A stretch of DNA of 64,000 bases, from contig NC_088295.1 of assembly GCF_032854445.1 (NCBI RefSeq), positions 61,361,249 to 61,425,248 of the forward strand. The letters run 5' to 3'. The position numbers and the translations under genes are program-made. The notes beneath the pieces are model-generated. The model was given only the letters and a program-made list of their open reading frames with translations. It made no database searches and was not told the origin of the DNA. Numbering within the stretch: the first letter of the stretch is position 1; each line of letters begins with the position of its first letter. This document shows positions 1 through 64,000 of this stretch, in pieces. Source of the stretch: Liolophura sinensis. Taxonomy: Eukaryota; Mollusca; Polyplacophora; Chitonida; Chitonidae.

Positions 1-926
1 AAAAAATGGACCAGAGTTTATCCGAAGGGCAACTGAAAAGTTTACTTACAAATACTTTCACCAATTTTATTTCTAATGTAGTCAAAAAGTCTGTCCTCCC
101 GAAATACAGCTTTCAACATTTGAGTAACCCCCATTTACACCAGTAAATATTACTTAATTAATGTTTGCTAACATTATTCCTGCATGTTGATATAAAGAGA
201 GATGTGATGTGACATACGAGTTCTTTGTGCTCTCAGTCTTCCATAGAATTCAAATATTTGAAAGCATTTAATTCTCTTAAAACATCTATAAAAATTGACC
301 TTTCAATTACCTTTATATCCTTTTTCTAAAAAATGGAGAACAGCATTGACTAGCGTAATAGTCACTTGATTCATCTAATCTTATACAACACTGATATATA
401 ATAACTAGAGTATTTTAATGTATGATACTGCAGGCTTTGTTTGATAGCTAGTGTTAAATCCAAGTATTATTTTGGGTCATGGCATACCATTGGGCTAGAA
501 ATGCAAAGCAGTTTGCGATCTAACTTGTGGATTATCAGGATGTGACGAACCGACATAGCTTGCTGGAACTGTTCTTAGCACAGTCAGACTTTAAATTGGA
601 AAAAAAACTGTCCACTGCAAGAATGACTGTAATCAATCATTTCAGAGCTTTCCAGTCAAACGCCAGCGCGGATTATTCCTTAAGGGCTTCTGTGCCTATA
701 CGTGGAAAGGTTAACGGGGAATTCACCAAGACGCCCTTTGGATGTCTTAAGACAGAATAAAAACGTCAAGCAAATGCTGTGATTAAAGCAGAATAATATA
801 GTGGGAGTGAGTAAAACTCTGATATTATAATATGTGATTAATGTGAATGAAAAAAAACCCAACAAATGGATGTAAATGAGAGTTATGAAAAGTGTGTGTT
901 TTCATGCTGAGTGTTTTGTTTGTCAG

Positions 927-1826
927 CAGAGAGATGCGAAAGCCAAGACGTGGAGGACCGCGTACAACAGACGAGCCGGTATATTATTCTGCACATGGGG
1001 ACGATTATACCCCCTTTCCAGGGAATATAGATAATCCGGCCTACAATCCGGAGGGACTGCCAGATTATCTTGTATGATCTAAGATTTTGTAACATGTCAA
1101 CTCTGATGGCATGTACTGCACACACCAGCATCCTAAAACCAGTTTAATATCCCAATATTTAGCAATATATTTTGCCAACTAATTTATCCAAGAATCGCTT
1201 ACAGGGATTTATCATTGGCAATTAATCAAAACGGATGTGCTTATTATATATAATATTATACATATTAATCAGCTTAATTTACATAAAAGGAAATTCATGA
1301 AAATTTTGTTGACATTGTCATATAAAGCTGCATGAGTAGTGCCGCGCTGAATTTTGTGGTTCAACTGTTTTATTTCTTAAACTGCATGCAGAGTGTTCTA
1401 ATTTAACACAATTCACTCTCTTCGAGTAGATCATAAAACAAAATAATAGGATAATGGAAATTGGGAAGGTATTTTTTACTGTCCTTTTATTTTCAGACTG
1501 ACAACGCTGTCTCTGTCCCACATCTTGATTCTGTATACTGTGAGATAAACCCGGCGTCTTTCGACAAACCTAACAACCTCTACAATCATTCGAATCCACC
1601 CAAAGGTACCCACATTACCACGCCAATCTACCATGTTACAGAACAACCGAAGGGTCGACATGGCGACACGCAGTTCGCACCACCTCTGCAAAGATACCCC
1701 AGATACGACCATATAGAATCAGTTCCTGACGAAAAGAGCCCTGAATGTCCTGATGATTACTTAAAACCTCTTGGACTGGAGGATTTGCGTAAAGGCAGAC
1801 CCATGGTCCTGACCAAAAGTGATTAA
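927..1826 (+). CDS. C-terminal exons of a receptor-like protein with a tyrosine-rich tail (partial)
   Basis: Two exons fit one frame. Exon A runs from 927 or 930 to 1071; its acceptor is a tandem CAGCAG, so either position is possible. Exon B runs from 1497 to the stop at 1826. The junction is phase 0 (donor GTATGA, acceptor after TTTTATTTTCAG). The joined tail of about 155 residues is hydrophilic and has many tyrosines in short linear motifs: VYYSAHGDDY, NPAYN (NPxY type), PDYL, SVYCEI, LYNHS, IYHV, RYDHI and DDYLKPLG. Such tails are typical of single-pass receptors that bind PTB and SH2 adaptors, for example Draper/MEGF10-like EGF-repeat receptors or receptor kinases. No kinase, EGF or membrane segment is in the window; these would be on upstream exons. 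An AATAAA at 2264-2269 is a possible polyadenylation signal. The exon pairing is fairly secure; the receptor family is inference. Confidence 0.6.
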
Positions 1827-1870
1827 TATGATGACGCCCAGACGTTTGATCCGCCATTGCCCATTCACAG

Positions 1871-1974
1871 CAAAGGAGTCGTAACGTTATGCCGGGCGTA
1901 AATACCAAGGCTGCATATGCCATCAGTATGCGACGTCATGGCTACTAGGCCAGCGCAATGTTACGACCCCTTTG
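1871..1974. repeat. Imperfect inverted repeat just after the receptor-tail stop codon
   Basis: Arms 1871-1889 and 1956-1974 (19 nt, 3 mismatches) are reverse complements around a 66-nt loop. It starts 45 nt after the stop at 1826, so it would fold in the 3' UTR. It could be a small MITE remnant or an RNA structure. Confidence 0.5.
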
Positions 1975-1989
1975 AGAAACAGCCCCCTA

Positions 1990-4700
1990 GGTCTGTATAC
2001 ATCTATATAGTTTGTGCTAGTTCCTGGGAAAATAGCTCACTGATCGCCAGCTGAATGTATCTAATGCTGTTTTATTTTTAATACAAATGTAATTTTTAGT
2101 GCGGTCTAAGAATGGCGAAGTATTTTAGAAGACATAGTGAAATACCCGTGATTTATTAACCCACTAAGAGCTTATGTTTTATCGGCATGAATCACCGTCT
2201 TATACTAGACGAATGATTGGTTCATGCTGTCAAGCGTTATTATTGTCAAATGCTCGGTAAAATAATAAATAATATTTTTTCTTGACAATCATTGTATAAA
2301 CATGTGTATTGGCTGCTAACCGTCTGTCAGTAGCCAACATAGATATATGAATAAATTTACATGGCGATTCCATGCCATGGAATGATTTGCGCAAAGGTAA
2401 TAATATGTGTTTTAAAGACTCAGGGTGTTTTGATCAACAGTGGCCAATTCATAGAGAACAATTGCCACGATGCTGTGGCTTACAAACTTTGGATCTTACT
2501 TAAATGATACCCCACTGCTTTAAAAACTAAAATTTCATTTTTCGGTGAACAAAGTATAGTACATAGAGTTGGGTTAACGATTCCAGCGTGGACAAGATCA
2601 CAAAACAATATTTGTCATTTGAGCAATGTACGGTGGACAAACGAGTAAAACATGATGGACTTGTTTGGCAGTGACAGTGGGCTGAAATATGTAGATGACC
2701 TCCAAGGATATAAAGGTAATTGAAAGGTCAACTATGATTCTCGTGTGACACGTGAATAACACGAGAGTCAGGAGCTGAAGGTGAGGGCAATTTGCCAATC
2801 ATGATAGTCACAAGTTTTGCTGTTTGATTGTTATTGGTCTATTCATCAAATCATGTTTTTACATAAACCCCGGACCAAGAAACATGATATGTTTACAATG
2901 CCAAAAGCGTTTCCAACACTTCATGCAGTGTAGATAATGAAACCAGAGTGGCTGTGATACTGTGAAAGTTGGCAAATTGTCAGAAGTAACAGCGGTGAAA
3001 TACAACCTCCTGACAATGTACATCAGCTCGGCTTTTACTTTGACAATGTCATTCTTAACACCATTATCTTAAGTAGAATTAGGTAAAAGGATGCAGTGAT
3101 GTTACCTGCCATTTAGTACACGACACTAGTCTCGAATTATTCAAAATGCTGCATTACCATAACATTTAATAAACAATCCTATGAAAACAAAAGGATCATA
3201 TTTAAATATAACAATACCTAAGATTGTTCCAACAAAGATGGTAAAGGTGCACACAGTCTTACACTCCAGACCATACATGCCCACTGCCAGCCTTGTGACA
3301 TAGCTTATATAGACTGTGCATGTACAGACTCTGTACAGACTATTTTATCTCAGGATGCCAGTGGTTTTTGAATAATTATGACGTCACCCGAGGCAATGCG
3401 TTCTTGCCGTCGAATCCGAGCTTATGCAGTTTACTGTAATGCATTAGGCTAAGTGTTCTAACTTCATTTTTTGTGCAAGAATATGGACTTCCATCATATC
3501 CCTGTGTAGAGTTTGTGGTAGAGAGTATGTCTGATTTTACAGTTAGCTGAATAAGAGAAGAATGGCTAAAGAAACAGACTATAGTATTATAGCCAACAAT
3601 TTATTCACAATCTTGTTTTATTTTGGTATTAACTGCTGTCCTGTTCTTGACTGATGAAGAAAATTTACTAATACTATACTGTCATTTTGCACGCATTTAA
3701 GTAATTAAGAATATAAATTGATCTCCTTTGAATATTTCCTCAACGACACAAGAGTTTCCGGTTTTGAAGCTTGCCTGTTAAACGCGTGCATGTCATGATG
3801 ACATTACACTTGGCTGACTCGTTTGTCAAATTGTTTCTGCTCATTTAGAGCAATCATCATGACACAATGTATGTTCTGGTTCCAACACAATAAGGTTTGC
3901 AAGATGCAAAAAAGTCATTTTACGACTAACGGTGATGAATTCTTAAATATAAAATGCCGTGTTTCATTTCCTTATGACACCAGCAATGCTTCGCCCTCTG
4001 GGCCTGATTTCTATTAAGAGATTCTCCTTAGTTGCAAAGATCTGTAAGGTTCTTTGCACAAAGCTGTGATTAGCACTTCAATGACCGATGACCACGCTAG
4101 AGTCAACTGCGTGAAAAAAACATGTCGAATAACTAACCATAACAAAGGCCTTGCACTGTGTTCACTTGGTAATGAATTTTGTGCCGATACGCACATCATT
4201 GGGCTATAGCTGGCAACGTTTAGATCCAATACATTGCCTCATTTCTTGACTAACCAATAACTGGCAAGGGAAACGGCCATTTCTGTATAATGGCATATTT
4301 ACAAGTTTAATTTTCAAATGATCCTTTCTAAAAGCGACAAGCATCGGAATGGTTCGCTAATAGGCCTTTCTTCGGGGATCCTCCATCAAAGTTTGACTGT
4401 TGACTTTAATAATTCGAAGGAAAACAATTTCCTGTCAGGGAGTAGGGAAGCTTTCGTGGAAACGCCAATGTCAATGGAGGCTAACACCGTCACGGCAGAC
4501 CAATAATACCGACTTATACACCAGTAACTGGCAACTGTGCTTAAATTATTGACATTGCTGTTCTGCTAATAGAATTCTAGCCTTTTATCTCCGTCGAAAC
4601 GTGTGCTTGCACAACGAATAGCCATATTTTTCTATTAAAGAGAGCTTAGAAGCTACGGTTTGTGCATAGCAATGAGGGGAGGCAATCGGAATGACGTTTG
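1990..4700. other. Intergenic stretch, no gene recognised
   Basis: AT-rich sequence with only short chance ORFs. I see no SINE copy, microsatellite or exon with convincing splice sites here apart from the possible polyadenylation signals near 2264 and 2350. Confidence 0.5.
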
Positions 4701-5123
4701 TTCAGTCTAATGTGACCTAACCGTCGCCATGGTAGCTGGACAAAAACATCGACAACAGATACTCCACTCCGCGCTAGAATTTCACGATTCACACAGCAAG
4801 ATGTTTTCTCTCATGGCAGAATATCTGGGGCATAAACGTACAGATAATGGGCTGTTTCTGCGGGAGAAAGCTTCGATCTGGAGGCCTTCTACTCACGTAT
4901 ACACACTAAATTATCCCGTAGGATATGTAGAAATATTCACAGACAACGCAGTCATTGTTCTTAATTGTCAGCCACAAAGAGAAACAATAAATAAATAAAT
5001 AAATAAATAAATAATCACCCATTACCTCTTCACCTACAACTCACCCCAACACCTGTGTGGTACATATTCGTATTTGGAATATTTATTTATGGTACTTTTG
5101 GTTTGTTGTTTTGCGTTTAGAAT

Positions 5124-5315
5124 GTGCTTGTTGTTTTGTGTGGCTCTCGGAATGCACTGTGGACATCACCAGAACACGACGGCACGAAATCGGTGTCTGA
5201 TGCTAGCGTGGACGTTAACAATCCGATATACGGAACCATAATACAATTGGAGTCTTGCTGGCTGAGTCGCCTCATTCGTCGCCCCCTCCGCGGCTGGTCA
5301 ACCCCTGAACAATGA
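5124..5315 (+). CDS. Possible exon with an NPIY tail motif (doubtful)
   Basis: An open frame after a possible acceptor (GCGTTTAG, ending near 5120) encodes a segment with SVSDASVDVNNPIYGTI. NPIYGT is an NPxY-type PTB-binding motif like those in the tails of EGF-repeat scavenger receptors, and it recalls the NPAY motif of the receptor tail about 4 kb upstream. The frame ends at 5315, just before a microsatellite. No partner exon was found, so this may be a stray exon, a pseudogene of a tandem receptor copy, or chance. Confidence 0.25.
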   Translation: MLVVLCGSRNALWTSPEHDGTKSVSDASVDVNNPIYGTIIQLESCWLSRLIRRPLRGWSTPEQ

Positions 5316-5350
5316 TGTCGCAGTTTCAAACTCTTGCGCACCTGTGACGT

Positions 5351-5509
5351 GTGTATGTATGTATGTATGTATGTATGTATGTATGTATGTATGTATGTAT
5401 GTATGTACGTACGTATCTGTATGTATGTATGTATGTATGTATGTATGTATGTATGTATGTATGTATGTATGTATGTATGTATGTATGTATGTATGTGTGT
5501 GTGTGTGTA
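5351..5509. repeat. (GTAT)n microsatellite
   Basis: About 160 bp of GTAT/ATGT repeats, interrupted once by a GTACGTACGTATCTG variant and ending in (GT)n. It produces long spurious Met-Tyr-Val-Cys and Tyr-Ile-His-Thr ORFs on both strands. Confidence 0.97.
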
Positions 5510-5607
5510 CAGCATGTATATTTGGGGATTTACGTCGCACTAAGCAATTTTCATTCATATTACGAAGAAGAGTCACTGGGTGTCTGTACATACACTAGAT
5601 CTACTTC

Positions 5608-5825
5608 TGGCGAGTTCATGCAATCAAAGATCTGCCCCCACTGAAGTATCATGCCGAAGACACCAGGCATGACACTCCACCCAGTGACATTATACTGACA
5701 CCGGGCCAATCAGATCTGTTTCCTAATTGTTCTGCCCTTTCAGTGCTGAGATCCAAGCGAGGCAGAAACAAGTAAGACTTTTGAATTTTTGGTATGACCC
5801 GACCTGAGTTTGTTCCAAAGGAACG
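5608..5825 (-). repeat. SINE family 2 copy
   Basis: This shares the block from GGCGAGT...CTGAAGTATCATGC through GACACCGGGCCA with copies near 15.6, 22.3 and 54.3 kb. On the minus strand the family reads as a tRNA-like head (clearest in the 15.6 and 22.3 kb copies), a body, and an end reading ...GGTGTCTTCGGCATGATACTTCAGTGG. This copy lacks the tRNA-like head. Confidence 0.75.
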
Positions 5826-6319
5826 TATGATGGTGGTCTGCTGTGAGGCTGCTGGTCCGGCATCATGATAAGGCGAAGGGGTGGGGCTTGCTCCGGCTAC
5901 ACCGTATTGCACCATATCTAATGAGGTGCATATGAAACTGACCAATGTCACATAAGTGAAAACAAATCTTGTGTATACGGTGTTAAACATGCACCGATTA
6001 AATAAACAAATAAGCCTATTAAAAGAAAACATGACGACAACGAAATGATATGAACGTATAAAACATTCAAAACAACTTTGACGTGGAGCAAACAAACAAG
6101 GTTAACATGTACACATAACATCAGAAAGGGCCATGTCGGGATGCCCTATACAGAGTTTTTTAAATGGGACATGCCACATCCGTTGCATAATAGCAGAATT
6201 TCTGCTTTGGGGCTGTTTGAGGACTTCCGTTTCTCAGAAACTTACCTGTTTTTTTTTTTTTTTTTTGCTTTTCTTCCTGAGTTAATCTTACTACGTGAGG
6301 AAAAGCTATAGCACAGAGG

Positions 6320-7100
6320 CTGTGTAAGAAAAGATCTTAGGACGGTTTCAAATGTATTCTTGCGAATCAACTCAGGCTTGAAGCCACTGGCAGCAAATGG
6401 ATTGTGAATCTTCACAAGATGTCCACGGGGTTTTCCGCTTTTAAAGGCTTACAGGGGCTGAATGGTTACGGTTGGAACCCTTTTTCTTCAGATTTCAGGC
6501 AGACTCTCCCGTCCCCCGGGACTGCTTCCTTCATTCTGGTGATTGATGTTAAAAGCATTTAATGATGGAGTCGTAATGGCGAGTTGTCTTCCGGAACGAC
6601 GGCGTGACGCTGAGATATTTGTCATGTGTATTAAAGCGGGCCTAACAATTCGTGACTTCCTGTACGTTCTAGTATCATTTTGACAAGAAGATATATAGGC
6701 GTTAGAAGGTCGTAGGCCTTTAAAAGGCAACATGATCTCGGTCAGACTTCTAGTCGAAAGCCGTGGCAATACGTGAAGAAACGGACAACACTCTTATAGA
6801 CAAGAAAACAAGTCCGTATAGCATAAAAATAAAGATGACGAGTACAATACTAGATTAATGTCTATCGACAGCCATAATCCATACAACTCATGAGCCCCTC
6901 TCTACGTTCGCTTTACATGACTGCCAATAATAGCAAAGCTTGTACAGAAATCGTTAACATTGCCAAGGTCACTGGGGTCATGTTCATAAGGATTAAGTGA
7001 GGCCGGAAAACACAAACACTCTGTCCCAGCCTTTGCTTCTATTTGTACTCAGTACACGTGCATTCTGTTCATCTATAGCATGCACAACGGACATATGAAA
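6320..7100. other. Intergenic stretch, no gene recognised
   Basis: No exon, SINE or clear repeat is visible. A poly(T) run lies just to the left, near 6249-6266. Confidence 0.4.
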
Positions 7101-7114
7101 CAAATGCTGATTGA

Positions 7115-7300
7115 TGGTGATTATAGGTCCGCGCGAGGACATCTATGATGAGGCTAAGCCTATGCAAGCCTGTATATGCTACACGTGCGTCGCACAAGCT
7201 CCAAAGGTCAAGCTTGTTTAGTGTTGGCAGTAGTGTAAAGCGAGCGTTGTGAGCGGCACCTGCTCTGTAAGGAGTGTGATTTAGAGCGAGACAAGAACGA
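7115..7300. repeat. Dispersed repeat family 3, copy 1
   Basis: The block with ACGTGCGTCGCACAAGCTC, then AAAGC-GAGCG-GAGCG and CTGTAAGGA, matches 15228-15385 in the same order and orientation. The two copies are diverged. The family is not recognised. Confidence 0.6.
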
Positions 7301-7506
7301 TCAAATTCCAGATATATGTACAGCCATTTTGTGAGAGAGTTATCGCTGATGACACAAACTCTCTAATGTCCTTGGTAACCTATGTGGGAATCTTCAAAAC
7401 AGAAAATAGCAGGTTTCAGCTATCGCCTGCAAGGCTGAAATATTGCGGCAATACGACAGGCCAGGCATCTTGTGTATGTATGTATATATACTTGGGGCTT
7501 TACTTA

Positions 7507-7730
7507 TTAATTTATTTATTTGATTGGTGTTTTACGCCGTGCTCAAGAATATTTCACTTATACGCCGGCGGCCAGCATTATGGTGGGAGGAAACCGGACA
7601 GGCCCAGGGGAAACCCACGACCATCCGCAGGTTGCTGCAGGCTTTCCCAAGTGCGACCCGAGGGGGAGCCAGTATGAGCTGCACTTGAACTCACAGCGAC
7701 CGCATTTGTGGGTCATTACTCTACTCCCTG
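7507..7730 (-). repeat. SINE family 1 copy
   Basis: On the plus strand it begins with ATTTATTTATTTGATTGGTG, then TTTTACGCCGTGCTCAAGAATATTTCAC and a segment ending ...CCAGCATTATGGTGGGAGGAAACC. The sense of the element is the minus strand: a tRNA-like head (lost here), a body and an (AAAT)n tail. It creates spurious ORFs. Confidence 0.9.
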
Positions 7731-7781
7731 TAGAAGTGGTCATTACTGTAGAATGCAATTTCTATGAAACTTTGCCCACTT

Positions 7782-7898
<117 letters not shown>

Positions 7899-8209
7899 TT
7901 CGTAGGATTCGATTTCTCTCCGCTTGTAAGATTACATGCAAAAGCTTGCAGTACTTTACAAGAAGAAAAAATACTCGGACATGCAAATGCATCCATCTCA
8001 CTGAAGTATATATATGTATATACTATAAGTATTTCAGCACATACAGTCGAGTCAGTTTAATGTGTGATGGGGATAATGGGAATTTACATGTAAGAAATCA
8101 GATGTTAGAGTTGTCATCTGGAGCTATTGATCAGCAACACAGAGGAAGAAGAGGAAACAGGGTCGTTACAAAAAAAATTCAGGAATATTTTTGGGGAGGA
8201 CTATAACGG

Positions 8210-10190
8210 GAATGTACTTTCGATTTGAGCTGTTACGTGAGGGGTCATCAGCACTATAATGTGTCTTTCCCACCACACCCCCTTCCAGATAAAGTGTCCA
8301 TAAGTTCCTGATCCCGATTTGTTATCGCTAACTTTTTGCGATTTAGGCCAAAATATGGTATGTTTAATATTAACTTATTCAAACCTAGATCGAAGGGTGA
8401 TGAGGACTTTTCTAACCGGTTCAATACAACTGATAATGGGGTTATTTCTGAGCGATCCTGTACTTACCATATTGAACGTTTGTCTGTCTGCGATATGATT
8501 GACGGCCAGTATGATCAAGCGTAACGTGACTTTGAAATTGACAAATGAGAAGGAAGTCTACAAATTGTTTTGATATTGGAGTAATGGTAATAACAGTCGC
8601 CAGGGGTTTCAGCCTGCATGGACACCGATTTACGCGCTTGTCATGAAACCAATTCACCATAACGTTTTAGCCGATAGCGTTGGCTGAATAGTAAGTTCGC
8701 GTCTTACTGGTACATAGTCATGACTATAGTGTTGCCAAATTTACTTCAATGACCTTGGCTTTTACTGGGAGTAAGAGGGATTGATGTTGGTTTGTATCTC
8801 CCAAAAACTCACTCTACCAGACATCGCCTGTCCATATGTCTTAATATAGCTCCTCCCAATCTGGCCATCAGACTACAGTCAGTTTCCGGTATAGTTAAAT
8901 GTATCCAGCCATAAAGAAGCAAGAAAATTCAAGGAATTTATATCCCAACCTAAACGATCCAAATTATTTCATATATGCGACCTTGATCTAAGGCTCAACA
9001 AATTGAACGTGTACACAGTACTGAATCAAAATCGGATAATACTTGGGTTGGCGGACAGACAGACAAAACCAAATTAATACATCCTTTGATTTCGTTGAAG
9101 CGTGGGTTAAAAAGAGAACTACTCGGCAACTGCTTCCACTTAACCTAATACTTCCGTGACCTCTTACCTGAATTTTGTTTACAATAACCCATATATAACA
9201 TAATAATAAATACATAGACTTGTGCAGTTTTAGTGTTAAATGAATATTCTTTATTTGTTTAATCCATTGTTTAAAACGTTTACATCTCAAACGATATCGC
9301 ACTTCGGTAATAAAGAACAATCTTTTCATTTGTAATCCGTTATGAAGCCAGCTCTCTCATTCCTTTCATACTTTGCAGTATCTTATTTTTCTGTTTACAT
9401 TTATCTTTTGCTAGATTCTAGTTTAGAGCATCAAGTGTTGATTTGAAAATACATTTGTACACATGTGAAATACACACGTATTTGATATAATTTATATAAA
9501 AATACGCCAGTGGACACGCTGTATCATCATTTACCCTCTAAAGACCGAAGTGTGCAATCCATTAAAGAAATGTTTCTTGGCAAAGGTGTGGTAGGTTCTC
9601 AGGTCTGGCAAAGGATCAGTGTATTTCTGATGGAACCTGCGACAAAAAAAAGTTACAGATTTGAATATCATTTTTTCTCTCTAAGATACCGTCTCCATCA
9701 TAACTACAAGCGATCTTTCTCTTGGGAGTATAAAGCCTTAGTGGCGAAAGCCATCAGCTAAAGATATGAAGATTGTCAAGAAATTTATGGGCACAGAGGG
9801 CGCAGAAAATCGACCAAACGTTGAAGAATGAGGCAGGATTAATCGCAGTCTCTGATCGATAAAATGCATACAACCATTTGAATGTGTTGACAGTGTCATA
9901 TAGCTCAGACGTGCTATCCAACTCGGAGATTCAGTATCATATGGGGACATCATCTGTAGACCCAGACAATGGATGTGCTTAAACCTGTTTCAGGCTATAA
10001 TACCCTATACATGTTTTGTTCTGGAACAGCGTTAATACAATAAATCATAACTATACTGACCGACAAACAAATATGAATAACATTGCGCAAATGACAGCAA
10101 AATGATCATACAGCTAACGGATTCATAGTGCTCAAAAAGCCATTTATAAGGTCAAAGGCCAAAGGTCAAATTTATAGGGCGAAATGCCGT
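8210..10190. other. Intergenic stretch, no gene recognised
   Basis: Several 60-110 codon ORFs occur on both strands, but none has recognisable domains, convincing splice sites or composition unlike the background. No dispersed repeat recognised. Confidence 0.4.
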
Positions 10191-10199
10191 TTGTCATTT

Positions 10200-10954
10200 T
10201 TACCTTTTGCAGGCCTCCGTTTTGAATGGAATGGCAAGACGAGACGCGATGTTAGTAAACACGTTTTTGTCGTAGTACAAATTATCCGGTTCATCGAACT
10301 CGCGATTGATTTTTTCATCGATGCTCGTTGATTCTTTGATCTTGTCCGAACTATTCTGACATGGCTCGCAATCGTCTTCCAGGTTATCGTAGATTTCGTC
10401 CTTGAACCGCACTCGCCGACATGCCCGAGGATGACACTTTCTGTTGGGCTCCCAGGTGGCAAGTGTATAGACCAATCTTGGATCAGCCCAAGGTCTGGCA
10501 AACTGGTTGGTAGCGCTTTCACGCTGGCGCATTATGCCTCTCGAAACGTTCTGTGCTTCTTTCAGATGGAAGGGTCCTGTAACGCCAAGATCAGACGTGG
10601 CACAAGTGCGTCTTTGTTCTCCCCTTTGACACCATGCCATACTTTGATCCAAACGTTTCAAAAATTCCTCTTTGGCTTTGCTGTGTTCTTCACAAGACTC
10701 ACCATCCTCGTCTATGTCCAGCTCACAGATTTCACGATATCGTGCTATGTTTTCTGGCGTAGGCTCCAAAAGAGCCAACGTCCTCAAAACCTCTTTTAAC
10801 TCCACATAGCGTTTATTCTTCAGTTTTTCTGCCACCCGCCGCCGTATTTCGGACGTATGGTCCTTGTAGATCCGCTCATTCCTTGTGCTTCTATGAAAGC
10901 GATCAGTGTTGCTGGCTAAGCCTTCTCTAGTGGCTTCCGACAGGATTTTATTTC
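10200..10954 (-). CDS. Unrecognised charged protein, exon with C-terminus (partial)
   Basis: The open frame runs on the minus strand from a 3' splice site (CTTTTAG, exon from 10954, two carried-in bases) to TAA at 10200, about 250 residues. A GTG codon at 10835 lies inside the open frame and is not a start. The first 120 residues are charged and probably helical (EIRRRVAEKLKNKRYVELKE, later KAKEEFLKRLDQSMAWCQRG); the second half has a Trp/Arg/Cys-rich segment (WADPRLVYTLATWEPNRKC, HPRACRRVRFKDEIYDNLEDD). The helical part is faintly reminiscent of a tektin rod, but the tektin nonapeptide is absent, so I do not assign it. The last codons (AAAAGGTAAAAA) could also be a splice donor, so the frame may continue in another exon. 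No upstream exon was identified. Confidence 0.5.
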
Positions 10955-11271
10955 CTAAAAGTTAAACCTTCGTTATAAAATAATGAGTAAATGTAAAATT
11001 AAACCTTACTATTTGTACACCATGTTTTAGTCCATCAGTGAACCCTCAAGAACATTTCAACATTCAAATGAATAACCCTTACTTAAAGTCTGAAAATCAG
11101 GCACATTGAGATACACATGTAAGTTTATCTAAAACTGCCAAAATGAGATGTAGAAACGAAAAACTCACAATGTAAAATAAAACCGTTACATGTATGGATG
11201 CACGAGTAGGGCCGAATTGTAAATGCATGACTCATGTCATAGCTTGCCTACCCAGCAAACGGGAAGATTTG

Positions 11272-11440
11272 TTTTATTTATGTGTTTGATTGGTGTTTAC
11301 GCCGTACTCAAAAATATTTCACTTATACGACCTCGGCCAGCATTATGGTCGGAGGAACCGGGACAGACAGGGGGAAACGAACGACCATCCGAAGTTTGCT
11401 GGAAGACCTTCTCACGTACGCAAAGGGGAAGAGAAATTAA
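11272..11440 (-). repeat. SINE family 1 copy, truncated
   Basis: TTTATGTGTTTGATTGGTG, then TTTACGCCGTACTCAAAAATATTTCAC and GGCCAGCATTATGGTCGGAGGAA. Similarity is lost after the CTTCTCACGTACG block; the tRNA-like head is missing. Confidence 0.85.
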
Positions 11441-11944
11441 TTACACATCTAATGTATTTTAATACATATTTGCACTCCTTTGCATAACATAACATGGCAT
11501 GATTCTGAATGATTTCGAATGTATTTATTATTGCATCAAAAACAATTCACTTTTTCCATTTTTTAACATGTGTCCGTCACGATCAGACTTTAATATTGCC
11601 CAAGTGGACTTCACCCATAATCATTCGTTCGTTCATTTACTTGGCAGTAATACATATAGCCGGTATTTCACCTCATATAAATCTCCGCGTGATCATGTAT
11701 TACTTCATTCTGCACGTATACATACCCTGATCATCTGTTCTGTCCGGATCATTGAGTGGAAAAACTGAGAAGACGTTATCCTGCTTGGCTCTACGACTGT
11801 GGTTATGGCTCGTGAGTGTTTCTTGGCTTGACACGATATAAAATATGACAGTAAAATAATTATATTTTGGAATGAATTTCCGACACTGAAGAAACTGTCT
11901 CGAAACCAGTGAAAATACTAGTATGAGAGTTGAACTAAAAAATC

Positions 11945-12066
11945 AGGGTGTCTAGCCCCACCGCTCCACCGACTGAGAGATAAAGCCAGATGGGCAGAGC
12001 ACGCTTGTTAGAGTTGTTGGTAGAGCGATGTGGCTAGACACCCTAGGTCGTGAGTTCAAGCCACAC
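11945..12066. repeat. tRNA-like sequence in an inverted repeat
   Basis: 12012-12066 has a tRNA-like order: TTGGTAGAGCG (box A type), then GTGAGTTCAAGCC (box B type). Part of it, 12012-12044, is the reverse complement of 11945-11974 with few mismatches, across a loop of about 37 nt. It does not fold as a full tRNA, since no acceptor stem was found. It is probably a tRNA-derived SINE remnant in inverted duplication. Confidence 0.5.
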
Positions 12067-12079
12067 TCGAGCCAGTATT

Positions 12080-13430
12080 TTTAATGGTCTCCAGAGAGTT
12101 ATTTCTGTGCATGTGGAAAATTCAAGACAAAATATATATCTACTGATGTATTCGATGATAATTACAGTTAGCGTAAATTAAAAGTCATAGACAAAGCTAA
12201 TTGTCTACTTTGTAAAATCAGATAATTATTGAGAGCATTGTCAGGAAAAATCGATACAAAATCTTAGAGAATCGTCTCTAGCGCGAGGAAATTTCACGAA
12301 AGCACAGTCTTGTGGCAATTGCAAGAAACATTTATTAATATATGTTGCTCTACAGATCTGCCCTAGTGTATACATAGTTAAGCAACTGTTGTTTTTTTTC
12401 TGAGAACATTTTATTGATATAAGACGATCAGATTAACTCGATGGAGGACAATATATGTCATTCTTTCATGAATGTATCCAAATGAAAAATGAATCACAAA
12501 TTCAATCTTGTTGAAATCAAAATGTTGGAGTGAAAAGACTTACGTCATGTCATATTTGACCAATGCTTTTGGATACCTAAAAGAATGGGAAAAGAAAAAG
12601 GCATTTGTTAAAGTATGCATCTGACTTTAACATTGCATAGCTATAGGCCCTTAGCCGATGAAAAATGTACAGCACCGGTATCGGATAATTCCAACTTACA
12701 TACGGATATACTACGGTCAGTGGCATGGGTGGAGAAAATAGGGAGCGATTCCACAAAGCCAATATTGACGTCAGCCCAAATTTGGAATATGGAGCACTGG
12801 AGGCAATAAACTGTGCATTATTTCAAGGTTCTAAATTTTGATTCAAAAGAAAAATTGCTTTGCGGAATCGACCATAGACTTTTGGCAAGTCACTAACAAG
12901 CTTTTCACTATGTGACGCACAGACTTTCACCTTCGCAATACTGGTATAGGGGGCAATTAAGTGATCTCGAACAAGGAGTTAATCTGTGGAAACCAGTATA
13001 TACCTTACTGACATTTTAGGTGTATGATAGGTCTACAATTGGTATACAAGTGTACTTACAGTCTGTGCATGGTGCATCTATTTTAAGGCATTCTGGAACA
13101 TTTCCCTACACAAAATCTGCCACAAAATCGACAGTTATCTGTAGACAACTCGGATCTAGTAAGTATAACTTGATTGATATATGTACATGTATTTGTATAA
13201 CTTACATGTAACCCGCATTTTCTTCAAAGTCGGTCCGAGCACGTTTGGCGTGGCACAAATCCACATTCTGCCGACTGTAGAAAAATAAAAGAAAGTTCCC
13301 ACAAAATTTCAAATGTTTTTGAAATCTAATAAAGTGGACATGATGGCCTCGTTCTGTGTCATTACTCTGATTGTTCAAAGCACTTATCTCACCAGTGCAT
13401 GATATGGCCTCACAACATTTGCATAAAAAC
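12080..13430. other. Intergenic stretch, no gene recognised
   Basis: AT-rich, short chance ORFs only. I see nothing supportable. Confidence 0.4.
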
Positions 13431-13438
13431 CGTCATGT

Positions 13439-13737
13439 CTTATTTATTTATTTTATTTATTTGATCGACGCTTTACGCCGTACTCAGGAATATTTCACTT
13501 ACATGCCAGCGACATTATGGTGTGAGGAGTGAGTGCTTGGGGTTTAACGTTTATGGTGTGAGGAAGACGGGAAGAGCCCTGGATAAACCCACGCCCAACT
13601 ACACCTTAGACCCTCTCAGGTACGACCAGAGGAATTAAATCAGCATGAGCTGGTCATTAATTTACAGTGACCTTTGGAGGTTCTGGTGCCATTGCGCCGC
13701 GCAGGCACGCTAACTACCTCGGCCACGGAGGTCCCCC
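13439..13737 (-). repeat. SINE family 1, near full length with a nested SINE-tail insertion
   Basis: This copy keeps the tRNA-like head: on the minus strand GGACCTCCGTGGCCGAGG starts the element at 13737, and the (AAAT)n tail is near 13440. At 13529-13550 there are 22 extra bases. On the minus strand they read ACGTTAAACCCCAAGCACTCAC, which is the 3' end of another SINE type (compare 54888-54912). The insertion is flanked by two copies of TTATGGTGTGAGGA (13515-13528 and 13551-13564). Confidence 0.85.
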
Positions 13738-13739
13738 GT

Positions 13740-15200
13740 CGAGCCTGAGGTCTTTATCAAAGTTTATTACAGTTAATTTGTACGGTAAGCTATAATAGAA
13801 CACATTGGTCTTCATAAGTTCTCCGTAAACAAGAAATAAACCTTTCTAGAAACACGTCTCACACGTTATTAAAGTTGGACAAACTGAGACCAGTACTAGC
13901 TAGCCTAATTCGTAGCAAGGTCGCTTATATATCTTAAGCACATTGAGTCTGCGGTATTCTGATGCATATATTCGTATAACTCTTACAATCGTGAAAACCC
14001 GTCGGTGTTTCCGTATCCTCCATGGGCGTTACGTTCATCGGTTTGATACTCTCCCCAACGTTTCCTCACTTCGTCACCCAAAGGACTGTGGAAGACAAAA
14101 ATTGTCAAGTCTACACATCCAATGGCTCTTTTGCTGACAATATCCAGTGTCTTCTCCAACACTTTGTGGAACAACAAATCCCAACAAAGCGGACAATAAT
14201 ATCAGCACATATACTGTTAATCTGTCACAAGAAGTGGCACTATAGATTTGACAGGGAAAACTAAGTTAGCCAAAAAGCAATCAGCATAGAGCAGTGTGTA
14301 AAAAAAAAAGCATTTACATACAATGTAGATCGAATGAGTTTAAGAGAGCTAGTTTACTTCCACCTGAATGTTAACTGGATTTTAATGGTCCACATGTTCA
14401 TGAACATTTAATAGATGCACGTGTAGTTAAATAGTTAACCAGCGTGGGAAAAGTCACGTTTCGTGTATAGCTGTTTCATTAAGTGGTGTGCACCACTGTA
14501 TACATAACTGAAATGTATGTTTATTTTGGGTATGATAAGAACCGCTATGCGCGATTAGCGTCCTGCCACTAAAAAGCCATCTCGCAAAATGAGATGGAAT
14601 GGTGTCTGAATTTTGTTTGTATGTGCTTGTACAAGTTTTTCCAGAAATGATCGTATATGAAAGCCTACACAAAGTTTGTGTGCTGATACAATTTTCAAAG
14701 AATTCACCGTAAGCCTACACACCGTGCCGGATTTTCCTCGTTGAATCCAGTCTCAGTAGGCCTCCACCCCGTCCCGTAGGAAGTGTCCGACATCGTGTTG
14801 GCCTGGCTCGCTCCTCTGTACCACCGTTACTCAGAGGGAGCACAGAGACCAAACCGGATTCCTACATGTATCGGTGACACGCCAGTCATACACCCACATA
14901 TATGACGTCATAAACAGCGAGACAATCGAACTTCACGCCTGCGCGTTGCCAGAAGTTATCAACGTCACAAAGACGCCTATTGCCCGGCGTAAGCAATGTG
15001 TGAAGTCGTGCCTAGTCTTCGTAACGTGCATATAAATGTACAAAACAAAGACGATGTCATTTTGTTTAAACTTTTTACACAGCATGCGCCCTGAAACGCC
15101 CTGAAACTAACACAAGAGAAGTAAGAAGTAAGAATACGTTATACACACGCATTCCCTTTATCCAATGTATGTACAATGTGATTCTAACCAACACCGGACA
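13740..15200. other. Intergenic stretch, no gene recognised
   Basis: No exon with splice support and no clear repeat copy. Short ORFs on both strands look like chance. Confidence 0.4.
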
Positions 15201-15227
15201 CGATTTTATTGATGAATGCAGATTAAG

Positions 15228-15385
15228 AAGTGTCGCGAGGACACCAATGGTGATGCTAAACTTTTAACAAGATGACATATACGTGCGTCGCACAGGCTCT
15301 AAAGGCAGAGCTTTTCTTGTGGGGGCAGTGATGTAAGCGAGCGTAGAGAGCGACACGTCCGCTGTAAGGACATGTCAGAAGAATT
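15228..15385. repeat. Dispersed repeat family 3, copy 2
   Basis: Matches 7115-7300: ACGTGCGTCGCACAGGCTC, AAAGGCAGAGCTT, GTAAGCGAGCGTAGAGAGCG and CGCTGTAAGGACA appear in the same order. Confidence 0.6.
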
Positions 15386-15569
15386 GCTTGATAGCGTACT
15401 AAGCATTTTCCTCCGATCATAAACCCGTCCATCTACAAATACGTATTTAATTGAATATTCTTGAGTAGCAACCTCGCCCCTTCGCTTCACCAACCTTAAT
15501 ATTCCTGCATGCATACTATAACCATTACTAGCCATCATAATGTAAATATATATGTACTGTCTATTTGTG

Positions 15570-15870
15570 ACAGGGCGAGTCCATGCCACCAAAGTGCTGC
15601 CGCAGCTGAAGTATCATGCAGATGCCACTAGATATGACGCCCCACCCAGTCATATTATACTCACAACGGACTAGTTTCCTTGCTTTAACCGGGCTAGTTT
15701 CCTTGCTTTCACCGGGCCAACCATTTATTTTTCCTAGTTTTAGCCTCTCAATGTTCAGCGCCAAGCATTTTTCCATTTCTAAAGTCTTTAGCATTCCCCG
15801 ACCCGGGCCTCCTGACTTCAAGGCGGTAGCTTTAACAATTAAACCACATAAGAGGTCCATAAAATTGGTA
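15570..15870 (-). repeat. SINE family 2 copy with tRNA-like head
   Basis: This is the longest family 2 copy. On the minus strand the right end reads as a tRNA-like head (TGGTTTAATTGTTAAAGCTACC, then CAGGAGGCCCGGGTCGGG). The left end is the family's GGCGAGTCCATGCCACCAAAG block. A segment around CTAGTTTCCTTGCTTT is duplicated inside it (15670-15712). Confidence 0.8.
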
Positions 15871-15954
15871 TTAAAATGATAAGCATCAAGAAGAGACATG
15901 AGCAAACAAAAATATCTCCCATTATGGAACGCCTTACTCGATTCGGCCTTTCTT

Positions 15955-16158
15955 TCATTTATTTATTTGATTTATTTTTTACGCAGTACTGAAGAATACT
16001 TAATTCATACCACGGCGTCCAGTATTATGTTGGGAGGAAACGTTATACGACGGCGGCCAGCATTATGGTGGGAGGAAACGCTACACGACAGCGGTCAGCA
16101 TTATGGTGGGAGGAAACGTTATACGACGTCAGCCAACATTATGGTGGAAGGAAACGTC
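15955..16158 (-). repeat. SINE family 1 copy with internal 38-bp unit repeated four times
   Basis: The (AAAT)n tail and ACGCAGTACTGAAGAATACTTA block are normal. The next segment (TACGACGGCGGCCAGC...ATTATGGTGGGAGGAAACG) is then repeated four times with an exact 38-bp period, with starts near 16008, 16046, 16084 and 16122. The rest of the element is absent. Confidence 0.9.
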
Positions 16159-17164
16159 CCCCAAGTGTCTCAAGTATCCGCTTTCGTGACTTCACTTTCT
16201 GATGTATCACACGTGCTTTTTCCAATAACTAAAAGAGAGTTGTCAGACAAGCTCTGACCATTAGGGAAAGGTATACGCTTTAGGAATAACTCGCTTCCAA
16301 TGGAGAACGGTCTCTACAGTATGCGAACAATGGGAGATAACTCTAAAAGCAAAAACTCTAAAAGCAAAAACTCTAAAAGCAAGCCGAGTGAAAGTACCAC
16401 TCTGCACAAGACCCTCAAACCGGTAAGCTATCATCAGAACTAAATGTCCCACAAAATATATCGAAATGTAAATCCTTTGGGGGAAAAAAAATCAGGGCTT
16501 TTTAGACACTTTCTTATCGGGGTAACGTCCCAGCCAACTAAAGCATATGCTGACCTCTGACAGTGTAAAGGATATGGGATTTCGGTTTCCCTTTTGTAAG
16601 GCCTATCATTCCAATGGTTACCTCTAGTCATGTAAAAACGTTTTTATCAGATATACATTTCTTTGACTGATTGGTTTGAATAGTTCTGCAATTATTATGT
16701 TCCAACATCTTTGACGTCCATTAAAATGGTGAGCATAAATCTCTTTTTCCTGTAATTCATATGTTCCTTCTGCAAAAGGCAAAGGTTTGTTAAGCTCAAA
16801 GGTCAAATGTGAGATTGATAAATAATGCGTCCATCTGCATTACATGTAATAAGCAGACGTCTTAAGCCCTCTTGTTGTTTTTGACCGCCAGAGTTAAACT
16901 TTTTTTCTGTATACATACACTTTGAAAATGGTGTTCATTTAAACAAGTCATTTATTAAGATATCAAAAAAGTACTCTAATTTATGCATGGTTAATACAAT
17001 TCACAAATTAATATCTCAAGGTGCAAAATTGTTTTCACGATGTGGAAGTATCTGTTATGACCTCAGCATAATATACACCTAGAAAACATAACTACCAAAG
17101 ACAACATGACTGTGGACACGACCAACCAAAAAAAACTATTTTGTTGTGTGAGAAGGAAACTCCT

Positions 17165-17948
17165 TCAGTTCAGATCCACAACAACTGGGGCCAGGTCATC
17201 TGGCTCCGTTTCAAAGTCCCAGTTATATTTTTTAGTCAAGTTTTTGCAGAACTCTTCAGTTCTCTTCTTGAGAGCGTCGCTTGCTGAACTGTGCTTGACG
17301 TTTGAGAAGAACTCGTGCAGAGTGTTCGTTAAGAAGTTATTGGAAGAGACAATATCTACAAAGAAGTCTTCCGGGATTTCCCTCAGCTGAAAGTGCATGA
17401 GGGAAATAAACTTCATGAACAGATCAGTGTCACTAGACAGGGCTTCTTCACACGAACACAAGAGATGAACCAAACGCTTCCAGTGTTCAAACGCATCGTA
17501 GACTTGTCCAACGATAAAACATACAAAACTAAACTGGATTTCACCTAATATGCCCAACATCTGGTCTGGTTTCTTATAGCAGCTTTGTAACATTGCCTTC
17601 AGGGCGTAACTGGAGTCCAGACTGTATTTGGTCATGTCCTTTGGGGAAGACCCAGGGGGATATTTAATTTTTGGAATCTGATTGAACCTGATTTCTGTGC
17701 CCGGAACAGTCTCCATTTTTGGTAGCCTTTTCTCCATGTCAGCCAGTTTAGAGGATGCAGTTGAGCCTTCACCATCCTCCATGCGAGCTGGTTTCCTCAG
17801 TTCTGCCTCTGCTTCCTGCTTCCTACTTTGTGAGGTACTACACTTTGAAACAAACTCTGTCACAGAACAGATTTTTCCGTTAACCGGCTGAAGAGACTGG
17901 GCTAGTCCAGGCGTGATGTAATTCGTCAGTGACACCCACTTTTTGTAA
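17165..17948 (-). CDS. AAR2: AAR2 exon 4: most of the protein, including the C-terminal domain
   Basis: The exon starts at 17948, after the acceptor CTTTTCCTTTCAG. The open frame reaches 20 bases further upstream to an ATG at 17968, but those codons (MFAFPFS) are intron sequence. The first codon is split: AA from exon 3 plus T, giving Asn before YKKW. There is no internal intron. The linker around [20 protein letters not shown] is variable in the family; the two flanking conserved blocks are intact. Confidence 0.95.
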
Positions 17949-19970
17949 CTGAAAGGAAAAGCGAACATCCCTTAGAAACACAGTCAACTATAATTTCATG
18001 TTTTTTTTTTCACTAACTTATCAGCATACAAAATGTCAGGTATCTGAATTACAACTAAAAGGCAGATTTAACAACCTATAAAGTGACTTTTTCTAATTTC
18101 ATATTAAGCTCAATATTATTCCAATTTTAAACAAAAAAGAAGCACACAGAACAAGACTAGGGTTGACTGTTTCATATCTATCAGTTCAAACTAAAAAGTC
18201 CTAAATTACTTTCACATTTGCCGAACAGCAATCTGCTTCTTTGCTGGTTTGTGTGTGAGGCATAGAGATGACTTTTGTCCCAGCACTTTTGTTCACATGG
18301 AATAATGATTCACTGTTTAATATGACAGGCAACACAATGGCCTCACTTTTCATATGGGTTGGTGTCAGGTGTAAACATAAACTTCCTGATTTTATTTTCG
18401 CCATACTCAAGAATTTTTCACTTATACAATGTCACTCAGCCAGTCACTTTTAGGCAGTGAGAAAACCAGAGTGCTCAGGATACACTTCAGATTGGGAAAG
18501 TGTAAAATCCAAAAAAAAATTCTGACAAGCTTTGCCATACGGGAAGTACATTTATATCTATTCACACCATCTTGGCGAAAGACAAGTGGTCTTAATGAGC
18601 TTTAGACCTCACAACGTCAACCACTTACTGTTTCCAAGGCCTCACAAGCAGAAATGACCTTGGTGCCAGTACCTTAGTTCACTCTACCAGTACATTATCT
18701 GATTATACTGACTCTGTGTTACCATTTCAGAGGTCTCACTTTTCATATGGGTAGTGTCCCAAAAACCGATCCATTTCCTGTTTGTTAATGAGAACTCTCT
18801 CCACAGTAGAGGCATCAGCAGAACTGTCCTTGATATCTGCCAAATATATACACAATAAATGTATTGTAACAATCCAGTTAAAGTCTGGACTAAGATCTCG
18901 TTATAGCGTTCCCGCATTGGCTTATATGGTTAATGTGTCATTCTCACTATAGCCAATCTGTCCTTCGCTAATAACTTATTTATTTATATTTGATTGGAGT
19001 TTTACCCCACCATCACGGATATTTCACTTACACATTGACGGCCAGCATTATGGTCGAAGGAAACTGGCAGAGTACAGAGCAAATCCACCACACTGAACGA
19101 CCAACCAGAGGTTGCTGGCAGACCTTCCAACATACAAACGGAGAGGCAGCCAGCATGTGCTGGATTTATACTCACATCAATCGCATTGGTGTGAGGCTCC
19201 TTGGTCATTATTCTGATCTGCTAGCATGCTATAACAAGTAGGCCACAGAGCCACCACTTTTCCTACCCCCTGCCTCAACAATGAAGTTTCACGTTAACTT
19301 ACTTATTATTTCTGCTGCGCGGCATAATTTATTTTTTATATTATTTATTTGATTATTGTACATCGTGTGTAAGACCATTTTTAGCTAAACGGCTACTTAA
19401 AACTACATACACTTCAAATTGACCCCAGGCTATATATAAAAAAAAGGTATCCACATTTCCTCCACAATAAAAACTGCTGTTAATAATGTCTTAAGGATGT
19501 ATTAAGATGTTCGTGTATGCCTCGACAACAATAATAGCAAAGGTTTGATTGAATTTGATAGTACTTTTTTTTTGTACTTATCTCAGAATTCACCAAAAAA
19601 TATGAAGTACTAAGACTGTAGTATAAATATGTAAAATTATTGTCACTGTTTGCAGATATGAGCGTGGCACTCATACAAGTGACACTGTTTTAAAATTATA
19701 AGTGTGACACATCAAAATTACTGGCTCAGTTAATATTTCTATTATTTATTGTTTCTAGTTTGTTTTATTACTGGTTCCTTTAACAGACCCAAAACTCCCA
19801 GAATAACCCCAGTCTACCTTCCATATATGCATCCCACTCCTTCACCAGAATTTCTTTCTGCTCAAAATTGTGAAAAAATCCAGTCCTTGGAGCAGTTTGC
19901 TGGTCTGAGTTAACCGCACTGTAACAAATAAACAATTTTATGACCAAGAAATACGTGCCACTCCACACAC

Positions 19971-20023
<53 letters not shown>

Positions 20024-20509
20024 CAGACACAAGAACTTGATGTGAAGTAACAGAGATTTAGACCCTAAAGAAGTCAACATAAGAAGTAAACTTGCCTGAC
20101 AAGCAATATGTTTATTGATATCATTTCCTTGTTCACTTAGAAACATGTGACACAACAACACAGTGTTGGCATACATGTTCCAGATCATAAATAGACAGTA
20201 AATGATCTAAAATTTTGTCCATGCTTATTTTGCCTCATTCCGAGAATTCTACTGATTTGTTATTTTGAAAGTTGTTTAAAAGATAATTTAAGATAGCGAA
20301 GATAACCCATTCAACATCCTGTTCGGTGTGTATACTTCTCACCTGTAGTAGATAAAATGTACGCCAGGTGGGATCATTTTTACCCCTCTGAAGTTCGGAC
20401 CCACAGTCCATGAGTTGTAGTCAATGCCAAACTCTGTACCCTCTGGCACGTTCAGAAACACCAGGGTTCCACCTTCATCAAATAACACCTTTGCTTTCTC
20501 TGCATCCAT
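17165..20509 (-). CDS. AAR2: AAR2 splicing factor homologue, four exons, complete
   Basis: AAR2 binds the PRP8 region of cytoplasmic U5 snRNP as an assembly chaperone and is later replaced by BRR2. Coding exons on the minus strand are 20509-20343, 19918-19818, 18836-18740 and 17948-17165. All junctions are GT-AG and phases agree (2, 1, 2), giving 382 residues, close to the usual length of about 384. Exon 1 has the family signature [20 protein letters not shown] followed by [10 protein letters not shown]. Exon 3 gives [11 protein letters not shown] and exon 4 continues with [11 protein letters not shown]. The C-terminal helical domain has [20 protein letters not shown], then [27 protein letters not shown] and [15 protein letters not shown] near the end. 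A possible AATAAA lies at 16956-16951. A possible acceptor at 20533 and a donor GGAG|GTAAAG near 21604 suggest a 5' UTR exon, which I could not prove. Confidence 0.96.
18260..18400 (-). pseudogene. Decayed duplicate of AAR2 exon 3 in intron 3
   Basis: About 390 bp downstream of exon 3 in the gene sense, a block repeats exon 3's 3' end and its flank. CTCACTTTTCATATGGG (donor plus the PYE codons on the minus strand) occurs at both 18342 and 18735. Flanking intron sequence also aligns (AGATGACTTTTGTCCCAGCA against AAATGACCTTGGTGCCAGTA). The donor AAAA|GTGAGG is kept, but the body of the exon has diverged. Confidence 0.55.
18966..19262 (-). repeat. SINE family 1, near full length, in AAR2 intron 2
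   Basis: It has the tail, the body and the tRNA-like head (minus strand GTGGCTCTGTGGCCTACTTG, then the CTCACACCAATGCGATTG spacer). It is inserted in the same orientation as the AAR2 transcript. A second family 1 fragment lies at 18395-18427. Confidence 0.85.
19965..20023. repeat. (CA)n/(AT)n microsatellite in AAR2 intron 1
   Basis: A short compound repeat: ACACACATACATAC followed by interrupted (AT)n. Confidence 0.9.
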
Positions 20510-22257
20510 TGTTCTCACATGTGTCTAGAATTCTGTAACCAGCATGAAACAATACTGACTGAATGCAAAGTATTTCAGATACAAAGTTACAAAAACAGAG
20601 TAACATCCCTTTGTGACATGATGTTGCTTTACGGCAAAGTATGGTCAATCTGCCAATTTAACATGGGGACGTAATAAAATATGGAAGACTACGTTTAACA
20701 AGTTTAACTTACAATTAAACTGAAAATTGAATTAGGTTCTTAGATGGGTTTAGGTTCCAAATACATGTATCGCCCCAAAAAATAATCTTTTTCCAGCAGT
20801 TTGAATTAAACATGAATAAAATGCAATTAATGTTCAAAATTAGGTAAGCAGCAGCACCATAGCATAAAGCTGCATTGTCATCTTGAGCTGCCACGTCACA
20901 TATTTGTTGTAATGATGTACATGTAACTCAAAAACTGCTTATTAAATAATTATTAGTGTGAGTGTCCCAAGACGGATGTTGTTACTACACAGCACTTTTC
21001 TCAGTCCCCTGCCACCAATCAATGATTTACTCGTTGATTTGATTGCAAGGCCCCAGGATCACAACACGATCTAAAACTTTCAAAATTTCAAATAACTTTA
21101 ACACCCCGGCACTGTTTTTTCTAATATTACAAGGTCTGGTCAAACTTTTGCTTTAAAGTGTAAATTCTGGGTAAGTTCAGCTTAATTCACGAAAAGAAAT
21201 ATACCAAATTTAATAATTGAAGCTTTGACTTAAGTTTAAGCACGGAGGTAGAATATTCTCCTTCCATGGTGAAATGGGCCCACGCTAATCCCAAGACTGG
21301 AAAATGGCATAAACATGAAAACTGACAAACACAGGTTGTAAATGGCTAATCTGACTGGTCTTGCGCTCACCACAAACGATTCGCCCCTGAACTTTAAGCA
21401 GATTGCGGCCAGTTTGGATATTACATAAACCTAAAGCAGATTCGAACACCGGTAATTCATAAATTATGGTACGGTAAATTTGACTGGATTTGGATGCAAC
21501 GTGTATAGCTGTTGTTGTTGTAACACTAACAGTGATAGGCCTATGTCGCAATGAAAATGGAATTACAAGTATCTACACACCTTTACTTCATCAAACACTT
21601 TACCTCCTTCCCATCGAGGTAGCGAGCGCTGCAAAACTCGACAGCAAGCAATGATTTAACAAAGATGACCAACGGTCATGTTCTTTCTATCGAGTTTTAG
21701 TATTAACAACGTCCAGCGTGCGTTGATCGAAGGGACATAACTGCTGCAGTCTGTTGCTTTCGCTTTCGGGACGTGCGCATATGCAGGCCTAGCTAAAGAG
21801 GTGAGCTTTCATCGTGCATTCCACTGGTATGGTACAGAAAAAAATTGTAAACAAAAGCACTAATAGTTAGTAAGCTTACGGGTCCAATTTGATCAGTATG
21901 AATAAACTGATGCAGCACATTCTTTAAAATAAGATCAACGTACGCGATGCATACATGTACATGTAGGCCTATGTATAATACCTAGGCCCGTATATAGTAG
22001 GCCCAGATACCTTTCCTGGGATAAGCAACATGTAATGTCTGTTAAAAACAGGCCTACCACTGTATCTCCGCTGACAAAATCATGTGATGTGATACTATAT
22101 GATATGATCTGTACATGTAGGCCTACACACATACATACTATGACACAGTGGATAAAAAATAACACATATCACATACACGTTTACGTACTTAACAATTTTT
22201 CAGTCATATTACTACAGACATTGTAGTTGTGCGTGGAGTACATATATATTGCGGCTA

Positions 22258-22465
22258 TTCCATGAAGTATCATATGCCAAAGACGCCTGACATGGCACCC
22301 AATGTCACATTATACTGACACCGGGCCAAATTTTATTTCCATTGTCTTAACCTCTAGGTGCAGAGCGCCAAGTGAGGCAGCAACAAGTGCCAGTTTTATT
22401 GTCCTATTGATATGACCTGAAGCCGGTTTGATCCCAGGCCTCCTGACTTCGAGACGGAGCTGGAC
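22258..22465 (-). repeat. SINE family 2 copy with tRNA-like box B
   Basis: Minus strand: GTCAGGAGGCCTGGGATCAA (tRNA-like head), then a body, then the family end GGCGTCTTTGGCATATGATA. Same family as 5608-5825 and 15570-15870. Confidence 0.8.
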
Positions 22466-22790
22466 TTGAACTCGCCACCAAAGCGATCTGATTTACATTC
22501 AGTTTTCATGGTATGGAATAATAACCACTTGAGGTGAGATGCATCTTTGAAATAATTCAAATCTATACGTCGAAACAGACATTCGCATACCAGCCGTACA
22601 CCAAAAAGGACGTTCCATGTCAATAATCGCAAGGCCAATTCACCAAAACGACTTATAACAAACCACCAAAGTACTAAGAAAGCACATAAAGTACGAAAAT
22701 AGGACAGGTCATGCAAAGAGAAGCAGTTAACAGTTTTCAATTGTGTTGGAAGGGCGCCAGATATGTTCTAGGCGATTGAGTGAAATTCAA

Positions 22791-23025
22791 ATTTATTTAT
22801 TTGATTGGTGTTTTACGCTTTACCCAACATATTATTCATTTATACGACGGCGGCCAGCATTATGGCGGGAGGAAACCGGGCAGAGCCCGGGAGAAACCCA
22901 CGACCATCCGTTGGTTGCTGGAGACCTTCCCAGTGACAGCCGGAGAGGAAGCCAGCATGAGCTGGACTTGAACTCGCAGCGACCGCATTTGTGAGAGGCT
23001 CCTGGGTCATTACGCTGCGCGATTA
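22791..23025 (-). repeat. SINE family 1, well-preserved body
   Basis: It carries the consensus-like blocks GATTGGTGTTTTACGC, GACGGCGGCCAGCATTATGG, GGAAGCCAGCATGAGCTGGA and GCGACCGCATTTGTGAGAGG, ending at GGGTCATTACGCTGCGC. Only the outer part of the tRNA-like head is missing. Confidence 0.92.
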
Positions 23026-23039
23026 TCGATAACAAAACA

Positions 23040-23900
23040 TATACCTCATTTTCGCTTTGATTGCAACTGTTCATATATCCAACATGATAAATATACAGCC
23101 CCTAGCCCCGGGGGCTATGAAGCAGATTCAGGAACTAGGGGCTGCTATTAATAATTCGAACTCCTACTTCACATAAGCCTATAGATGTACACGTACGTAG
23201 GTCAATTGTTTTGAAGAGTGGGTCGTCTAGCCGCCCTTTGGTCACTTCATGTGAGGCCAGCGACCGACAGCCATCTGCTGGATTGAAAATAAACTCATTG
23301 TGAATTTGACATCGTAACATGCATGTATACACACGCACTGAAATACATATATATTGAACGTGGTACGTCTTATAAACATGCAAGTTTCCATTTATTATTA
23401 CAAAATATCCGAATGAAAGTGTTGGTAGGTGTACAGATACAGGAACAGTAAGCACCACACTTAATTTCGAGCACGATGCAATACAGACACAGATAAACAG
23501 CAATAAGAGGGCAATAAAATCACATCAATTTCTTACAGTTTACATATGTAATTTTAATACATTCATATTCTTATATCCCATGTACATCCGTATGCTATTT
23601 TGTTTAACGTTATTTGGAAGAATTTCAATTGGCACCACGAAAAGTCAACTTTGCCGACCCATTGCACATACATATGTATCACCAATTGCTTCACAAACAA
23701 ATTAACTTGTATGTGTACAGTCTCTGAGTACGGTCACTGGATGTCGGATTGAAACACTCGACCACTTAAACACTCATTGAGTCCCTGGTTTGGGCAAGAA
23801 GTGTGTAGATTTTCCGAATCTCGCTGTTTTTAGGGGGCTTTGTAATTGTTTAGAACACAGTGAATGAATGAATAAAGTTTCTCTTAACAGTTTACACTCA
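23040..23900. other. Intergenic stretch, no gene recognised
   Basis: Short ORFs only. A small palindromic block lies at 23098-23145 (CCCCTAGCCCCGGGGGCTA and, further on, GGAACTAGGGGCTGCT). Confidence 0.4.
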
Positions 23901-23920
23901 GAAAATCGATCTGTTAATTT

Positions 23921-24312
23921 TAACAGAAAGTCTGTTGTCTGAGTGATGTTAGAATGTATTCTGCTATTGCAACAGATTACTCTATTGAACATATCAGACA
24001 CATTTTATTAATTCAACACAAAGACTCTATTAAACTAACGGGATACTGTGTTGAATATGACAGGGAATTATGATATTAATATTTACTTACTCATTTATTT
24101 ATTTGATTAGTGTTTTGCGCTTATACGACGGCGGCCAATATTGTTGTGGGAGGAACCCGGACAGAGCCCCGGGGGAAACATGCGACCATCCGCAGGTTGC
24201 TGACAGACCTTCCCACGTACGGTTGGAAAGGAAGCCAGCATGAGCTGGACTTATGTTATTAATAACAGAATATATTCTAGCATCACTCAGACAACAGGCT
24301 TGTCTGTTTTAG
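23921..24312. mobile_element. Candidate non-autonomous foldback element carrying a SINE
   Basis: Arm 23921-23971 and arm 24255-24312 are inverted copies: GTCTGTTGTCTGAGTGATGT on the left, and on the right the complement of GCCTGTTGTCTGAGTGATGC, followed on both sides by TAGAAT(A/G)TATTCTG. The family 1 SINE at 24092-24250 lies between the arms, next to the right arm. This looks like a MITE with long terminal or subterminal inverted repeats that later received a SINE. Exact ends and a target-site duplication were not determined. Confidence 0.5.
24092..24250 (-). repeat. SINE family 1 copy nested in the foldback element
   Basis: ATTTATTTATTTGATTAGTG with the usual body up to GAAGCCAGCATGAGCTGGAC. 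The part between TTTTGCGC and TTATACGAC is deleted. Confidence 0.88.
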
Positions 24313-24424
24313 TGTATCTGTACACGGTATTCTGAACAGTCTCCAATTCCAGTGGTTTACGCAGTTTTACCTTAGTCGAATATATTCTGTTTTCCACCAT
24401 AATAGCGTGTAAGTCGTTGATACG

Positions 24425-24570
24425 TCACACACAGGATAGTTTGCCGGAAACTTGCCAAAGTTCGGTGGTTTACCACGAGCACTCCGGTTTCCTCCACCCA
24501 TAAAACAACTGACTGCTTTCGAATAATTGCAAAATTCTTGAGTCAGGCATTAAGCAACAATGAATCAACC
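24425..24570 (+). repeat. SINE 3'-end fragment, family sharing the GAGTACGGCG tail
   Basis: AACTTGCCAAAGTTCGGTGG, then TTTCCTCCACCCATAAAAC, TTTCGAATAATTGCAAAATT and CTTGAGTCAGGCATTAAGCAAC. The same order of blocks is found at 57290-57395. The final CTTGAGTacGGCgtaAAAC-like motif is also found at the tail of family 1, so the families share a 3' domain. Confidence 0.6.
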
Positions 24571-24812
24571 ATGCCGTTCTTTATTCCTAGATAAAGATAC
24601 CCAAGTCGCAGTTTAAAAAGCACTCACATTCGCATTCATAATATAATCCTAAATTAATACTGTAGTCCGCAATAAACTATTCGATTTAAGAACTCGTCAG
24701 TGCAACAGAAATTTGCTCTTCTGTTAAGCTACATGTATCAAGTGCATGACGCTTCAGCAAATCGCCTCCTTTGGATTGGTACTTCTTTCTTATTGTTAGT
24801 TTTTTATAAAGT

Positions 24813-25937
24813 TTATTCATTGATGATATCTTCATTGCCTTTTGCAGACGTTTCCCGTACGCTGCAAGCGGGCGTAACAGGTGTTTGAGCAGAGGGTAGT
24901 CGAGAAGGGGGCTTGTTGACTTCAATGACTGACTGGAGCAGCTTGGTTTCCGTGTCATCATAGTGGGAAACCATGGTGTTGTTTGTCCGTCGAAACTGGC
25001 TTATGGGAGTACTGACTGATGTGTTTCTTTTCCGTTGTTCTCGCAATTGCTCTCGCCGTCTGTGCAGTATCACCTTGTAGGCCTCAGCGGATTGGGGACC
25101 TTTCTTGTCCGTCGATGAATTCTCAAAATCCTGTTTTGGCGTTTTGACAATTGTCCTTGAAACAGGTCTGTAGCGACCCTTTTCTTTCTTCATTGGTCTG
25201 TCAATCTTGACAGGAAGTCTGGGGCTGGAGTTGGCCTCAGTTTTGTCTAAGACATGATGACCTTTAGGAAGAACAGTCTGTCCGTTATTCTCGGGCTGTG
25301 ATTCTTGACTTGCTGGAAACACTCTACGCACGGCGAAAAAGGCCGATTTGTTTGTGTTCAGCCTCTGAGCATATTCCTTCTTCATGAGAGCTTTCCTCGC
25401 CCTCACTTGGTCAGCTTTTGATCTCTCAACTGCCGTGTAACTCCGCCTATGTCCGTGGGACTCATTCCTGGGAGGGTCTGAGAGTCGACTTTTGGCTACA
25501 GTGTTTGGTCTTGGCTTCGACTGAAATATCAGTGGAAGGCTATCGCCCATGTCTGATTCCGTTATGCGCCTTTTCGCCTTGCACGAATACATATACAGGG
25601 CGTCCCTGGCGTCCCTGGCGTCCGCGCTCCTCCTGTTCGTGCCGTCCCAGCTTTTCCAGTAGTGGGATCGAGTTGGGATCGAGGATTCCCATGGCTTCAG
25701 AGGATGCTGGATGAGGAAGCTGGAAATCTTGGTTTTTCTGAACGGCACAAATCCGGAGCTACAGTCAAAGGCAGAGCGAGGACTGGGCAAGGGTACCTCC
25801 TCATGTTTGAACAAAATGCCTTTCTTGCCATCTACTGTGCACTGAAGGTTAAACCTCTTCTGAAGATCAGTTATTAATGGTGCCCTCACGCCATCCGAAA
25901 ACATCATTATGGCCAGACTACTCACAGACACATACAA
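24813..25937 (-). CDS. Unrecognised basic protein on a single exon (374 aa)
   Basis: An uninterrupted 1,125-bp frame, far longer than expected by chance here, with coding-like composition. The product is rich in Lys, Arg and Ser, with segments such as SFLIQHPLKPWESSIPTRSH, RRSYTAVERSKADQVRARKA, LMKKEYAQRL and YKVILHRRREQLREQRKRN. It has no signal peptide and no membrane segment, and is largely disordered with short basic helices. The listed ATG is the first Met; MMFSDGVRAP eleven residues later could be the real start. The stop codon overlaps an AATAAA on the minus strand (24816-24811). No family was recognised; a cytoskeletal or nuclear role would be a guess. Confidence 0.65.
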   Translation of the reverse strand: MYVSVSSLAIMMFSDGVRAPLITDLQKRFNLQCTVDGKKGILFKHEEVPLPSPRSAFDCSSGFVPFRKTKISSFLIQHPLKPWESSIPTRSHYWKSWDGTNRRSADARDARDALYMYSCKAKRRITESDMGDSLPLIFQSKPRPNTVAKSRLSDPPRNESHGHRRSYTAVERSKADQVRARKALMKKEYAQRLNTNKSAFFAVRRVFPASQESQPENNGQTVLPKGHHVLDKTEANSSPRLPVKIDRPMKKEKGRYRPVSRTIVKTPKQDFENSSTDKKGPQSAEAYKVILHRRREQLREQRKRNTSVSTPISQFRRTNNTMVSHYDDTETKLLQSVIEVNKPPSRLPSAQTPVTPACSVRETSAKGNEDIINE

Positions 25938-25939
25938 CT

Positions 25940-28780
25940 CAAGGTTATATCAGTTACCTAACGCCTCACAAGGCACATGCCGGCTATCCCTCCCTTGTGG
26001 CTCTAGGTGATTGGTCCAAACTCACTGGGTACTGCTATACCCCCGAAAATCACAGCGGCGCTCAGTATTATGCAACGTACATGCACACCTGAGAGCCCTC
26101 TGTTCAAATCTGTTGATCAGGCTAAGCAGTGATTTAGTGTCACAGAAACATAATCCTTGAAGGGGAAAAAGTTTATTCAGCGTGTGCAAGTCCTGGACGA
26201 TATATAGGGCAGATTGCCAGGCAAACCCCAGATATCAAGTGCTTTAAGACTTCATGCAGGAAGTCACCACATAACACGTGTCACGATAACATGCCAGAAA
26301 TTCCCTAATATATTTCCTTTTACTCCTGAGCATGTCGATGTTTTGGAGCAAACAAGACATCATCCTTTCACCAACAGGCGTCCGTGCAATTATCTATGTC
26401 GTCTGTCTTATTGAATGGGCCTTCTTGCAGATCGCACAGTTCTTCATTTCCTCTTCATTTAACTAAAGTATCACAGTCCGTAAAATTCAGCCAATAACAC
26501 CTCAGATGTTCAGTCCGTGACTTTGGTGCTAACACCGCAACCAAAAAACTGATTGAAGATCTGTAAATCCAGAAATCTAAATATGTAGTACCCCGTTCCA
26601 CGATATCTATAATTTAGTGTGCGTCCATACATACATATACGAGTAAGTCAAAATAAACAAGACATCACTACGGAAGCCAAGAAAAGTAAACGTTCGTGTT
26701 TACACGTACTATACTCAGTTCTCATCTGAACATTGTCGTTGACCATTCGCCTGACACGCTCACCACAATGACACTGCTACTTCACAATTGGCTATTTGAG
26801 AACTCCTTAATTTTGAGTGACAGCTCGCTTCATGTCCCAGAACGATCTTGGCATGATTCGTGCAGATGTCAAGTGAAGTGCAGACCTACCCATGATAACA
26901 GTATTAATACTGTTAGAGTGTACGGTTAGAACAGGCATAACGACAGTGTAATGTACATATATATGACTGTTAGGCACACGGCATATAGCATCATCTGTAT
27001 GTACCATAGATATAATTGGCCAACGGTAAACACCTTATTAGATTTAGATGTGCAGACATTTTTATATTGTAAGGCTTTATGCATTATCAGCTTAGTTCTA
27101 CGCTGCGTAATACGGTACATCAACATATAAAGACAAATTATTAATTTCGGGATGTAGCTGAAGGATATGATATGTATATACGAATTGTTGAAAGCCCTTG
27201 GATATCATTTCAGTGATAGGCCTATATATGTACTCACTTGTAGTATGATAGTTTTTTTTAGCTTTGAGTGCCATAAAGATATTGTGGTAATGTGACATTT
27301 TATTTCATGTATTATGTGCCATTAAGAGACATGTTATTATTCGTCTACACGCCTGCTGACCTTCATAATATGCCTAAACATGTTGTAAAATAATGTTTTC
27401 GCCAGTGCTATTATTCCAGTTATAGGATACAAGACGCTGGTTTGGCTTATATAACCAGTCATCAATCTTTTCATGTTTTCTATGCGATGTACATGCAAGG
27501 TTTATTCAGTTCGTATTCATCAAAGACAGACAAGTTGAGATGAAAGTAAATGGAGCAATAGGTCACCGTTATACTCCTGGTCTTACAATCGTAACCCTAA
27601 TCTGATACATGTATCCTATGGCTGACACCTTCACCGCACACGTTAAAGTGTAACTTCATTGTCATCCAGCCTGCTGGAACGTAACGTGTAGGAACATGTT
27701 ATATGTGTAAACAAAATCTGGCTGCTCGAAAACAAAACACGAACCGGCATATAGGCACATGTACTCAACAGCACTATAGTGCCATGCTTTCAATACTTCA
27801 CAATCGCATGCCTCACGAATACACTGCATGTTGTGAAACTTCATCTGTGCAGTTATATAAAGCCTTAGCATATTTACAAGCGGAGTTGGCGTGGTAATCG
27901 CATTTGCACCAGCTGCATGCATGATCAAAATGCGATAATCCTCTTTTAACTCACATCTAAATAAAACAACCCTAAACCGATTTATTGTGTAACTGTACAA
28001 TGTAATTCTTAGTTCGAAAAATATGGGTGAGCGTATATTTTGTTACACAGGCCTACACTCTTGATAAATCTCTATAATTATTGGTTAAAATAATTATTAT
28101 AATCATTGATTTTTACATTATTTTAATGTTTGGTAGGGACATGCATGTGTAATGGTTAATTACCTATTCACCACGTAGATCAACATCTACCTCTTGTGGA
28201 TACTAATGCTATACGGATCGTTTGCGTTGCGACAACATATAGAGGATTTATACTTCTAGGCCTACATGTACTATTTTGCATGCTTGGTTCCCATCATACA
28301 AGAGATGTCAGATGTTAATGCTCATTAATCCTGTGGGGCAGGACATTGTATGATGGTTAGTGTCTTTGACAACATGTTTTAGTGAGGTGGCAATTTAAGT
28401 ATGTCAGTACTGATTCTAAAGAAAGGTATCTGTCTGATATGATCTTAATAATATAATATAATAAAAGATTTACAGCATATACAGAGAGATTAAAACCAGA
28501 GCAGCGATGACAGTGTGATAAACTTTTAGCAAACGTTAACACATATAACCAATAAGATACGATCATTAGTTAACTTACCTCAGTTAGGGCTTTTGCAAAT
28601 TACACTCTTAATAAAATTTAAAGCAAAATGAAACCTCAGACAAAGCTAGCAAAAGAATCTATACAAAATCTCTGTCCACAATTTTACATACAGGATGAAA
28701 TGAACAGGGAGGACAGATGAACAGGGAGGACAGACACAAAATGAACAGGGATTTAGACAAGGTGAAAATTAAACACCAGT
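25940..28780. other. Intergenic stretch, no gene recognised
   Basis: AT-rich, with ORFs under 115 codons that look like chance. No convincing exon or SINE copy. Confidence 0.4.
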
Positions 28781-28784
28781 ATGC

Positions 28785-28960
28785 CTTGCATATAGGCCGT
28801 ATGTGGGAGGGTCTTGCACCAACCTACGGATGGTTCTGGTCTTTCCCCGGACTCTGCCCGATTTCCTCCCACCATAATGTTGGTCGCCGTCGTATAATAG
28901 AAATATTCTTGAGCACGACGGAAAACACCAATCAAATAAATAAATAAATAAATAAACAAA
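28785..28960 (+). repeat. SINE family 1 copy, sense orientation
   Basis: Body GGAGGGTCTTGCACCAACCT, ATTTCCTCCCACCATAATG, GTCGCCGTCGTATAATAGAA, CACCAATCAAATAAATAAAT. It is 5'-truncated, without the tRNA-like head. Confidence 0.9.
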
Positions 28961-29077
28961 TACCTTGCATACAGGTATTGGCAGGGTGTAAGGTTACATG
29001 GATATTCCGCATGTTTTTCTCTTTGTTACGTCGTCCACATCCAAAGGTTAACATATACACATGTATTTTGGTCCTTG

Positions 29078-29255
29078 GCCGAGACGGTGACTTGACCATT
29101 GAAGTCAATTGTTCAAATCCAGCTCTCTCTGCTTAGACTTCATGCGGCTTGAAGTCTGGAGGTATGTCCGGTACAGCGTGTCAAGGGTAGGTCTCTTCCA
29201 GCTATAAACATGACAGGCATCGTGCAGGTGAAATCTTTCGGAGTACTGCAGACAT
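29078..29255 (+). repeat. Degenerate tRNA-derived SINE
   Basis: It starts GGCCGAGACGGTGACTTGAC, then ATTGTTCAAATCCAGC (box B like), TGTCAAGGGTAGGTCT and ATAAACATGACAGGCATCGT, ending near TTTCGGAGTACTGCAG. The tail corresponds to the shared SINE 3' domain. Confidence 0.6.
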
Positions 29256-29259
29256 TAAT

Positions 29260-30560
29260 TAATATGGTTTCGTCTGAAGATCGGCTTTTGCAAAATAAGC
29301 CTAGGCCCAAGAGATGATGGTTTGGACTTTCTTTTCACGTGTTGTCAGCAATTACAACAATGCGATTTTGGCACATGATTCATAAACTGAACTAATATAA
29401 GCGAGCTTTTATCATCAATTTTGCCTACATGATGTCTATCATCATCCCCCCTCACCCCCCCCCCCCCCCTCTCCACCACCACCACCGCTGGATGTGCCAT
29501 GGAGCCTGCATTCATTTACCATGCAACACTTGACAAGTTCAATTCCGTATGGTGTTACCTTTGTGTTGTATATGGAATGACAGAGTAGCTCCCCTTTAGT
29601 CGAACACTTGAACAAAAGCGCAACTGGTTATTACAGTATGCTTCCTACTACTTAAACTACTGCATTCATATGATAAGGTAACATTGAGCAGGCCTGTTAA
29701 TGATAAGTTCTGGAAAAAGAGGATTCTTTAGCGCGGCAAAAGTGTATATATAAAGTAAAAAATAACATTTGCCTTAAATGAACTTGAACTGTGTCCATAG
29801 GTAGGCCTATGCTTTTTCATATTTTGCTTTTGTCAAGAAATTCCACCTCAACCAACTGTTCTGTACGATGGATTCTTCAGACCAAATTTTACAAAGATTT
29901 TTCAAATGAGTCGTCAGAATATTAGATATGTCAAGGCTCATCACAAAAAACTAGGCCATAATTTGGTTAAAAATCAAACTAAAAGGCGCGGAACTTGGTC
30001 CGTGAAGCCTTATGTATTAAGTTTCAATTCTGAACAATCAGCCGCCTTGAAAAAATCCTGAAAACTGTACATATATGTAACAAGACAAAGCTGACAAAAA
30101 TTCTATGAAAATCAAAAAAAAAAAAGAAAAAAAAATTTAAAAATATGATCTGCCATGGTGAATCCATATACCAAATTTCAACTCAATACCAGAAACTTTT
30201 CTGGATAGCTTTAGTTGAAACCTGACAAATTACCTTTGCATTTAGTTAAAATATATCTGAATTTTGTCTGGTTTTGATAGAACTTGAAGTTTTTGGCCAC
30301 TGCATGATGATCTCATGATATCACCTCCCCCCTCCCCACCCCCCAACCCCATACCTCCCATCCCACCAGGCAAGATTTCCATTTCAAACACGACGCACTT
30401 CACCACACACTGGGTGGCAAAATCTGCTTAATCTTCGATTGATTTATTTCACTTGTGCTTAAAAGAAAAAAAACGACAAATGATATAACCAAAGTTATTA
30501 TGGGGAAGGAAAGTGGAATCAGACGCAAATTACCACAGACATTTTTTTCTGACGAGCTTT
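29260..30560. other. Intergenic stretch with pyrimidine-rich runs
   Basis: No gene recognised. Notable only for the C-rich tracts at about 29446-29485 and 30324-30367 and an A-rich run at 30114-30137. Confidence 0.5.
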
Positions 30561-30769
30561 GTAACTCTACAAATTAACATTTAACCACGAACTCTTACAA
30601 GACCATGGGACTGGCCATGTCAGAGGAGCCAGGAACTGGATGTGGCGCCACTCGTATCCCCACGCGCATATTTTTAAAAGACAAACCAGGGTTCGGGTGT
30701 GGTAAACGGAAACAGAGCTCTGTGTCCTCGGGTTATGGAAATAACCCGAGCCTGGTTGAAACTGATAAA

Positions 30770-31394
30770 ATGGCGGCGTTCTCGGTTGTCTCGATGTGCG
30801 TGATTTTTGCTTACATTGAACTGCTATATTTCGGTTGTGTAAGATCACCAAAATAGCAAGTTACACTTTTTAAACCGAAGTGGAATACTTTGTAGATGCA
30901 TATATACATTTGGTTTAGTGTTATGTTTTCTTTTAGCGCAGGCCTGCTACTAAAGGAATCGTTCACATCTACATGTATGAGGGACGTCAGACCTGGTAAG
31001 TTATAAACCTCCTGACTTAAACTAGCAGCAGAACTGATGTGATTCTCGGGTTTACCAGACTGCTATAACGCGGACAGTAATGTAACACAGGTTAACACTA
31101 GTCGATCACGTCACACTTGACCTGTCCGATCAAAATCAATGCACGAGGGGAGATAACTCTCAGCGCCTTTTGTTTGCGCCAATCGGATAAAACGTAAATT
31201 TGAAGTCGAACCCATTTAGTTATTATAAGCTGTTGTTCTGGGTAAATCATGCCTGACCCCAATGTCAGTTCTGAGCGTATAATATCATTTGGACGAGGTC
31301 CCGTAAAGCGTAGTTAAGGAAAACACTAAGTTAATCCGCTGTGTTTGCAGTGAGACATGGACAGTCAGCATTTGTATCGTCCACACACTGACAG
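30770..31394 (+). other. Possible spliced leader exons upstream of the 579-aa gene, with a 58-codon uORF
   Basis: Three segments have consensus borders and agree in phase: 30770-30838 (donor GTAAGA), 30937-30995 (acceptor TTTTCTTTTAG, donor CTG|GTAAGT) and 31351-31394 (acceptor GTGTTTGCAG, donor CAG|GTAAGG). They would join to an acceptor at 33232 (TATATATTACAG). Read from the ATGGCGGCG at 30770, they give a hydrophobic start (MAAFSVVSMCVIFAYIELLY) and stop two codons into the last exon, 58 residues in all. They may be 5' UTR exons of the gene at 33584, with an upstream ORF, or a separate small gene. Confidence 0.35.
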
Positions 31395-31809
31395 GTAAGG
31401 TACCATTAACTCACCTTAACTCACTGAATTAAGCGCTTCTAGATTTTGATTAATTTTTCTGATCTATAAAAAGGAAGATCCTCTCTTACATATGAAAATG
31501 TCAAAGGCTTGCTTGTCTTGTTTATATTATAATTAAATGTTAATGTACAGTATCTTCTTTGGCTGTAAACAATTATATAATGGAGTTGGCGGACTTACAG
31601 TGTTATACATTCATGTTGTCAAGAAGTCAATTGGGACATGTTTTAAGAGGGTTTAAAAATGATGCAGAACAAATTTCACTATTACACACGTACATTAACT
31701 CTCGTTTCCCTTTCAATGTCATTTTTATTGCATTTAAATGTATGCCGTTTGCAATTCGTGTAATAATCTGTCATATTACTGGAGATTTACGACGTTATTT
31801 CAGTTCTTA

Positions 31810-32880
31810 ATTAAAGGCCAATGTGAGTAGTTCAAGGATGATCGATAATTCGTTCATTCCTCCTTGAAAATTTACACATTGCGAAAATGTGAAAAGGTGC
31901 AGGCTTTTGTACTCCTGGCTATATTTGGCACCTCATCAGAGACATGTTATTACGTTAGTTTTGTTACATCTAAATGTATGGTTTAATAATCACAGTCTGT
32001 TTTGACAAGGTTGATTTATCTCATATACACGTGTTACTCATATACACGTGCATGTTCAGTGACATTACACTGAGTACAGGGGAACGAACCCAAATACACG
32101 TGTATTTTTATCCAGTTGTGCTACATTTCAACAATTAATTTTTAGTCTTATTCACAGATCATAGACTCTGTGCAGTTTAAGAACTATGTGAACACTGCCA
32201 GTTCACTTAAAACCTTAAAATTGAATCAAGAAATACTTTTATTTTATCAAAACAATCAAAAAATATTGTGTACCGCATGTAGATACTGAAAATTACTTGC
32301 ATGGGAGTAAGAAGTCCTCCATATAGCTGACTGCGTGCACTTTAATCTGAAGAGTCCCGTAATTTAACAATATTGATCATTCGATACTGTATTTAGTGCC
32401 ATTTTATGGAACGTTTACAAACGCGTGTTGCAAACAGCAGGTCTATTTCCCAGTCAATGCGTCTAGTCATTCGGCCGTGTAAGAATTCCAGTCAGTGTTT
32501 TCGCACTGTTAACAACTCAAGGCCTGTTGTTAGCACAGATTATGTGTCAATAGGTGTAGGGCAGAGCTAGAGTGGATGTAATATCGGATTTACTGTAGAC
32601 TTAATTCTCTATGGCGAGTATACGTGGCAGTTTAACCCACTCTGTAACAGACCATCTAGTACCCCAGTCCGATTTGAGGGGAGGCTACAACACTAGTGAA
32701 ATAATACCGGCAACCAACAAGGCCTTTGTCCAGGGCTATATTTGATCAGACGCGCGTGCCAAGTGACAGCGGTCAGGTATTTAGGCGTACGTGCATGATG
32801 ATTTTTCAGTATCGGTGTACAATATATTTCGTCAAATCTTTAATCTAACATACAGGTAAAATCCATTACTAATTCGTGCT
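31810..32880. other. Non-coding stretch, possible intron
   Basis: No exon recognised. A 12-bp CATATACACGTG is repeated at about 32018 and 32038. If the leader exons are real, this lies in the last intron of that transcript. Confidence 0.35.
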
Positions 32881-32894
32881 TATAATATGTACAT

Positions 32895-33045
32895 GTAGGC
32901 CAGCAGCCTTGTAGATGGTTGTGAGTTTCCCCCCGGCTGTGCCCCGTTTCCTCCCACCACAATGTTTGATGCCGTCGTAGAAGTGAAATGTTCTCGAGTA
33001 CTGCGTAAAACACAAATCAATAAATATAAATAAATAAAATAAAAT
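32895..33045 (+). repeat. SINE family 1 copy, sense orientation, truncated
   Basis: GGCCAGCAGCCTTGTAGATG, then GTTTCCTCCCACCACAATG, GATGCCGTCGTAGAAGTGAA and CACAAATCAATAAATATAAA. Confidence 0.85.
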
Positions 33046-33583
33046 ATGAGTAAATAATTCAAGATAATGTTCCAACAACGGTTCGTATGATTTGTCTTTA
33101 CATGTTCTCTTTTATTTCCATGTCAACACTTCCAATATTTTCTTTGTTGTCATTGTGCCATACAAGTAATTGCGTTGTATATGATCTGATGTACCAATAA
33201 TGCTTCATTTTGCCCTCGTCTATATATTACAGAGTGACGACACTACTACCGATCACCGTGATTAGCTGACATCAAGTGGAGAGCCCATATTACGTGGTTG
33301 GCTGCCAAACAAAGCAGTCAAGCAGATACTGCATTCAGGCAAGCGACCACTGTCAACACTATGTCAATAGTGTTCCGGCATTTCAGACCAAGAGTCATTT
33401 CAGTAGTCAGTACTGACACTGAAATGTTGCTCGCTGGTTTGGCTGAAAGATCTTGATCACATAAACTGTGTATATGTGTGTATACGGCGTTGTATTGCTT
33501 GTCAAACGTCCACTTGACCTCTGTGGATGTCCTTGACAAAAAGACTGTCTGTGGTTCGTTTATGAAGGCATATATACATAATA

Positions 33584-35323
33584 ATGACGACGGTAATAGA
33601 TCGGCTTCGTGTACAGGGAGGGGCCGCTCCGGCTTGTCCCCCTGGGCTCATTCGGGCACACCAGGGTAGGCTGTCCATTAGGAAAGACACGGTGAAGAAT
33701 AGTGCTGCCAGTAACGTCAAAGGAACGGGCCGGATTCATATTGGTCCAACACCTATGGTGAAAAGCGGTGACTTTCTTTCAATACTAGGGGAAAAGGGAA
33801 TGGGTGAAGAGTCCTCGGAATATCCTGGCGTGTATTACCAGAATGCTGTCAGCAGTCCAAAAGTAAGCTTTGTTTTGAGTGGAAAAGGTGTGAAAGAGTC
33901 TACAGGTTTCACAAGGAGTAATTCGATTGGCCGCTGCACCAGACCAAAAACAACGCGTGCCGGAAGTTATAAGACGAACCCAAAGGAACTGTACCGAGTG
34001 AGCCATGGGATATCGTTGAAATACGGCACGGAACCTTCGCCTTTCGGACACGGCATACATGCCTGCTTTGATCCGGACATTGAGGCTCAGTTCTCCCGTA
34101 TAAGCTTGAAAACCGCAAAATCTACTCGAAGTCAAGTCGATACCCTTGACAATCCCAGTGCTTTATCGGTCGCTAGCCATTTTGCGCCGCCATCGACGGC
34201 TCCTACGTCACACAACAGAGCGATGACGTCACTGGAACTTACAGGACAGAGATTTCAGGGCGATACACTGGATGACCTGAGTAATTACCGATATTACGAT
34301 CCACATATTTTAGATGACAGCTACTTCCCTTATCTGAGATCTCCACGAAGAAGTATGAGAATGTCACGACCTAACACTCAGCAATGCCAAGGAGACGAAT
34401 TCGCCAGATTACAAAATCTCCAAGACTGCCTAAAAATTCACAAAACGGTCGTGCCCGGGGTTGGTAAGAACAGCGCACAGCAAGCAGGCTTGGGAGCTAA
34501 GGAAGGATACTCAAATGACGGGCGACACAAGTTGGGTGAAGTGAAGAAGGACCTACGACGGTACGAGTTTACCAATGTGGATAGCTACCTGAGATACAAC
34601 CGTCATCAATCTGAGGACCAGGCGGTGGCTGCCAGTAAACCCAGGCTAGCCCACATACCCCGAGGGGTGATCACCCTTCCTGAGCCGTGGGCAGAGTCAG
34701 TCTTGTTCAAGCTGATGAAGGATTTACCCCCACCCCGATCGCGATTGTCTAGCGACAGATACTCAGACAACCAGGAAGATTCCGACGAATTCTTCGTCAT
34801 TGGGTCTCCAACATCTTTGGACAAACATAATAATCTAGTTATGACCCAAAGGTCGTCGGGTGGGTTCCGGAAACGACACAGGAGTGTGAAAAATTCCAAA
34901 AGTAACTGCGCCGAAGATAAAATAAATGAAGAAGATATAAATAATGACCAGGATGAGGGTTTCCATACAGACGGGAACCAGACAACGAGATCAGATTCTT
35001 CAGTTGACCACAATGATCTTGAAAAACACGAAGACCTTGACCGTCAAAATGACTTAAAGCAGAACAATGGCACCAAACCAGAACTGACTGTATCCGCGAC
35101 AAAATTTAAGCCTCTGCCAAAATATACTGCGACCAAGACTCCTGCAATTGTTACTCATACAGCCTCACATAATAGCGAAGAAAAAGACTCTGTTCAACAA
35201 GGCGAATATAAGAAAATAGTTGTTCCCTTGGAAAACAGTTTTGGTGGAGAAAATGATTCTTTGGCGAACGAAAAAATCAAAGTACAGAAGAACGATGAAA
35301 ATCAAAGTACAGAAAAACTATGA
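33584..35323 (+). CDS. Unrecognised 579-aa protein on one large exon
   Basis: A 1,740-bp frame with coding-like composition. The ATG at 33584 is preceded in frame by TGA (33563-33565), which supports this start. The N-terminal and central parts have Gly/Tyr/Asp blocks (DDLSNYRYYDPHILDDSYFP, FTNVDSYLRY, HIPRGVITLPEPWAESVLFK). The C-terminal 200 residues are acidic, Asn/Asp/Lys-rich and probably disordered (EEDINNDQDEGFHTDGN; HNDLEKHEDLDRQNDLKQNN). There is no signal peptide or membrane segment. Near the end, KVQKNDENQST reflects a short DNA direct repeat. An acceptor at 33232 suggests that this is the last exon of a spliced transcript. I do not recognise the family. Confidence 0.7.
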   Translation: MTTVIDRLRVQGGAAPACPPGLIRAHQGRLSIRKDTVKNSAASNVKGTGRIHIGPTPMVKSGDFLSILGEKGMGEESSEYPGVYYQNAVSSPKVSFVLSGKGVKESTGFTRSNSIGRCTRPKTTRAGSYKTNPKELYRVSHGISLKYGTEPSPFGHGIHACFDPDIEAQFSRISLKTAKSTRSQVDTLDNPSALSVASHFAPPSTAPTSHNRAMTSLELTGQRFQGDTLDDLSNYRYYDPHILDDSYFPYLRSPRRSMRMSRPNTQQCQGDEFARLQNLQDCLKIHKTVVPGVGKNSAQQAGLGAKEGYSNDGRHKLGEVKKDLRRYEFTNVDSYLRYNRHQSEDQAVAASKPRLAHIPRGVITLPEPWAESVLFKLMKDLPPPRSRLSSDRYSDNQEDSDEFFVIGSPTSLDKHNNLVMTQRSSGGFRKRHRSVKNSKSNCAEDKINEEDINNDQDEGFHTDGNQTTRSDSSVDHNDLEKHEDLDRQNDLKQNNGTKPELTVSATKFKPLPKYTATKTPAIVTHTASHNSEEKDSVQQGEYKKIVVPLENSFGGENDSLANEKIKVQKNDENQSTEKL

Positions 35324-36150
35324 TACATGTGTATTCCTAGAAAGCAATATGCGATACCTTAGAGGTATTATAATATATTGCTAGTTATACGGTACATGTA
35401 TATTGCAAATCAAAGTAATAACACCAAGCAATAACCACATGTGCACTGTGAAGCAGTGTACTAGCAAAGAATATGGGTTTGCTTGTGTTGGATGAATATA
35501 CATGTGTATGATTTTTGGTTGAACATAAAAAGGAAAATTTGTAATGTGCTTTACTACATGTGTATGATATTCCTGATCAAAAAAAGTATTTTTAGGAAGT
35601 TGTGATAGTGACAAAAATTTTCATTTGCCGATGTTTGTGTCAGGAAATAGTTCTAACTGGTAACTCATGCAAATTCAGATAAAGGTCGGATGATTTCATC
35701 ATGAAATTTAAGCACGTTCCAGGAATATTTTGCTTCCATTTTCGACCAGTGTATGTTGGTTTTTGTTCTGTTATGCACTCTTGACAATTCTTCGGACGTT
35801 TATTAATCTGAATTGAATTTGGTATGTCTACATGGCTTCGCAAAGGCAAGTTACAGATCACATTCGGGTTTTGCACCATTTCATTCATTTTCGATGACAA
35901 TTATAGCCAGTTTAATCCTGTTATGGACTTTTGACATTTTACTATTTCCCATAACAGTTTATTGTATTGAACTGAAACCGTGTACATGGCTTCATCATAC
36001 ACGTTAGGGTAACGTTCGAGTTTTGAGCCGTTTATTCTGTTTTTTTGTTTTTTTCTTTTTGTTTTGTTTTGTTGTTTTATTTTTTTTAATCAAAAGCGTT
36101 TTTATCAAAATTTAGATCAAGTTCCAGTTTCGAGCTGTTCCGTTGGTGTT
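35324..36150. other. Non-coding stretch after the 579-aa gene
   Basis: Likely 3' UTR and intergenic DNA. T-rich runs at about 36038-36090. No clear polyadenylation signal near the stop. Confidence 0.4.
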
Positions 36151-36164
36151 TTCATTTTCATTGG

Positions 36165-36305
36165 TGATATACGCCGTTTTACGCCGTACTCAAGAATATT
36201 TCACTTATACGACGGTGACCAGCATTATGGTGGGAGGAAACCGGGCAGAGGGGAAAACCCACGACCACCGCAGGTTGCTGGGAGAACTTCCCATGTACGG
36301 TCGTT
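36165..36305 (-). repeat. SINE family 1 copy
   Basis: GATATACGCCGTTTTACGCC, ACTCAAGAATATTTCACTTA, GACCAGCATTATGGTGGGAG and CGCAGGTTGCTGGGAGAACT. The (AAAT)n tail and tRNA-like head are both missing. Confidence 0.88.
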
Positions 36306-36309
36306 GTGA

Positions 36310-37190
36310 ATTCTAAAGTTATACACAACTTGATTGCTTCGAATATGTACAAAGTATAACGTTCAGACATTTTGAACATAGGTCAGAGATTTTGCAGCTG
36401 ATTCAATCAATGTCGTTGAAATAAATGGGCTATTTCCACATAAATAATTCAAAATCGGAATTTGCTTGTGTATGCTTAATGTACTCTCAGATTTTTTAAC
36501 ACAGACAATTAACCAAGTGTCAGAATGATCTGTAGGTAAATAGTTATTTATCTACGGAGAATTGTTCGGTAGTATTTCGCTTTGGTTCATGGTTGACCAA
36601 AGTCCAAAGTTCTGTGCAATCATGTTAAAAATAAAGTTAACATTTTGGAGGTTTACACATTGCATGCACCCTCAAGGAGGTTTGGTATAAAGTGGTTTCG
36701 ATCGATTTAGACGTATCGATTTACAAGTAGGATTTAAAGGGCCATATTTGCCTATCAGCTCTGAAGTTCCATTCAAATATGGAATGGACTGTAAATCCAG
36801 GAATAAATTACACGTGATCACGTGATCCTTAGTTGTGTTATAGCTATAGCTTCAGAGAGCCATAGTTTCAGTTCACAGAAAGGTAAAGTCTACATTTAAA
36901 TGTAAAGCATACAGGAAACCTCATATACAAATCACAATGGTTACATAATGAAAGCCTCCAGGCTGTGGTATCCTTTTCACTACGACGTAAGAAATTCTAA
37001 GTAGTATGCAGTTATTAGTTGACGGTTTAATGAACTGATATAATATTGGCCTAATGCCCATCTTCTCTCAGAACTGAGTTCCCTTTCCATTGTCTGTGTA
37101 TCTCTGTCCATCTACTCGTATATCTATATCTATGCGAAACTCTCTCTCTCACACCTGTGTTTATAAAGGGAAAACCCAGGTAATAAACTG
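36310..37190. other. Intergenic stretch, no gene recognised
   Basis: No ORF or repeat of note until the microsatellite at 37197. Confidence 0.4.
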
Positions 37191-37194
37191 ATGA

Positions 37195-37196
<2 letters not shown>

Positions 37197-37270
<74 letters not shown>
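37197..37270. repeat. (AT)n microsatellite
   Basis: About 74 bp of pure AT dinucleotide. Confidence 0.97.
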
Positions 37271-37272
<2 letters not shown>

Positions 37273-37794
37273 CAATATTTTAAACAAGACTTCTGGCTGT
37301 AAACCTACACACGCAGATATTTCTAATTAGTATGAAGGCCGTGAAGGTAATTCTTGGATTGTAAATGACAGAGGGCAGGTTATACAACGCACGGTCAGGT
37401 TTTTGGCAATCTATTGTCGCAGTGCTTCATTCCACCTGACGGGTCAGAGCTTCTCAAGGTTTCACATAGTCAAGCGTATAATTTACCTGGGAAAAATTCA
37501 ACCGCTTGGCTATATCATACGTTCTTTTCAGAGTAATATATGGTGTTTAGCCTGGTATCGGTTTTATTAGACTTTGTGTCGACGTTCAGAAAAGGTGTAA
37601 TGTAACTTAACGCACCCTCTAGGAGAGGGGTTGCATGACGGTTCACCTGCCTTTGGCAGTCATATTGGAGTACTGTAATGTGACTACCAGTGATTGTTAA
37701 CAGGACTCCAGTCTGGCTGACCGGTTATTGTTCTGACATGGTGATGATGTCACGTGCAACCCCTCTTGTGTAGACTGTGTTATAGATATACACA

Positions 37795-37965
37795 TATACG
37801 ACGGCGTCAGCATTATGGTGGAAACTGGACAGAACAACGGGGAATCCCATCATCGGCAGGTTGATTCATAAGCATTCTTAGACTGACTTGCAGTATTCAT
37901 TTATTTTAATCGAATTTTACGCTGTACCCAAGACTAACACTCTTATACGACGACAGGAGAAAATC
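37795..37965 (-). repeat. Two SINE family 1 fragments
   Basis: Fragment one (37795-37865) has ACGACGGCGTCAGCATTATG and the CATCGGCAGGTTG block. Fragment two (37895-37965) has TTTTAATCGAATTTTACGCT, GTACCCAAGACTAACACTC and TTATACGACG. They look like two separate old insertions or a scrambled copy. Confidence 0.65.
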
Positions 37966-37969
37966 ACCG

Positions 37970-39740
37970 CCTTTAGCAAGGACGCATTGAATTCAATTCA
38001 GCAGAATTCGTGTTACAGTGTTATATTCAGGGGCAAAGTTCCCTACAAACTTTTACAAAGTTGGAGCAACGCTGCCTCAAGCGCATTGATCTTGGTGACG
38101 TATCTCTTCACTGTATGTTGTCACGGAAATACGACTGCTTTGTAGAACGGTCCCTCTGGACTATATTTGTAATGTGGCATCCGACGAGAGCACGATCAAG
38201 GGCAGGTAAATGTACCTTGTGTCTTCCTATGCTAAATCTTTCATCTGTTTATGTAGCTCACTCGGAAACCCCAGATGATTTGCAAAGAGGTGAATAACAT
38301 CAGCAAAATCCCAATTAATGTACAATACACATTAATACAATGCTTTAAAACATAATTTGAAAAACAAAAACAAAAAAAAAAAACATACAAGCCATATATT
38401 TATTGTTGGAGGTTTATGTTCAAAACGTTTTGCATACAGATATAAATCAAGCATAAAAAGACTTGCAATCAAAGACTTAAATGATACACGCCATCATGTA
38501 ACATACACAAAAAACAACAAATATTAAATAAATACAAATAGGAGGAAAAAGCAGCATTATAGAAAATAACATTTCTTGGTCATTGATGTTACAGAAGGAA
38601 AGTTCTTGTCAAATGAAGCATACCAATGTGGATGTAAAATTTATATTAATTTATTATTAATGACGCATGGCAAGACTTGTACAAGTTCTCATAGATTCTG
38701 GAAAATCATAATTACCATTTCCATAGGAACGACTTCCATTGGGATGGTTGCACATTTGAAAAAGACTATAACCACATGCATGCATTTTAAATTCTACATG
38801 GATATAGAAGTTACAAGCGCTACCTTGATTTTTAAAGGCAAAAGTATCAAAACTGATTTCTTGCCATATCCTCAACCGTTCTTAAGCTTTTCTAAAAATA
38901 ATTCCATCTAGTTGTAATGGCAGCCTCATGCCATGTTAACTAATACTATTGTGTCAAATGAACTTAAGGCAGCTACATGTTGACCACTATTTCAGATAAC
39001 CACATTTCAAAGTCTGTATGTGAGATGAAGTTTTCCTTTTCGTGCATCACTTTTCCTTGCTATTTACACACAGAACTGCATGTGCATACAGTGTAGCATA
39101 CATGTATGTAATAATGCATGGACAATGGGACACTGAATCAGTATTCAAGCATGCACATGATTGTCAGGTTGATTGTGTTCCTGACTGATTACACACTAAT
39201 ATTACTTTCCCTTTTTGATTAAGTTTGAACATACATCACCAAAATTTTTCCAAAACATGCTCATATTTGGTCATCTTTAGTACAAAACGACTTAAACAGT
39301 AACAACTTAAATTAACAAAGCATTAAAGCAAAGTTATAAACCTTTTCTATGTACAGCATATTCCATCCACTGGACTCTAGAAACTGTATTGAGCGAACTG
39401 TATTAAGTGAAATAACTTCTGCGAATCACTTTAAGCAAAGCGATACACTTTGCTGTGACTAAAATCCTTGTACTGGTTTGGACACAAAGTGTATATGTAG
39501 TATGAAAATGTAGTGGAATGAATACCTTGTCAGAAAACTGATACATGTATTTACATAAAGAGATTCCACTCTTTTCCATCTAACATAATGGCTAGGTAAA
39601 TCCTTAGCAACCAATCTACACTTGCAAATAAATATGTAATTTAATACTCTGCCAATAACTGATATGTTAAACAACACATGCAACCAAGACATATTTCACA
39701 AAATGTCTACTTCCGCAATTCAGTTTACACTTAAGCTAAG
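37970..39740. other. Intergenic stretch, partly possible 3' UTR of CUEDC2
   Basis: No coding exon recognised on either strand. The 111-codon plus-strand ORF at 38576 has no recognisable feature. Confidence 0.4.
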
Positions 39741-39754
39741 CATGACATGTTTCA

Positions 39755-39915
39755 GATTTATTTATTCCATTGGTGTTTTATGCAGTCCTCAACAATATTT
39801 CACTTATATGACCGTGGCCAGCATTATGATGGGAGGAAACCAGGCAGAGCCAGGGAGAAACCAATGACCATCTGCAGGTTGCTGTCCAACCTTCCCATGT
39901 AAGGCCGTAGAGGAA
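39755..39915 (-). repeat. SINE family 1 copy downstream of CUEDC2
   Basis: GATTTATTTATTCCATTGGT, ATGACCGTGGCCAGCATTAT and CTGCAGGTTGCTGTCCAACC. It lies about 390 bp past the CUEDC2 stop in the same orientation as the gene, so its AATAAATAAAT tail could offer a polyadenylation signal. Confidence 0.85.
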
Positions 39916-40300
39916 GAGCCTGCAAAACAGTTTATGTACATCTACGAGTAACTGTACACTCAAATTGATTCCATACAAAAGTTCATGTCACAGAATGCCT
40001 TGATTTCTGATGAAGCAGATGCACTGATGGGGTACATACCCAAGAAAGACACAAGGGAGACCTGTGAAATGCTGTGCAAAGAACATCTAGTGCCACGAGG
40101 GTTAACAGCACCCATAGCCAAAGCACAAACTTCTTCATCTTAATGTATAGAGCAAAAGTTTCTGAGACCTGCAGAGTCTTATGTAATTTAGCGTCAGCAT
40201 ACATGAAGTTAGCAGAATGTAGACAGCTGTCAATCAATTTGATGGCTGACACTATCACCGTGGTAACCAGTATCACTGCCCATCCTGCCCTTGGCCTTCG

Positions 40301-43300
40301 TCAGTGGAAACGGTACTTTCTTGCTGGTTTCAAGTTGACGTAGGTTTTCTTCATTTCCTCATCTTCTTCCTTCTTCACCTCTGTGAATCGCTCTCCTTTG
40401 GTACTGACAACCCGTCCATCTAAGTATCGCACCATTTTCTTTGGACACTGAAAGCGGTATTTTAGAAATAAAAAATCAACGAAAGGTGTGTATTTTCTCT
40501 TCAGTTTGATGAAATTTTTTGAAGCTTTGAAGTTTGCAAACTCAAATCTTGCTACATGTACAGGTGATTGAACAAGAAACCTTATCATGTATGACAAAGC
40601 TTCTTTAAGTGCCTCAGGCTGAAACTTTTCAGTCTCCCCTTATACATGCACATGTGTGTATCTTTTGTGAAGATTAGAAATCAGGCAATTCCACTCATAC
40701 TATGCCTCTAGACTAACGAAATTTCTTCATAAAGCTTTGAAAAAACGTGAAAAGTTTTGAAGTTGGCCAACTTTGACCTTGTACGTTTGTCTCTCATCAG
40801 TTTTCTTTCCATACATATTAGTGTTGACTCACTGATTAAGATACTGAAACCATTTTGTAACATACAACTGAAGCATCAAGCTCAAAAAAAAAAAAATAGA
40901 TTTCATACTTTGTGGAAAATTTTAATAATGTATATAATGTCAGGATGTGAATAAGAACATGCAGCAGTGGCCCATACTTATCATAATACAATAACCCTGA
41001 GCCACACAAAAAAAAGTTAATGAAAAGTTTTTTTTCATATGTTGTGGTATGGCTCAGACAATATTAAACGCATCAAAACTTTACCTAAAGTAAATAGAAT
41101 TAGCAGATCCCTTAATATGGGTGCTTGTATGTCCCATGTTTATTCAACTGTGCACACAATTATCCAACTGTCAAGATAAAGGACGACTATTCCAATTAAC
41201 AAACTGCAAATTTTTGTTTTATACTTCTTTACATTATTTCCTTTGTGGGGTGTCCATATGTAATTGTACCATAAATAAGCATACATGTACCTGTTTGGGA
41301 GTGATAGGTTTATGGACAACTCTGTCATCATGTTCATCAATGTAGGCATATCTGATGATAAGAAATATAATATCAGATGAAAATATTAAATGCAGTTGCG
41401 ATTCACCATGCAGTGAGGCCTACAGTGTAGGCCATATCCAAAACACTGATATCTTAGACAGAAAAATGTTAAATTAACTCACTATACAATAAAACGGCTG
41501 GATTTATCTAAAATAACTTTATACATACACGTGTACATGAATATAAATGATAAGGGGAAGGTATTTAAAGCTGTATATGAACATGGTATATGTATTTAAA
41601 ACTAACCATCTACAATCCTTAAAAAGATAATCTGATAAGGCAGGACACCTACTTTGCCAGCATCTGCTCTCTCACTTTCTTATCATCTTTTTTCGGGCTT
41701 AAGACATTCCTTTCCTGTTAACATATAATGAAACATTTCTTTGAACATACAACAGTACACAAAAACTTAATACAAGTACTTGTATTCTACAGAATGAGTT
41801 TGAATATACAAGCAGCTGTGTGAGTTACCATAAATGTCTAAACAGAGGAGTCAAGGCACATACAGTACCTTGTATTGTGGAGAGCCCTCAGTGACGGTGT
41901 ATCCAGCCTGCTGTCTGAGCAGGATGAATTATCTCACACTGTCTGTGTCGCACTACATGTTACCAGACAACGTGTCACGTACCATGTACTGTGGAGAGCC
42001 CTCAGTGACGTTGTCTCCAGTCTGCTGTGTGAGCAGGATAATTATCTCACACTGTATGTGTCACCACTAGACATCATCAGACAATGTGCCACTTACCTTG
42101 TACTGTAAGGAGCCCTAAGTGATAGCGTCTCCAGTCTGCTGTCTGAGCAGGACAAATTATGTCACACTGTCTGTGTCACCACTAGACATCTTCAGACAAT
42201 GTGTTACTTAACTTGTACTGCGGGTAGCCCTCAGTGATAGCGTCTCCAGTCTGCTGTCTAAGGATGATGACTTGTGTCACACTGTCTGTGTCACCACTAG
42301 ACATCTTCAGACAATGTGTCACACTTAACTTGTACTGCGGGTAGCCCTCAGTGATAGCGTCTCCAGACTGCCGTTTGAGCAGGATGAACTAGGTCACACT
42401 GTTGCTGTCACCACTAGACATCATCAGACAAGGCGTCACTTACCATGTACTGTGGGAAGCCCTCAGTGATAGCGTCTCCAGACTGCTGTCTGGGCAGGAT
42501 GAATTATGTCACACTGTCGCTGTCACCACTAGACATCTTCAGACAATGTGCCACTTACCTTGTACTGCGGGTAGCCCTCAGTGATAACGTCTCCAGTCTG
42601 CTGTCTGAGCAGGATGAATTATGTCACACTGTTACTGTCACCACTAGACATCTTCAGGCAATGTGTCACTTACCTTGTACTGTGGAGAGCCCTCAGTGAT
42701 AGCGTCTCCATTCTGTTGTCTGTGCAGGATGAGTTGAGCAGCACTGTCCGTGTCACCACTAGACATCACCAGACAATGTGTCACTTATCTTGTACTGTGG
42801 AGAGCCCTCAGTGATAGCGTCTCCATTCTGCTGTCTGTGCAGGATGAGTTGAGCAGCACTGTCTGTGTCACCACTAGACATCACCAGACAATGTGTCACT
42901 TACCTTGTATTGTGGAGAGCCCTCAGTGATAGCGTCTCCATTCTGTTGTCTGTGCAGGATGAGTTGAGCAGCACTGTCCGTGTCACCACTAGACATCTTC
43001 AGACAATGTTTCACTTATCTTGTACTGTGGAGAACCCTCAGTGATAGCGTCTCCATTCTGTTGTCTGTGCAGGATGAGTTGAACAGCACTGTCCGTGTCA
43101 CCACTAGACATCACCAGACAATGTGTCACTTACCTTGTACTGTGGAGAGCCTTCAGTGATAGCGTCTCCAGTCTGTTGTCTGTGCAGGATGAGTTGAGCA
43201 GCACTGTCCGTGTTACCACTAGACATCACCAGACAATGTGTCACTTACCCTGTACTGTGGAGAGCCTTCAGTGATAGCGTCTCCAGTCTGTTGTCTGTGC

Positions 43301-46300
43301 AGGATTAGTTGAGCAGCACTGTCCATGTCACCACCAGACATCACCAGACAATGTGTCACTTACCTTGTACTGTGGAGAGCCTTCAGTGATAGCGTCTCCA
43401 TTCTGTTGTCTGTGCAGGATGAGTTGAGCAGCACTGTCCGTGTCACCACTTGACATCTTCAGACAATGTGTCACTTACCTTGTATTGTGGAGAGCCCTCA
43501 GTGATAGCGTCTCCATTCTGTTGTCTGTGCAGGATGAGTTGAGCAGCACTGTCCGTGTCACCACTAGACATCTTCAGGCAATGTGTCACTTACCTTGTAT
43601 TGTGGAGAGCCCTCAGTGATAGCGTCTCCATTCTGTTGTCTGTGCAGGATGAGTTGAGCAGCACTGTCCATGTCACCACTAGACATCTTCAGACAAGGTG
43701 TCACTTACCTTGTATTGTGGAGAGCCTTCAGTGATAGCGTCTCCAGTCTGTTGTCTGTGCAGGATTAGTTGAGCAGCACTGTCCATGTCACCACCAGACA
43801 TCACCAGACAATGTGTCACTTACCTTGTACTGTGGAGAGCCTTCAGTGATAGCGTCTCCAGTCTGTTGTCTGTGTAGGATGAGTTGAGCAGCACTGTCTG
43901 TGTCACCACTAGACATCTTCAGGCAATGTGTCACTTACCTTGTACTGTGGAGAGCCCTCAGTGACAGCGTCTCCAGTCTGTTGTCTGTGTAGGATGAGTT
44001 GAGCAGCACTGTCCGTGTCACCACCAGACATCTTCAGACAAGGTGTCACTTACCTTGTACTTTGGAGAGCCCTCAGTGATGGCATCTCCATTCTGTTGTC
44101 TGTGCAGGATTAGTTGAGCAGCACTGTCCGTGTCACCACTAGACATCTTCAGGCAATGTGTCACTTACCTTGTACTGTGGAGAGCCCTCAGTGATAGCGT
44201 CTCCATTCTGTTGTCTGTGCAGGATGAGTTGAGCAGCACTGTCCGTGTCACCACTTGACATCTTCAGACAATGTGTCACTTACCTTGTATTGTGGAGAGC
44301 CCTCAGTGATAGCGTCTCCATTCTGTTGTCTGTGCAGGATGAGTTGAGCAGCACTGTCCGTGTCACCACTAGACATCTTCAGGCAATGTGTCACTTACCT
44401 TGTATTGTGGAGAGCCCTCAGTGATAGCGTCTCCATTCTGTTGTCTGTGCAGGATGAGTTGAGCAGCACTGTCCATGTCACCACTAGACATCTTCAGACA
44501 AGGTGTCACTTACCTTGTATTGTGGAGAGCCCTCAGTGATAGCATCTCCTGTCTGTTGTCTGTGTAGGATGAGTTGAGCAGCACTGTCCATGTCACCACT
44601 AGACATCTTCAGACAAGGTGTCACTTACCTTGTATTGTGGAGAGCCCTCAGTGATAGCGTCTCCATTCTGTTGTCTGTGCAGGATGAGTTGAGCAGCACT
44701 GTCTGTGTCACCACTAGACATCTTCAGACAAGGTGTCACTTACCTTGTATTGTGGAGAGCCCTCAGTGATAGCGTCTCCATTCTGTTGTCTGTGCAGGAT
44801 GAGCTGAGCAGCACTGTTCGTGTCACCACTAGACATCTTCAGCCAATGTGTCACTTACCTTGTACTGTGGAGAGCCTTCAGTGATAGCGTCTCCAGTCTG
44901 TTGTGTGTGCAGGATGAGTTGAGCAGCACTGTCCGTGTTACCACTAGACATCACCAGACAATGTATCACTTACCTTGTATTGTGGAGAGCCCTCAGTGAT
45001 AGCGTCTCCATTCTGTTGTCTGTGCAGGATGAGTTGAGCAGCACTGTCCGTGTCACCACTAGACATCACCAGACAATGTGTCACTTACCTTGTACTGTGG
45101 AGAGCCCTCAGTGATAGCGTCTCCAGTCTGTTGTCTGTGCAGGATGAGTTGAGCAGCACTGTCTGTGTCACCACTAGACATCACCAGACAATGTGTCACT
45201 TACCTTGTATTGTGGAGAGCCCTCAGTGATAGCGTCTCCAGTCTGTTGTCTGTGCAGGATGAGTTGAGCAGCACTGTCCGTGTCACCACTAGACATCTTC
45301 AGGCAATGTGTCACTTACCCTGTACTGTGGAGAGCCTTCAGTGATAGTGTCCCCAGTCTGTTGTCTGTGCAGGAGGAGTTGAGCAGCACTGTCCATGTCA
45401 CCACTAGACATCAGCAGACAATGTGTCACTTACCTTGTATTGTGGAGAGCCCTCAGTGATAGCGTCTCCAGTCTGTTGTCTGTGCAGGATGAGTTGAGCA
45501 GCACTGTCTGTGTCACCACTAGACATCACCAGACAATGTGTCACTTACCTTGTACTGTGGAGAGCCTTCAGTGATAGCGTCTCCATTCTGTTGTCTGTGC
45601 AGGATGAGTTGAGCAGCACTGTCCGTGTCACCACTAGACATCACCAGACAATGTGTCACTTACCTTGTACTGTGGGAAGCCCTCAGTGATAGCGTCTCCA
45701 GTCTGCTGTCTAAGGATGATGATTTATGTCACACTGTCTGTGTCACTCACTTTGTAATGTGGAGAGCCCTCAGTGATAGCGTCTTCAGTCTGTTGTCTGT
45801 GCAGGATGAGTTGAGCAGCACTGTCTGTGTCACCACTAGACATCTTCAGACAATGTGTCACTTACCATGTACTGTGGAGAGCCTTCAGTGATAGCGTCTC
45901 CATTCTGTTGTCTGTGCAGGATGAGTTGAGCAGCACTGTCTGTGTCACCACTAGACATCTTCAGACAATGTGTCACTTACCTAGTACTGTGGAGAGCCCT
46001 CAGTGATAGCATCTCCATTCTGTTGTCTGTGCAGGATGAGCTGAGCAGCACTGTTCGTGTCACCACTAGACATCACCAGACAATGTGTCACTTACCCTGT
46101 ACTGTGGAGAGCCTTCAGTGATAGCGTCTCCATTCTGTTGTCTGTGCAGGATGAGTTGAGCAGCACTATCCGTGTCACCACTAGACATCACCAGACAATG
46201 TGTTACCTCTAGGGCACAGGAGTTGGGAAACATTTCAAGCAGTATTTCAATTTTTGGATCAGGTGCTTCATCTTGAAGTGACAAACTCTGTGGAAACACA

Positions 46301-49300
46301 AATTAGAATCTGACTCAATGTCTCTCATTACAGTCGCCTGCCACTGGTCCACCAATGGTGTGCTTCAAGTGAGCTTGTGGAACAGTAAATGTTTTTCACC
46401 AGTTGCCAAAGAGTTTTACCACTTTAGCTGGTCTCCAAATTCATGGATCTCAGGAAATCTAAACCCTCTACACATACATGTAAGTGCTCCTGGCATAAAA
46501 CAGTAACGAAAGAAGCCTGGTAAAGGTGTGCAAAAGGTGAATGCACCTACAGGCAAGCTGTGGTGTGCCTTAAAAATGATTGGGCATGTATTTTATGCCT
46601 CTGTTTATTTCATAAGTTTGAAATGCCCTAATTATGACCTAATCAGAAATAAAGATCACTGCATGGTGCAGCATGCAGAAGAGCGACTGCAACAGCTTGA
46701 CCCATGAAAGCTCCAACCAGGCATCTGTGGGTTGCCTTAGGTTCTTTAAAAGTGAGGCAGCTTGCCTGCCACCTTGTTGAGTCACAGTTATGTCCCTTTA
46801 ACCATGCATGGTTCTTCATATAAAAAAACCACTGTCGTAAGGGAAATGCTCTACACCGTATAGTGTAAAACATAAATCTGATAGAAAGCAAATCTACAAA
46901 CTGATCTAGAAGAAAAAATAAAACCTATGACAGGTACCTGTCCATGGAATCTAGAAAAAATTCAGTAATCTGATTATGAAATATGAAAAAATAGAAAAAC
47001 AATCTTGTTGTTTTAGCCATAATTTGTCCCTTCATCTAGTAAATAAAAGCTCCAAATTGGATGGCTCTCAACAATTCAAGATAAATAATCCCTAAAAATA
47101 AAAATAGGTAAATGATAGTACATTTTGTATTTCGTGGGTATCTATTACTTTTACATGTACGATACATGTGGCTTCATATGAGCCCTTTCAAGTAACACTT
47201 AGCTACACCTACCTTAGATTCTGCATCTGATCCACCATTAACAATCAATGCCAATTTGCCTGCCTTATGCTCATTAGGACTCTGTAGCTCCACTGGCTTT
47301 AACGACAGTACAGCCCCTACCTTGTCTGAAGCAAAAGACAGAAAAAAACAACACATTATTACTTGATTGGTGCTGAACATTTCACTTAACATTCTTAAAT
47401 CACAACACAGGACAGGCTTTTGAGAGAGTAAATGAGTGTGTTCATGCAGTGTATTTTCTTCTATGAGAGAAAAGTAATAAATAATCTGACATCCATCACT
47501 ACACTTGTAACTGTTTTCTTGTGGTTTTATAACTTGAGCAATGTCTCCTCCAATTCATTATCTATTACAGGCAAGGAAAACACTAACATGAAGTATGTAT
47601 CAGATGAAAGAGCATTAAAACTGTCCAGGAAATTTCTTTAACCTAGTAAAATGCATTTGAATATTTTATGCTATGGTGGCCTTTTCTGGCCACAATGCCA
47701 CCATGCACTAACATCACATAAGGTTTTTGCTACATAACACATATTAGACTACTACATTTCATAATTCAATGTGCATCTACATATAGATCTATGAACGCAT
47801 TCACTGATTTCACTTTGAAATGAATTATTTCAGGGTGAGAAACACAGATGTAATGTAATTGATACCTTCTGGGTTTTCTTCAGATAGAAAACTTCTGCAA
47901 AAAATAAATCCAACTATTTTCCTGGACATTTATTAATAGTCTTTCATCTGATATATACTTCATTTTGGAGTGGACTTTGCCATTAATGGCTCACTCAACT
48001 TTAACTGCAGACTGCCTGGTTTTCTCCCACCATAACGCTGACCATATAAGTGAAACATTTCTGAGTAATCAAATAAATTTAACTGCAGAAAATTTGAGTT
48101 ACATGTGTAACTACACGTATATATAATATGTATAATGTGGGAAAAATGGCATCTTTTATGCTTCCATTCTTTTTCAACCCCTCCGCGGAGGTCATGAATT
48201 TTAGACCAATCAATGGCAAGTTGGGCCACTGCAACTGATCTAGATATTTCAAAGTTGCGTATGTATGACACATTCAATGTTGTTTGACAAACTTAATGAT
48301 GTTTGAAAGGTCACTTTTATTTAATATGTATATTTGCACACTGCCCGCAACTGGCAATGGGGTACAATACTTAACAATTACCTGACGTGTCCGACTTGGA
48401 AGACTTTCCAGCTAACTCGAACATCCACTCACAAACTCGAACGCTGAAAAATAGATCAAGATTTATGTAATGTTTTTAGCATTTCTAGCATATGTACATA
48501 CACAGTGCATACATAATACTGGGCAGTATATACATTCAAATAATGTACATAAGTTTAACAGGCGTACATCTGCATGCATATCTCCGCCGATATTAGTAGG
48601 CTCCGTGTACATATATGCCAGTGAAATACAACAATTACAGAAAGCCAATGGATGCCACTGGCAGGATCATAAATATAGGTTAATATTTATATATTTATTT
48701 ATTTATTTGATTGGTGTTTAACACTGTACCCTAGTATGACAAGGGTCAGGTTTATGAGAACAGGTAATCACAGAGCTTAACTATCAACTTTTGCTATGTA
48801 CCTCACAAACTTCCTGATTAAAAGCTGCAGCCAAATTAAACCAATTAAAAGCCAATTAAAAGTGCCACTCTGGTCAGAATACAAATTGCGTAGAAATATT
48901 ATAATGATATGAAAGAAATCCTATGGAGTAAGCTTAACACTATGTTTGAAGAATAACACTATTTAACCCATATAACAGAACATTCCTTGAAAAACAAAAT
49001 CTCCGGCTGTCTCAGTAAAATTTTCCTGATGTGACGTGATAATATTCCCTGCATGACGTCGAATCAGGCAGAAGTGATGTTGAGCAAGGCATTTATGCTG
49101 GGATGATGTCAAGAGCATTTGGGCAGTGTCATTTGTGGATATACGTCAGCGATTGATGACGTCATGTGTTCGTGGGTGACTTCACACCAGGCAAAGTGGA
49201 AGGGACAGAAATATTTTGTTTCCGTATACTCTTACGAAACGTACACTATCGGTTTTAATTTTTAATATTTTCACAATTTAGGAAAGCAATTCTGACTATC

Positions 49301-52300
49301 CCAGTATTTATCAATTCATCTTGCTTTTAAGACACAGATGTTTTGACAACAAAGTAGCTCTTTGAAGAGCAACCTCATCAGTCATGGGCCTGGAAAATTT
49401 GTGCCTGAACCATGCCAGCGATTTAACCATCTGAGCCAGTTATGCCCACTACAGATCAATCTCACAAGCTAATCACAGCTTTTACCAGTATCTCATATAC
49501 CTGAGTACCTGAATTCTTCCATAAATTTGGGACAGATATTAGTAGTGTTGAAAGTAGAATGTTACATTTCTCTACCAGCCTATTGGAAAAGTAAAGATAG
49601 GAGTATGTTGTTCATTAGATGGTCTAACCGAGTGAGAAAAAAAGAAACTCAATATTCCTGCTAGAATTACATATATATCGGCTAAAATGAGCATAGCAGG
49701 TGTCCCAAATTTTAGAAGAAATAGGGTAGTTGTAAATTAGTGACCCGATTAGTGACTGGATGGAAAAGTACCACGCAGGCTCACTCATGTATTGTTGGAA
49801 GGCTCTAAGCATTGTTGTATATGTAGATATCACTAGATTCAATGTAAAGCACCAGTACCACATATGTACAATGGAAGCTATGTTAAACGTACATATACCA
49901 TTCCTTTAAAACAACAGTGTTAGTATAAAACATATGCATATACCCTAATTCTTCAGACTTTTCGACCACCTCTGTTACCAATATTCTGAAACATTCTGAG
50001 AGATCATGGGGTGTGGAGAACTACTTCACAAAGCTTTATGAAGCTGGCATCTTTAATGGCACAAACAAATCATTTTAGCATTATTTTTATAACAACTGTA
50101 TGCTTAAATTTCACTGAAATAAAGTGCTGTTATTTTAGTGGTTAAAAAGGTTCAAAGTAAGTACCAATCACTCGAACATTTCATACATATAGGCTAACTG
50201 TACAATGGTGTATGTATAAAATCCCTCATACATGTTGTATAATGTTGTCGGCTTGTCTATATTTTATAATAAAATGTGATACGTGTACATATCCAGGCTC
50301 CAAGAAAACTATGAGACCTTTTATATGTACACACATACGCAACAGATTTTTCATAAACTGACCTCCAACCATCTTTGTTTAAGATCACCCATATAGCCAT
50401 AAGGGAGTTGTCTACAACTTACTGCCAACAAGGCATACAAAGCAATGACCGTTGGATGAAAATTATCAAACTGTCAAAGCCAGTTAAAGTTACAAACACC
50501 CATCATGCAATATACATGTAAGCTACCCCTGTGAGTCTGGTACTGAATTTAATTTCTTTCCTGGCGAAAATGCCACACAACTGCTAAAAGGGAGTGTGGC
50601 ATTTGCCATGAAAGAGGATCAAATTCAGTATCAAACAAGCAGAGATGGGGTAACAAATTCATCAGAGAAATTTAGGCTTCAACATGACCACTGTGTCATC
50701 AATATGCAGCACTAAAATGTAACAAAAAAGATGTTGATTTCAGAAAAAAAAATGGTTTAAATTTTTTAAATTAGTGTATGTTATTACCATTAAGTACAAC
50801 AATATTTGAGACATTTCAAAACGACAAAGTGTTAACTAATTTCAAACAGTACACATATATGCACTGATTCCTAAAGCTTACATTCAAGCATACCAAGTAG
50901 ACTACTGTATAACCCATCAGAGAATTTATCCAAACATAGCAAATGTATATCGATGCATAAGCCTGAAAAGTAAAATCCAAAAAATCAAAAATGAAATTGG
51001 AATAGACTGTGGGAAATGAGCTAGGTCACAGTGTCATGTCACACATAGGTCACCCAAAAGACTGACATCAGAAACTTCAGCTTTTGCGAGATATAAATGT
51101 TACACATACCACACGATTGTGTTCTATTGCAGTAATAATTTGTGGCAATGGATATTTGATTTAATGTTCAACTACATCTAGAGATTATCTGCAACGGATC
51201 TGGTTGTCTTGTTAGCATTTTAATTTTACAAAAGAGGCTGTTCTGTCCACATAGCTGCAGTGAAATTTGTTGTACATGTAAGCTGTAACTACTGCTGTTG
51301 AATGTCCAATGGAGATTTCTAACGGGTTTTAGGCTGGTGTTGTGTATGATACAGGTACATGTAAGTTCCATCACAGATGTTACAGCATGGTAAAAACATG
51401 GAGGTAGATGTATATAAGCATTTATTCCATAATCTGACCAGTGATCAGTGATGTAACAACAGTGATGTAAATTTTCAATATCTGACACATTATATAAATA
51501 AAATACAATTTTGATTGGTCACCTGAACTTTCAATGACAAGTTTATCCAATGAAATAATACATCTGCATACCAGACTACTTCTATTGTTTGTTGCCGTGA
51601 AAAACAAAAAAGGCTAGCGATCACTTACTACACCATGACACCAGATTCCACCGGTTTCTTGGTACCAAATGGTTCACTTTTTTTGGTCACTGGATAGGCA
51701 TTCAATTTATCTTCATAAAATGTAAAAAAAATAGCAAAAGTTGGTGAAAGGAAATGAAGCGCTTGATGCTGTATGCCTAAAACAAGATACTCACAAACAT
51801 CAGTTCAACTGTCAAGGGCGGCAGCATGCCTCGGATTTTCCCGAAATTAAACACCTATAAACTTACCTTCCTACTTTGCAGAGCACCAAAGAGTTGTCTT
51901 GTGTGTGTGAACTGGTCTGCAACTGATGTACCTCAACATTATTCTTAGATCGAGTTCATTCTGTTTGCCACATCGAACACGATAAATGGTCACAGTGTGA
52001 GCTTTAGATTCAGCATCATGTCTACCATCACGCGGAAAGTCCAAAACAAAACCAAAATCAAGCTCTTTGAAACATCACAGATACTACTTTGTTGCATTCT
52101 CCAAGTTCCAAGATGGTTAGTAAGACCAGCAAATAAGTTCTGAGGTGAACTGATCATGCTAAAAGCCTAAATTTGAATTTGGGTGTACCATTTTTATAGT
52201 CTGGTATAACATGCCCCGGGTTTGATACCAGATATTAGTTTGACAGTGTCACAAAATATATTTCTTACCTATCAATGGCTCCAAACCCTGGGACATAGGC

Positions 52301-54026
52301 CTCCATCATCTCAATGAAGCCATCCACATCCATGTCATCAGCGACATCGGCCTGACCTAAATCTTCCAGGATACTGACCACATAGTCCAGGACGATGTCA
52401 TCCACAGAGCTGTTCAAATAAATGGTAAATAATTACCAAAGTGAGAAACAGAAGACAGGTGAGCCTTGATGAACTTGCAACATATAATTCTCAGGGGTCA
52501 AAACGTCTGATATTCCTAGTTCATCAGAGTAATGACCTTGAAGTGATAATGAAGCTATTCGCCAATCTTATTTCAAAGGTGTGAAATCATTTCATTTAGA
52601 AACACTGTAACACAGCATGAAAATGGATAAAGTACAACACACAAACATGAAGGTGTCAGGAATTATGACTATTTGGACGATTTAAAGCCATCTTTAATTG
52701 TGATGACATGGACTCGATTTTAAGGTCATCATTTTTACTTTGAGCTCTTAAAACCCTGTGGCATACATCAATCAAATATATAAATAAAAATGAGTGAATG
52801 ACCAAACATCTTTAGCCCTGAGTTCTATTCAATGTAAAAAATTAACATAGGCTACCTTTGTCTTCCACAGAACCAAACAAGATTAAGTTGTCAGTACCTC
52901 ACCACATGCATGCTAGTGGACAGTTTCTAGCATTTCTTTTACCATTTATATACATTTACACCATTATGTAGTAGCCTTTATCTGCTTAGAGCATGTGGGG
53001 TGTACACCTGTTAATTGCACAGAACAACAGAAGAGCTAATCATTATAAAGACTGGTATGAAAACAATAACGAAATTTTTTGAGGTAAAATACATGTCTTA
53101 AAATGAATAACAAATAAAAATGATAAAATATTGATAATGATAATATTTTTTTCTTTATTTGATTGTTGTTTAATGAGATCATGGAGGTGAGGTCAATACA
53201 ATGTGCAACTTCCAGATAGTGAAGTCCTCCAGGAAAATGTGCATGAAGGTTTTACTCATAATGTGAAACGCTAAATACTGCAACAGAACTGATATTTGTA
53301 CATACCCAGAAAAAAATTGGATGTTCTGATCACAGATTAAAATTTTAAAGGTGACGATGAATTTCTTTAATACTTTGTATAAAAGAATTTTATAAAAAAC
53401 AACGCCAAATGATGCTTTCATTTATGTGTGTGATTGAAAGACTTTATGAAAACTTAAATTTTCATTGGCGATTAACCATCATATTTTGTTTCAATTTGCT
53501 TGTTCGTTTCAATACAGCTTAATTTAAAGTTGGGAGCCCGTTAAATGTATTGTGGAAGTGAAATGGCTTTATCTAGATATATGGCACAGCTGTACATGTA
53601 ATACTAGCAAGATCATTAGTACTACTTTTCTTCGTGCAGTGATAGCACAAGATCTAACATTACTGAATTGCTGACAAAAACTGATACAATGCAAAAAGAA
53701 TAATACAAACTGACAACAGCCCCTGAAATCGTATAGGTCCTCCTCATGCTGGCTTCCTCTTCAGCCATACGTGGGAAAATCGCCCAGCAACCTGCGGATG
53801 GTTGTGGGTTTCCCTCGGGCTCTGCCCGGATTCCTCCCACCATAATGATGGCCACTGCGGTATAAGTAAAATATTCTTCAGTACGGCATGAAACACCCAT
53901 CAAATAAATAAATAAACGGAATCATATAGCATTATACATGTACCCATCCACATCTTCTATATTGTGTGACTTCAAAAAGTCTGTCAAAGCAGTCTTCACG
54001 GGCTGGTTAGATCCTTCCATCTTCAT
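40301..54026 (-). CDS. CUEDC2: CUE domain-containing protein 2, eight coding exons, complete
   Basis: CUEDC2 is a ubiquitin-binding CUE-domain protein linked in vertebrates to receptor turnover, IKK signalling and APC/C control. Minus-strand coding exons: 54026-53944, 52409-52269, 48443-48382, 47325-47213, 46287-46096, 41714-41653, 41351-41291 and 40447-40301. All junctions are GT-AG and in phase, giving 286 residues (human about 287). TAG lies directly before the first ATG in frame, which fixes the start. Family marks: [16 protein letters not shown] and [15 protein letters not shown] in exon 2; the CUE domain in exon 5 ([20 protein letters not shown]); [16 protein letters not shown] across exons 6-7; and [15 protein letters not shown] with [13 protein letters not shown] at the C-terminus in exon 8. 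Intron 5 is almost filled by a tandem array made from exon 5. Confidence 0.96.
41865..46093 (-). repeat. Tandem array of about 37 x 115 bp: copies of the CUEDC2 exon 5 end plus its splice donor
   Basis: On the minus strand each unit starts ACACATTGTCTGGTGATGTC, runs through the codons for the second half of the CUE exon ([20 protein letters not shown], then [15 protein letters not shown]) and ends in the donor GTAAGTG, directly followed by the next unit. Plus-strand donor marks lie at 41867, 41981, 42095, 42210, 42327, 42442 and then every 115 bp to 45662, followed by 45749 (a unit shortened by 28 bp), 45864 and 45979. The real exon's donor is at 46095. By eye about 33 of 37 keep GT; it is lost at 42210, 42327, 42787 and 43017. 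The left seven or so units are the most diverged. 115 is not a multiple of 3. Confidence 0.95.
46096..46287 (-). CDS. CUEDC2: CUEDC2 exon 5, CUE-domain exon and source of the array
   Basis: 64 codons, phase 0 at both ends. The first half ([20 protein letters not shown]) is unique; the second half is the template of the 115-bp units. The conserved CUE motif (L-E-M-F-P) is present. The exon end CAGTACAGG|GTAAGTG differs slightly from most array copies (CAGTACAAG|GTAAGTG). Inside the exon, GAGGTAACACATTG resembles the junction AAGGTAAGTGACACATTG of the array, a short similarity that could have started the duplication. Confidence 0.95.
46320..47200. other. CUEDC2 intron 4
   Basis: Plain AT-rich intron sequence; nothing recognised. 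Confidence 0.6.
48005..48080 (+). repeat. SINE family 1 fragment in CUEDC2 intron 3
   Basis: CTGCCTGGTTTTCTCCCACC, ATAACGCTGACCATATAAGT and GAGTAATCAAATAAA; short and 5'-truncated, antisense to the gene. Confidence 0.75.
48690..48740 (-). repeat. SINE family 1 tail fragment in CUEDC2 intron 2
   Basis: ATTTATTTATTTATTTGATT, then GGTGTTTAACACTGTACCC, after which similarity stops. Confidence 0.7.
48750..52260. other. CUEDC2 intron 2, mostly unremarkable
   Basis: A 3.8-kb intron with no nested gene recognised. The one structured element is the hairpin at 50540-50632. Confidence 0.55.
50540..50632. repeat. Near-perfect hairpin in CUEDC2 intron 2
   Basis: Arms 50540-50578 and 50594-50632 (39 nt each) are reverse complements with a few mismatches and bulges, around a 15-nt loop. 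Perfect stretches include TACTGAATTT and AAATGCCACAC. Size and shape suit a small MITE or a pre-miRNA-like hairpin. Confidence 0.75.
52430..53735. other. CUEDC2 intron 1, left part
   Basis: No nested gene. Small SINE family 1 tail fragments may be present near 52755-52790 (CATCAATCAAATATATAAAT) and 53151-53175 (TTCTTTATTTGATTGTTGT). Confidence 0.5.
53736..53915 (+). repeat. SINE family 1 copy in CUEDC2 intron 1
   Basis: CTCATGCTGGCTTCCTCTTC, CAGCAACCTGCGGATGGTTG, TTCCTCCCACCATAATGATG and CACCCATCAAATAAATAAAT. It lies 29 bp downstream of CUEDC2 exon 1, antisense to the gene. Confidence 0.92.
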
Positions 54027-54284
54027 CTATTACGCATGTATTTCTGCAATTGAAAAAGGAACCCATGAGCATGTCAAGTGTAATGAACATAATGACAAAA
54101 AACTCAAATCTGTTTCACTCCCTATATGTCACTCTCTATTTATAGCTCTATATAAATACAAAATAAATATAAAAATAATATAAAAATAAGAAAATACCCA
54201 TGTCATGCTTCAGGACTACCTTACCAATTTGAAACATGTACAGTATGTCTTATTCATTTGGTGGAAGACAGGAGATAAGTGATA

Positions 54285-54400
54285 TTCTTGTGGCAAGGCG
54301 AGTCAATGCTACAAATGTACATGTATGTAAAGTGCTGCTGCCACTGAAGTACCATGCAGAAGACACCAGACGTAACAATTATATTACTTAACCCCAGGTA
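54285..54400 (-). repeat. SINE family 2, terminal fragment
   Basis: GGCAAGGCGAGTCAATGCTA, GTGCTGCTGCCACTGAAGTA and CCATGCAGAAGACACCAGAC match the other family 2 copies. It lies between CUEDC2 and TTLL12. Confidence 0.7.
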
Positions 54401-54554
54401 CGCCCAAGTGGTCAGTTAAGTGAACAGGATCAACATCACAGGTTAGAGTCATGGCAGTATTGGTTAGACTAATTACATGGCCTGCATCATGATATCAGTC
54501 ATGATTCTGTGTACAAGACAGAACGATTGTACTACCTGTCCACATCCCTTCCAC

Positions 54555-54925
54555 AAAAGCGGCCCTGATGCACAGTTGGCAGAGCATCTGCTTTGGGAGG
54601 CGGTAGATCATGGGTCAACCTTGAGTCGGATCACATCTAAGAGCTTAAAAGAGGAAGTTGTAACTTCCTCGCATGAAGGGGATAGTGCAACGACTGGTTG
54701 ACCGGTATCAGTATAATGGCTCAGGCAGGGTGGCTTATTTGCCTTTGGTAAGTCGTCTCAGTAAAACAGCATTACCGGTACATAAAAGAGTGGTGGAAAT
54801 CTGTCCTGCAACAAGGAGGCACATTACACGTACATGCATTCTAAGGACTCTTTCGTCGTCATATCAGTGAAAAAAATTTTGAGTACGTCGTTATACCCCA
54901 AGCACTCACCCAGTCACTCCCTTCC
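54555..54925 (+). repeat. Full-length tRNA-derived SINE between CUEDC2 and TTLL12
   Basis: The tRNA-like head has CACAGTTGGCAGAGCATCTG (box A type) and GGGTCAACCTTGAGTC (box B type). The body contains GAGGAAGTTGTAACTTCCTC, TATAATGGCTCAGGCAGGGT and CTAAGGACTCTTTCGTCGTC. The end is TTTTGAGTACGTCGTTATAC, then CCCAAGCACTCACCCAGTCA. It sits in the divergent promoter interval of the two genes. Confidence 0.85.
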
Positions 54926-55467
54926 ACAAAGACTGAAAATGAAAGTGCATGCAAGTAAATGTGGTTACTTATTTGATTCAATCGCAAGTAATATGATTAG
55001 TTCTGTTGCTTACCAAGAAGGCAAAGCAAGCCGTCTGAGACTGCCAATGCTAAATTATGCACACATGGGCTCAAACTTCAAGACATCATGATAATAATAA
55101 TCATAAAAATGAAAGATGTGCCAAGTGCTCAGTGCTAATGCTTCAGCTTCTTTTCACAGAGCTTTAAGTGCACTTGTTAAAATGCAACCGATTGGAACAC
55201 ACTTGAAACTCGTGTGGATGCTTTTTCTCCGCAAAAATAAAATGCTCATCCAAATGACGGTAAAATAATGCGCTTAAAGCCTTGGTGAATGCCAGTACTC
55301 AAAAGCCGCCGCCGCAAATTGTATTTACACCAGAAGTGACGTCATGGATTCGGAAACCCTCCAAACAATTATCTATTTTCATCAATACAAGGTGTCCGAT
55401 GGCAATACCGCTGATGCACTCTCCTCTATTTGGTTTTCAAACATTTCCACGTCACGGAGAAGTAACC

Positions 55468-58400
55468 ATGCCGCATGTGACAGATGAGAAGCCAGTAAGG
55501 CCTACGTTCTCTGAATTTGTTGCCTTACATCGACACCAACTGGTCCATTCTGCGATCCCTGAACGATACTGGCCTACGCTGTGTACGAAGTTACAAGACG
55601 AGGTGAAGTATTGTTATTTGAAATTGGTGACAAATACTGTTGCTGTATCGAAAACTAGGCCCACGTTGACCTTCCCGTCAGACAGGCCTATTTTTAGATG
55701 GCTTGTATTGATTTTTCTATGTGTGCTTGTACCGATGGCTTTGTACCAAGACATGTATAATTAACTTTGCAGACATTTGCACATCTGTGTAATTGCTATA
55801 GTGTGAAGGTTATCACTAATGCCTTTGACAGTAAATACTCTTTCTACTTCATGGATGTATTTATTGACTGATACAAATAATTTCTTGTTCAACGTCAATC
55901 ATCATGTTGGAAATTATATACATACATGATGCATTCAAGATAACTACACGTACAGTGTAACTCTAAATCAGACTGCTTAATGTCAGGCTGCCCTAGCATT
56001 TACACCGACCATAACATCCTTGTAATAGGGTCAATATAATTAATATATCCTAAGTTAAGCAATGAGTACCTGGAATCTCTGAATGCAAACACAAGTACAG
56101 TAGGCCTACAGCTGAGGCGAAAAATCAGTTGTTTGTCGCTCTTATCGCTCTGTCTGAATTTTAACATTTATTAGATCTTAAGGTAACAGAGTATCCTACA
56201 TGTAGGTTTGAGCAATTTATGTCTAGTTTAGGTTGTAGTTTTGAGTGCAAGGGAAAAAATGCCAAAACATACACCTATGTCCTGTTGTTACAACTGCTCT
56301 GGCCAGGCTGAGCTCAGCAGACCCAGGTTCAGTCCTGAGCTGGGTCATATCAGAGACAATAAAATTCTCGACCATGGTACTGTACTTCCTCACGTAATAC
56401 TTAACAGAAGGTTGAGGTCAGGTACTGTACCTGTTGACTCAGTGTCAGTATTCTGTGACTGGATATCTGTTAGGTGTTAAGGTGTTGTCGTATTTTGCCC
56501 CAGTAAAGCAGTATTGTGAAAATGTTGGCATCTTGGTACAAGGAGTTAGGATCTCAGAGTGATGTAAAGCAAAAAGTGAAATCCTAAATGACCGTAAATT
56601 TCATCCATGACAACCTTGCCCATTTTTTGTGATTCTGAGAGTTTTATTGAGTCTAGAAAGGTGTTTTGAGGTTTGCTTGGAATATGGAATGATATTCAAC
56701 TGGAAAATTGTAAGTTTCAGCACCAAAAATAATACTTTGTAAATTAAATTTGCCTCTAAAAATGCACTTTTGTGGGCAGAATTTGAGGTCATTTAGGGTA
56801 CATACAAACTACATGTAGTCGGCAAGTTGGATTTGCCGAACATTATTCCAGGTAGATGTGTTGTAAATTTTGTGCAGATTTACGATGCCGGGGACAGTTT
56901 CCAGATGGTTCAAGTGCAGTATGAAAATGAGGCTGGAGAAGAAACTCGACAGGAGTACAAAGTGAGAGTGATCCGCGAGGAAGGAATAGAGGAAAGTGAT
57001 ACAAATCAGTGAGTCGGCTCATCAGCAGAATGATCAGACTTCAGGCAGGCTGTTGGCATAGCGGAGCAGTTCATACTGACTGATAGTACACATAGAATTT
57101 ATTTATTTATAAATCATTAAATCATTAGTAGACACAAGGTGCAGGTTCAAACCCGGTCTTGGACGGGGACTTTATGGATCTGTAGACAATACATGGTCAA
57201 CAGTGCTCATGTGGCATTGAAGACAACTCATCTTTCAGTATGGTGTTCCATGAACAGGCAGGCTTGCAGTATATCTACATGTCATGTGAAAAAGTTCGTA
57301 AGTATCTTGCCAAAGGTTGGCGGTTTACACTGGGCACCCACGCATGGTTCATCTACCCGTAAATCTGACAGGCATCGATTAAGTGTATAAATCTCAATGT
57401 ACATGTATTTAGCAACGGTCTAGTAAATAAATTCATCTTAGTATAAAATGAATTGACTGCTCAGGAAAGGCGCTTGAACGCACTTTGACATTACATGTAC
57501 CCTCCTATTTTGTAGTATTTACTTGGTTGACCATGCGTGGACATACAGACTGCCTGATGCCCGAGCCCAGCTGATGGCCATGCCAGGGCTACTGGAGAGG
57601 ATGGCAAATCTGATGGAGGTGGCCAGTGATGAGGAAGACTCCGTGGCTACAGTGGAGGCTGTCTACAAGGAAATGTGGAGGTACCGTGGGTGTCTGTTAG
57701 GGTGGAAGAGGTTTATTCCTTTATTATACAGTGGGTTTGTAGTAAGGTGGCAGGGCCGTATTTATTTGTTTATTTACTTATTTATTTGATTGTTTTTTTT
57801 ACGCAATACTGAACAATATTCCCCTTATATGACTATGGCCAGGATTACGGTGGGAGGAAGCAGGGCAAAGCCTGGAGGAAATGCATGACCATCTGTTAGT
57901 TGCTGGAAGACCTTCCCCACGTACTACTGGAAAGGAAGGCAGGAAGAGCTAGATGTACTTTTTCTAGGCTAAGCATTTGTGTTGGGTGAATTATTGTCTT
58001 CTTTTTATTTTAAATCTCATTCTTTATACCAAATGAACATGTTAATATGTGTTCAGGTAGAAAAGTATGCCATGTTCTTTGAATATATCTGATCTTTTTT
58101 TTCTTCACAGATATAATCAGACATACAAATTTGGCCACTTCTTAATGGTGAGTTTATAGCACAACATTTGAGGCTTCTGTGTTATCACCATTTTTTTCAG
58201 CTCATTTCATGTTATGATGTAATTTGAGTCGGTATTTCTACAGAAGACACGTCTACATGTAAGCAGTATTGTTGAAGTATTATCTGACAAGCAATTCTTT
58301 TAAAGGCATAGCTCAACATAAAATACATGTACAAATAAAATAAATACAATCCACCTGTATGTTTTTTTTTTGACTGAAACTAAGGCCCGAATCATTTCTA

Positions 58401-61400
58401 GAAATATGAACCTTTATGCTTATATCACTTTGGTGGAGAAAATGTTGGAACCAAATCCATGTGTGGAAATCCTTTTTGAAATCTCATGTTTCTGATGATT
58501 TAACAGGGCTCAGAAGAAGCTATGCCTCTTTGGTATATCATGGATGAGTTTGGATCACGTATCCGTCATTCTGACAAGCCTACATTCAAAGCTGTGCCAT
58601 TCTACTATGTCCCGTCACAGCTGGCATTTACGCTGTTGTGGCCACTCCAAGATTTGAACCAGGGAGGTAGGTCTTCCTACAGAACACACGAACCACATAC
58701 AAATGCATCGTCACAATGTTGTGGGATGTCCTCAGGGTCCACTCAGTTACAGTGACAACTTTTGACTGTGCAAATTGTTTGACAAAGTGTGAAGTTAGCC
58801 TGTTGAAAGGAGTGGAAGCCAAGTTTGTATTTTCATATTACATGTGTGTAAACATGAGGTCAGGTGACATCCCTTTTCAAAAATTTACCTCCCTTAACAG
58901 TAGGTATCAACTAATCCATTGTTGACAGCATGTAGCCACAGACCCCCATTAATTTTCCATAAGCGACAGTGTTAACGTTTAGTGCCGTAGCTCAGTCCCA
59001 AACATTCCGTGGCCAATAAGTTTTGGTGGATACCTGGCCCAGGCTGTGAGAAAGAGGCCATAAAAATCTTGACATAGGTTCACCGTTAAAATCTGGACCT
59101 TTCTATGCTGGCAGCTGGGAGGGGTGCCTAGCAACGCCAAGGGGACATCACTCACAACCTCATCACTCCCTGTCTCCTTTTGTCCTCTCGGCCAGAATTT
59201 CAATCTTTCATCATTAAAACACATACCTGCCCAAAGCTTAGACACTTGCCATCATTTGAATCCCAAGCATGTACCTTTACACCAAAAATGGCAGGCTGGC
59301 AGTGAAAAAAGACATTAAACCCTAAAATACACAGAACTACATTCGTCCCTCTCGAGAAAACGGAAGTTGTAATGGGGTATGTGGAAATACCAGTGTGATG
59401 GAATTTAAACGACCGGAATTATTAAAGGTGACTAATCAGGCTGTGAAATTTCTTGTAGGGTTAACAAGTTGTGAATCATTGCAAAGTGCTTTGGTGCATT
59501 GAGAAACAGACAAAGTAAATGCTAATATTTATCATAGTCCCATTTGCTTTAATACTGAAACAAAGAACATATACGTGTACCTGTCACCAAGGGAGATAAG
59601 CCCTTGAAAAGGGAAGTAACCTATGTATGACAGAATTACGAAATGGAGTTAATAATACCCACAGTGTCAATCATGAACTGATGAAAGAAGCTGAGTCCGG
59701 TACAGTTCAGGATGGGAAAGGTAACATCGGGCTGACCCTGTATTATCCTGACCCCATCAAAATGCAGATCAGAGACTGGGCTCTGCAGTAACGGAGCAAC
59801 AGTCTACCAGTATCAAGAACTGCAGTTATGGAGTACGCCCGAAAGGCTGTGGACGGTCCCGACTAAGGCGTCCAATGGCTGGCTAGGCCAATTCCTCTGT
59901 AGACATCACCTGACCCTGAAGACGAGGACGAGTGTGACCCAACAACTTCCCAATGACCTAGAGAGGAGGGTTCAGATTTTCCAAATTTATATCCAAGAAC
60001 AGAGATTGAATGGAGAGTTTGATGATGGTCTTCTTCAATTCAACGGACCCAAGCAGAACTGTTGCCCAGAAGGGAGAGAAGACCTTCGTCAGCAGATCAA
60101 CTGGTGCTGCAAAATGTCATCTAACTGTTACGCCTGCCATGACATCAAAGGGTATAACCTTACTGTGTCTGCTCATCTTCAGAGGTAGGCATTCGCTCTT
60201 CACTTTTCTGTTTTCTTTTAAATTTTACTCTCCATGATATTTGTCAATCACCACACGAAAAAGTCTTTGCACAATAATTTTATTTTTACTTCTTATTTTC
60301 AAAGGAAAGAGATGGCCATTGGACGCGACGTCAGTGCTAATAAATATCCATGTGAGGATGCAGGATGTATATCTGAAGGCTTAATGGTGGTTTAGATCAA
60401 CACAGTCTCAGCCCTATTCACTCCAGGAGGGAAGAGTATTCTGATCATGGATTCCTGTGCTGTCCACATTACCCCCACAGTTTGTAGGAAACTGGATGCT
60501 GTGGGCTTTATGTATGAAGTTGTCCGGGTGGTTGTACGTCTAAGGTAAGCATTGCATTCATGATTTCTTTTTGCCTGAAACATACATGCTGATAGATATT
60601 TCGATTTTATCTTAAGTCATCAATTCAGTCTGAATTTTGAGATAATATTGTAACCTAGCCATATGTTAAGATGAATGACATGTAACTTATGTGACGTAAC
60701 AGTCTTTATGTATTTTATTACTTCTACAGGTATGTATACTTTTTGCCCATAGATACAACTGTTGGATGTTTAAATCAACGAGCCATTCAAAGACCACTTG
60801 AGGCATTCTTGGACAGCTTATATGAATAAGTTCAACCACACCTGTGCACGTATCCCCACAGCCAGTCGCCAGCTTATTTTGGACTGGATTGACACGGCTT
60901 GGCAGGCGATTGACCAATGTCCACACTGACCAGGTCATTTGGCGTATGTGGCATCACGGATGCATGGGACTGGACAGCTGCCGAAGCCGAAAGGAGAGCA
61001 GCTGTTCTTCATGGTGATCTACTCACTGATCATAGTTCAAACTCGGTTTTTGATGAATTCACCACCGCTGATGTGAACCACCCACACTGGAAAATGACAC
61101 TGCGAACCCTTTCCTGTAAATGCTCCAGTCCCAATGTTTGTGTCATGCATTGCAAGTGTGTTGAATTCACTGTATATATATATATGCCGATTTGACTTTT
61201 CAGTTCAGGAAAATAAAGTGTTGTGAAGTCAATAAGTTACAACTGTACATGTGTTGACTTGATTGATATCATAGGCCTTGCCTCCAGTAATGAATGAATT
61301 CATTAGCAAGGCAATGACAAGCCAGGCAGTAATAGTAAAAGTAAGAAGTTTAAAAATATAGGAGTATAACATTGTATTTAGTCAATCTTACAGCAGCTTT

Positions 61401-62784
61401 ATTTGGAAGAGGCATAGAACAGTCCTTGCTGTTGTCTTTGCTATAATGAATCATATAACTGGCTGAGATCTGTATCTAAACCAATTGGCTTCGTTACTGC
61501 GAACTGTGTGGCCAGTAATGAGATTGAGCGTGGGATTCACTACTATTCGTAAGCAAGCTTCTTGATGAATACAGTTTTGAAAGAGACCCGTGTGATTGTG
61601 GTTTCAAGTTAAAACAAAATTACCAGCATGGTTCCAAAAGATTGATCGGTGACAAAGGTTAATTTGTTAGACAAGCTTTTAATGATGATGAAATTTAAAA
61701 CATAACCAACTCAGCCAGTTCTGACATGAAATTTTAAAAAAATATTCCAAAAGTTTAAAATATCTCTTACATGTGTTAGTGAAAAAAAATGCTATAAATA
61801 TCACTTCAAGATTGTTTCCTGCTGATGTGCTGATTATGAACTGTGTTCTCAGAGGAAGTGACCCGGGATTTTGTGGAGAATGTCCATGACCCGCTGAAAA
61901 GAAGAGCTAGACTGTTACCATGGAAACCTGATGATTTAACTGACATTCCTGTTACTCAAGTTGAACCAGACGAGGAGTATTTTTTGGTACAGCACTTTGT
62001 ATATTAAAATGTAAAAAAACCTGAAACATTATGGTGAACACCATCATTAACATTTCTTTGAAAACCTATTGGCAATGGACAGAAACTTTTCTTTAAAGTA
62101 GAAGAGGGTATCAAATAAAACTGACATATTTATGTGATTAGAAAGTCTTGAATAACAGGAAAGTCTTAAAAGAAACATTTTTTAAACATCAAACAAAATG
62201 AAAGGTAGGTTTACAATTTTATTTCTTAAGAGTGGAAAAAATAGCTTGTGAAAGCACCTGTGTTAGACAGTAGGCATCTTGCCAGTAACACTCAAAGGGT
62301 TTTCAAATATTGGAATACATTAACTTCTGTGGGGCAAAAAGTCATGAGAAAAAAATGGTGTTCAAATTTTCAGATGTAACTTTTATTTAGTCTTCTATTG
62401 GGAATATATTTGAAAGTAAAGGTATTCTGTGTCTTAATGTGGATACAGTGACAAACAAACTGTTTGCATATACCTTAATATGTGGGAAGGAAAATCATAT
62501 TATAGGGCTGCATCAGTATACACCATATGTACAAATATTAATAAATCTTAATCAGATGAACAGGTATTATGTTGTGTTAACCACATTTTTCAGGAGTACA
62601 GAGGAACCGAGACATTACCAAAGGTGAACAGTGAGACTCCCACCCTCCCCAGAGATCGGTGTGCTAAGGTTTATTTTGACACAAAGATGTACACCAGTTT
62701 CCTAACTGACCCCAGGTTTGAGGCTGTTCAATCTTCAGCCGAGGCAGACATCTGGTGGCTGTGTCGATCTTTCAAGGATTACCA
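55468..62784 (+). CDS. TTLL12: Tubulin tyrosine ligase-like protein 12, first seven coding exons (partial)
   Basis: TTLL12 has a SET-like N-terminal region and a TTL-like C-terminal domain, and has been linked to tubulin and histone modification in vertebrates. Plus-strand exons: 55468-55602, 56878-57008, 57516-57680, 58111-58147, 58507-58666, 61853-61986 and 62594-62784, all GT-AG and in phase. Family marks: FSEFVALHRHQL and IPERYWPTLCTKLQDE with IYDAGDSFQ (exons 1-2); YLVDHAWTYRLPDARAQL, MPGLLERMANLMEV and YKEMWR (exon 3); MPLWYIMDEFGSRIRHSD, FYYVPSQLAFTLLWPLQDL (exon 5); VTRDFVENVHDPLKRRARLL, PWKPDDL (exon 6); FEAVQSSAEADIWWLCRSFK, DYQ (exon 7). The ATG at 55468 (AACCATGCC) was chosen because upstream codons have no family similarity. 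The TTL domain and the end of the gene lie past the window. Intron 5 holds a dead transposon; the intron after exon 7 starts with a tandem array. Confidence 0.95.
55800..56290. other. TTLL12 intron 1, left part
   Basis: No exon or clear repeat recognised. Confidence 0.5.
56295..56515 (+). repeat. Degenerate SINE family 2 copy in TTLL12 intron 1
   Basis: CAGACCCAGGTTCAGTCCTG (box B like), TACTTCCTCACGTAATAC, CTGTTGACTCAGTGTCAGTA and TGGATATCTGTTAGGTGTTA follow the family body in order. Confidence 0.5.
57120..57395 (+). repeat. tRNA-derived SINE in TTLL12 intron 2
   Basis: GGTGCAGGTTCAAACCCGG is a clear box B; CTTGGACGGGGACTTTATGG and ATCTGTAGAC follow. The 3' part has TCTTGCCAAAGGTTGGCGGT and TTACACTGGGCACC, then TCTGACAGGCATCGATTAAG, like 24425-24570. 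Confidence 0.75.
57755..57955 (-). repeat. SINE family 1 copy in TTLL12 intron 3
   Basis: TTACTTATTTATTTGATTG, then TTTTTTTTACGCAATACTGA, TATGGCCAGGATTACGGTGG and GGAAGGCAGGAAGAGCTAGA. It starts about 75 bp after exon 3, antisense to the gene. Confidence 0.88.
59640..61195 (+). pseudogene. Dead pogo/Tigger-like transposase in TTLL12 intron 5
   Basis: Fragments of a pogo-superfamily transposase appear in order, split by stops and frameshifts. First comes a CENPB-type DNA-binding part ending RHHLTLKTRTSVTQQLPNDL. The DDE part follows: TVAQKGEKTFVSRSTGAAKC with LTVTPAMTSKGITLLCLLIF, then GGKSILIMDSCAVHITPTVC (the central D-x-H region), then AIQRPLEAFLDSLYE. The C-terminal part has LILDWIDTAWQAIDQ in one frame and LTRSFGVCGITDAWDWTA in another. 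In-frame stops occur near 59790, 59863 and 60395. An AATAAA near 61210 may be its old polyadenylation signal. Terminal inverted repeats were not found by eye. Confidence 0.8.
61230..61850. other. TTLL12 intron 5, right end
   Basis: No coding or repeat signal recognised between the dead transposon and exon 6. Confidence 0.5.
61990..62590. other. TTLL12 intron 6
   Basis: Plain AT-rich intron; nothing recognised. Confidence 0.6.
62594..62784 (+). CDS. TTLL12: TTLL12 exon 7, last coding exon in the window
   Basis: Starts after TTTTTCAG and ends at the first of the tandem GTGAGT donors, phase 2. It encodes KVYFDTKMYTSFLTDPRFEA and then a segment ending WWLCRSFKDYQ, matching the region just before the TTL domain in the family. 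Use of a later donor of the array would extend the exon by multiples of 100 bases. The codon AAT TCC AAG TCA TTT TAG in the next unit would stop the frame, so only the first donor gives a full protein. Confidence 0.9.
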
Positions 62785-63985
62785 GTGAGTATATGTTTGG
62801 TGTTTTTGTGAGGAATAATTCCAAGTCATTTTAGTAGAGGCTGATGCCTGCATGATGGTGGAATTGATTCTTCAAGGATTACCAGTGAGTATATGTTTGG
62901 TGTTTTTGTGAGGAATAATTCCAAGTCATGTTAGTAGAGGCTGATGTTTGTGTGATCGGTGAATTGATTCTTCAAGGATTACCAGTGAGTATATGTTTGG
63001 TGTTTTTGTGAGGAATAATTCCAAGTTATGTTAGTAGAGGCTGATGCCTGCATGATGGTTGAATTGATTCTTCAAGGATTACCAGTGAGTATATGTTTGG
63101 TGTTTTTGTGAGGAATAATTCCAAGTGATGTTAGTAGAGGTCGATGCCTGCATGATGGTTGAATTGATTCTTCAAGGATTACCAGTGAGTATATGTTTGG
63201 TGTTTTTGTGAGGAATAATTCCAAGTCATGTTAGTAGAGGCTGATGTTTGTGTGATCGGTGAATTGATTCTTCAAGGATTACCAGTGAGTATATGTTTGG
63301 TGTTTTTGTGAGGAATAATTCCAAGTTATGTTAGTAAAGGCTGATGCCTGCATGATGGTTGAATTGATTCTTCAAGGATTACCAGTGAGTATATGTTTGG
63401 TGTTTTTGTGAGGAATAATTCCAAGTCATGTTAGTAGAGGCTGATGTTTGTGTGATCGGTGAATTGATTCTTCAAGGATTACCAGTGAGTATATGTTTGG
63501 TGTTTTTGTGAGGAATAATTCCAAGTGACGTTAGTAGAGGCTGATGCCTGCATGATGGTTGAATCGATTCTTCAAGGATTACCAGTGAGTATATGTTTGG
63601 TGTTTTTGTGAGGAATAATTCCAAGTGATGTTAGTAGAGGTCGATGCCTGCATGATGGTTGAATCGATTCTTCAAGGATTACCAGTGAGTATATGTTTGG
63701 TGTTTTTGTGAGGAATAATTCCAAGTGATGTTAGTAGAGGTCGATGCCTGCATGATGGTTGAATCGATTCTTCAAGGATTACCAGTGAGTATATGTTTGG
63801 TGTTTTTGTGAGGAATAATTCCAAGTCATGTTAGTAGAGGCTGATGTTTGTGTGATCGATGAATTGATTCTTGAAGGATTACCAGTGAGTATATGTTTGG
63901 TGTTTTTGTGAGGAATAATTCCAAGTCATGTTAGTAGAGGCTGATGCCTGCATGATGGTTGAATTGATTCTTCAAGGATTAATAG
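62771..63985 (+). repeat. Tandem array of about 12 x 100 bp: TTLL12 exon 7 end plus splice donor
   Basis: The unit starts TTCAAGGATTACCA|GTGAGT, where the bases before the bar are the last codons of exon 7 (FKDYQ) and GTGAGT is its donor. It continues with ATATGTTTGGTGTTTTTGTG and AGGAATAATTCCAAGT. Starts are at 62771 (real exon), 62871, 62971 and so on every 100 bp to 63871. A degenerate copy at 63971 has lost the donor. Eleven extra GTGAGT donors are intact. Units fall into two types: CTGATGCCTGCATGATGGTT and CTGATGTTTGTGTGATCGGT. The first and last units differ most. Confidence 0.95.
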
Positions 63986-64000
63986 AAAGTTTGTGTAGAG

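Follow-up and report, generated by a model that had tools for sequence, protein, structure and literature searches.

An exon–intron border minisatellite of the mirage kind fills an intron of the chiton CUEDC2 gene

In the chiton Liolophura japonica, one of the introns of CUEDC2 is occupied almost entirely by tandem copies of the border between that intron and the exon upstream of it, most of them carrying the 5′ splice site, which raises the question of how such an array arose and how the gene could tolerate it. The array was analysed within a 64,000-nucleotide stretch of genomic DNA (hereafter the window), for which a preliminary description had proposed an intron filled by about 37 copies of the edge of exon 5, each made of about 108 nt of the exon followed by GTAAGTG. 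Both proposals held. TRF run on the window returned a repeat of 115 bp in 33.4 copies at 41866–45711, with more overlapping rows to 46203, and anchored splitting resolved it into 38 units, namely exon 5's own copy (46203–46089) and 37 intronic units ending at 41862 (Table 1). The 115-bp unit consists of the last 108 nt of exon 5 plus GTAAGTG, and the array makes up 96.5% of its 4,381-nt intron; the number of copies excludes chance. Inverted repeats of at least 20 nt were not reported in 41000–47500, nor were RNA families or tRNA found at threshold across the 64-kb window.

Table 1. Features of the two border arrays and their surroundings, in window coordinates
Feature	Position	Strand	Remarks
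CUEDC2 exon 5 (CUE-domain exon)	46096..46287	minus	192 nt, open frame; exonic part of unit 1 formed by the final 108 nt
Authentic donor AGG/GTAAGTG	46089..46098	minus	GT at 46095–46094
Mirage array, 37 intronic units	41862..46088	minus	typically 115 bp, one shortened by deletion to 87 nt
29 young units near the exon copy	42667..46088	minus	old-type deleted unit (45743–45657) interspersed
7 old, diverged distal units	41862..42666	minus	6 of 7 with a stop in the exon frame from the unit start
Two-unit block	43472..43701	minus	duplicate of 44277–44506 (u15 = u22, u16 = u23)
Non-repetitive intron tail with authentic acceptor TTAACAG	41715..41861	minus	147 nt
CUEDC2 exon 6	41653..41714	minus	start at 41714
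TTLL12 exon ahead of second array	62594..62784	plus	donor at 62785
Second mirage, 12 units of 100 bp	62774..63973	plus	first unit beginning inside the exon

The gene had been named CUEDC2 beforehand, and this name was borne out. Exons 5, 6, 7 and 8 of the orthologue join in frame (the start of exon 8 in the joined model being set three bases inside its likely acceptor), and the joined protein of two upstream exons plus exons 5–8 is 36% identical (95/264) to human CUEDC2. The Pfam CUE model matched the frame of exon 5 alone with an E value of 0.041, which is weak and below the cut-off, and was not among the Pfam matches to the joined protein, so the name depends mainly on the comparison with the human sequence. 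A coding repeat of variable number was also considered for the array and rejected, since the 115-nt unit is not a multiple of 3 and a stop lies 9 codons past exon 5.

The units fall into two generations. A tree of the units separated the exon copy and 29 young units from eight old ones (the seven distal units and the deleted one) with support of 100/98, most branches within the young group being weak, and the exon copy was 89.6–98.3% identical to the young units. A stop in the exon frame, read from the unit start, is present in 7 of the 8 old units and in 1 of the 30 young rows (u2). Multi-unit duplication has also taken place, two neighbouring units recurring as exact copies seven units away. 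The interior of the array is thus homogenised, with identical two-unit blocks, and its distal units are diverged, while the boundary on the exon side shows no divergence.

Canestro et al. 2002 is said to be the paper in which repeats of this sort were named mirages. Tandem repeats of exon–intron borders are known under that name from lancelets, where two papers describe them in Adh3, the globins BflGb6 and BflGb9, troponin C and PGBD5 and report splicing to be regular in spite of them (PMC3087553, PMC3902484). As far as these descriptions go, the chiton array and the lancelet mirages have in common border-spanning tandem units that adjoin the authentic exon, AG/GT signals kept by many but not all units, and partial homogenisation with diverged boundary units, although in CUEDC2 the exon-side end is not diverged. 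They differ in unit number, 37 intronic units in CUEDC2 against 3 and 6 in the described BflGb6 haplotypes and up to 7 in PGBD5, and in host. Mirages also vary in length between haplotypes or somatic cells; the chiton array was examined in one assembly. Among the features by which mirages are recognized, the CUEDC2 array has a border-spanning unit beside the authentic exon, splice signals in many units and a homogenised interior; the cephalochordate range, which is not strictly defining, does not apply, and since the host is a chiton, mirages occur in a mollusc. Among the matches listed in searches of open-licence literature, the name was applied only to lancelets, and none concerned a mollusc. 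The idea that a minisatellite made of an exon–intron border is unusual thus has to be revised, lancelet mirages having been described already and seven more arrays (one weak) being found in the same chiton genome. Internal tandem repeats at exon–intron boundaries, averaging 30 bp in four copies, are moreover described for human segmental duplications (PMC2812944); these are likewise variable at borders and may activate cryptic splice sites, but were studied in recent paralogues, whereas the chiton array spans 4.3 kb and the gene that holds it is conserved.

We next consider the splice signals that the array presents. A ladder of about 34 donors had been claimed, and GT is indeed kept in 33 of the 37 intronic units (34 of 38 with the authentic donor counted), with the exact GTAAGT in 30/37. 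Most units read AAG/GTAAGT where the authentic donor reads AGG/GTAAGT, so that 26 of the 37 outscore it on a donor weight matrix; computed pairing with the 5′ end of U1 was more stable than that of the authentic donor for 26/37. The terminal unit of the array has a poor donor. Frame-shifting pseudo-exons of 46 nt, also foreseen in the preliminary description, are preceded by AG in 34 of the 37 intronic units (35/38 including the exon's own copy), and their acceptors have 11 pyrimidines in 17 positions compared with 10–12 in 17 at five authentic acceptors. All 37 modelled extended exons, of which 33 end at a GT, reach a stop 9 codons on, and all 34 modelled single inclusions of the pseudo-exon stop early. 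With 26/37 decoys scoring above the authentic donor, leaky splicing at array donors could be substantial.

How, then, might the array have arisen and been tolerated? We think it likely that it is a mirage minisatellite, a tolerated and roughly neutral by-product of a high rate of minisatellite birth that involves no mechanism specific to splice sites. The anatomy of the array, its two generations, the block duplication, the intact donors and the other mirages of this genome are observed directly. Part of exon 5 with its 5′ splice site would have been tandemly duplicated into a pre-existing CUEDC2 intron, and two or more waves of growth, through unequal exchange or slippage, would have followed, one now represented by the old distal units and one by the young, exon-like units; the high minisatellite birth rate of the chiton genome would be the underlying cause. 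In exon definition, the shortest exon is the one that ends at the first donor. If the authentic acceptor is paired with whichever donor lies closest, the 192-nt exon would result, though most decoys look stronger, and we infer that CUEDC2 is still spliced mainly at this first donor, which would account for tolerance of the array. Where decoys were used, premature stops would follow and the transcripts would be expected to be degraded by nonsense-mediated decay, making the array a tolerated, roughly neutral load.

An alternative is that donors themselves seed tandem duplications, through open chromatin, R-loops or U1 binding, so that splice sites are targeted for amplification. A second array in the window, in TTLL12 (SET_TTL on the joined upstream exon pieces, E = 5e-53), makes this worth weighing. 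Every one of its units contains the last 11 nt of the exon and the donor CCA/GTGAGT, identical in 12/12, and all 15 variable columns fall in unit columns 54–100. Farther along the same intron, past the window edge, lie an inverted 49-bp array of the exon end plus GTAAGTTTACAG, with 15 minus-strand matches, and one degraded direct copy; in having this additional inverted array TTLL12 is unlike the lancelet mirages. Self-comparison of 12 borders in the window (6 donors and 6 acceptors) found arrays at 2 donors, and both window arrays with units of at least 50 bp in at least four copies sit on donors, with a chance P of 0.0003–0.008 for 12–60 donors.

We next turn to exon borders elsewhere in the genome, surveyed at 60 exon loci, of which 30 came from 81 myosin matches and 30 from 57 USP matches. 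At 5/60 loci an array unit covered the authentic border, at the donor in L029, L037, L066 and L068 and at the acceptor in L070; L037 is the weakest case, with 8 exon bases in the unit and an array starting about 60 bases past the exon. L075, a myosin exon next to L019, carries a further array. Including CUEDC2, eight arrays of this sort, one of them weak, were found in the chiton genome by small searches; seven are on the donor side and one is on the acceptor side. An automatic border test flagged 2/55 donors and 2/58 acceptors. The caller flagged one acceptor falsely, that of L068, and missed the donors of L066 and L068, where the match to the gene family runs across the intron, so that true cases were read by eye. 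Among random 16-mers of the flanks, 137/1196 had at least two further copies nearby, a rate that may be inflated as simple repeats were only partly excluded; even with L066 and L068 added by eye, the donor rate stays below it. Arrays with a period of at least 15 cover 10.1% of 180,000 flank bases, compared with 9.0% of the window and 4.1% of the bases within matches; overlap between loci, as in the pairs L018/L019 and L067/L068, means that flank bases are partly counted twice. The lower rate at borders than at random flank positions indicates no enrichment of arrays at borders, and this, together with the abundance of arrays away from them, makes targeted amplification unlikely. A donor bias is hinted at by the window P and by the seven donor-side cases of eight, in a survey too small to settle it. 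The window-only statistic, which favours donor targeting, is not confirmed by the 60-locus survey.

A dispersed, introner-like element was examined too and rejected. The one 14-mer of the unit that was tried had 22 matches in the array and 4 elsewhere in 609 Mb, against about 4.5 random matches expected on two strands and 1 for a reversed control. Exact-sequence searches of papers, viral contigs and genome contigs for an interspersed element gave no result, and neither did a PDB search.

The array could instead be a regulatory ladder, in which decoy donors and pseudo-exons tune or lower CUEDC2 output through unproductive splicing. Such a role would be consistent with the GT in 33 of the 37 decoys, the 26 that outscore the authentic donor and the premature stop in every modelled decoy product. 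We nonetheless hold it to be quite unlikely, given the poor donor of the terminal unit, the similar arrays in unrelated genes (TTLL12 and the myosin and USP loci) and the way in which the donors have been kept. Retention of GT in the array is 0.892 and the median over unit dinucleotides is 0.919, with 49/114 dinucleotides kept equally well or worse; conservation of the donor above the rest of the unit was thus not detected in this small sample. Earlier suggestions of a splicing buffer, of regulated unproductive splicing or of a source of circular RNA accordingly found no support, donors being kept no better than other dinucleotides. Nor was codon selection detected on the array copies, likewise a small sample: derived states in the exon part comprise 24 replacement and 14 silent in young copies (p = 0.21 against a neutral ratio of about 2.5–2.75:1) and 39 replacement and 19 silent in old copies (p = 0.38 against the same ratio).

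It is very unlikely that the tandem duplication itself created the CUEDC2 intron, the array then being an intermediate in the Rogers model of intron gain. That model (PMC4974935) also duplicates a segment carrying AG/GT; the chiton unit bears such sites as well as acceptor-like AGs, and the model has been put forward for lancelet globins. Past the last unit, however, the intron continues for 147 nt that are unrelated to the repeat and end in an acceptor of their own, followed by exon 6, so the intron was probably already present and would be older than the array. An assembly artefact, to which tandem arrays are prone, is likewise very unlikely, since the assembly is built from HiFi reads (14x) whose mean length, 8,347 bp (PMC11068029), exceeds that of the 4.3-kb array, and since the copies carry private variants and form two generations; the exact copy number may be off.

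If the array is a mirage minisatellite, as we favour, a further question is whether it exchanges sequence with the exon beside it. The exon copy groups within the young units and shares variant sites with the array, its AGG donor context recurring in u7 and u25 and a V/K codon being split between GTG and AAG. On this basis coding exon 5 and the intronic array may evolve in concert, the array, itself untranslated, supplying through exchange the variants with which the CUE domain is rewritten in its 3′ half, a possibility that we put forward tentatively and consider doubtful.

These data extend mirage minisatellites from lancelets to molluscs, a single genome having yielded eight cases, one of which is weak, and suggest that mirages result from a high turnover of minisatellites and are not an oddity of lancelets. 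The CUEDC2 array offers a natural test of how a spliceosome chooses a weaker donor when 26 copies score higher, and equally of whether introns feed variants back into coding exons. Were exchange between exon and array to prove real, genomes with high minisatellite birth rates, such as those of lancelets and chitons, would repeatedly expose their coding exons to it.

The gene for CUEDC2, on the minus strand, and that for TTLL12, on the plus strand, look like a head-to-head pair (40301-62784), and TTLL12 carries an exon-border array of its own. All units of this second array have identical donors, its variable positions being found only in unit columns 54-100. An inverted array of 49-bp units follows just past the window end, in the locus extracted from the next part of the TTLL12 intron (L074), and its unit too is derived from the TTLL12 exon end plus donor. 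In the TTLL12 transcript, the exon end would have its complement in this inverted array.

Features in and just beyond the window
Feature	Position	Detail
SINE-like interspersed element	7499-7710 and about a dozen further places	~200 bp
SINE-like element copy	16007-16157	38-bp piece of core in four tandem repeats
AAR2 homologue	17165-17971	PF05282, E=1.5e-54
Transposase fragment	59736-60188	Tc5-type DNA-binding domain, PF03221, E=1.3e-4
Second exon-border array, TTLL12	62774-63973	12 units x 100 bp
Inverted 49-bp array	L074 233-935 (C1:61425481-61426183)	just past window end

The transposase fragment apparently lies within a TTLL12 intron. AAR2, for which the window holds a homologue, is a factor related to splicing. 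The 14-base core of the SINE-like element, GGTGGGAGGAAACC, had 15 matches at ≤2 mismatches, compared with 0.23 expected, and the copy with internal tandem repeats is perhaps a young minisatellite arising within the element. Elsewhere in the assembly (G000), contig C99 (108,685 bp) contains seven head-to-tail COX1 matches spaced ~15.5 kb apart; it is a mitochondrial concatemer, likely a product of assembly.

Exon borders of myosin and USP genes in the same genome also bear such arrays (extracted loci L029, L037, L066, L068, L070 and L075, the last a myosin exon beside L019). Across 60 exon loci (L012-L041 and L044-L073), minisatellite, taken as period ≥15 and copies ≥2.5, makes up ~10% of exon-flanking sequence.
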